From Victivallaceae bacterium (GTDB lineage: Bacteria; Verrucomicrobiota; Lentisphaeria; Victivallales; Victivallaceae): a stretch of 36,604 nt of DNA. Of the stretch, positions 1 to 36,604 are shown one piece after another. Made by a program: the position numbers and the translations under genes. The notes beneath the pieces are model-generated. The model made no database searches. It saw only the letters and a program-made list of their open reading frames with translations, and was not told the DNA's origin. The first letter of the stretch is position 1; the number at the start of each line of letters is the position of its first letter. The stretch covers positions 1 to 36,604 of the forward strand of contig JAQULZ010000008.1 in the NCBI GenBank assembly GCA_028718375.1, in the 5' to 3' direction.

Positions 1-1015
1 AGGCGCCGCAATTCAGCGGGACGAAGAATTTATTTCTGCGCGGGCTTTGCTGATGGATCGCCCGGGCTACCAGTTCTTTGCCGGTACCGCTTTCACCGCA
101 GATCAGCGCCGGGGCGCGCGAGCCGGCGATATCGGGAATGGCGTTAACAACTTCCATGATCGCCGGGGAAGCGCCGATGATGCCGTGAATGCGCTCGGCG
201 GCCGTAGCCAATTTCGACAGATTCTGCTGAGCGCTGAGGTCGCGCATCACTACCAGGATGCCTTTTTTAACGTGCTGATTGTCCCGCATCAGCGTGGTAG
301 TCATTTCGCAAATGCGCTTCTGTTCTTTCTTGTTGGTCAGCTGGATGGTACGGCAGGTGCTCTCCGGAACATCCCGGCAGCAGTCGAGCGAAAAAAACGC
401 GCATTGATCGCCGCACAACGGTTTTCCGAACGCCTTGTGGCAGTCCCGGTTCAATACTTCTTCACGTTTATAACCGGTGAGTTTTTCAGCGGCTTGGTTG
501 AAATAATAGATATTGCGGTTCAGATCATGGGCGATAATCGCGTCGGAAATATTGTCCAGTACCAGTTGGGAATCGATTTTCGCTGCGACAAATGCCGCAA
601 AATAACCGTTGTCGAAAAAATTTTCGACTTCATCCCGGATCTTGTCGCGCAGTTGCCGCAGAAAAGCGAGCTTTTCCTCCGGAGTTCGGTTTTCCGGCCG
701 GAATCGGGGCAGATCCCAGTTGATAACGGCGGGATTTCCGGGCAGGACGGGACAGTTTTTATAGGAAAAACTGCCGAGCGCCACCGCCACGTCGAACATC
801 TCCTTTTCGATTTCCACCAGACTTTTAGTCTGCCGCCGGGCGGAAATGCCGATGCCGACTTCCCGCAGCACCTGAACTACCAGCGGATTAATCTGAGTAC
901 TGGTAATTCCGGCGCTGACGATATTGACCTTTTCAGGAGCTTTCTCGCGCGCAAAAGCTTCCGCCAGCTGGCTTCGGCATGCGTTGTCGTCGTCGATAAA
1001 TAAGAGACCGCCCAT
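1..1015 (-). CDS. Sigma-54 activator with degenerate ArsC/LMW-phosphatase-like N-terminus and PAS domain (partial)
   Basis: The gene starts at 1015 behind a GGGAGA ribosome site and runs off the left edge after 338 codons. Residues 1-140 read like a thioredoxin-type arsenate reductase / low-molecular-weight phosphatase: a P-loop ending CRSQLAE, then SAG, then a late NCP. The catalytic P-loop cysteine (CTGNSCRS in true enzymes) is replaced by Asp at residue 8 (DDDNACRS), and the second redox cysteine position is Gly81, so an enzyme is unlikely. Residues about 150-262 form a PAS domain with clustered cysteines (C192, C201, C205, C212, C213, C221). A sigma-54 AAA+ domain begins near 275, with Walker A GESGTGKE at 307-314. 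The rest, including any GAFTGA and HTH, lies outside the window. The likely role is sensing a ligand or redox state and activating sigma-54 promoters. What it senses is unknown; no ars genes are nearby. Confidence 0.85.
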   Translation of the reverse strand, partial: MGGLLFIDDDNACRSQLAEAFAREKAPEKVNIVSAGITSTQINPLVVQVLREVGIGISARRQTKSLVEIEKEMFDVAVALGSFSYKNCPVLPGNPAVINWDLPRFRPENRTPEEKLAFLRQLRDKIRDEVENFFDNGYFAAFVAAKIDSQLVLDNISDAIIAHDLNRNIYYFNQAAEKLTGYKREEVLNRDCHKAFGKPLCGDQCAFFSLDCCRDVPESTCRTIQLTNKKEQKRICEMTTTLMRDNQHVKKGILVVMRDLSAQQNLSKLATAAERIHGIIGASPAIMEVVNAIPDIAGSRAPALICGESGTGKELVARAIHQQSPRRNKFFVPLNCGA

Positions 1016-1106
1016 GAATTCTCCCGGTTCGGAATAAAATCTGCCCACTTATTACAGTAGTATCGCCAAACCGCGATGTCAAGGGCGGTGCGTTCAGCTC
1101 CGTAAT

Positions 1107-2150
1107 TTATTTGATCTTCACGGGTTTACCGGTCGAGGCGGATTGGTAAAGCGCATCCAGCAGTTTCATCACCGTCACTCCCTGCTCCGGCGAAACGCTG
1201 AACGGTTTGTCCTTGATCAGCGCATCGATGAAGGAATAATAAGCGTTTTTACATTCAGCTACCGGCGGGTGCAGTCGCAGATCATAATGGCAGCCGTTTT
1301 TTTCCTGATAACATTCAACCTGAAATTCATAGCCTTCATCCAGGTTATACTGGTACAGGCCGCCTTTCGTTCCGAGCAGCCGGGTCGACATCAGTTCGCG
1401 TTCCCTGATATTGCCCGCCCAGGAAGCTTCCAGTTCAAGCGTCGCCCCGTTTTTGAATTTGATCAGACCGCAGGCGAAATCTTCAACGTCGAATTTCCGG
1501 CCTTCTTTAGCCGCCAGCTCGGCGGCCAGGTGATTGTAAGTACTGCCCATCACCCATTCGGGTTGGGGATAATCCATCAGCCACAAGGCCAAATCCAACC
1601 GGTGCACGCCCAAATCGATCAGCGGCCCGCCTCCGGAAAGCGCTTTCTGACCGAACCAGCCGCCGAATCCCGGCAGGCCGCGGCGACGCTGCCAGACCGT
1701 CCGGGCAAAATAGATGCCGCCAAGTTCGCCGGCTTCCACCAGCCGCTTCATCGCAAAAGACTGCGGCGTAAACCGGAATGAAAAATTAATCCCCAGGCGG
1801 TTGCCGGTTTTACGGGCGGCGGCGAGCATTTCCTCGGCCTCGGCGGTATTCATCGCCATCGGTTTTTCACACAACACCTGCGCTCCGGCTTCCAAGGCGG
1901 CGATCGCCAGCGGCCGGTGAAATTTATTCGGTACCGCGATGCTGACGACATCCGGTTTCACTTTGGCCAGCATTTCCAGCGGGTCGGTATAACGTTTCCC
2001 GATCTTCAGTTCCGTACCCACCCGGTCAAGCAATTCCCGGTTGAGATCGGCGACCGCGACGATTTCCGCATGCTCATGCTGCCGGTAACCGTCGATATGG
2101 ACACGCCCCATGCCAAGGCCTATTACCGCAACCTTCAGTTTCTTAGTCAT
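1107..2150 (-). CDS. Gfo/Idh/MocA-family NAD(P)-dependent oxidoreductase
   Basis: The N-terminus VAVIGLGMGRVHIDGY is a Rossmann dinucleotide-binding motif. CEKPMAMN carries the family's conserved EKP lysine, and LIDLGVHRLDLALWL matches the G-H-xD-L active-site region of the C-terminal beta-sheet domain. Length (347 aa) is usual for sugar or cyclitol dehydrogenases of this family. The ATG at 2150 is preferred over one at 2174: it has AGGTG six bases upstream, and the earlier start would run into the ThuA gene. It follows the ThuA-like gene by 13 bases, so the two are almost certainly co-transcribed. This pairing is typical of sugar-catabolism loci in PVC and Bacteroidetes genomes. The substrate cannot be read from the sequence. 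Confidence 0.9.
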   Translation of the reverse strand: MTKKLKVAVIGLGMGRVHIDGYRQHEHAEIVAVADLNRELLDRVGTELKIGKRYTDPLEMLAKVKPDVVSIAVPNKFHRPLAIAALEAGAQVLCEKPMAMNTAEAEEMLAAARKTGNRLGINFSFRFTPQSFAMKRLVEAGELGGIYFARTVWQRRRGLPGFGGWFGQKALSGGGPLIDLGVHRLDLALWLMDYPQPEWVMGSTYNHLAAELAAKEGRKFDVEDFACGLIKFKNGATLELEASWAGNIRERELMSTRLLGTKGGLYQYNLDEGYEFQVECYQEKNGCHYDLRLHPPVAECKNAYYSFIDALIKDKPFSVSPEQGVTVMKLLDALYQSASTGKPVKIK

Positions 2151-2163
2151 AGCAACACCTGAA

Positions 2164-2940
2164 TTAAAGTTCAACCTGCTGAACGATCCCGGCGACGCCG
2201 AAATCCGCTTCTTTAGGGGAAATCTTTTCCAGCGGTTTTACATTGGGGGCGGTATGCTCCGCAAAAAGCAGCGGTCTCGCCCAGCGCACTGCGTTGCCGA
2301 TTACCTTCAACACGTCCGGATTATAGAAAATCGGATAGGTTTCATGTCCCGGCCGGAAATAAAATATCTTGCCGTGGCCGCGTTCGAAAGTCACTCCGCT
2401 GCGAAATACTTCGCCGCCCTCGAACCAGGACATGAAAATGATTTTGCCGTCTTGCGGAATGTCAAACCGTTCACCGTACATTTCGGTATACGGCAGTTCA
2501 AAATATTCCCCTATTCCCTGGGTGATCGGATGAGCCGGCTCGATATTCCACAGCCGTTCCTTTTCGGCGGCTTCGCGCCATTTCAGCGAACAATTGGTAC
2601 CGGTAAGGGCCTGGAAAATTTTCGAAAAATGTGCGGAATGCAGGACGATCAGTCCCATGCCTTCCAGTACCCGCTTATGAATGCGCCGGACGATTTCATC
2701 CGCCACCTCGGCATGGGCGCAATGCCCCCACCAAATCAGAACATCGGTGGAATTGACCACCGCTTCGGTCAGACCGTGTTCCGGTTCATCCAATACCGCA
2801 TATCCGATCTCCAAATCATCCGCTTTGATACCCGCGCCGATGGCTTTATGCATTCCTTCGGGATACAGTTTCCTTACCGCCTCCAGATGCATTTCGTGTC
2901 GGAATTCATTCCAGATCGTCACCTTGATTTTATTTGCCAT
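2164..2940 (-). CDS. ThuA domain protein (trehalose-utilisation-like)
   Basis: This 258-aa protein opens with KVTIWNEFRHEMH and contains LIWWGHCAHAEV, GMGLIVLHSAHFSK and FRPGHETYPIF. These are the conserved blocks of the ThuA family, which has a class I glutamine-amidotransferase-like fold. ThuA proteins are linked to metabolism of 3-keto-disaccharides and other sugars together with Gfo/Idh/MocA dehydrogenases, and such a gene follows directly. There is no signal peptide, so it is cytoplasmic. A GGGAGC ribosome site precedes the ATG, and a good sigma-70-like promoter lies about 60 bases upstream. The exact reaction is not known from the sequence. Confidence 0.88.
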   Translation of the reverse strand: MANKIKVTIWNEFRHEMHLEAVRKLYPEGMHKAIGAGIKADDLEIGYAVLDEPEHGLTEAVVNSTDVLIWWGHCAHAEVADEIVRRIHKRVLEGMGLIVLHSAHFSKIFQALTGTNCSLKWREAAEKERLWNIEPAHPITQGIGEYFELPYTEMYGERFDIPQDGKIIFMSWFEGGEVFRSGVTFERGHGKIFYFRPGHETYPIFYNPDVLKVIGNAVRWARPLLFAEHTAPNVKPLEKISPKEADFGVAGIVQQVEL

Positions 2941-2999
2941 TTTAAAATCAGCTCCCTTGCTTTTTATTGATTTGATGGCCGAATAAATTAGCTATAGAA

Positions 3000-3027
3000 A
3001 TTATATAGCCGGGAGCGGAGTTATCAA
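3000..3027 (-). promoter_or_regulatory. Sigma-70-like promoter for the ThuA-Gfo/Idh operon
   Basis: On the minus strand TTGATA (3027-3022) is followed after 16 bases by TATAAT (3005-3000). This places transcription start near 2993 and leaves a leader of about 53 bases before the ThuA start codon. It sits just past the end of the alkaline-phosphatase relic. Predicted from sequence only. Confidence 0.5.
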
Positions 3028-3054
3028 TACCTGAAGTATATGCAAAATGTGATA

Positions 3055-3273
3055 TTAATTTACCTGATGTGAGCTGGGACGGAAACCTGGTTCGATCAAA
3101 GTTTCCAGTTTACGGGCGATCCGGGTATTCTCATAACCGCCAGCGAAAATTTCCGCACCGCCCCCAATAGCGGTAACCGGAACCGGCAAGGCGGAATGGC
3201 CGGCACTGCTCCAGATCAGACCGCAGCGGCGGTTGAAAATAAAGCAGTAACGGTTTACTGGGATTATACTGGA
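3055..3273 (-). pseudogene. Alkaline phosphatase C-terminal remnant
   Basis: The open minus-strand frame from just after a TGA at 3276-3274 to the TAA at 3057-3055 encodes the tail signature of the alkaline phosphatase family. Blocks are NRRCGLIWSSAGHSALPVPV, then AIGGGAEIF, then YENTRIARKLETL. They correspond to the family's W-(T/S)-x-G-H-T/S-x-x-P-V-P-V ... G-(P)-G-A-E-x-F ... (D/E)-N-T-x-I pattern, including the metal-ligand His. The upstream metal-binding and phosphoserine regions are missing. The same frame further upstream is interrupted by a TGA and a TAG within 120 bases, and no start fits. The stretch 3274-3419 up to the DMT gene probably holds more decayed sequence of the same gene, but I could not align it. 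This fills the otherwise gene-free gap 3028-3419. Confidence 0.6.
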
Positions 3274-3419
3274 TCAGGGGTTTGGGCACGGTTTTCCCGG
3301 CTGTCGCTGCAGCTTTCCAGGATTCCCGCCGGTTTTCCAGCCGAACCGTTTTGCCTTTTCCGCCTCGGTAATCTAAACGGCTCTGCGCTGGAGTTATTAT
3401 TCGTCCCTCGGCATCGGCA

Positions 3420-4319
3420 TCAAACGAACGCATAAAGAATGATGGCGGCGGTGATCAGGAAAGCCGCCGCAATACGCCGGGCCAGGAGAGCATGCGGTAA
3501 TTTTCGTTCATGCTCCGACCAGCCGAATCCGGCGATTACCGCGCCGATAGCCACGGCGATAATACCCCGGCTCGACTGGACGATATTGCCGAACAAAGGC
3601 CCGATGAGGGCGAAACAGGTGAACAAAAACAGCATCGCCCCGAACCAGCAACAGGAAAAAGGCAAGGCAGGTTTCAGTTGTTTCAATTTCACCGGCCGGA
3701 AAACCAGAATGACCAGCAGGGAAAAAATCCCGAGCAAAAAATAGGATACGGCCGCAGCGGTAAAAACCGGCAGCATGCCGGTTCCGGTTACCGTCTCAAT
3801 ACGGCTGATGAGCTGCTTGATGCTGATATCCGATAATGAATAACCGGTAACCGCTCCCAACAGCCACCAGATTCCGGTCAGGGGAATACTTCCGCCCGTC
3901 CAGTTGGACATTGCAGCCCCGGTGAAACAGAGGATTACCGCCAGCCATTGCCAGAACGACAGGTGCAGTCCCCAGAAAACCACCCCCATCAAGGCAATGA
4001 AAATGATTTTCAGACCGAGCAGCGGCGCCAGGCGCGACGCTTCCGTTTTGCTGATGGCAAGGAAAAAACTCAGTTGCCCGAAAAGATAAAAACCGTTCAC
4101 TTCCAGCAATTCCAGCCAGTAATTCTTAAGCGGCGGCAAGTCATTCTCCAGCAATAAAATCCCGAGACAGACCGCCGCAAATCCGCCCATGATCAAATGG
4201 GAGGCGGCCAGCAAGGCAAATGAATTGCCGTCTTTATGGATGAATTTCTTGGAAAAAAGGTAAGAAACACATTGAGCAAACGCTGCCGCCAGGCCACAAA
4301 TTATTCCCGGTATTATCAT
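3420..4319 (-). CDS. EamA/DMT-superfamily inner-membrane transporter
   Basis: This 299-aa protein is almost entirely hydrophobic, with about ten predicted helices arranged as two similar halves. The signature TEASRLAPLLGLKIIFIALM closes the first half, as in EamA proteins. These carriers move metabolites such as amino acids, nucleosides or sugars across the inner membrane; the substrate cannot be told. The start at 4319 has only a weak ribosome site. The gene lies 33 bases after the cupin lipoprotein gene on the same strand and may share its transcript. The alkaline-phosphatase relic lies just downstream. Confidence 0.85.
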   Translation of the reverse strand: MIIPGIICGLAAAFAQCVSYLFSKKFIHKDGNSFALLAASHLIMGGFAAVCLGILLLENDLPPLKNYWLELLEVNGFYLFGQLSFFLAISKTEASRLAPLLGLKIIFIALMGVVFWGLHLSFWQWLAVILCFTGAAMSNWTGGSIPLTGIWWLLGAVTGYSLSDISIKQLISRIETVTGTGMLPVFTAAAVSYFLLGIFSLLVILVFRPVKLKQLKPALPFSCCWFGAMLFLFTCFALIGPLFGNIVQSSRGIIAVAIGAVIAGFGWSEHERKLPHALLARRIAAAFLITAAIILYAFV

Positions 4320-4352
4320 AAAACCAACTTGCAGAATAAAAATAAACCGGCG

Positions 4353-5453
4353 TTATTTTGTCGAAGCCTTATCGCTCTTGGTCTGGACCGCATTTTCCAC
4401 CGGACTCAATTCCTGAACGTGTTTAAGACTGGTTTTCTTCACTTTCAGGGTTTTTTTATCCTTGGCCAGGAGTTGATCTTCCTGTTTCTTGCTGTCCTTC
4501 AACAATTTTTCCACGGCCGTCTGCTCAACATCGATTTTTTTATTGCCGGCATCCGACGGTTTGTTATCATCGGCGGATATCGGTACCGCCTGTTCCTTCG
4601 GAGTCAAGGTTTGAATATTTTTCACGTCGACATTTTCCGCTTTCTGCGGGGTCCGGGGCAACAGCTTGTTTTCCTGTTCTATTTCCAGGGTTTCCAGCGG
4701 GGTTTTGGAACTGTCCGGCATTTTCAGCGGCCAGGTGAGTTCACTCTTTTTGGCCGGTACGGCAGTTTCAGGAATATCCAGCAGGGAATCCTTTTCGCGT
4801 ACCGGCGCAGCAAGTTCCTTGCTCAGCTTATCACGATATTCTTCAACACTCAAGCTGCGCTTAATCTCCTGCCGGGGCTTGTATTGCTCGGAAACCGTTT
4901 GAACCGGAACGCCTTCCTCATTCATTTCATCTTCCAAGTCTTTGGAAACCTTGACCTTACTGGAACGTTCCTCCAATATCGTCATCTGTGACGAAGCGAA
5001 AGGCGGCGAAGTTATAACGCCCAGTTCCAGGTTTCTGCTGAGGTTGTTGGTTATTGACATTACCGCATTAGCCGGAACATAAACCATAATCCCCTTTTTA
5101 AGGGCAATCATGTTGTTGTCAATCTGCAAGTTACCGCCGCCGGACAAGGTATAAAGGATTTGCGAACCGGTTTGCTTGTATCTGGCCTGCCGGGTACCCG
5201 GAAGAATTTTCAATACCATTAAACTGCAGTCGAATTTCACGTTGTCCGTGCCGGGAAAAAACACCTTCACGATTTCCGTATTGCCCAATTTATCCACACT
5301 CACGGGTGGCAGATCATAAATATCCTTAATGATCACGGCCTTGCCGTCGGGAGATTTGAGCTGCACATTCTGGGGCGCCGGCCCGGAATTCACACAACCG
5401 CCGAATAAAATACCGACTCCGACGATACCAACCGCAAAAAGTATATTTTTCAT
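4353..5453 (-). CDS. Cupin-like lipoprotein with long charged tail
   Basis: From the ATG at 5453 the product is 366 aa. It starts with a lipoprotein signal (KNILFAVGIVGVGILFGGC; Cys20), whose lipobox has an atypical Phe at -3. An upstream in-frame start at 5486 would bury this signal and is rejected. Residues about 70-150 resemble a cupin barrel: QILYTLSGGGNLQIDNN, then ALKKGIMVYVPANAVMSI, then NLELGVI. From about 165 on, the protein is Lys/Glu/Pro-rich and probably disordered, suggesting a periplasmic tether or interaction tail. The usual cupin His/Glu metal ligands are not evident, so it may bind without catalysis. Function unknown. Confidence 0.75.
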   Translation of the reverse strand: MKNILFAVGIVGVGILFGGCVNSGPAPQNVQLKSPDGKAVIIKDIYDLPPVSVDKLGNTEIVKVFFPGTDNVKFDCSLMVLKILPGTRQARYKQTGSQILYTLSGGGNLQIDNNMIALKKGIMVYVPANAVMSITNNLSRNLELGVITSPPFASSQMTILEERSSKVKVSKDLEDEMNEEGVPVQTVSEQYKPRQEIKRSLSVEEYRDKLSKELAAPVREKDSLLDIPETAVPAKKSELTWPLKMPDSSKTPLETLEIEQENKLLPRTPQKAENVDVKNIQTLTPKEQAVPISADDNKPSDAGNKKIDVEQTAVEKLLKDSKKQEDQLLAKDKKTLKVKKTSLKHVQELSPVENAVQTKSDKASTK

Positions 5454-5556
5454 AACCGGAATCCTTATCATTTTAACCAGACACATTAAATTAATATACT
5501 CATTCCGGAATCCAAATGCAACCGAATATCATACTTTACCGGCGGTTTTGGAACCG

Positions 5557-6453
5557 TTAAAATTCCCTGCCGGTAAGAGCGCGATAGGCTTCAAGATATT
5601 TTTCGGTCGTTTTTTCCACTACCGGTTTAGGCAGCACCGGGCCGGGAGCGGTTTTATCCCAGTCGAGGGTCTCCAGATAATCCCGGACATACTGTTTGTC
5701 CAGACTTACCGGACTGCATCCCACTTTATATTCGTCCGCCGGCCAGAACCGGCTGGAATCGGGCGTCAGTACCTCGTCTATCAACATAAGCTCGCCGTCA
5801 TAAATGCCAAACTCGAACTTAGTATCCGCCAGGATAATGCCTTTACTCCGGGCGTAATCATGAGCGGTGGTATACAGCCGCAAAGAGCAATCCCGGATTT
5901 CACTGGCCGTGCCGAATCCCAAAAGTTCGATGACTTTAGCAAACGCAATGGCTTCATCATGAAATCCCTGTTCCGCTTTGGTAGAAGGGGTAAACAGGGT
6001 TTCATCGAGTTTTTCCGCCTGCCGGTAACCGTCGCGCAGTCTGATCCCGGAAACCTTTCCCGTCTTCCGGTACTCATTCCAGCCGCCGCCGACCAGATAG
6101 CCGCGGACAATACATTCCACCGGAAGGGGCTTGGCTTTTTTCACAATCATTGACCGCCCCTGAAGCGCTGCGGCATGTTTTACCAGTTCGGGCCGGATGG
6201 AAACATCCGCCGAAATCAGGTGGTTAGGCACAAAATCCATCATCTCAAACCAGAACAGAGAAATCCGGGTGAGAACTTCCCCCTTGCAGGGAATACCGTT
6301 CGGCATGACGACATCGAACGCACTGAGGCGGTCGCTGGCGACAAACAGCAGACTGTCTTCCAGATCATAAATATCCCGGACTTTGCCGCGATTGAGCAAT
6401 TTGACGCCTTCCAGCTCACACTGGAGCAGAGCTCCATTGTCGTCATACTTCAT
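5557..6453 (-). CDS. purC: Phosphoribosylaminoimidazole-succinocarboxamide synthase
   Basis: This enzyme of purine synthesis condenses CAIR with aspartate using ATP to give SAICAR. Diagnostic blocks are GKVRDIYDLEDSLLFVASDR near the N-terminus, SAFDVVMPNGIPCKG, LVGGGWNEYRKTG, and EFGIYDGELMLIDEVLTPDS with the acidic metal/ATP site. At 298 aa it is of the longer (yeast Ade1-like) class rather than the roughly 240-aa Bacillus type. The start at 6453 has a GGGAG ribosome site. It lies 92 bases after rplU, separated by an apparent terminator, so it probably has its own promoter. Confidence 0.97.
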   Translation of the reverse strand: MKYDDNGALLQCELEGVKLLNRGKVRDIYDLEDSLLFVASDRLSAFDVVMPNGIPCKGEVLTRISLFWFEMMDFVPNHLISADVSIRPELVKHAAALQGRSMIVKKAKPLPVECIVRGYLVGGGWNEYRKTGKVSGIRLRDGYRQAEKLDETLFTPSTKAEQGFHDEAIAFAKVIELLGFGTASEIRDCSLRLYTTAHDYARSKGIILADTKFEFGIYDGELMLIDEVLTPDSSRFWPADEYKVGCSPVSLDKQYVRDYLETLDWDKTAPGPVLPKPVVEKTTEKYLEAYRALTGREF

Positions 6454-6485
6454 TTTATGCTCCCTTTCCCGTTCCGCTCGGATAC

Positions 6486-6518
6486 AAAAAATGGTTCGGA
6501 GACTACCTGCGAACCATT
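6486..6518 (-). terminator. Intrinsic terminator after rplU
   Basis: On the minus strand, 9-bp perfect arms AATGGTTCG/CGAACCATT (6518-6510 and 6498-6490) are followed by a run of six T (6491-6486, overlapping the stem base). It is placed right after the rplU stop codon and before purC, as expected for a Rho-independent terminator. Confidence 0.7.
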
Positions 6519-6545
6519 GTCTGCCAGCTATTGCCGACTTATTTA

Positions 6546-6860
6546 TCAGGCGTTAATGGCGGAAATCCTGATTTGAGTAAGATTCTGACGATGACCGATT
6601 TTGCGGCGATAGCCTTTGCGCCGCTTCATTTTGAACGCGACCAGTTTAGGCCCGCGGAACTGTTTGACTATTTCAGCTTCCACACTGGCCCCTTCGAGCA
6701 GCGGAGTGCCGACTTTCAATTCTTCACCGTCTTTGCCGACGGCGAGGACTTCGGCAAAAGTCAATTTGCTGCCGGCTTCGCCTTCCAGTTTTTCAATCGC
6801 GACAAGTTCATCGGTTGTCACTTTATACTGCTTACCGCCGGTTTTGATGATTGCGTACAT
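6546..6860 (-). CDS. rplU: 50S ribosomal protein L21
   Basis: This 104-aa protein has the standard L21 sequence: MYAIIKTGGKQYKV at the start and KMKRRKGYRRKIGHRQ, the rRNA-binding basic loop, near the C-terminus. L21 binds 23S rRNA in the large subunit. rplU is usually followed directly by rpmA (L27), and often obg, but here a terminator and purC follow instead, so rpmA must be elsewhere. Confidence 0.98.
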   Translation of the reverse strand: MYAIIKTGGKQYKVTTDELVAIEKLEGEAGSKLTFAEVLAVGKDGEELKVGTPLLEGASVEAEIVKQFRGPKLVAFKMKRRKGYRRKIGHRQNLTQIRISAINA

Positions 6861-7003
6861 TTTATACTCCTGGACTTTATCTGAATTTCAATCGCATGGA
6901 TCAATTTTGACCGAATTTTTACACACGGCGAAATTGTACGATATACCCGTTTTGAGCGGATGCAAATGCGATCGGGAAAAATATGATGTTTTTTTGCTTC
7001 CGG

Positions 7004-7031
7004 TTGCAAAATCGGACGACCGGAGTATTGT
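7004..7031 (+). promoter_or_regulatory. Possible promoter for the AlbA_2 gene
   Basis: TTGCAA (7004-7009) and TATTGT (7026-7031) are separated by 16 bases, giving a start near 7038 and a 27-base leader to the ATG at 7065. The -10 is weak. The rest of the 6861-7064 intergenic region is a divergent promoter region with rplU. Confidence 0.4.
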
Positions 7032-7064
7032 ATTCACAAATAACCGGCTTAAATCCGACTCAAG

Positions 7065-8339
7065 ATGTCAAATTTCAGCGAAACCGATTGGGAAAACATC
7101 ATTTACCGGGGCGTCGAATCCGAGGAACTCGATTACAAGGCCGCGGTCGACTGGCGCAAACTGAACCGGATCGGAAAAAGTAAATTCGTCCGCCACTGCC
7201 TGGCCATGGCCAACACCAAAGGCGGCTATATCGTCGTCGGTGTCGGCGAAGACGCCGCGGGACAACCTTCGCTGTTCACCGGTCTCACGCCGGAACAGGC
7301 GAAATCTTTTGATCCGACCATCATCGGCAATTTCGTCAATCGTTACGCCGATCCGGAAATCGACTTCACCATTGAACGCCCGCTCGTCAACGCCAAACGT
7401 TACGCCATTTTCGTGATCCGGCCGTTTTCCGATATTCCGCACGTCTGCGCTTATGGATTGAACGATGAACTCCAGGAAGGGGTTTTTTACATCCGAACCG
7501 CCGATGCCGCCAGCCGCGACGCTCACCGCGCCGGTGAAATCCACGCCATCATCCAGCGGGCATTGCGGAACCAGCGCGAACTGCTGGGCCGGATGATCCG
7601 CGGCGTATTGTACGAAAACCGGGACGTGCCGGTACAAAACGCCGCCAGTCATTTCAGAGAGGACGCCGGTAACGGCAAACTGTATTTCCTGCGCCGCCGC
7701 GCCCCTAAAGACCAGCAAAAACCTGCGGTTCTGATGCAGCTGCTGGTCTGCCCGGCCCAATATACTCCGGACCGCTTTACCCTGTCTGAGATCAAACGTG
7801 CCGCCGGCAATTCCTTCTCCCTGTTGTCGGAACCGCATTTCGTTACCGAAAAAGATTTGGACGAAAGTTATTTTTCCAATGTCGCCCTGCGGTCGCTGCC
7901 GAACGGCGAACTGAAAATGTGGCAGATTTTCAAAACCGGCATGTTTCATTATCTGGCCTACTGGCCGACGCCGGATAACAGGATCAGTTACCAATACCTG
8001 CTGCGGTTCGGAGCGGAAGCGGTCAGTTTCCTGGCGCGGTTGTATTCGGAACTCGGCTATGCGGAGGAACTGCTGGACCTCACGCTGCGGCTCAACGACG
8101 TCGAAGACGTCGAACTGGTTGAAACGCCGCAGCCGGAAAACCGGAAGAATTCGCAATACCTGTGCCGCATCCCGGATATCCGCCTGACCTTGCAGCGCAG
8201 CGCCGCCGACCTGGCCAGCGGCCGGGTGGAACACGTTTCCCGGATCATCAAGGAATTGTGCGAACGCTTTAATTTTCCCGACGGCCGCCACGGCAGTCTG
8301 CGCAAAAACATTACCGCTTACCTGGAAAAACGTCCCTGA
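7065..8339 (+). CDS. AlbA_2 (Schlafen-type) domain protein
   Basis: In this 424-aa protein the first 150 residues match the AlbA_2 / Schlafen-like putative DNA-binding domain: ESEELDYKAAV near residue 20, AMANTKGGYIVVGVGED near 50, and a GVFYIRTADAASR strand near 140. The rest is not assigned to a family; it looks soluble and mixed alpha/beta, with no signal peptide or membrane segment. AlbA_2 proteins occur as transcription regulators and in some defence loci, but no partner gene is adjacent. It is a single-gene unit, divergent from rplU and convergent with the secreted-protein gene at 8584. Function unknown. Confidence 0.75.
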   Translation: MSNFSETDWENIIYRGVESEELDYKAAVDWRKLNRIGKSKFVRHCLAMANTKGGYIVVGVGEDAAGQPSLFTGLTPEQAKSFDPTIIGNFVNRYADPEIDFTIERPLVNAKRYAIFVIRPFSDIPHVCAYGLNDELQEGVFYIRTADAASRDAHRAGEIHAIIQRALRNQRELLGRMIRGVLYENRDVPVQNAASHFREDAGNGKLYFLRRRAPKDQQKPAVLMQLLVCPAQYTPDRFTLSEIKRAAGNSFSLLSEPHFVTEKDLDESYFSNVALRSLPNGELKMWQIFKTGMFHYLAYWPTPDNRISYQYLLRFGAEAVSFLARLYSELGYAEELLDLTLRLNDVEDVELVETPQPENRKNSQYLCRIPDIRLTLQRSAADLASGRVEHVSRIIKELCERFNFPDGRHGSLRKNITAYLEKRP

Positions 8340-8370
8340 CCTTCATCCGGATTTACGGCTATATCAAAAC

Positions 8371-8401
8371 CACCAGCTGGGCTGGTGATATGCACCAGCC
8401 C
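8371..8401. repeat. Two mutually exclusive small hairpins
   Basis: CACCAGC (8371-8377) can pair with GCTGGTG (8381-8387), while GGGCTGGTG (8379-8387) can instead pair with CACCAGCCC (8393-8401). The two hairpins share their central arm and so exclude each other. A further GGGC/GCCC pair flanks 8405-8424. It lies in the 240-base gap between the convergent genes ending at 8339 and 8584. Confidence 0.6.
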
Positions 8402-8466
8402 GAAGGGCATATTACCGGCAGCCCTATCAGGTGCTCTGAAAGATTCGCCAATCGCATCTATTTCAC

Positions 8467-8561
8467 AGGCCGCCACTAAAGCGGCCTCATACTGTTGACA
8501 AACCCCTTATTCCGAAAAATAAGGGGTTTGTCAACAGTATGCGGGAGCCGTTCGGCTCCCG
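8467..8561. repeat. Tandem palindromes including a 24-bp perfect-arm hairpin
   Basis: Three hairpins stand back to back. The first is AGGCCGC/GCGGCCT (8467-8473/8481-8487). The second has perfect 24-bp arms at 8488-8511 and 8518-8541 around the loop CCGAAA; its arms contain TGTTGACAAACCCC and its complement. The third is CGGGAGCC/GGCTCCCG (8542-8549/8554-8561). None is followed by a T-run, so it is not a textbook terminator, though position between convergent genes would allow transcription arrest. It could also be a repeat-element copy or part of a structured RNA. No open reading frame here looks real. Confidence 0.8.
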
Positions 8562-8583
8562 TTCTGAGAATAGGACTGCTGAA

Positions 8584-8979
8584 TTATTCTTCAGAATCCG
8601 ATGATTTTTCCTTTTCGACTACTGCACTGAATGACTTGACCGTAAGCCATAATTCAGTTTTCTTGCCGGTTTCACTTTCGTCGTCTTTCACTTCTTTCGT
8701 TTCGACCGTACCGGTTACGGTGACTTTTTTGTCTTCCATGTCCTTAGCCAATTTCTTGCCGTTTTCGTCCAGCACGATGTTATAGGCCACATCATCACTG
8801 GCGATTTTGGCGCTTGCTACCGCGTCATCTTCGTTTTTAGTGACGGACAGGGTTCCGGTAACCACTTTTTCTTCTGCTTTCACCGCCGCTGCCGCCGGAG
8901 CCGGATCAGCCGCAGTAACGACAGGAGTTAAGCAAAAAGCGGACGTAATAATCCCGGCAAAAAGAAATAAACATTTCAT
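8584..8979 (-). CDS. Small secreted protein, possible OB-fold
   Basis: The product is 131 aa with a clear Sec signal peptide (KCLFLFAGIITSAFCL, cleavage likely after TAA near residue 24). The mature part is short and highly charged, with strand-like blocks VVTGTLSVTK, AYNIVLDENGKKLAKDM, KKVTVTGTVETK and LWLTVKSFSAV. This pattern resembles small periplasmic OB-fold proteins. The tail is acidic (KEKSSDSEE). It lies 39 bases after the 28-residue peptide gene on the same strand and is likely co-transcribed from the -24/-12 promoter at 9172-9188. Function unknown. Confidence 0.75.
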   Translation of the reverse strand: MKCLFLFAGIITSAFCLTPVVTAADPAPAAAAVKAEEKVVTGTLSVTKNEDDAVASAKIASDDVAYNIVLDENGKKLAKDMEDKKVTVTGTVETKEVKDDESETGKKTELWLTVKSFSAVVEKEKSSDSEE

Positions 8980-9018
8980 GATTTATGATGTTCCTGAATT
9001 TAAACTTGTGAATCAAGC

Positions 9019-9105
9019 CTACCGCTTCGGGCTTCCGGTCTTCTTAGCTTTCGGATCAGCAGCCTTCTTGCATTTGTCGTCCTTTTTTCCCTTGTCACAT
9101 GCCAT
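9019..9105 (-). CDS. 28-residue Lys/Cys-containing peptide
   Basis: An ATG at 9105 sits seven bases after a perfect AAGGAGG and opens 28 codons, ending with TAG at 9021-9019. The peptide is hydrophilic and strongly basic: it begins MACDKGKKDDKCKKAADPK and ends SPKR, with two cysteines nine residues apart. The consensus ribosome site and a sigma-54-like promoter about 55 bases upstream argue for translation. The same frame remains open upstream to 9210, where a CTG with its own GGGAGG would give a 63-residue protein with one membrane helix. However, that start lies upstream of the predicted promoter. Not a family I recognise. Confidence 0.5.
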   Translation of the reverse strand: MACDKGKKDDKCKKAADPKAKKTGSPKR

Positions 9106-9171
9106 TTTCTGGCCTCCTTCGTTTGGTTTTTTGTTCTGCCGCCACCATGGCAACAGATATTGTGGAATAAC

Positions 9172-9188
9172 AGCATACGCCGTGCCAA
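9172..9188 (-). promoter_or_regulatory. Sigma-54 (-24/-12) promoter
   Basis: On the minus strand TTGGCACG (9188-9181), four bases, then ATGCT (9176-9172) match the consensus YTGGCACG-N4-TTGCW with one mismatch, and the invariant GG and GC are exactly 10 bases apart. Transcription would start near 9161 and enter the 28-residue peptide gene and then the secreted-protein gene. A sigma-54 activator gene lies divergently 200 bases away. Confidence 0.65.
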
Positions 9189-9248
9189 TCAATATAACTA
9201 TGATTTTCAGTTCAACGCCTCCCTGACCGGTTTCAGCATATTTCAGTC

Positions 9249-9320
9249 TTGTGAAGTAAAATTTCAGATAATGTGAATTATTTTTTCACAAATCAGCTTT
9301 TGTGAACTTTCATTTCACAA
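9249..9320. promoter_or_regulatory. Three copies of TTGTGAA-N7-TTCACAA (likely enhancer sites)
   Basis: Three 21-bp inverted repeats share the same 7-base spacer: 9249-9269 (right half degenerate, TTCAGAT), 9271-9291 (ATGTGAA/TTCACAA) and 9300-9320 (perfect core, extending to 10-bp arms at 9297-9323). Their centres lie about 98, 120 and 149 bases upstream of the predicted sigma-54 start, which is the usual enhancer range for sigma-54 activators. The third also covers the -35 region of the activator's own promoter, suggesting autoregulation. The likely binder is the Fis-type activator encoded at 9392. Confidence 0.65.
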
Positions 9321-9341
9321 AAGTTGGTGATATATTATAAT
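9314..9341 (+). promoter_or_regulatory. Promoter of the sigma-54 activator gene
   Basis: TTCACA (9314-9319), a 16-base spacer, then a perfect TATAAT (9336-9341). The -35 lies inside the third operator copy. Start near 9348, 44 bases before the chosen ATG at 9392. Confidence 0.5.
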
Positions 9342-9391
9342 TCTGTTGAAAATATTGATTCATGAATTCCAACCAAGGAGGAGAAAATACT

Positions 9392-10798
9392 ATGTCCAGC
9401 CGGGTAAAATTAGCCGTTTCGCAGGAAAAGCTGCATGAACTGCTGGTGGAGAATATCCGTCGTCAGGATTTGCTCCTGATTGATTCCGGGAAAGTGGAGA
9501 ACATCGAGCAGTTGCTGCATAATCCCGGCGATATTCTAATCATTACCGATGATAATATTCCGGCTCCGCCGCATGAGAGTCTGAAAACCCTGCTGCAATC
9601 CCCGGCGCCGCCGTCAATCATCGTGCTCAGCTCCGGAGATCCGGACGCCAGGATTGCAATGCTGGCGCTCGGCTGCGAAGCCGTATTGAGCCTCCGGGCT
9701 TCGGCCCATACCATCTCCCGGGCGGTGGACTCAATCGTAATGAAACACGTGCACCGGCAAAATGAGATTATTGACAGCCAACGGATGGCGGCAAAACCGA
9801 AACTGTCCGATTTCGTTTCCAGGAACAGTTCGATGCAGGTATTTCTGAATACGGTTAAAAAAGTCGTCAACTGTGATTCTTCCCTGCTTATCCTCGGCGA
9901 AACCGGGGTCGGCAAGGAACGCCTGGCCCTGGCGATCCACGGCGAAAACAAACGCAATAACTATCCTTTTATCGCAATTAATTGTGCGGCTCTGCCGGAA
10001 ACGCTGCTGGAGAGCGAGCTGTTCGGTCACGAAAAGGGAGCGTTTACAGGCGCGCTGAAAGCGCGGCGGGGCGCTTTCGAACAGGCTAACCGGGGCACTC
10101 TTTTCCTGGATGAGATCGGCGACATGCCGCTGCATCTCCAGAGCAAACTGCTGCGGGTGCTCCAGGAAAAACAGTTCCTCCGGATCGGCGGTGAAACCAT
10201 GATCAAAGTCGATGTGAGAATCATGGCGGCGACTAACCGCGATTTGGCTGAAGCCGTTCGGGAAGGTACGTTCCGCAAAGACCTGTTCTACCGTCTGAGC
10301 GTGATTTGCCTGACTATCCCTCCGTTGTCGGAAAGGCGCGAGGATATCGCCGAACTGGTGAGAAATTACATCGCTTACCTGGCTCCGCGGATCGGGGTCG
10401 AGGTGAACGGCATTGAGGACGCGGCGCTGAACGCATTGGTCAATTATAACTGGCCGGGAAATGTCCGCGAACTGATTAATGTGATCGAACGCGCCCTGCT
10501 GTTGTGCGAAGGCAAAACGATTACCCTTTCCGAACTGCCGGAGGATATATCCATGAAAACCCCCCATGGCGTTTCCGGGCGGCTGGCGGCGGAACTTACC
10601 GCCGCCGCAAAACCTGATTGGGTTGACGCCCCCTGGAAAGCCGTCCGGAATAAGATGATGGCGGCAGTTGAAAAAAAATATTTCACCCAATTACTGAAAC
10701 GGCATGAGGGAAAGGTCGCCGCCGCCGCCAAAACCGCGGGTATCTCGCCGCGGGCATTTTATCAGAAACTCAGCCGGCACTCGATAACCGGTACTTAA
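9392..10798 (+). CDS. Sigma-54-dependent Fis-family activator with receiver-like N-terminus
   Basis: The ATG at 9392 is preferred because of the AAGGAGG upstream of it; an in-frame ATG at 9362 has none. The 468-aa product has three parts. Residues 1-120 form a receiver-like fold (DILIITDDN, then IIVLSSGDPDARIAMLALGC) whose phosphorylation-site residues are not convincing, so it may be a pseudo-receiver. The AAA+ domain follows, with Walker A GETGVGKE at about 169-176, GAFTGA at 216-221, Walker B LFLDEIGDMP, and an R-finger region. A C-terminal Fis-type helix-turn-helix (AAAKTAGISPRAFYQKL) completes it. GAFTGA shows real contact with sigma-54. The divergent sigma-54 promoter and three repeated palindromes in between suggest it controls the peptide/secreted-protein genes at 8584-9105. 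Confidence 0.92.
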   Translation: MSSRVKLAVSQEKLHELLVENIRRQDLLLIDSGKVENIEQLLHNPGDILIITDDNIPAPPHESLKTLLQSPAPPSIIVLSSGDPDARIAMLALGCEAVLSLRASAHTISRAVDSIVMKHVHRQNEIIDSQRMAAKPKLSDFVSRNSSMQVFLNTVKKVVNCDSSLLILGETGVGKERLALAIHGENKRNNYPFIAINCAALPETLLESELFGHEKGAFTGALKARRGAFEQANRGTLFLDEIGDMPLHLQSKLLRVLQEKQFLRIGGETMIKVDVRIMAATNRDLAEAVREGTFRKDLFYRLSVICLTIPPLSERREDIAELVRNYIAYLAPRIGVEVNGIEDAALNALVNYNWPGNVRELINVIERALLLCEGKTITLSELPEDISMKTPHGVSGRLAAELTAAAKPDWVDAPWKAVRNKMMAAVEKKYFTQLLKRHEGKVAAAAKTAGISPRAFYQKLSRHSITGT

Positions 10799-10810
10799 GG
10801 ACTCTTTTTC

Positions 10811-10837
10811 ACCACGAAACACACGAAATACATGAAA
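10811..10837. repeat. Half copy of the CACGAAATA-unit dispersed repeat
   Basis: Three degenerate 9-bp units (ACCACGAAA, CACACGAAA, TACATGAAA) stand just after the activator stop codon. They match the left arms of the hairpin repeats at 17530 and 26872, but no inverted partner follows here. Confidence 0.7.
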
Positions 10838-10917
10838 GGCGGCAATAGTATTACCCGCAGCCGCGCTGATGCCGCCCGGGCAATCATGCACGCCCCGCTC
10901 AAAAAAGATTTTATCCC

Positions 10918-10948
10918 GGGCGACGGAGGCGACGCTCGTCCTTTTTTT
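10918..10948 (+). terminator. Possible terminator of the sigma-54 activator gene
   Basis: A short stem GGGCGA/TCGTCC (10918-10923/10936-10941, one G-T pair) is followed by seven T (10942-10948). It is 120 bases downstream of the stop, in the convergent gap to the LolA-like gene. The stem is short, so this is tentative. Confidence 0.4.
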
Positions 10949-10989
10949 CGCGCGGCAAACGTGCTAATGATTTTTTCAAGGTTTCTCAT

Positions 10990-11730
10990 TTAAAGTTTCA
11001 GGAATAAATTTTTCGGGACGATACCATGTTCCGGGACGCCCACTTCGGTTTTAGTGAAATTTATCCGGGTGCGCCAGCCGGGGCCGTACAATTCCAGTTG
11101 TTTGACGATACCGTAATTGTCCTGTTGTCTGAAGGAAGTCACTTCTAGGGTGCGGGACGGTTCGCCGGCCGGGATTGGGTGCCATTCGGCCTTGATCGGG
11201 CAATAATATTTTTTGCTGATCCAGACCCTGACCGTTGCTTCGCCGGCCGGAGATTTCAGTTCGAATACCCGGCAGTCAATCATTTTCGTCGTTTCCTCCG
11301 GCAGTTCCCGCACCAAATCCCAGTACAGGAAACTCATGGTCAAATCCTGGGGACGCAAGCCGAAATTTCCCAATATCGGGCTGGTTTTAGTTGCCTGATT
11401 CAGCGGGATGACCGAAGTTCCGTTCCGGCCCTGCGCAAAAGTCTGACCGACCATATAACCCTGTTGCCGGTTGACTGCCACCTGGGCCAGCGTCCGGTCG
11501 GGGTTGAACAGGATCGCCAGATAGAGCGCCGCCTTTACCGTTTTCCGGCCGCGCCGGCGGTGAATTACCTCGCCGTCCATGACCGCCCAGCGTTTCCGTC
11601 CGGCGGGATGGCGGGCGCGATAAAGAAAATCCGCGGCAGATAAATCCTCATCCGCCTCCGCGTGACCGGTGAACGGCAGCGCGGAACAGAAAACGCCGAC
11701 GGCCAACACCGGTAAAAATAATCTCGACAT
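10990..11730 (-). CDS. LolA-like outer-membrane lipoprotein-sorting family protein
   Basis: The product is 246 aa with an N-terminal signal peptide (LFLPVLAVGVFCSALPFTGHA). The body fits the LolA-like beta-sheet family seen in predicted outer-membrane lipoprotein-sorting proteins, with DLTMSFLYWDLVRELPEET, then CRVFELKSPAGEATVRVWIS, then PIKAEWHP. It would act in the periplasm, binding a lipid or lipoprotein, but a sorting role is not shown. The ATG follows the lon stop codon by two bases, so it is translated from the lon transcript, an unusual partner. No LolB or ABC component is nearby. Confidence 0.7.
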   Translation of the reverse strand: MSRLFLPVLAVGVFCSALPFTGHAEADEDLSAADFLYRARHPAGRKRWAVMDGEVIHRRRGRKTVKAALYLAILFNPDRTLAQVAVNRQQGYMVGQTFAQGRNGTSVIPLNQATKTSPILGNFGLRPQDLTMSFLYWDLVRELPEETTKMIDCRVFELKSPAGEATVRVWISKKYYCPIKAEWHPIPAGEPSRTLEVTSFRQQDNYGIVKQLELYGPGWRTRINFTKTEVGVPEHGIVPKNLFLKL

Positions 11731-11732
11731 GG

Positions 11733-14189
11733 TTATTTCCGAACTTTCCGGGCGGTTTTGCTGCGCGGAGAACCGGTAAAGACCAGCTTGAACGCCTCCC
11801 CGGCGTTCCGGACAAAATGGAACCGGAGTTTATCCTTGACTTTACCGGGAATATCCTCGAGGTCTTTTTCGTTCTCGAACGGCATAATGATGGTGTTAAT
11901 GCCTGAACGCAAGGCGGCGATCACTTTTTCCTTGATGCCGCCGACAGCGGTGACCTTACCGCGCAAAGTAATCTCCCCGGTCATCGCCAGCCGGGGTTTC
12001 ACCCTCCGGCCGGTCAGCAGCGAAACCAGGGAAACGATCATGGTAATGCCTGCGGACGGCCCGTCTTTCGGGGTCGCGCCGTCCGGGATATGAATGTGAA
12101 AATCGTTTTTATCGAAAACCGTCTGACTGATTTTCAGGGACTCGCCGTGGCTGCGGACGAAACTGAACGCGGCTTCCGCGCTTTCCTTCATGACGTTACC
12201 CAGCGAACCGGTCAGTTTCAGACCGCCTTTACCCGGCATCAGGGTAGTTTCGATCGGCAGGATACTGCCGCCGACGCTGGTCCAGGCCATCCCGGTGGCA
12301 ACGCCGATGTCGGAATATTTTTCCGCTTCGTCGAGGATAAATATCCGGTGTCCCAGATATTCCCGCACCAGTGTCGAATCCACTTTAATACATTTATTCC
12401 CTTCCAGGTTGTTGCGGACGATTTTGGTGGCGATCTTGCGGCAGACTTTGCCGATGGTGCGTTCAAGGTCGCGAACCCCCGCCTCGCGGGTATAATAATC
12501 GATGATTTCATCAATGGCGCTCATGGCAAAGGAAACCTGCCGGCTTTTCAGGCCGTTTTCCTTTAACTGCCGGGGCACCAGGTATTGCCGGGCAATTTGC
12601 TTTTTCTCGAAACCGGTATACCCGGGCAGGCGGATGATTTCCATCCGGTCGCGCAGAGCGGGAGGGATAGTGTCAAGAATGTTGGCGGTCGCGATGAATA
12701 ATACCGAACTTAAATCGAAGTCCAGTTCCAGATAATGATCGTTGAACGTCTTGTTCTGCTCCGGGTCGAGCACCTCCAGCAGCGCCGAGGCCGGATCACC
12801 GCGGTAATCGTTGCCCAGTTTGTCGATTTCGTCAAGCATGAAAACGGGATTGGCGGTACCGGCGCGTTTCAGGCCCTGGATGATCCGGCCGGGAAGAGCG
12901 CCGACGTAAGTACGCCGGTGTCCGCGGATTTCGGCCTCGTCGCGGACGCCGCCTAAGGACATCCGGACAAATTTACGCTGCATGGCGCGGGCAATAGACT
13001 GGCCCAGCGAAGTCTTGCCTACCCCGGGCGGCCCGACAAAGCACAGAATCGGGGCTTTGCGGTCGTTTTTAAGCTGTAAAACGGCGATGAATTCAAGGAT
13101 GCGCTCTTTGACGTCTTCTAGACCGTAATGGTCGTGATCCAGGATTTTCGCGGCCGCGCCGACGTCAAGCCGGTCTTCGGAATAAATCAGCCAGGGAACC
13201 GACACCAGCCAGTCGATATAGTTGAATGCGACATGGTATTCCGGGGAGGCCTGGGGAATCACGGCCAGCCGTTCCAGCTCCTTGCGCACCGTGGAAGCAA
13301 CGTTTTCGGGCATTTTCAGGGTTCCGAGTTTTTTCTCGATGGCGACCACGTCCGGAGTCTTGTTGTCTTCGCCGAGTTCGTGCTGAATGGTCTTGAGCTG
13401 TTCGCGCAGGAAGAATTCGCGCTGGGAGCGGCTCAGAGCATTATGTACCTGAGTCTGAATTTCGGAGCCGAGATGCAGGACCTCGACTTCCCGGTTCAGC
13501 AGAATCGTCAGGGTCTGCAACCGTTCGTGGAGCGTTTCCTGGGTCAGCAGGGATAATTTTTCAACGAAATCGATATTCAGCGTATCGGCGATCAGATCGA
13601 CCAGCCGGACATTGTCATCGAGATTGAGAATCGCAATCTTGAGTTCCTCGGGAAAGTTCGGTGAAAATGAGATTATCTTCTGAAACTGCTTGATCGCGTT
13701 CTTCAGCATAGCCGCAACTTCCAGCGACTCATCCGGTTTACTTTCAAACTCCTTGTAGATTACGCATTCTATCCCTTCGCACCCGGAATACGGTTTAACG
13801 TAGAGAATGCGCTTCAGGCCGCGTACCAGCACCCGTACCGTGCCGTCGGGGAAGTTAAGCATTTTGACAATCCGGACCAGAACGCCCATTCTGGTGATTT
13901 TTTTACCGTTGTGCGTGACGGTTTCGGCTTTAAATTCGATCGATTCGCCGGAAAGTTCTTTTTTCGGGGGCACTTCCGGGAAAATCGCGATCAGGCGGTT
14001 TTCACTGGTGCTTTTTTTGACCATTTTGACTTTTTGTTCGCCGTCGATGACCATCGGCGTCAAAGTATAGGGAAATACCAGCATCGACTGCAAAGTCAAA
14101 ATCGGAGCACAATTATCCGGAAGTTTATCCGATGAACTGAAGTTTTCGGATTTTACCGTGATAATTCCACCGTTACTGTTATTCGGCAT
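11733..14189 (-). CDS. lon: ATP-dependent Lon protease
   Basis: This 818-aa protein has the complete LonA architecture. The N-terminal substrate-binding domain covers residues 1 to about 310. The AAA+ domain has Walker A GPPGVGKTS, Walker B VFMLDEIDKL and the GGVRDEAEIRGHRRTYVGA pore-loop region. The C-terminal protease domain has the catalytic Ser in PKDGPSAGITM and the catalytic Lys in GGIKEKVIAAL. It degrades damaged and regulatory proteins in the cytoplasm. The start at 14189 has a strong AGGAGGG site. No known heat-shock promoter element was recognised in the 190-base upstream gap. It is followed immediately by the LolA-like gene. Confidence 0.98.
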   Translation of the reverse strand: MPNNSNGGIITVKSENFSSSDKLPDNCAPILTLQSMLVFPYTLTPMVIDGEQKVKMVKKSTSENRLIAIFPEVPPKKELSGESIEFKAETVTHNGKKITRMGVLVRIVKMLNFPDGTVRVLVRGLKRILYVKPYSGCEGIECVIYKEFESKPDESLEVAAMLKNAIKQFQKIISFSPNFPEELKIAILNLDDNVRLVDLIADTLNIDFVEKLSLLTQETLHERLQTLTILLNREVEVLHLGSEIQTQVHNALSRSQREFFLREQLKTIQHELGEDNKTPDVVAIEKKLGTLKMPENVASTVRKELERLAVIPQASPEYHVAFNYIDWLVSVPWLIYSEDRLDVGAAAKILDHDHYGLEDVKERILEFIAVLQLKNDRKAPILCFVGPPGVGKTSLGQSIARAMQRKFVRMSLGGVRDEAEIRGHRRTYVGALPGRIIQGLKRAGTANPVFMLDEIDKLGNDYRGDPASALLEVLDPEQNKTFNDHYLELDFDLSSVLFIATANILDTIPPALRDRMEIIRLPGYTGFEKKQIARQYLVPRQLKENGLKSRQVSFAMSAIDEIIDYYTREAGVRDLERTIGKVCRKIATKIVRNNLEGNKCIKVDSTLVREYLGHRIFILDEAEKYSDIGVATGMAWTSVGGSILPIETTLMPGKGGLKLTGSLGNVMKESAEAAFSFVRSHGESLKISQTVFDKNDFHIHIPDGATPKDGPSAGITMIVSLVSLLTGRRVKPRLAMTGEITLRGKVTAVGGIKEKVIAALRSGINTIIMPFENEKDLEDIPGKVKDKLRFHFVRNAGEAFKLVFTGSPRSKTARKVRK

Positions 14190-14379
14190 AAAATCTCCCT
14201 CCTGCGAAAATCATGCTCTGGGCGTTGTCGTTATTCAGGGCGAACTACGCAATTTACCGCTTTAAACAGTCAGCCGGATTTTCTCTCCCGGCCCGTTACT
14301 GCATAGTTTACATAACAAAGCGAAATAATGCAAATTGAATAAAGAAGGTCCTTTCCGGATTCCCGCCGGGCAAATCGGC

Positions 14380-14865
14380 TCACTGATTATTTTTATTATC
14401 CGGAATCCCGTTGCGCTGTTTCAGTAAACGCAGGATTTTGGAGGGGCGGGTGATATTGTCCAGTAATTCCCGGATCACTTCCGGATGCCGCAGTTTCCTT
14501 GAAATACTGCCGAGCAGCTGGAGGTATAATTCCTGGTTCTGATCCGGCGCGACGATAAATACGATCACCCTTATCGGCTGTTCATCCTGGCTTTCATAAT
14601 CTTCGATGGGATTTTTGCAGATACCGACCAGAATGACCGGTTCAGGAATGTCGTTTATCCGGATATGGGGCAGAGCCAGCGAAAATCCCACCCCGGTAGT
14701 CATCATTTTTTCCCGGTGCCAGGCCAGCCGCATGATGGTGTCACGGCTGAGCTTGGTTTGCTTGGCGGCGGCGGTAATCAGAGCGTTAAGAACTTCATAT
14801 TTGGTGGTGCCGTTTAAAATAAAAATGGACTCCTTGGTGATGAATTTCGTAAACGCGATTTTCAT
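14380..14865 (-). CDS. PTS fructose/nitrogen-type IIA protein (EIIA-Ntr-like)
   Basis: This 161-aa protein has the EIIA type-2 fold: an N-terminal FITKESIFILNGTTKYEVLNAL block, the phosphorylated His67 in GFSLALPHIRI, and VIVFIVAPDQNQELYLQLLGSI. It accepts phosphate from HPr/NPr. Because it is a free-standing IIA with no IIB or IIC beside it, a regulatory role (as PtsN in nitrogen or potassium control) is more likely than sugar import. In proteobacteria ptsN is linked to rpoN; here two sigma-54 activators are in the window but rpoN is not. It is separated from lon by 190 bases with no clear terminator. Confidence 0.88.
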   Translation of the reverse strand: MKIAFTKFITKESIFILNGTTKYEVLNALITAAAKQTKLSRDTIMRLAWHREKMMTTGVGFSLALPHIRINDIPEPVILVGICKNPIEDYESQDEQPIRVIVFIVAPDQNQELYLQLLGSISRKLRHPEVIRELLDNITRPSKILRLLKQRNGIPDNKNNQ

Positions 14866-15100
14866 TATTTTTCCAGTCTCCTGTTACTGATATTATCTGC
14901 GAAAACGCCTGATATGGTGAAATCGTTCAAGCTGAACTTTGAGTTACACTACACCTTGCATGTAGAAAAATACAGACATCAAAGTTTAATATTATATCAC
15001 AATAATCAGAAGTCAATAAGAAAACAGTAAAATTAAGTAATTTAAAAACAATGTTAATCGGCGGATCCGGAGAAAAGACCGGTAATTTATAAAAAATCTA

Positions 15101-15129
15101 TTGCTAATCTGTTTTTGAGGTTTTATATT
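15101..15129 (+). promoter_or_regulatory. Sigma-70-like promoter of the kinase gene
   Basis: TTGCTA (15101-15106), 17 bases, TATATT (15124-15129), with a start near 15136 and a 33-base leader. The rest of the 14866-15169 gap is AT-rich and shows only weak inverted repeats, CTACA/TGTAG near 14952-14967 and GTTCA/TGAAC near 14926-14938. I see no gene in it. Confidence 0.5.
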
Positions 15130-15169
15130 TAATCCCGGAGTGAAAGTCCGCCGCAATTAAAGGAGTTTT

Positions 15170-17563
15170 ATGTCTGAGTCCGGCAATGATAAGAAAAACA
15201 ATGAAACTCAGCTTTCCAGCACTTACCTGCTGAAAACGCCGCTGGATGCCGCGGAAATCGAGCTGACCCAGAAAATTGAAATCGATTATGAAAAAGTAAT
15301 CGACGGCGGCGGCAAGCGCCAGGCTCATACTCACCATCCGGGTAAGGAATTATCCGGCGTTCCGACCGGAAAGTCTATCTTCACCAAAAAACGGCTGGCG
15401 GATGATTACCTAAAATCGAGTACCATTCTTTCCGCCATCGGATCAGTTCCGCCGCTTGAGAAGGATCTCAAACTCCAGCCGGTAGACAGCAACTACGAAC
15501 TGAAACACCAGTTTTCGGAAGGGGCGCAGGGAATAATCCGGACGGCGTTCGACAAAGCGCTGAAACGCAATATCGTCGTCAAATCCCTTAAACCGGAAGA
15601 AGAAGCCGACCGGGCCCGGGAGGATGAGAGCCTGTTCGTTTCCGAAGCCCGGATAATGGCGCAGCTGGATCATCCGTCGATTATTCCGCTTTACGGGCTG
15701 CATTGCGGTACCGAGAGCAAACTGCACCTGGCGATGAAGCATATCCACGGCAAAACCCTCCAGAAATATCTCCAGGACACGGTTACCTTGTATGAGTGCG
15801 AAGGCATCGGAAGATTCGACGAGAAACGTTCCATGGCCACCCGCATTGAATACCTCATCAAAGTCTGCGAGGCGGTCGATTACGCGCATTGCAAGGGTGT
15901 CGTTCACCGGGACCTTAAACCGGAAAACATCATGATCGGCAATTACGGCGAAGTTTATGTCATGGACTGGGGACTGGCCTGTCTGGTCGATCCGGCTAAA
16001 CTTTCCGACGATGAACATTTGTCCGATCTCGGCAGCAAGTCAAAAACCCAATTGGCCGGCACGCCCTGCTATATCGCGCCGGAACTGATCCGGGGCGGGG
16101 AATGCAGTCCGCAATCGGACATTTTTTCCCTGGGGCTGATCCTGTTCGAACTCGTCACTCTGACCAAAGCCGTGCCCGGCGAAACCGTCAATGAAGTCCT
16201 GCGCAATATCGTCAACTGGAATTACCGCCCGTTTAAACACCGTTTTCTCAAAGGCCGATTGTCGCCGGATCTGAAATCGATCGTCGCCAAAGCCATCTGC
16301 GAGCCGCCGGCGCAGCGTTACCGAACCGCCGGCGACATGGCCAAAGACCTGAAACTTTTTCTGCGGCGCGAGGAGACGGCCGCCCGCCCGGACAACCTGT
16401 TCCGGAAATATGTCCGGGCCATGATCAATCACAAGCTGGTTACTTCGATCGTGATTCTGAGTATCCTGCTGGGGCTGTCCGCCGTCACCATCCGCAGCCT
16501 CTACCTCCAGAATCAGCTCATTAAAGAACAGAAACAGCGGGAGGCCAGGTTGACTTTTTTCCAGCACGGCGTTGCGGAAAGGGCCAATGAAATGGAACTT
16601 ATCTTCGCTTATTTAAAAACCCAGTTGGCAAACCTGGCTTATCGCGCCGGCTGTCTTCTGAACGCCAAAACCGCGGAGCGCGTTTCCCGGATTTACCGGC
16701 TGGGCGATTTCAGCCGGGCGTCGACGGCGCCGGACGATTACGCTTATGCACCTTCCTACGGCACCAAAGTCAGTCTGAATGAAGCGGTATTTCAACTGGG
16801 AACAAATACCCGGATAACCGATAACCTGAACCGGCGGATCATTGCCCTGCGGCCGATGCTCAAACACGTCCTGTTCACCAGCGGCGCGGAATTTCAGTCG
16901 AGTCCGGAAGCTGCCGTGCGGCAGGTCATTATCACCCGCGGCGCGCCGCTGAACTGGATCTTCATCGGGCTGAAAAACGGTTCCATGCTGATGTATCCGG
17001 GAAACAGCTATGCGGCGACTTACGATCCGCGCCACCGTCCCTGGTATAAAAGCGCTCTGGAAAAAAAACGCGGCATCGTCTGGTCAAAACCGTATCAGGA
17101 TGCCATGAGCGCAAAAATAGTCATGTGCTGCGCCCAGTGTGTTTATGACGAAGCGGGAATTTTCCAAGGAGTGATCGGAATGGACGTCAGTCTGGATTAC
17201 ATCCGGGGCTGTCTGTTCAGCCGCGTCACCGTTCCCGGACTGAAAGAATACCTGCTCAATGACCGGGGCCAAATTGTCCTTTCCAGCGATTTTAAGAACC
17301 GGAATGCGAAAACTCAACGCCATGGCGCGACTTTGATCCTGGAGGATTTCCCTTTCAGGGATGAGTTCCGGAATGCGGTGGAGCATGGGAAAGTGCAGTT
17401 TGAGGCGGTCAGGTACGACCGGAAATATATTTTTGCGCTGAACCGCGTTCCCTCGTTAGGATATTATTACCTTGAACAGGTCAGCGACCAGGAATTGCGC
17501 AAAGCCTGGGAAGCAAAAATTAGTAATGAACCACAAAATACACGAAACACACGAAAAAAATAA
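15170..17563 (+). CDS. Membrane Ser/Thr protein kinase with C-terminal Cache-like sensor
   Basis: 797 aa, with AAGGAG before the ATG. A low-complexity N-terminus (1-105) precedes a Hanks-type kinase domain (about 109-398). It has a glycine loop FSEGAQG, catalytic K138, HRDLKPEN at 246-253, DWG at 266-268 in place of DFG (common in PVC kinases), and the activation-segment APE in IAPELI. One membrane helix (about 424-441) leads into an extracytoplasmic region. That region has the Cache hallmark YDPRHRPWYKSALEKKRGIV near 615-635, then QDAMSAKIVMCCAQ and GVIGMDVSLDYI. It likely senses a small molecule outside and phosphorylates proteins inside. The last residues (NTRNTRKK) come from a dispersed repeat that runs over the stop codon, so the native end has probably been altered. 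Confidence 0.93.
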   Translation: MSESGNDKKNNETQLSSTYLLKTPLDAAEIELTQKIEIDYEKVIDGGGKRQAHTHHPGKELSGVPTGKSIFTKKRLADDYLKSSTILSAIGSVPPLEKDLKLQPVDSNYELKHQFSEGAQGIIRTAFDKALKRNIVVKSLKPEEEADRAREDESLFVSEARIMAQLDHPSIIPLYGLHCGTESKLHLAMKHIHGKTLQKYLQDTVTLYECEGIGRFDEKRSMATRIEYLIKVCEAVDYAHCKGVVHRDLKPENIMIGNYGEVYVMDWGLACLVDPAKLSDDEHLSDLGSKSKTQLAGTPCYIAPELIRGGECSPQSDIFSLGLILFELVTLTKAVPGETVNEVLRNIVNWNYRPFKHRFLKGRLSPDLKSIVAKAICEPPAQRYRTAGDMAKDLKLFLRREETAARPDNLFRKYVRAMINHKLVTSIVILSILLGLSAVTIRSLYLQNQLIKEQKQREARLTFFQHGVAERANEMELIFAYLKTQLANLAYRAGCLLNAKTAERVSRIYRLGDFSRASTAPDDYAYAPSYGTKVSLNEAVFQLGTNTRITDNLNRRIIALRPMLKHVLFTSGAEFQSSPEAAVRQVIITRGAPLNWIFIGLKNGSMLMYPGNSYAATYDPRHRPWYKSALEKKRGIVWSKPYQDAMSAKIVMCCAQCVYDEAGIFQGVIGMDVSLDYIRGCLFSRVTVPGLKEYLLNDRGQIVLSSDFKNRNAKTQRHGATLILEDFPFRDEFRNAVEHGKVQFEAVRYDRKYIFALNRVPSLGYYYLEQVSDQELRKAWEAKISNEPQNTRNTRKK

Positions 17564-17603
17564 GAAAGTTAAAAAATTTCGTGTATTTCGTGCATTTCGT
17601 GGT
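17530..17603. repeat. Hairpin copy of the CACGAAATA-unit dispersed repeat
   Basis: A left arm of three 9-bp units (17530-17556) and a right arm (17577-17603) are inverted with a few mismatches around an A/T-rich 20-base loop. The left arm lies inside the end of the kinase gene and supplies its last codons; the stop TAA falls in the loop. Related copies are at 10811 and 26872. Confidence 0.85.
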
Positions 17604-17635
17604 AAAAAAATAACCCCTAAAATAAGGAGACAAAA

Positions 17636-18121
17636 ATGAACAAGCGGGTCATTTTCGGCATCTTAACCGGTGGAATGCTCATCGTAAACCAGGCGGTCGC
17701 GGCGGACAAAACCGATCCGGCCGATACGAAAACCGCTGCTCCGGCGGTAACTGCGGTAGCCCCTGCCGCGCCCGTATCCAAAACCATGGAACCGGCAGCG
17801 GCTAAGCCCGCCGTGCCTACGGTACAGAAACCGGCGGCTGAAACCGATGATGAACCCAATCCGGCGATTTGTTTTGCGCGCGGTTTATCCAATATCTGCC
17901 TGTGCTGGCTGGAACTCCCGCGCTGTATCATTTACGATAATTACGCGATCCCGTTTTTCGGTCTTTTAGTAGGGATTCCGGAAGGTGTGCTCCTGACGGT
18001 TGTCCGGGCGGGTTCGGGAATCTTCGATGTCATATCACTGGGCTTCTCCGGCAATGCCCTTTACGGCAAAAACTTCCCGGACTGCATCTGGCAGTCAAAA
18101 TGGAAACCGGTCAAGAAATAA
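17636..18121 (+). CDS. TIGR04073-like (exosortase-associated) secreted protein
   Basis: 161 aa with an AAGGAG ribosome site. A signal peptide (NKRVIFGILTGGMLIVNQAVAA) is followed by an Ala/Pro/Thr-rich linker (about 25-75). The folded part has FARGLSNICLCWLELPRCI, then GLLVGIPEGVLLTVVRAGSG, then DVISLGFSG. This matches the pattern R-G-x-x-N-...-W-L-E-(I/L)-P ... G ... R-x-x-x-G of the TIGR04073 family, found in genomes with exosortase systems. That family assignment is from memory of the motif and is moderately sure. The role is unknown; it is probably exported and envelope-bound. No exosortase is in the window. Confidence 0.6.
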   Translation: MNKRVIFGILTGGMLIVNQAVAADKTDPADTKTAAPAVTAVAPAAPVSKTMEPAAAKPAVPTVQKPAAETDDEPNPAICFARGLSNICLCWLELPRCIIYDNYAIPFFGLLVGIPEGVLLTVVRAGSGIFDVISLGFSGNALYGKNFPDCIWQSKWKPVKK

Positions 18122-18146
18122 CCGGAGTAAACCGGAAAGATAAGTT

Positions 18147-19247
18147 TCAAATACGGTAAAAGCAGTTCGCCCGGAATTCGGCGAAGGCATCGTTTTCCAG
18201 AGCTTCCCGGATCCGGCGCATCAGATTGAGAAAATAATACAGGTTATGGATAGTCAATAAGCGCAGACCGGAAATTTCGCCGACATTCAGTAAATGCCGG
18301 ACATAGGCTTTAGTGAAATTCCGGCAGCAGTAACAGGCGCAGTTTTCATCGATCGGTGTGAAGTCCGCACTGTACCGTCCGGCTTTGACCGGAATGGTCG
18401 TGCCGTCGGAGACATAGGCGCTGCCGTGCCGCGCCAGCCGGGTCGGAAGCACACAGTCGAACATATCAACTCCGCGTGCCACCGCTTCAACCAGTTGCCG
18501 GGGAGTTCCCACCCCCATCAGATAACGCGGTTTGTCTTCAGGTAAAGACGGCACTGTCCAGTCCAGTACCTCAAACATGACTTCCTCGGGTTCGCCGACG
18601 CTCAGACCGCCGATCGCATAGCCGTCAAAATCGAGAGCAACCAGACCGGCGGCGGATTCCTGCCGCAAATCCTTATAAACCGAACCCTGAACGATGCCGA
18701 ACAACTGCTGGCCGTCGCAGAGTTTGCAGTCGCGGGATACGGTTTCCCAGCGGGCGGTCTGGCGCATGGATTTTTCCGCCGCGGCATAGTCGGCCGGGTA
18801 AGGGGTGCATTCGTCGAACGCCATGACGATGTCCGACCCCAAGGTACGTTGAATGGTCATGGATTCCTTCGGTCCGAGGAAAAACCGGCTGCCGTCGATA
18901 TGCGACGCGAAGTACACCCCGGTTTCGGTAATTTCACGCAGCGGCGCCAGACTGAACACCTGAAAACCGCCGCTGTCGGTAAGAATCGGCCGTTCCCAAC
19001 CCATAAACCGGTGCAGTCCCCCGGCCCGGGCGATAATTTCCATTCCCGGCTTCAAAAACAGATGATAGGTGTTGCCGAGAATTATTTCCGCGTTCAGCGT
19101 CGCCAGCTCATCCGGCAGCATCGCCTTCACTGAAGCGCGGGTGCCGACCGGCATGAACACCGGCGTATCGATTTTGCCGTGCGGGGTGGTCAACACTCCG
19201 CGCCGCGCTCCGGTAACCGGGCATTTTCCCAAGACTTTAAAACTCAT
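18147..19247 (-). CDS. tgt: tRNA-guanine transglycosylase
   Basis: 366 aa, the full bacterial length. It exchanges G34 of GUN-anticodon tRNAs for preQ1 on the way to queuosine. Visible are ILTDSGGFQVFSL with the general-acid Asp, GGLSVGEP, MGVGTPRQLVEAVARGVDMFDCV with the nucleophilic Asp, and the zinc site CACYCC followed by the His in YVRHLLNVGE. It is the last gene of the long leftward run and starts three bases after the DJ-1-like gene. It is convergent with the TIGR04073-like gene with 25 bases between, where no clear hairpin terminator is seen. Confidence 0.98.
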   Translation of the reverse strand: MSFKVLGKCPVTGARRGVLTTPHGKIDTPVFMPVGTRASVKAMLPDELATLNAEIILGNTYHLFLKPGMEIIARAGGLHRFMGWERPILTDSGGFQVFSLAPLREITETGVYFASHIDGSRFFLGPKESMTIQRTLGSDIVMAFDECTPYPADYAAAEKSMRQTARWETVSRDCKLCDGQQLFGIVQGSVYKDLRQESAAGLVALDFDGYAIGGLSVGEPEEVMFEVLDWTVPSLPEDKPRYLMGVGTPRQLVEAVARGVDMFDCVLPTRLARHGSAYVSDGTTIPVKAGRYSADFTPIDENCACYCCRNFTKAYVRHLLNVGEISGLRLLTIHNLYYFLNLMRRIREALENDAFAEFRANCFYRI

Positions 19248-19250
19248 CGG

Positions 19251-19802
19251 CTAACCTTTGACAAACATGCCGGTGAAAAGCTTCGCTACGGCCGCCCTCT
19301 TGCCGAGAGCTTCGGCGATCCGGCCGCCGAACTCAAACGCCGCTCCCGGCCCTTTGCCGGTAACAATCCGCCCGTCGCGTTCAGTCGGGCGGCCGGTCGG
19401 AACATTGCCCTCCAGATAATGCTCGAATCCCGGATAGGCAGTAATGGTTTTACCTGCGGTTAAGCCGAACCGGGCCAAAGCGATCGGCGCCGCGCAAATA
19501 GCCGCCGCCACACCCCCGGCGGCATAAACCGCGCCGGTAAATTCCATCAGTTCGTCGCTGTTGCGCAGGTTCATCGCGCCGGGCATGCCGCCGGGCAGCA
19601 CCACCGCACCGAAATCCGCCGCCCGCAAGTTTTTTAACTGCGCGTCGGCCAGCAGCCGGATCCCATGCGCTCCGACTGCTTCAAGGCCGTTCAATCCGGC
19701 CAGTACCAGGTCGAACTCCAAGCGCCGCAGCACATCGGCCGTAACTACCGCCTCGGCTTCCTCGAAACCAGGCGCCAGCACCATAACGATCTTTTCCTTC
19801 AT
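19251..19802 (-). CDS. DJ-1/PfpI family protein
   Basis: From the ATG at 19802 (AAGGA nine bases upstream) the product is 183 aa; an in-frame ATG at 19811 touches the ribosome site and is less likely. The DJ-1 signatures are VLAPGFEEAEAV with the conserved Glu, VVLPGGMPGAMNLR, and the nucleophile elbow AAICAAPIAL with the reactive Cys. Relatives are deglycases, chaperones or enzymes for modified thiamine precursors (YajL/ThiJ type); which applies here is not decidable. It sits between recO and tgt in the same run. Confidence 0.9.
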   Translation of the reverse strand: MKEKIVMVLAPGFEEAEAVVTADVLRRLEFDLVLAGLNGLEAVGAHGIRLLADAQLKNLRAADFGAVVLPGGMPGAMNLRNSDELMEFTGAVYAAGGVAAAICAAPIALARFGLTAGKTITAYPGFEHYLEGNVPTGRPTERDGRIVTGKGPGAAFEFGGRIAEALGKRAAVAKLFTGMFVKG

Positions 19803-19851
19803 AGCTGTCATTCCTTGGACGTTTGAAGATAACTTACATTCCGTCGTCCGG

Positions 19852-20499
19852 TTAGTATTTCAGTTGATGTTGTTTGATCAGGCGGTTGAGCCATTGATTC
19901 AACTGTTCCCACCAGACTTCATCCAGAACGGGGAGCGGCGCGCCTTCGTTGCCGCATTCGATGATCCGCTCAATGATCCGCTGCTGATTATGCGCCGCCC
20001 GGCTTTCCGGTTCGGGAATTTCCGGCAGCAGTCCGTTCTCATACAGATAACTGGTCTTGACGATCACCGAACACTGCCGGGAACTCCAGGGAAAATCCCG
20101 CCCTTCCCCCTGCAAAGCCCAGTTGAGCATGACATGGCGCAAGGCCTCATAAACCAAAGGGGACGGCAAATCCGGCGCGGAATTATTTAAAATAAATTCA
20201 GCGATCTTTACTGCCGTCGCGAAATTATCCGGAATATTGGCCAGGGCGTCGTTACTTCGAATCAGTTCAGCGCCGGTAACGGTATGCAGGCCGCCTTTAC
20301 CGGTATTGATGAAACTCACCTGCACTTCGCGAAACAGATCGAATGCCGGAAACTGTTTTTTCGATAATTTCCGCGCGCCTTTGGCGATCAGTTCAAGTTT
20401 GCCGAATTCAGCACTGAGCGCACCCAGGATCAGACTGCTTTCCCGGTAAGGCATTTTCCGGAGGATCAGGACATCGGCGGTTTCCAGCGAATCAGCCAT
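19852..20499 (-). CDS. recO: DNA repair protein RecO
   Basis: This 215-aa protein has an N-terminal OB-fold (TADVLILRKMPYRESSLILG, LELIAKGARK, QVSFINTGKGGLHTVTGAEL) and a helical C-terminal part. RecO loads RecA onto SSB-coated DNA with RecR. It is slightly shorter than usual (around 240 aa), and the four-cysteine zinc motif of many RecOs is absent, leaving only scattered cysteines. It follows the EF-hand protein gene by 10 bases. Confidence 0.88.
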   Translation of the reverse strand: MADSLETADVLILRKMPYRESSLILGALSAEFGKLELIAKGARKLSKKQFPAFDLFREVQVSFINTGKGGLHTVTGAELIRSNDALANIPDNFATAVKIAEFILNNSAPDLPSPLVYEALRHVMLNWALQGEGRDFPWSSRQCSVIVKTSYLYENGLLPEIPEPESRAAHNQQRIIERIIECGNEGAPLPVLDEVWWEQLNQWLNRLIKQHQLKY

Positions 20500-20509
20500 A
20501 TTTTCCCCG

Positions 20510-22510
20510 TCAAAACCAGTTGAATATCCGGCCGCACGCGATCGCGCCGCCGATAACTGCGATTACCGCCAAAACATAATAAAACCAGGCGTAGTCCCGG
20601 CTTTCCCCGTATTCCGGGCGGTAAGTGAAAGTCCGGGCGATTGTCCGCTTCAACTTCAGCCGCTGATTGACCGCCCAGCCCGCGGCTTCGAGAAACAGCG
20701 CCGGATTGCGGCGGCTCAACTTGAGCAGCGCGGCAATCACGGCCGGCGACATTACGGCAACAATGACCGCCAGAAATACCAGAACAATTCTGATCCAGGA
20801 AACGCTTTGCAACGTTTTCATCGCGAAGGCGACCCCGCTGCCCAGCGCCGCAACCCCGACGCCACCGCACAGCACCGCTATCGAGCCGGCACTCAGGAAT
20901 GAAGCCGGTTTCTGCGCTTCGATGGTTTTCACGCTTTTGTCCAAGTTTTTTTCGATAGCGTCGAAGCTGGAAAGTTTCAGCATCCGCTGGCTGATCGATT
21001 CGCCGGCCTTCCGGAACGGCAGCAGCAGGGTCTGCCGGAATGAAATCGGCCCGTTGACGAAATCGATAACCATCGCGTCCCGGTACCCCCCCCGGTTATC
21101 CAGAAATACCCCTTTTTTACCAATATAGAGGTTATTGACCGAACCGGCGGTAACCGCCGCCACGACAAACTGTTCCGGACTGCCCGCCAATTTGAGGTAA
21201 AGCATGCAGAGATTGGCCTGTAAGGCATATTTTTTATGTTCGGCCGGGTCTTTTACCGTCAGGGTCAAATCGAAATGCCGCCCGTCCATAATCAGCGAAC
21301 CGGCCTGGATCAGCGAAGTTTTACCCGGCGTGTAAAGGTCTTTGAAATTGACGAAATTATCGATGAGTTCCGGCAGATGCCGCCGCAGCAGGATCATTTT
21401 CTCCAGTTTCCCCAGTTTGGCGAGGGTGGCGCTGAGTTCGGCATCCCGAATCAGGATTCGACGCAGATTTTTGATGGCGGCGCCGTTCAGGTAGCCTTCG
21501 AGTTTCGCCCGCCCGAGTTTCCCGGCCGGATCGCCGGATATCCGGGCGCAATATTCCTCGTACGGCGCCAAGTCCTGTTTGAGCTTTCCCCAATTTTCCG
21601 GATCGAGAACGGTCAATTTGAATTCCGCGGCAAAATCCCGTACCTGACTTTGGAAACAGGGATTGACGCCGGCGGTCAGACTGAGTTCCGTTTTCTTATC
21701 GGGAAACGCCAGCGGCAGAGCTGCCAGGCAGTCATTGACCGCCTGCGGGTCTTCCAGCGCCAGCGGCGGGATGTTTTCGGGATCGAGCCGGAAGCGGTCG
21801 GCATTGACCGGATCGACCGCCACCAGCCGGCAGTAACTGAAATATTCGTCAATTTTGTTTTTCAGCGCCGAATAGGCGGAATAAGCGAGAGCGGGATGGG
21901 TAACATGCAATTCCGGTTTGGCGGTATTTTTTTCCCAGTCGAGGAAGTCTTCCGCTCCGGCGATGAATTGGTCCAACGTCTCCAAGGAAAGGCAATCCTT
22001 TCCCGAGACCGCCAGAAGATCATTGAACAAACTCAAATCGTCCGGCTCGCTGAGTGCGGCGGCGGTCAGTTTGCCGTCGCCTTTCAGCGGGCCGGCGGAA
22101 ACCGCATTAATCCGGGCGCTGACCTGGTCGAGCGTCAGTTCAAAAGTATCAGCGTCTTTCACGCCGAAATCGTTTCTGATAAACTCCAGCAGTTCCCGGC
22201 CCGCATCGGTTGCGGCGTTCAGCTCCGCAAGTTTCAGCGTTTCGGTCAGATTATTGAGTTCCTGCCGGGACTTGAAGGAGTCCAACAGAAAGCGGACTGC
22301 CGCGATGAGCTCATCGATCCGGATTGAACCGGAATTGTCCGGATCAAGACAAGCGAGAAATTTCTGATCGGCGCTCAGGCCGGCGCGGGGAGCGCTGGTC
22401 GCCGCCCAGAGCGCCGGATCCAGGTCAATGACCGCGTCCATGAATTCCGGGGCGGCGATGACGAATTGACCGGTACCGCCGATCATCCGGCAGGACAATT
22501 TTCCTTTCAT
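20510..22510 (-). CDS. Large EF-hand membrane protein of unknown function
   Basis: This 666-aa protein has no signal peptide. Residues 56-67 form a canonical EF-hand loop (DPDNSGSIRIDE: D56, D58, S60, G61, E67), followed by a helix. The centre is soluble and rich in charged and Leu residues. The last 130 residues carry three membrane helices (about 540-568, 575-600 and 640-664), so the large N-terminal part is probably cytoplasmic and tail-anchored. It sits tightly between aroC (9 bases) and recO (10 bases) in a housekeeping run, with a GAGGAG ribosome site. I do not recognise the family; calcium binding is an inference from the loop alone. Confidence 0.8.
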   Translation of the reverse strand: MKGKLSCRMIGGTGQFVIAAPEFMDAVIDLDPALWAATSAPRAGLSADQKFLACLDPDNSGSIRIDELIAAVRFLLDSFKSRQELNNLTETLKLAELNAATDAGRELLEFIRNDFGVKDADTFELTLDQVSARINAVSAGPLKGDGKLTAAALSEPDDLSLFNDLLAVSGKDCLSLETLDQFIAGAEDFLDWEKNTAKPELHVTHPALAYSAYSALKNKIDEYFSYCRLVAVDPVNADRFRLDPENIPPLALEDPQAVNDCLAALPLAFPDKKTELSLTAGVNPCFQSQVRDFAAEFKLTVLDPENWGKLKQDLAPYEEYCARISGDPAGKLGRAKLEGYLNGAAIKNLRRILIRDAELSATLAKLGKLEKMILLRRHLPELIDNFVNFKDLYTPGKTSLIQAGSLIMDGRHFDLTLTVKDPAEHKKYALQANLCMLYLKLAGSPEQFVVAAVTAGSVNNLYIGKKGVFLDNRGGYRDAMVIDFVNGPISFRQTLLLPFRKAGESISQRMLKLSSFDAIEKNLDKSVKTIEAQKPASFLSAGSIAVLCGGVGVAALGSGVAFAMKTLQSVSWIRIVLVFLAVIVAVMSPAVIAALLKLSRRNPALFLEAAGWAVNQRLKLKRTIARTFTYRPEYGESRDYAWFYYVLAVIAVIGGAIACGRIFNWF

Positions 22511-22519
22511 GACTGCTCC

Positions 22520-23575
22520 TCAGCCGCGGAGGGCGGCGTGTTGTTTGATCAGGTCGACAAGCACGAGCGCGCTCATGGCTTCCAGCACCGGAACCAGCCG
22601 CGGGCAGAGGCAGGGATCATGCCGTCCCCGGATTTCACAAACCGCTTCCCGGCCGTTGACGTCAACCGTCCGCTGCGCCTGGGCGATGGAAGAAGTCGGT
22701 TTCACCGCTACCCGGAAAATGATCTCTTCACCGGTCGAAATGCCGCCGATAATGCCGCCGGCATGGTTGGATTTGAACCCGGCCGGGGTCATTTCGTCGT
22801 TATGCTGCCGGCCGGTCATTTCCGCCGCCCCGAACCCGGCGCCAAATTCGATGCCTTTGACCCCGCCGATCGACAGCGCCGCCTTCGCCAGTTCCGCATC
22901 GAGTTTATCGAAAACCGGTTCACCGATACCTGCCGGAACTCCGGAAATCCGGCATTCCACCACCCCGCCGACACTGTTTTGCTCCGCCGCCGCCTGCCGG
23001 ATCAGCTCAATCATGCCCGGTGCGGCATCCGGGTCGGCCGTCCGTACCGGATTGCGCTCTATTTCGTCCGCGCAATACTTTTCCGCCCGGAGCTTGCCGA
23101 CGGCCGCCGTAAAAGCCAGGATTTTTATCCCCTTGGCGGCCAGCAGTTTTTTCGCTACCGCCCCGGCGGCGACCCGCGCGGCGGTTTCCCGGCCGGAAGC
23201 CCGGCCGCTGCCGCGATAATCGCGGATGCCGTATTTCATCGCATAAGTGTAATCAGCATGGCCGGGACGAAATAAATCTTTAATAGCGCCGTAATCGGCG
23301 GAACGCTGGTCTTCGTTGAAGATCAGCATCATCAGCGGCGTCCCGGTGGTTTTGCCGGCAAAAACGCCGGACATCAACTGGACGGTATCGGATTCCTTGC
23401 GCTGAGTGGTCACCGCCGACTGGCCGGGCCGGCGGCGGTCGAGTTCGCCTTGAATATCCCGCTCGTCAAGTTCGATTCCCGGCGTTACGCCGTCGACAAT
23501 CACCCCGACCGCCCGGCCGTGGGATTCGCCGAAGGTGCTGACCGTAAATACTTTACCGTAAATGCTGCCGCTCAT
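22520..23575 (-). CDS. aroC: Chorismate synthase
   Basis: 351 aa. It converts EPSP to chorismate using reduced FMN. Signatures: FTVSTFGESHGRAVGVIVDG at the start with the catalytic His, RRRPGQSAVTTQRKESD, SGRASGRETAARVAAGAVAKK, and HAGGIIGGISTGE. The start overlaps the end of aroK by 23 bases, suggesting translational coupling of the two shikimate-pathway genes. Confidence 0.98.
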   Translation of the reverse strand: MSGSIYGKVFTVSTFGESHGRAVGVIVDGVTPGIELDERDIQGELDRRRPGQSAVTTQRKESDTVQLMSGVFAGKTTGTPLMMLIFNEDQRSADYGAIKDLFRPGHADYTYAMKYGIRDYRGSGRASGRETAARVAAGAVAKKLLAAKGIKILAFTAAVGKLRAEKYCADEIERNPVRTADPDAAPGMIELIRQAAAEQNSVGGVVECRISGVPAGIGEPVFDKLDAELAKAALSIGGVKGIEFGAGFGAAEMTGRQHNDEMTPAGFKSNHAGGIIGGISTGEEIIFRVAVKPTSSIAQAQRTVDVNGREAVCEIRGRHDPCLCPRLVPVLEAMSALVLVDLIKQHAALRG

Positions 23576-24116
23576 GGATTTTCTCCTCGATTTTAGTTAA
23601 AATCAGCCGCCCGGCTGACCGTACCGGCGTATCTTCCCTGAATTCGATCGTCAAATCCGATAATTCAATATAACGCCGCTTGCGTTCGGAGTAAAGCCGC
23701 AAAAATTTTTCCCGGGGATTTTCACCCCGCAAAAACGGCGGCAGACCGTTTTTCAGGATGCGCCGATACAGGATTTCGGGGGTATGGTCGATAAAAACAA
23801 AAAAACCGAGCTGTTTAAGTTCAGCACCGATTTTCGGGTTGGACGGCGCGCCGCCCCCCAATGCGATCACCCGAGTAACATCGGCAGCGGCGGTCGCGAT
23901 GAGTTCCCGGATCACCTCGGCTTCCAGGGTACGGAAATAATCTTCGCCGTGCAGATTGAAAATCTCCCGTGAATTCAGGGGATTTTTTTCCAGTTTGAAA
24001 TACTTTGCTTCAAGCAGTTCGTCCGTATCCAGAAACGCGCAGTTCAGCCGCTGCGCGATAAACCGCCCGTGGGTGGTTTTACCGCAATGTTTCATGCCGC
24101 AAATGACGATATTCAT
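23553..24116 (-). CDS. aroK: Shikimate kinase
   Basis: 187 aa, P-loop kinase phosphorylating shikimate with ATP. Walker A GMKHCGKTT at 7-15, FLDTDELLE with the shikimate-binding Asp, YFRTLEAEVI with the substrate Arg, LGGGAPSNP, and a lid region ending in RGENPREKF. The start overlaps the end of argB by 4 bases and the 3' end overlaps aroC. Confidence 0.95.
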   Translation of the reverse strand: MNIVICGMKHCGKTTHGRFIAQRLNCAFLDTDELLEAKYFKLEKNPLNSREIFNLHGEDYFRTLEAEVIRELIATAAADVTRVIALGGGAPSNPKIGAELKQLGFFVFIDHTPEILYRRILKNGLPPFLRGENPREKFLRLYSERKRRYIELSDLTIEFREDTPVRSAGRLILTKIEEKIHERQHLR

Positions 24117-25000
24117 AAAATCGAATCCGGTTTGACGATCTGGGTGCCGATCCCTTCCGGGGTGAAGATCTCCAGCAGCAGCGAATGCCTGGTCCGGCCG
24201 TCGATCAGGTGCACTTTGTTGGTTCCGGCTTCGAGAGCGTGCAGACTGCTCATCACTTTGGGGATCATCCCGCCGGTAATCACCTTATCGGCGATCAGCT
24301 GCTGCACTTCCCCGGCCTCGATGGTGCCGATGACGCTGTTTTCGTCGGCCGGATCGCGCAGGATGCCGGGAACGTCGCTCAGAAATATGAGCTTGCGGGC
24401 TTTCAACGCTTCGGTGATTTTGCAGGCGGCAATATCGGCGTTGATGTTGTAAACCTGGCCGTTCCCGCCGACCCCGAGCGGCGGAATCACCGGAATCAGA
24501 TGCTGTTCAATGGCCCGGTAAATCTCCCGGGTATCGACCTCGATGATATTCCCGACGAAACCGATGTCGAGGTGTTTGCCGGTTTCAGGGCATTTAGCCA
24601 GGAGTTTTTCGGCGCGCAGGATATTTTTACCGGAAATACCGGCAACCCGGCCGCCGGCGGCCGCCCCGTGTTCGACCAGGCTTTTATTGACCTGCTCGTG
24701 CAGCACGTTATCGACGATCTTGATCGTTTCCGCGCAGGTATGGCGCAAACCGTTGACGAATTCCACTTTGATATTCTGCCGCTTGAGTTCGGCGGAAATG
24801 GCTTTGCCGCCGCCGTGGACAACCACCGGCCGCATACCGATACATTCCATGAACACAATATCGCGCATGGTGCTTTTCACCAGTTCCGGGTCTTCCATGG
24901 CGCTGCCGCCGAATTTGACGACGACGATCGCGTCCCGGAATTTCTGGATATAAGGCAACGCCTCGATCAGCACTTCAGCCTTATCGATTACTTGCTGCAT
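24113..25000 (-). CDS. argB: Acetylglutamate kinase
   Basis: 295 aa from the ATG at 25000, chosen over one at 25006 because GGGGA then has proper spacing. It phosphorylates N-acetylglutamate in arginine synthesis. Blocks: VVVKFGGSAMEDP, RPVVVHGGGKAIS, FVNGLRHTC with the substrate Arg, NINADIAACKITEAL, and GGMIPKVMSSLHAL. The N-terminal helix before the kinase core resembles that of arginine-inhibited hexameric forms, so feedback inhibition is plausible. No other arg gene is in the window. Confidence 0.97.
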   Translation of the reverse strand: MQQVIDKAEVLIEALPYIQKFRDAIVVVKFGGSAMEDPELVKSTMRDIVFMECIGMRPVVVHGGGKAISAELKRQNIKVEFVNGLRHTCAETIKIVDNVLHEQVNKSLVEHGAAAGGRVAGISGKNILRAEKLLAKCPETGKHLDIGFVGNIIEVDTREIYRAIEQHLIPVIPPLGVGGNGQVYNINADIAACKITEALKARKLIFLSDVPGILRDPADENSVIGTIEAGEVQQLIADKVITGGMIPKVMSSLHALEAGTNKVHLIDGRTRHSLLLEIFTPEGIGTQIVKPDSIL

Positions 25001-25110
25001 AGTCATTCCCCGACGGTTAAAACCAAACCATATCGACCCGGTTTAATATAAATTGCCTCCGGCCGGTAGCAAGCGAAGTCCGGAAATAAAACCGAAATTC
25101 AGCCGGTATA

Positions 25111-25743
25111 TTATGCAACTGCGGCAACGAATCCGGCAAATGATTTCGCCTCCAAATCGTAAGTCAGGCCGCGCGGATCGCCGAAGCCGTAACTGGCCCA
25201 GCAGCGTTTCATCCCGGCGCGCGTTCCCGCTTCCATATCGGTATAATGGTCGCCGACCATCCAGCTCCGGGTCACATCCGCCCGCCATTTGGCGGCGAAA
25301 TGCAATAGCGCCTCCGGTTCGGGTTTCAGCGGATAACCACCCCCTCCCCCCATAATCTCGTCAAAATACCGCGCCGCGTCAAGCCGGTTCAATAATAATT
25401 TTGCCGACTCATCCGGCTTATTGGTGATCACCGCCAGTTTCCAGCCCGATGCCGTCAACGTCCGCAAACCTTCGGCAACCCCCGGATAGAGCTCCGTTGC
25501 ATCGGTCAGATGTTCCAGATAAAACTGTTTCATCCGCGGCAGGGCGTCATCGATATCGATTTTCTCCCCCCGCAGTGAACGCTCGATCAGCTTGCGCGCG
25601 CCGTTGCCGATATAACCGCAGACCGTTTCCAGCGGCAGCGGCGGCAAACGATAAAACTCCCGGGTCAGATTGACCGCCGTCGTCAAATCCCGGCGGGAAT
25701 CGATCAGCGTCCCGTCCAAATCAAAAATAATTACCTGAGGCAT
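25111..25743 (-). CDS. gph: HAD hydrolase, phosphoglycolate phosphatase type
   Basis: 210 aa. HAD motif I FDLDGTLIDS at 7-16 with the Asp nucleophile, motif II VITNKPD, motif III Lys in LKPEPEALL, and motif IV MVGDHYTDMEAG. A helical cap after motif I fits Gph/PGP-type enzymes that clear 2-phosphoglycolate, for example from oxidative DNA damage. Substrate specificity within the family is uncertain. It follows tsaD by six bases; 104 bases without features separate it from argB. Confidence 0.88.
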   Translation of the reverse strand: MPQVIIFDLDGTLIDSRRDLTTAVNLTREFYRLPPLPLETVCGYIGNGARKLIERSLRGEKIDIDDALPRMKQFYLEHLTDATELYPGVAEGLRTLTASGWKLAVITNKPDESAKLLLNRLDAARYFDEIMGGGGGYPLKPEPEALLHFAAKWRADVTRSWMVGDHYTDMEAGTRAGMKRCWASYGFGDPRGLTYDLEAKSFAGFVAAVA

Positions 25744-25749
25744 AAACCA

Positions 25750-26853
25750 TCACTCCCGATGTTCAATTATTTCCCGGCTGAAATTCACAAACGGCACTTC
25801 GGAAATCAGCGGCAGCCGCGCGAACGCATCCGTGTCCGGCGGCGAAAATTCGTTTTTTTCATAATAATAATGCGCCAGCCCGGCCACCATCGCAGCGTTA
25901 TCAGTACAGTATTTCCGCTCCGCCAGCCGCAGCGCCGCGGTTTCCGGCAACACTTCCGGCAAGCGCGCCCGCAGCACCGCATTGCACGCCACCCCGCCGC
26001 ACAATACCACGGTACGGACAGCATATTCGCCGGCCGCCGCCGCGGTTTTCCGGGCCAGGACATCGATCACCGCCTCCTGATAGGACGCCGCGGTATCAGC
26101 CAATTCCCGCCCTTCGAGCCGCCGCCCGCCCTGCCCTGCCCGGCGAAGCTGATAAAGCAAAGCGGTTTTTACCCCGCTGAAACTGAAATTGAATCGGTGT
26201 TCGGGAGCTACGGCTTTACCCGCCTGCCCGGTCAAAGAACGCGGAAAACGGTATTTGAACGGATCGCCGTTTTCTGCAGCTCTCTGAATGAGCGGTCCGC
26301 CGGGGTAACCCAATCCGAGCATTTTTGCGGCCTTGTCCAACGCTTCTCCGGCGGCGTCGTCAATCGTCGTCCCCACCAGCCGCGCCTGTCCCCGGACATC
26401 AACCAACAACAGCGCCGTATGGCCGCCGGAAACCACCAGCGCCAGCAGCGGATAGGTTTCGGGACGCTGCAAAGCGGCGGCATCATCCAGGAAGGCGGCA
26501 TAAATATGAGCGATAAAATGATTGATCCCGATCAGCGGCAGATTATTGCCGAGCGCAATGCCTTTCGCCAGATTCAGCCCGACCAGCAGAGCCGGCATTA
26601 AGCCGGGGCCGTTAGTTACCGCCACCGCGTCAAGCTCCCGCAAACCGACGCCGGCTTCACGCAGCGCGCTTTTCAGGACGGGACGGGCGGCGGTCAGGTG
26701 TTCGCGCGCCGCCAGTTCGGGCACCACCCCGCCGTGCGCCGCATGCCGGGCGATCTGCGACGCCACCCGATTACTCAACACTTCCGAACCGTTTTTCACC
26801 ACCGCCGCGGCAGTCTCATCGCAACTGGTCTCGATACCTAAAATCAAACTCAT
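25750..26853 (-). CDS. tsaD: tRNA N6-adenosine threonylcarbamoyltransferase
   Basis: 367 aa from the ATG at 26853, which has GGAG six bases upstream. It transfers the threonylcarbamoyl group to A37 of ANN-decoding tRNAs with TsaB, TsaC and TsaE. Signatures: LGIETSCDETAAAVV, the metal-binding HxxxH in INHFIAHIYA, VSGGHTALLLV, GLGYPGGP, VLCGGVACNAVLR and CTDNAAM. It is the first gene of the nine-gene leftward run. A dispersed repeat hairpin lies immediately upstream, between tsaD and its presumed promoter. Confidence 0.98.
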   Translation of the reverse strand: MSLILGIETSCDETAAAVVKNGSEVLSNRVASQIARHAAHGGVVPELAAREHLTAARPVLKSALREAGVGLRELDAVAVTNGPGLMPALLVGLNLAKGIALGNNLPLIGINHFIAHIYAAFLDDAAALQRPETYPLLALVVSGGHTALLLVDVRGQARLVGTTIDDAAGEALDKAAKMLGLGYPGGPLIQRAAENGDPFKYRFPRSLTGQAGKAVAPEHRFNFSFSGVKTALLYQLRRAGQGGRRLEGRELADTAASYQEAVIDVLARKTAAAAGEYAVRTVVLCGGVACNAVLRARLPEVLPETAALRLAERKYCTDNAAMVAGLAHYYYEKNEFSPPDTDAFARLPLISEVPFVNFSREIIEHRE

Positions 26854-26871
26854 CGACAACTCCGGATTTTT

Positions 26872-26938
26872 ACCACGAAATACACGAAATACACGAAAAA
26901 AAAGAATTTTAAAAAATAACTTTCGTGTATTTCGTGGT
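26872..26938. repeat. Hairpin copy of the CACGAAATA-unit dispersed repeat
   Basis: Left arm of three near-perfect 9-bp units (26872-26898), right arm of two units (26921-26938) in inverse orientation, A/T-rich loop. It lies in the divergent gap upstream of tsaD. The 18-bp inverted part is a perfect match. Confidence 0.85.
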
Positions 26939-27060
26939 TCATTATAGCCAGTTTTCCCGAAAAAACAATCACCGGCAGTTGTTTTTTCCGTTTTCCGGCA
27001 TCATAATATCTAAAGAGGGTCTTTTTTTTTAATATATCATCCAAACGCGAGGATTTTATC

Positions 27061-27633
27061 ATGACTACCATCAGCATTTTTTCCAATGCGTCATCCCGTA
27101 CGTTCCTGGATTTCATCATTTATCGCGGCATTCTGGCTTTGGTTATCGGCGGCTTTTTCGTGACCATGCCGGAAACCGCCGCGACGCTGATCTGCATTAT
27201 ATTGGGACTTTTTCTGCTGGTAAACGGGCTGCTGGCGGTATTCAGAGGCTTGAAACTGGATGAAAACAAAACTCCCTTGCTGATCTACGGCATTATTTGC
27301 ATCCTCGCCGGAATAGTGATCCTGATGCAGCCGATTCTGCTGAAAGGACTTTTCGTTCTGATCTTCGCGTTATGGGTATTGATTTCCGGCGGGCATCAGT
27401 TGGTTATCGCCGGAAAGGATAAATCCAATCCGCCCCTCGCCCGCATCCTGACCGCCCTGACCGGGCTCATTTCCATCCTGCTGGGGCTGGCGCTGCTGTT
27501 CTATCCCAATATCGGGTTGAATCTCATCGTCATGCTGATCGGCATCTATCTGGTAATTTTCGGCGTTCTGGGAATCGCCACCGGTTCCGTTATCCACCGG
27601 GCCGACAAACACGCGCATACCATGATCGGATAA
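27061..27633 (+). CDS. HdeD/DUF308-like membrane protein
   Basis: This 190-aa protein has about six membrane helices in pairs, with the HdeD-family pattern: RGILALVIGGFFVTMPETAA, then GLFLLVNGLLAVFRG, then GIICILAGIVILMQP. The family is linked to acid resistance in enterobacteria but is mostly uncharacterised. GAGG precedes the ATG. It is a single gene, divergent from tsaD and ending two bases from the convergent radical SAM gene. Confidence 0.85.
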   Translation: MTTISIFSNASSRTFLDFIIYRGILALVIGGFFVTMPETAATLICIILGLFLLVNGLLAVFRGLKLDENKTPLLIYGIICILAGIVILMQPILLKGLFVLIFALWVLISGGHQLVIAGKDKSNPPLARILTALTGLISILLGLALLFYPNIGLNLIVMLIGIYLVIFGVLGIATGSVIHRADKHAHTMIG

Positions 27634-27635
27634 AC

Positions 27636-28502
27636 TCATAAAAACAGCGGAGTAAAGCCGGGACCGTTTTTGTCCAAATCTCCGCTTTCCAACTGGGAAC
27701 CCAGAGTCCGGAGCAGCTCAGCTTTATTATGAGGTAAACGCCCTTCCAGCGGTACCGGGTTGGAAGTATGGTTCGCCCTGAATACGGTCTTCGTCATTTC
27801 CAGACCGGCCACGATATCCCGCAATTCGCTGACCGCCTCATATTCGGAGAGCGTTTCGAAACCGTCGAACATCACCGTTCCCGGCACTTCCACAAAACGC
27901 AGCGCCGACAACAGCCGCGGCTGCATCCGGTTGAGCGCGGCGGCAGTAAGCCGGGCATGTTCCGCCGAATAGATTTTGCCGCCCAGCCCCAGCAGAATCA
28001 TCACCGAAGCGCGCAAACCGCACTTCTGAGCCAACCGCACCGCGTCGACCATGGCGTCAACCTTTTCACCCTTGCTGACCAAATCCAGAACTTTCTGACT
28101 GCCGCTTTCAAAGCCCAGGTAAAGCGTATTCAGTTTGAGCCGGCGCAGTTCCGCTAACTGTTCGGCATTTTTAGCCAGGATGGAACTGCCGTTGGCATAG
28201 ACATTGACCCGGTTCAGGCGCGGAAAAAACGAATTAAGGGCGGTCAGATAAGCCTCCAGCGTGGCAAAAGGCAGCTGCATCACATCGCCGTCCGCCAGGA
28301 ATATCCGGCGGGCTTCCGGATAAAGTCCGGCGGTATGAGCAAATTCCGCCAGCGTTTCCTCCGGATCGCGTAAAGCATAACGGACGCCTTTATACATGCC
28401 GCAAAACCGGCAGGTATTATGCGGGCAGCCGCGCGCCACCTGGAAAATCAGACTTCCGGCCTCGGCCGGCGGCCTGAATAAAGGTTCTTCATATTTCGGC
28501 AT
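27636..28502 (-). CDS. Radical SAM protein with CX4CX2C cluster motif
   Basis: 288 aa from the ATG at 28502 (an in-frame ATG at 28511 is also possible). The cluster-binding cysteines are C26, C31 and C34 in RGCPHNTCRFCGMYKG, spaced CX4CX2C rather than the usual CX3CX2C. Downstream elements are typical of the radical SAM barrel, including FLADGDVMQLP and LYLGFESGSQKVLDLV. Related uncharacterised proteins with the same cysteine spacing are widespread. It lies 18 bases after an NTase-HEPN gene on the same strand. Substrate unknown. Confidence 0.85.
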   Translation of the reverse strand: MPKYEEPLFRPPAEAGSLIFQVARGCPHNTCRFCGMYKGVRYALRDPEETLAEFAHTAGLYPEARRIFLADGDVMQLPFATLEAYLTALNSFFPRLNRVNVYANGSSILAKNAEQLAELRRLKLNTLYLGFESGSQKVLDLVSKGEKVDAMVDAVRLAQKCGLRASVMILLGLGGKIYSAEHARLTAAALNRMQPRLLSALRFVEVPGTVMFDGFETLSEYEAVSELRDIVAGLEMTKTVFRANHTSNPVPLEGRLPHNKAELLRTLGSQLESGDLDKNGPGFTPLFL

Positions 28503-28520
28503 GGATACCATCCCAAAACT

Positions 28521-29381
28521 TTAAAAACCGGCGATTTTCGATTTGCAGATTTTTTTCGTCAGCTCAAGCAGCAATTTCACGCGCCGGGATAAATATTCCA
28601 GGTCTTCCCGGCTGATCCGGTAAGCCGGATCGTAACGCGCCCCGATATAAGCGTAATCCAGCAATTTGAACCGGTCCCGCTCTTCCCCGGTTTCCTTCGG
28701 GAAAATATCCGCCAGCGCAGCTTCATGTCCGGCGGCCATGCCGCCCAGAATATCGAGCAGATGTTCATTGGGGCTGTAGTTAGTAAAAACGAGCAAAACA
28801 GCTTTGTAAGAAGATTCCGTAACCTGATGCAGTAAAAAAGCGGCTTGCCTATAATCCCCTTCGTTAAAATAAAATTTAAACCCCTTCAAGAATTTTTCCG
28901 CATTATCAAACCAGGAATCAAAATGATCCTGAGCAAGCCGCTGTCTTTCCATGGGTTTCAGTTTTCGTTTCCGGGCCAGTTTGAAATTCCCGGAATCATA
29001 CAGCCGACATCCCTCTTTCCGGACATCCGAATAGAAATACTGGCCCTGAGCAAGTTTAATATTGAGTTCCTGAATATCGTGGCTGACAAGCTGTACTTGA
29101 GCACTTAAGCCGGAACGGCGACATTCAGCGGTGATTTTATCCCATAAACCGGTATCCAGCGCAGTCGCTTTACCGCCGGTAACGACGAGAATATCGTAAT
29201 CCGATTCATGACCGGATTTCCGGCCCGGCCTAAGATCGTCTGCAACTTTGTAATCGCCTCGCGCATAGGAACCGAACAGAATGATCATTTCCACGTCTTC
29301 GCAATGGGCGCGAACGGTCGAAACGATCCGTTTCAGTTCGTTTTGTTTATCTGGCGGAAGATGTGCAGGAGTCTCTTTCAT
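28521..29381 (-). CDS. Nucleotidyltransferase-HEPN fusion protein (copy 1)
   Basis: 286 aa from the ATG at 29381, which aligns with the start of the homologue at 33178. Residues 1-130 form a MNT-type nucleotidyltransferase: LFGSYARGD, then DYDILVV. The GS-to-DxD spacing is GSX22DXD rather than the usual GSX10DXD. Residues about 150-286 are a HEPN domain (RQAAFLLHQVTESSYKAVLL, then YIGARYDPAY). In split systems the NTase is an antitoxin that AMPylates the HEPN toxin; here both are on one chain. The RX4-6H ribonuclease motif is not convincingly present (RX6H occurs, but in the wrong helix). It follows dnaE by 55 bases. Confidence 0.82.
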   Translation of the reverse strand: MKETPAHLPPDKQNELKRIVSTVRAHCEDVEMIILFGSYARGDYKVADDLRPGRKSGHESDYDILVVTGGKATALDTGLWDKITAECRRSGLSAQVQLVSHDIQELNIKLAQGQYFYSDVRKEGCRLYDSGNFKLARKRKLKPMERQRLAQDHFDSWFDNAEKFLKGFKFYFNEGDYRQAAFLLHQVTESSYKAVLLVFTNYSPNEHLLDILGGMAAGHEAALADIFPKETGEERDRFKLLDYAYIGARYDPAYRISREDLEYLSRRVKLLLELTKKICKSKIAGF

Positions 29382-29436
29382 ATCGGAAAATATATGCCGC
29401 AACACCGGATCAGTAAAGCGGTTATGTTAACTATTT

Positions 29437-32400
29437 TTACACCGGAGCGGTTTCTTTTTTTCTGAAATTGAACTGCCGCTTCGGTTCGGGAACCTGATCG
29501 TTAGCCTTGAGCCGCCAGCGCTTTTCCCCCAGACATTGGCGGATTTCATCCAGCAACTCGTTGGTAACCGCAACCCGGAATTTAGAACTGGCTTCAATAA
29601 AAACATATTTGTCATCCAGACAGGAAATACATAAAATAACGCTGGTATTTCCAGGGTAACGGCGGCAGATTTCCAGCAGCTTTTCCAGGTCTCCGGCGGT
29701 ATTTGAACCCTCAAAAAAATGAACGTGGATTTCAGCGGTATAATCTAGCATCACCCGTTCCATCGGCACCACCCGTTCCACCACCAGGCTGACTGTTCCG
29801 GTTTCCTCCTGCTTTCGAGTCGTGGCCTCAATAAGCACCGGCATATCGGCGTCCAGGGTAATCCGGTCTTTTTCCAGCTGTTCCAGACCCGAATTGTAGA
29901 TCACCGCTTCGTGCGAAGTATCCAGGTCCTCGAACTCCAGAACCCCAAACGCCTTTCCCGATCTTCTGCCGTAGCGCCGGGAAAAATTTTTGACGATCCC
30001 CCCTACCCGGACACCGACACTGTCGTCAAGCTCATTCAGGTTTATCAGCTTCACGGTTGAATAAATCTCGACCGTATCGCAATATTTTCCCAGCGGATGG
30101 CCGGTCACATAAAAACCGAGCAGTTCCTTCTCATATTTGAGCAGTTCATGTTCGTCGAATTCCGGAATGTCCGGCACTGGCACGGAAAAAATTTCTTTTT
30201 GGGCGGAATCATCGAGCAGGTCGAACAGTGAACCCTGTCCCGCCAGGCGGTCTCTGACCCGAATCGCGGCATACCCCAGCGTAGCCTCGGCCACCGCCAG
30301 AATCTGCGACCGGCGCAGCCCGAAAGTGTCAAATGCCCCGGCTTTGGCGAAATGCTCGATTACCCGGCTGTTCATCGCTTCGCCGCAGCGCTCGCAGAAA
30401 TCCAGGAAACTGACGAAACAGCCGTTTCGGCGGGCTTCGATGATTTTGCCGGCGGCGGCTTCGCCGCAGCCTTTGACCGCGCCCAAGCCGAAGCGGATCG
30501 AATTCCCATCCACCGAAAAATCGATCCCGCTGGAATTCACATCCGGCGGCAGCACATTGATCCCCATTTCGCGGCATTCAGTCATCAGAAAGGCGATTTT
30601 ATCGGCGTTGTCGATTTCGGCGGAAAGCACCGCCGCCATGAATTCAACCGGATAATTGGCCTTGAGATAAGCCGTCTGATAAGCGATGAACGCATAGGCG
30701 GCGCTATGCGACTTGTTGAAGCCGTAACCGGCGAATTTACTGATTTTTTCCCAGATTTCAGCGGCGAGCTTCTCGCCGATCTGATTATGCTCGGCACACC
30801 CCCGGATGAATTTCGCTTTCTGATCGGCCAGTACATCCTCTTTCTTTTTCCCGATGGCACGCCGCAGGATGTCGGCGCCGCCAAGACTGAAACCGGCCAA
30901 TACCTGCACCACCTGCATAATCTGTTCCTGGTAAACCATAATACCGTAGGTTTCCTTCAGCAGGCTTTCCATTCGGGGATGGTCATATTCAATCCGCGCC
31001 TCTCCTTTCTTACGCGCGATAAAATCCGGGATGAACTGCATCGGGCCCGGCCGATACATCGCCACCAACGCAATAATATGTTCTATTTTCTCGATGCCCA
31101 ACTGGCGGCAGAGATTCTGCATCCCGGTAGATTCCAGTTGGAATACCGCCACCGTATCGCCGCGGTTCAGCAGGGCAAACGTTTCAGTATCGTCAAACGG
31201 AATGCTGTCGATGTCCAGTTCAATACGGCGCGTTTCCCGGATATTGTCTACGGCGTTCTGGATGATCGTCAGGGTTTTCAGCCCTAAAAAGTCCATTTTC
31301 AGCAAACCGAGTTCCTCGCAGGGCAGCGCCGGAAAGGAAGTGATGATTTCGCCTTTGGCGCCGCGGGTCAGCGGAACGAGATTGTCCAGCCGCTGGTCGC
31401 CGATAATGACCCCGGCCGCGTGAATACCCATCTGGCGGTTGATGCCCTCCAGAACTTCGGCATATTCGAAAATTTCCCTTACGTACGCTTCCTGGTCAAT
31501 GAGCCGGCGCAAGTCCGCCGATTCCTTTACCGCCCGTTCCAGGGTCATTTTCGGATCGCCCGGAATCAGTTTGGTGATCCGGTCGCTTTCCTCGAAAGTA
31601 CGCCCCAGAACCCGCGCCACATCCTTGATCACCGCTTTGGCTTTCAGTGTACCGTAAGTACCGATCTGGGAAACGCTGTCCTCACCGTATTTGTGCCGCA
31701 CATAGTCAATGACTTCGAAACGGCGTTTTTCACAGAAGTCAATATCAAAATCGGGCGGGCTGACGCGTTCCGGATTCAGGAAGCGTTCAAACAGCAGATT
31801 GTATTTCAGGGGATCGAGATTGGTGATGTTGGTCAAATAAGCCACCACGCTGCCCGCTCCGGAACCGCGCCCCGGTCCAACCGGGATTTTCCGCTGCTTG
31901 GCATAATTAATGAAATCGGCCACCACCAGAAAATAACTGCAATACTTTGAACTGTCAATGACCTCCAGTTCATAATCCATGCGCTCGACAATCGCCTGCT
32001 GTTCAGGAGTCAATGCCTCGGCCCGGCGCGGCTCAAAGCCGTAACGGGCGGGCATATTATCGCAGCAGATATTGCGCAGCAGTTCCTTTTCCGTGATTTG
32101 GGGGTCATTGACCTGATATACCGGATAATGATTGACCTCGGGAGCGAATTTGAATTCAAGTCCGCAGCGTTCGGCAACCGCAACGGTATTGGTCACCGCC
32201 TGCGGAATTTCCCGGAAAAGCGCTTTCATTTCGTCCGGACTTTTAAAATAATATTCCGGACCGGAAAAACGGAAACGTTTGGGATCGTCCAGTTTGGAGC
32301 CGGTCTGAATGCAAAGCATGATCTCATGCGCTTTGGCGTGTTCCTGGCGCAGGTAATGCACGTCATTGGTGGCGACCAGCGGCAATTCCAGTTTTTTCGC

Positions 32401-32985
32401 CAGTTCGACCAGGCCGCGGTTGGCGATCTTCTCCTCTTTCAGGCCGTGATCCATGACTTCCAGGTAAAAATTGTCCCGGCCGAAAATATCGGTATATTCG
32501 CCGACCGCCTTTTCCGCCCCGGCCAGGTCGCCGTTCAGAATGAAATGTGGTACCTCACCGCCGACGCAGGCGCTGAACGCCAGCAGTCCGGCATGATGTT
32601 CGGCCAGCAGTTCCTTATCGATCCGGGGCTTGTAGAAAAAACCGTTGACGGCGGCTTCGCTCATCAATTTGCACAAACTGTAGTAACCGCGGAGGTCTTT
32701 GGCGAGCAGCAGGAGATGATAGCCGCGGATGTTAGGGACGGCGGGGTTTTTGTCGAACCGGGTGGTCGGGGAGACATAGGCTTCGCAGCCGGCAATCGGT
32801 TTGATGCCGGCCCTGCTGAAATTCCGGTACATATCCATTATGCCGCCCATAAAACCGTGATCGGTTACCGCCAGCGCCGGCATATCGTATTTTTTCGCCA
32901 TTTCGATCAGGCCGCTGATCGTGCAGGCCCCGTCCAACAAACTGTAATGACTGTGCAAGTGCAAATGAACAAAATCCGCCGCCAT
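29437..32985 (-). CDS. dnaE: DNA polymerase III alpha subunit
   Basis: 1182 aa, the replicative polymerase subunit. An N-terminal PHP domain begins FVHLHLHSHYSLLDGA. The catalytic Asp triad region PDFDIDFCEKRR and GRGSGAGSVVAYLTNI mark the C-family palm. MGIHAAGVIIGD, GFNKSHSAAYAFIAYQTAYL and LPPDVNSSG follow, and a C-terminal OB-fold region (VRVGGIVKNFSRRYGR) with an extra end domain closes it. There is no embedded exonuclease, so it is a DnaE1-type enzyme that needs a separate epsilon subunit. GGGGGATC precedes the ATG. Homologous NTase-HEPN genes flank it on both sides. Confidence 0.98.
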   Translation of the reverse strand: MAADFVHLHLHSHYSLLDGACTISGLIEMAKKYDMPALAVTDHGFMGGIMDMYRNFSRAGIKPIAGCEAYVSPTTRFDKNPAVPNIRGYHLLLLAKDLRGYYSLCKLMSEAAVNGFFYKPRIDKELLAEHHAGLLAFSACVGGEVPHFILNGDLAGAEKAVGEYTDIFGRDNFYLEVMDHGLKEEKIANRGLVELAKKLELPLVATNDVHYLRQEHAKAHEIMLCIQTGSKLDDPKRFRFSGPEYYFKSPDEMKALFREIPQAVTNTVAVAERCGLEFKFAPEVNHYPVYQVNDPQITEKELLRNICCDNMPARYGFEPRRAEALTPEQQAIVERMDYELEVIDSSKYCSYFLVVADFINYAKQRKIPVGPGRGSGAGSVVAYLTNITNLDPLKYNLLFERFLNPERVSPPDFDIDFCEKRRFEVIDYVRHKYGEDSVSQIGTYGTLKAKAVIKDVARVLGRTFEESDRITKLIPGDPKMTLERAVKESADLRRLIDQEAYVREIFEYAEVLEGINRQMGIHAAGVIIGDQRLDNLVPLTRGAKGEIITSFPALPCEELGLLKMDFLGLKTLTIIQNAVDNIRETRRIELDIDSIPFDDTETFALLNRGDTVAVFQLESTGMQNLCRQLGIEKIEHIIALVAMYRPGPMQFIPDFIARKKGEARIEYDHPRMESLLKETYGIMVYQEQIMQVVQVLAGFSLGGADILRRAIGKKKEDVLADQKAKFIRGCAEHNQIGEKLAAEIWEKISKFAGYGFNKSHSAAYAFIAYQTAYLKANYPVEFMAAVLSAEIDNADKIAFLMTECREMGINVLPPDVNSSGIDFSVDGNSIRFGLGAVKGCGEAAAGKIIEARRNGCFVSFLDFCERCGEAMNSRVIEHFAKAGAFDTFGLRRSQILAVAEATLGYAAIRVRDRLAGQGSLFDLLDDSAQKEIFSVPVPDIPEFDEHELLKYEKELLGFYVTGHPLGKYCDTVEIYSTVKLINLNELDDSVGVRVGGIVKNFSRRYGRRSGKAFGVLEFEDLDTSHEAVIYNSGLEQLEKDRITLDADMPVLIEATTRKQEETGTVSLVVERVVPMERVMLDYTAEIHVHFFEGSNTAGDLEKLLEICRRYPGNTSVILCISCLDDKYVFIEASSKFRVAVTNELLDEIRQCLGEKRWRLKANDQVPEPKRQFNFRKKETAPV

Positions 32986-33177
32986 TCGATCCCCCGTTTA
33001 AAGAGTAAAATTATTCTGAATGAAACCGCCGTTCCGGAAATCAGGCCATATAAATATCGATTCCTAATGTACCGTAGGCCATCCCAATTATCAAGCGGAA
33101 CCGGCGGCAAAATATGCCGAAACAATTTTTTTCGGTAAGTTTCTGGTTAATCTCTCAAGCCGGGTTATATTTGCAAT

Positions 33178-34050
33178 ATGAAAAGCTCATTAGCCCATTT
33201 GCCGCAGGAAAAAAAGGATGAACTCAAGGCGGTCGTCGAAATCATCCGGGAACTGATCGACGCCGAATTCATCATCCTGTTCGGCAGCTACGCCCGCGGC
33301 GACTGGGTCGAAGACCGCTACACCGCGGAAGACGGCATCACTTACGAATACCAAAGCGACTATGATTTACTGGTTGTCGTTCAGAATCTGCCCAAATACC
33401 AGTACAAGGGCCACCGGAACCGGATCAGACACCGGGCGCGGAAATTCGCCGGCTGCACCACTCCGCTCAGTATCATCATGCACAGCGTCGAGGAATTCAA
33501 CCGGGCGGTCGGCAACGGCGAATACTTTTTCACCGACATCAAAAAAGAAGGCGTGATGCTCTACCGTTCCGGACGCTTCCGGCTCCCAATATCCAGAAAA
33601 CTCAGCATCAAACAACGTAAAGGCAAGGCCGAGGCTCATTTCAGAAACTGGTTTGAAAGCGCTAAAAATTTTTATGGGGCGTTTGAAAGTGAACTGGAGA
33701 AAAAACATAATAAAGAAGCCGCTTTTTTACTTCATCAGGCGGCGGAACGTTTTTATCATACGGTGTTGCTGGTGTTCACCGATTACAAACCGCGTACCCA
33801 TGACCTGACGGAACTGGGCAAGCGGGTCGATCAACTCAGCGGTGGTTTCAAGGGCGTATTCACTCAAAACACGGACGAGGAAAAGCGGCTGTTCGAACTG
33901 CTCAGGCGCGCCTATACCGAAGCCCGCTATGATATGGGCTACAAAATCACTCAGGCGGAACTGGAATATCTCGCGGAACGGGTGCTGGTGCTGCAAAACC
34001 TCACGGAAGCAGTCTGCAAAGCGAAAATAAACAGCTTTGCCGGTGTATAA
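33178..34050 (+). CDS. Nucleotidyltransferase-HEPN fusion protein (copy 2)
   Basis: 290 aa, homologous over its whole length to the product at 28521-29381. They share MK-x-x-x-AHLP at the start, ILFGSYARGD, SDYD-(I/L)-LVV, EAAFLLHQAAERFY and the EARYDMGY region. Spacing is GSX23DXD. The insert (WVEDRYTAEDG...YEYQSDYD) resembles NTase-HEPN proteins common in Bacteroidetes, so horizontal transfer is possible. The ribosome site is weak. It is divergent from dnaE across 192 bases. The IS relic lies 16 bases beyond its stop codon. Confidence 0.82.
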   Translation: MKSSLAHLPQEKKDELKAVVEIIRELIDAEFIILFGSYARGDWVEDRYTAEDGITYEYQSDYDLLVVVQNLPKYQYKGHRNRIRHRARKFAGCTTPLSIIMHSVEEFNRAVGNGEYFFTDIKKEGVMLYRSGRFRLPISRKLSIKQRKGKAEAHFRNWFESAKNFYGAFESELEKKHNKEAAFLLHQAAERFYHTVLLVFTDYKPRTHDLTELGKRVDQLSGGFKGVFTQNTDEEKRLFELLRRAYTEARYDMGYKITQAELEYLAERVLVLQNLTEAVCKAKINSFAGV

Positions 34051-34066
34051 TTTTCTATCGGAAATA

Positions 34067-34865
34067 GGATGTGTTCACACTATTGAGTCAATTATCATGG
34101 CGAATAGGATAAAGTCGGCAAACATCATATCCGGTTTGTCATAACGCGTGAAGATTCTCCTGAATCTCTTTATCCTCAGGAAGAAACGTTCTATTTCATT
34201 TCTTCGTTTATATGTTTTTCGGTCGTACCCCAAGGCTCTTTTCGGTTCTGCTCCGGAGGAACCACCGGATTCCATCCCCGGTCAATCGCAAGAGAGCGGG
34301 TTTCATCTCCTTCATACGCACGATCCATAATCAGGTAACGATGCGCTTCGTTTGCAGGCGTAAAATTCAGCAACTTTCGTCCTTCCGGCGCATCCGCGGC
34401 ATTTCCCGGAGAAAGCGAGAACTAAACCGCCGAGCGGTCAGATGCGGTGACCATATGAATTTTTGTCGTAAGTCCTCCTCGCGAGCGTCCGATGCTCTGC
34501 TTTCCTCTTTTTTTAAAGCCCCGGCTCCATGAGGATGTGCTTTGACGGTTGTACTGCCCAGGCTCGCCTCCATGCGGATGCTGATAATATTTTCTTGCTG
34601 AAGTCCCTCAAAAAGACGTTGCAAAACACCATTTTTGCTCCAACGGTTCATCCGAACATAAACCGTATGCCAATTCCCATAGGATTTCGGCAATGCCCTC
34701 CATTTGCATACAATATCGCATTTACCAATTGGAGATTGCTCATGCTTACATTGCCGCGCTGCCGCGGCAAATATTTCGCGATTTTCTCGAATTGTTCTTG
34801 ATTTAATTCCATGCAAAAACACAGCACAAATTCAAAATAATTCAAGCATTAGTGTGAACACGACC
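34067..34865. mobile_element. Decayed IS5-family insertion sequence, 799 bp
   Basis: Imperfect terminal inverted repeats are visible: GGATGTGTTCACACTA at 34067-34082 and its counterpart, GGTCGTGTTCACACTA read inward from 34865. Both ends are flanked by TA (34065-34066 and 34866-34867), consistent with a TA target duplication. The single transposase gene on the minus strand is broken (see that entry). The stop codon of the last fragment lies inside the left repeat. The short length and A7 frameshift site resemble the IS427-like subgroup of IS5. Confidence 0.85.
34075..34812 (-). pseudogene. IS5-family transposase, inactivated
   Basis: Read from 34812 the protein begins MELNQEQFEKIAKYLPRQRG. 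After LVNAILY (near 34708) a deletion of roughly 16 bases shifts the frame to CKWRALPKSYGNWHTVY. At an A7G run (34514-34507) the family reading shifts -1, from KKEESRAS to KKRGKQSIGRSRGGL; this looks like the programmed OrfA/OrfB frameshift of such elements. A TAG at 34424-34422 interrupts the second frame, and a one-base deletion near 34230 splits EPWG from YDRKTYKRRNEIERFF. The first catalytic Asp (DST) is Gly (LGSTTVKAH). LIMDRAYEGDET and RRNEIERF retain the second Asp and the Glu. Confidence 0.85.
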
Positions 34866-35245
34866 TAATAAAAAAGCTGTTGGACGGGGCCGACAGTAAA
34901 AAAATGACATAGTCCAGAACTTGTTCTGGTCGGTGGTCCAGATAATATGAGAAGGCGGCTTGCCTCCAGAGTTATAATAATCTAAACGCACTCATTGGTG
35001 CAAAAACGTGGTCGTTAAAACGCCACAATAACTTCAAGGAGGACAAGCCATGACTAAAAGTCCCCCCCAATGTACATTGGTCTTAGGTTCTAAGCTCAAA
35101 ACCCGGAAATAAATTCAGGCAGCACTGACCGTCGACCAGAATAAACGGGAGTAAACGGATAATCGCGTTTTTCTCCTCAAAAAAATGAAAAATGGAATCC
35201 TGAAGAGGAAAAATTCTCGCGTTCAAAATTCCGTTACAACTACAG
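34866..35245. other. Gene-poor stretch with hairpins and a leader-like short ORF
   Basis: Between the IS relic and tRNA-Arg no gene is convincing. Visible are a hairpin CCAGAAC/GTTCTGG (34914-34929) and a stem GTGG(T)CGTT/AACGCCAC with a bulge near 35009-35027. A strong AAGGAGG follows at 35037-35043, then ATG at 35050. That frame encodes only 20 residues (starts MTKSPPQCTLVLGS) and passes through a C7 run. This could be the truncated 5' end of a lost gene or a second mobile remnant. The rest has no recognised feature. Confidence 0.4.
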
Positions 35246-35321
<76 letters not shown>

Positions 35322-35484
35322 AACTTCAATACCATAGCCGACAAGCCTTAAAAATCAATCAAAGCCGGGTAAAAAAACTGAAATAGATATTTTATTACTT
35401 GCAGGGAAAATTTTAAACCCTTATATTTATATGAAAAGATAACTTTAGCCCTAAAACAGCAATAACGATTGAAGGAGTTTTGCC

Positions 35485-36405
35485 ATGCATGTTCCGGATA
35501 GCATGTTGAACGGTTATGTTTGCCCGGTAACCGCAGTCGTAAGCAGTATCGGCATCATCGCCGCGGCCGCTTTTGCCGCCAAACGTCCCGAAAAAACCAC
35601 TATCAACCGTTTTGCCGCCGTTACTGCTTTGATTTTCGCCGCTCAAATGCTTAACTTCCCCGTGATCGACGGCACTAGCGGCCACTTGCTGGGCGGGGTG
35701 CTGGCGGCAGCGATGCTCGGCGTGCCGTGGGGAATATTATCGATTGCGGTGGTAGTTTCGATCCAGGCACTAGTTTTCGGAGACGGCGGGATCGCCGTTT
35801 TGGGGGCCAATATCTTGAATATGGCAATAATCGGCGCCGGCGCCGGCGGGATGATTTATACATTCCTGGCGCATCGACTGAAGGGACGGAGTGGAAGGTT
35901 TGAAGCGCTGGCACTGGCGGCCTGGCTTTCCGTGGTGGCGGCGGCACTGGCAGTTTCGATCGAACTGGCGGCGGCTGGTACAATACCGTTTACCCGCTGC
36001 GCTCCGGCGATGCTCGGAATTCACGCCCTAATCGGCATCGGCGAAGCCGGAATCACCATAGCCGCGGCTTATGCTTTCGGCAACTATGGCGAACAGGTTG
36101 AACCCGCCGGGCGAAATACTTTTGCCGCTCCCGCACTGACCGCCGTCCTCTGCGCCCTGGTTTTGAGCCCCTTTGCCTGCGGTTGGTCGGACGGACTGGA
36201 AGCGGTCGGGAAAAAGCTCGGCTTCCTGAAAGAAGCTCAGCCGTTATTCGTCAGTCCGCTGCCGGATTATCTGATTCCGCAACTGGGGGACACGGTTATT
36301 TCCGGTTGTCTGGCCGGCCTGGCCGGAGTCGGGATTTGCCTGCTGTCCGCCTGGATATTGGGAAAAGCGTTAACTGCCGGGAGAGCTTTTATTAACGAAC
36401 GATAA
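35485..36405 (+). CDS. cbiM: CbiM/NikM-type cobalt or nickel ECF transporter membrane component with PDGLE-like domain
   Basis: 306 aa with GAAGGAG before the ATG. The N-terminus MHVPDSMLNGY matches CbiM/NikM, whose N-terminal His2 region coordinates the metal. SGHLLGGVLAAAMLGVPWG, VVVSIQALVFGDGGI and LGANILNMAIIG are the other family blocks. After about residue 220 comes a PDGLE/CbiN-like segment (SDGLEAVGKKLGFL, then PLPDYLIP) with a last helix, so the S-component and the accessory subunit are fused. The ATPase (CbiO) and T component (CbiQ) do not follow; an IS interrupts the downstream region. No cobalamin riboswitch is visible in the 160 bases upstream. Confidence 0.92.
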   Translation: MHVPDSMLNGYVCPVTAVVSSIGIIAAAAFAAKRPEKTTINRFAAVTALIFAAQMLNFPVIDGTSGHLLGGVLAAAMLGVPWGILSIAVVVSIQALVFGDGGIAVLGANILNMAIIGAGAGGMIYTFLAHRLKGRSGRFEALALAAWLSVVAAALAVSIELAAAGTIPFTRCAPAMLGIHALIGIGEAGITIAAAYAFGNYGEQVEPAGRNTFAAPALTAVLCALVLSPFACGWSDGLEAVGKKLGFLKEAQPLFVSPLPDYLIPQLGDTVISGCLAGLAGVGICLLSAWILGKALTAGRAFINER

Positions 36406-36500
36406 AAAATGACAGGATAAAGGGAACCTCTAAAAATTGAAATTTCCGGTAGCCCATTTCTACAGGCTGTAAATATTTTTAGAGCTTATCAACTAATAAT

Positions 36501-36550
36501 TTGACTTTTTACGCTCAACATGCTATATTGCATTCACATAACTTATGTGA
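36501..36550 (+). promoter_or_regulatory. Transposase promoter with operator-like palindrome
   Basis: TTGACT (36501-36506), 17 bases, TATATT (36524-36529) make a near-consensus sigma-70 promoter. The palindrome TCACATAA-C-TTATGTGA (36534-36550) covers the expected start site, as a repressor site would. Confidence 0.55.
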
Positions 36551-36558
36551 GGTAAAAT

Positions 36559-36604
36559 ATGGCACAAGCGAGACTAAAAACTTGGGAAATCACCGATGAA
36601 TTCT
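36559..36604 (+). CDS. IS5-family transposase (start only)
   Basis: Fifteen codons are present: MAQARLKTWEITDEF. This opening (LKTWEITDE-F/L-W) is typical of IS5-family transposases with a DUF4096-type N-terminus. GAGG stands upstream of the ATG. It is unrelated to the broken transposase at 34075. Whether it is intact cannot be judged. Confidence 0.6.
   Translation, partial: MAQARLKTWEITDEF

Follow-up and report, generated by a model that had tools for sequence, protein, structure and literature searches.

Insertion sequences (ISs) of the IS200 group, within the IS200/IS605 family, carry tnpA only, and Salmonella IS200 is their type. A tnpA leader in which an anti-SD sequence pairs with the SD is known in outline for Salmonella IS200. 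The transposition mechanism of IS608 and ISDra2 predicts a terminal hairpin only. The guide and cleavage scheme of this type of transposition is summarized in PMC6006769. Among described right ends (REs), the IS605 of Halanaerobium hydrogeniformans comes close to the one described below: its RE, described in PMC7290912, is 132 nt long and contains three hairpins that compete, two of which exclude each other, and a PATE-like derivative consisting of the ends only is reported. IS 3' terminators may also be left beside host genes, and these have been termed 'mobile attenuators' (PMC2965389).

Hairpin cluster and right end

We analyzed a dense array of palindromes at 8340-8583 of the window, that is, of the whole 36,604-nucleotide stretch from a Victivallaceae bacterium. 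The features of the region are as follows.

7065-8339, plus strand: convergent gene of 424 aa with an AlbA_2/Schlafen domain
8363-8490, minus strand: IS200-group RE by sequence comparison, with five hairpins; it follows the tnpA stop in intact copies
8369-8389, minus strand: terminal RE hairpin, then TTTTGAT; helix 5, formed in every sequence (100%) and showing compensatory changes
8379-8401, no strand assigned: alternative hairpin GGGCTGGTG/CACCAGCCC, which cannot form together with the terminal one
8398-8408, minus strand: RE hairpin 4 (GCCC/GGGC), covarying helix 4
8422-8431, minus strand: RE hairpin 3, covarying helix 3, weak in the window and strong in relatives
8442-8453, minus strand: RE hairpin 2 (GATT/AATC), covarying helix 2
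8467-8487, minus strand: RE hairpin 1 (AGGCCGC../..GCGGCCT), covarying helix 1, nearest the lost tnpA stop
8488-8541, no strand assigned: palindrome of 24 perfect bp with a 6-base loop, single-copy, located where tnpA and the left end (LE) are missing
8542-8561, minus strand: GC-rich hairpin CGGGAGCCG AA CGGCTCCCG, which was probably once the terminator of gene 8584-8979
8584-8979, minus strand: upstream gene on the IS strand, 131 aa, with a signal-peptide-like N-terminus and an acidic C-terminus

The elements listed by the sequence-only reading are all present: a mutually exclusive pair of small hairpins (CACCAGC/GCTGGTG at 8371-8387 against the alternative pairing), the GCCC/GGGC stem, three back-to-back hairpins (8467-8487, 8488-8541 and 8542-8561), of which the middle one is perfect with loop CCGAAA, and convergent genes on either side. 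Its remark that no T-runs follow holds for the 24-bp palindrome and the GC hairpin, but not for the terminal IS hairpin, which runs into TTTTGAT on the minus strand. The cluster is a real, non-chance observation, since shuffled sequences fold far worse and long perfect stems are rare in the genome background. As single-stranded DNA, 8340-8583 folds with z = -10.6 against dinucleotide shuffles, and the 54-nt palindrome hairpin alone with z = -13.6; in 437 kb of the same genome, sampled as twenty 20-kb stretches, only two perfect stems exceed 16 bp, namely the palindrome and a 26-bp stem on contig C11. An Rfam scan gave no real match, with weak hits of miRNA precursors to the long stem only, and a scan of a neighbor locus returned a tRNA only. 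The cluster is composite: about two thirds of it is an IS200-type right end, and the 24-bp hairpin is separate.

A BLASTN search with the segment, which the sequence-only reading had proposed, found copies in 8 of 41 genomes, 7 of the 8 being relatives (7 of 40 related genomes). Nineteen matches come from a single relative, G006, and lie mostly at contig ends, as is expected of a repeated IS that breaks assemblies. The matches span window positions 8363 to about 8490 and then end. On the minus strand, nearly all copies have ...GGTGG-TTTTGAT as their last bases. Directly after this end of the RE (...GGTTTTGAT), the flanks diverge in about 28 copies compared, which places the outer boundary at 8363. 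A covariance model built from eight RE copies (R1) matches the window at 8363-8491 on the minus strand (138 bits, E 2e-37). The suggestion of an IS200-like substrate or non-autonomous repeat was thus right in spirit: judged by sequence, 8363-8490 is the right end of an IS200-group insertion sequence on the minus strand, with a subterminal hairpin and a fixed outer end. The final TTTTGAT is compatible, as a sequence, with single-stranded DNA cleavage at a tetra- or pentanucleotide.

The cognate transposase is found in relatives. At locus L016 the same RE lies behind a 157-aa reading frame and is accompanied by a second hairpin-bearing end; at L014 a decayed tnpA adjoins it. The protein belongs to PF01797 (Y1_Tnp, E 3e-41) and scores 156 bits on NF033573, 'IS200/IS605 family transposase' (cut-off 55). 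Since tnpA adjoins the same RE at both loci and encodes a Y1_Tnp protein, 8363-8490 corresponds to the stretch that runs from the tnpA stop to the right end. According to tblastn, tnpA or a piece of it adjoins the RE in many copies with enough flank. Intact relatives resemble the IS200 group in having a single Y1/HUH TnpA of about 155 aa, with HIH within CPDHIHM, hairpins near both ends, an SD-sequestering leader and no terminal inverted repeats that we could see. The window copy departs from the group in two respects: it has no tnpA, and no LE subterminal hairpin is found in 8491-8583, whereas such a hairpin is present in intact relatives. As tnpA is missing, we describe it as a remnant of the IS200 group and not as an autonomous member. 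The only other copy in its own genome, at C4:43816-43854, matches the left part of the cluster; it is damaged and retains an LE and a tnpA fragment. Only fragments of the cognate tnpA occur in this assembly, which is 87% complete.

Two other assignments were considered for these hairpins. Palindromes accompanied by a Y1-type transposase family recall a RAYT/REP (BIME) substrate, as the sequence-only reading had proposed. However, the cognate transposase reaches only 32.4 bits on NF047646, for which the REP cut-off is 80, and the element, at about 130 nt, lies at an IS end and outside REP arrays, with two genomic copies where REP systems have many short palindromes. On transposase score, position and copy number we rejected this assignment as extremely improbable. 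The conserved structure stops at the RE boundary and is followed by variable flank, a would-be guide, which would suit the scaffold of a TnpB guide RNA (omega-RNA) acting in trans. Yet TnpB (PF07282) occurs in none of the 8 RE-carrying genomes, including the window's own, and there is no Rfam match: for these genomes the idea is largely refuted, and its chances are hardly better than those of a REP substrate.

A conserved structure behind tnpA

Model R1 matches 49 of the 137 genomes of the order. Of 80 tnpA loci scanned in public genomes, nearly all have it directly 3' of a Y1 (PF01797) tnpA; these loci span Lentisphaeria, Clostridia, Bacilli, Fusobacteria and Streptococcus (Victivallis and other Lentisphaeria, many Clostridia, Rummeliibacillus, Lysinibacillus, Heyndrickxia, Propionigenium and Streptococcus halichoeri). 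Covariance analysis of the copies, another proposal of the sequence-only reading, bears out its term 'structured'. We aligned 42 RE sequences, 41 of them from the tnpA-locus scan and a few from the window's own phylum: 24 of 29 pairs have changed on both sides and 93% of cells pair. Slid controls reach a covariation score of 0.075 at most, and the alignment scores 0.443; it was fitted to the model, which favors structure, but compensatory changes are still far above the controls. The alternative pairing that competes with the terminal hairpin in the window is shorter in several relatives.

By analogy with IS608/ISDra2, the terminal hairpin 8369-8389 is expected to have a role in TnpA binding and cleavage: in an intact element, the Y1/HUH transposase would bind single-stranded DNA at this hairpin and TTTTGAT and cut it there. 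The four RE hairpins inside the terminal one are an additional conserved feature, and would correspond to a 3' structure conserved in either the tnpA transcript or the single-stranded DNA end. This 131-nt five-hairpin region, from the tnpA stop to the RE end, sets the clade apart from the IS200 group as described: no Rfam family scores above its gathering threshold on it, and we found no description of it in the literature searched. The general RE pattern is not new, because the Halanaerobium IS605 RE is similar in length, in its several hairpins and in its mutually exclusive pair; that element differs in carrying tnpB, and PMC7290912 is not known to report covariation or a structure shared across phyla.

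The 5' leader of tnpA is conserved in relatives: it contains an inverted repeat of anti-SD and SD, and its core is GGTTTGCCAACC-like.

The 24-bp palindrome and the loss of tnpA

The 24-bp hairpin, the centerpiece of the sequence-only reading, is not part of the RE repeat. No second copy exists in its own genome, none in 77 family relatives and nothing in plasmid and phage collections; an exact scan for the arm in 85,000 species genomes, from which its own or a very near genome may have been absent, found none either. Matches of 16-mers from the arm in relatives L047 and L051 lie in unrelated coding sequence (..FVNSM..), and we dismissed them as coincidence.

The palindrome occupies the exact place of the lost LE and tnpA. 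On the IS strand, the stop of gene 8584-8979 is followed by the GC hairpin 8542-8561, the palindrome and then the RE. The best explanation overall, which we consider very probable, is that an IS200-group element inserted behind a terminator and lost its LE and tnpA, leaving a solo right end. The element, in minus orientation, would have entered directly after terminator 8542-8561 of gene 8584-8979; the left end and the whole of tnpA would later have been lost, and replaced by, or collapsed into, the 54-bp palindrome; and the right end that remains at 8363-8490 would be immobile in cis. Several observations weigh against this history. The window holds no recognizable remnant of LE or tnpA, so that the assignment of 8542-8561 to the same insertion event rests on the habit of the clade described below; that hairpin lacks the T-run expected after it; and the perfection of the 24 bp is not directly accounted for. 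Nor did synteny among relatives reveal an empty site, since gene 8584-8979, which has no Pfam family, has no homolog in 40 relatives.

How the palindrome itself arose can be read in several ways, and it looks like the scar tissue of a rearrangement. The reading we favor, at somewhat less than even probability, takes it for a mobile or fold-back duplication event of its own, such as a template switch in replication, unrelated to function and here placed at the loss of the IS: the arms are perfect, the copy is single, and a comparable 26-bp palindrome exists in the same genome (C11:12217-12279). It could instead be a collapsed tnpA leader of the same IS, giving a PATE or MITE through deletion of the tnpA ORF. 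The leaders of relatives are SD-sequestering inverted repeats with endings such as GGAGGTTTTGTCATG, in which an anti-SD arm (..CCTCC..) pairs with the SD (..GGAGG..) ahead of the start codon; their SD-to-ATG stretch loosely resembles the palindrome arm, and the window has AATAAGGGGTTTGTCAACAGTATG immediately ahead of the RE. Element-internal deletions also exist, as loci L021, L022 and L027 hold LE and RE without tnpA. However, the arms of these leaders measure about 8-13 bp around an interior of roughly 40 bases, against 24 bp and 6, no sequence match is significant, and the 16-mer matches lie in unrelated coding sequence, which makes such a collapse improbable.

We judge it unlikely, though less so than a collapsed leader, that the palindrome works as a terminator in both directions or as an RNase III-type barrier and is kept by selection, with the adjoining IS end incidental. 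In favor are its position between convergent genes, a folding energy of -38 kcal/mol on each strand, and GGGG-TTTGTC, a weak U-tract that both strands show at the 3' side of an inner stem; yet that tract amounts to UUUGU, without the canonical U-run of an intrinsic terminator, the sequence is single-copy, and terminators elsewhere in the genome, given its two stems above 16 bp in 437 kb, are unlike perfect 24-bp stems. The palindrome may also be an assembly artifact.

Returning to the solo right end, its present effect, with that of the palindrome, is likely a passive one: stable hairpins between convergent genes would stop or destabilize read-through transcripts, and the palindrome is possibly now a barrier to transcription. 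As with 'mobile attenuators', an IS 3' hairpin region has remained after loss of tnpA and can affect neighboring transcription (PMC2965389). The window remnant lies between convergent genes and not upstream of a gene, however, so that no downstream gene is expected to be attenuated. Taken by itself, the locus is the decayed end of an IS, and such decay is ordinary and of a known kind. Two general points emerged from it, the covarying five-hairpin 3' region and the position of copies behind terminators.

Copies behind terminators

Upstream of tnpA, the left end of these elements starts right behind a terminator hairpin and T-run. In a scripted test on the IS strand, 43 of 61 copies had a stable hairpin with a T-run no more than 75 nt ahead of the LE hairpin, compared with 13 of 300 random segments drawn from the same loci. 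The copies are partly non-independent, since some loci are related to each other or come from a single genome. IS200-group copies behind terminators come from the tnpA loci L096-L195 and, in the window's own order, from L014 (about 1000-1060), L003 (about 1900-1960) and L018. Survival bias could add to targeting in producing this preference. We found no statement of such a preference for IS200 in the literature searched, which covered sources other than subscription journals.

Because the clade usually inserts just behind terminators, we read the GC hairpin 8542-8561 as a host terminator, by analogy probably the former terminator of minus-strand gene 8584-8979. The hairpin can pair over 9 bp, leaving a loop of 2 bases, or over 8 bp, leaving one of 4, and is single-copy; the T-run expected after it is missing.

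Group IIC introns likewise insert behind intrinsic terminator hairpins. The parallel concerns terminator targeting only, as group IIC introns are retroelements whereas the IS200 clade uses a Y1 transposase. If true, the preference would explain by a simple structural rule where these widespread elements insert and why the harm they cause is small. We may tentatively go further and hypothesize, at rather less than an even chance, that the 131-nt five-hairpin region is a conserved functional RNA or single-stranded DNA fold of a multi-phylum IS200 clade, and that this same clade targets intrinsic terminators. The region might then act, for instance, as a regulator of transposition or a small RNA, and a terminator hairpin with its T-run perhaps mimics the element's own right end (hairpin and TTTTGAT).

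Other repeats were observed as well. A near-identical hairpin, TTCAAAAACAAAAAAA...TTTTTTTGTTTTTGAA, is dispersed in the window's own genome, with common flanks (CTGTTTATCAGCTCT), at L079:54-88, L083:17990-18024, L085:224-258 and L073:4507-4539. Two contigs have intergenic repeats in common, TTTTTGATCGCAACTTGGTAT and TTTCAGGGAAAAACAA...TTTTCCCTGAAA (L003, about 1230-1490; L076, about 11955-12345). The second extreme palindrome of the genome (L076:12202-12294, on contig C11 of G000) is intergenic and has 26 perfect pairs, a loop of 11 and imperfect arms of 41 nt.
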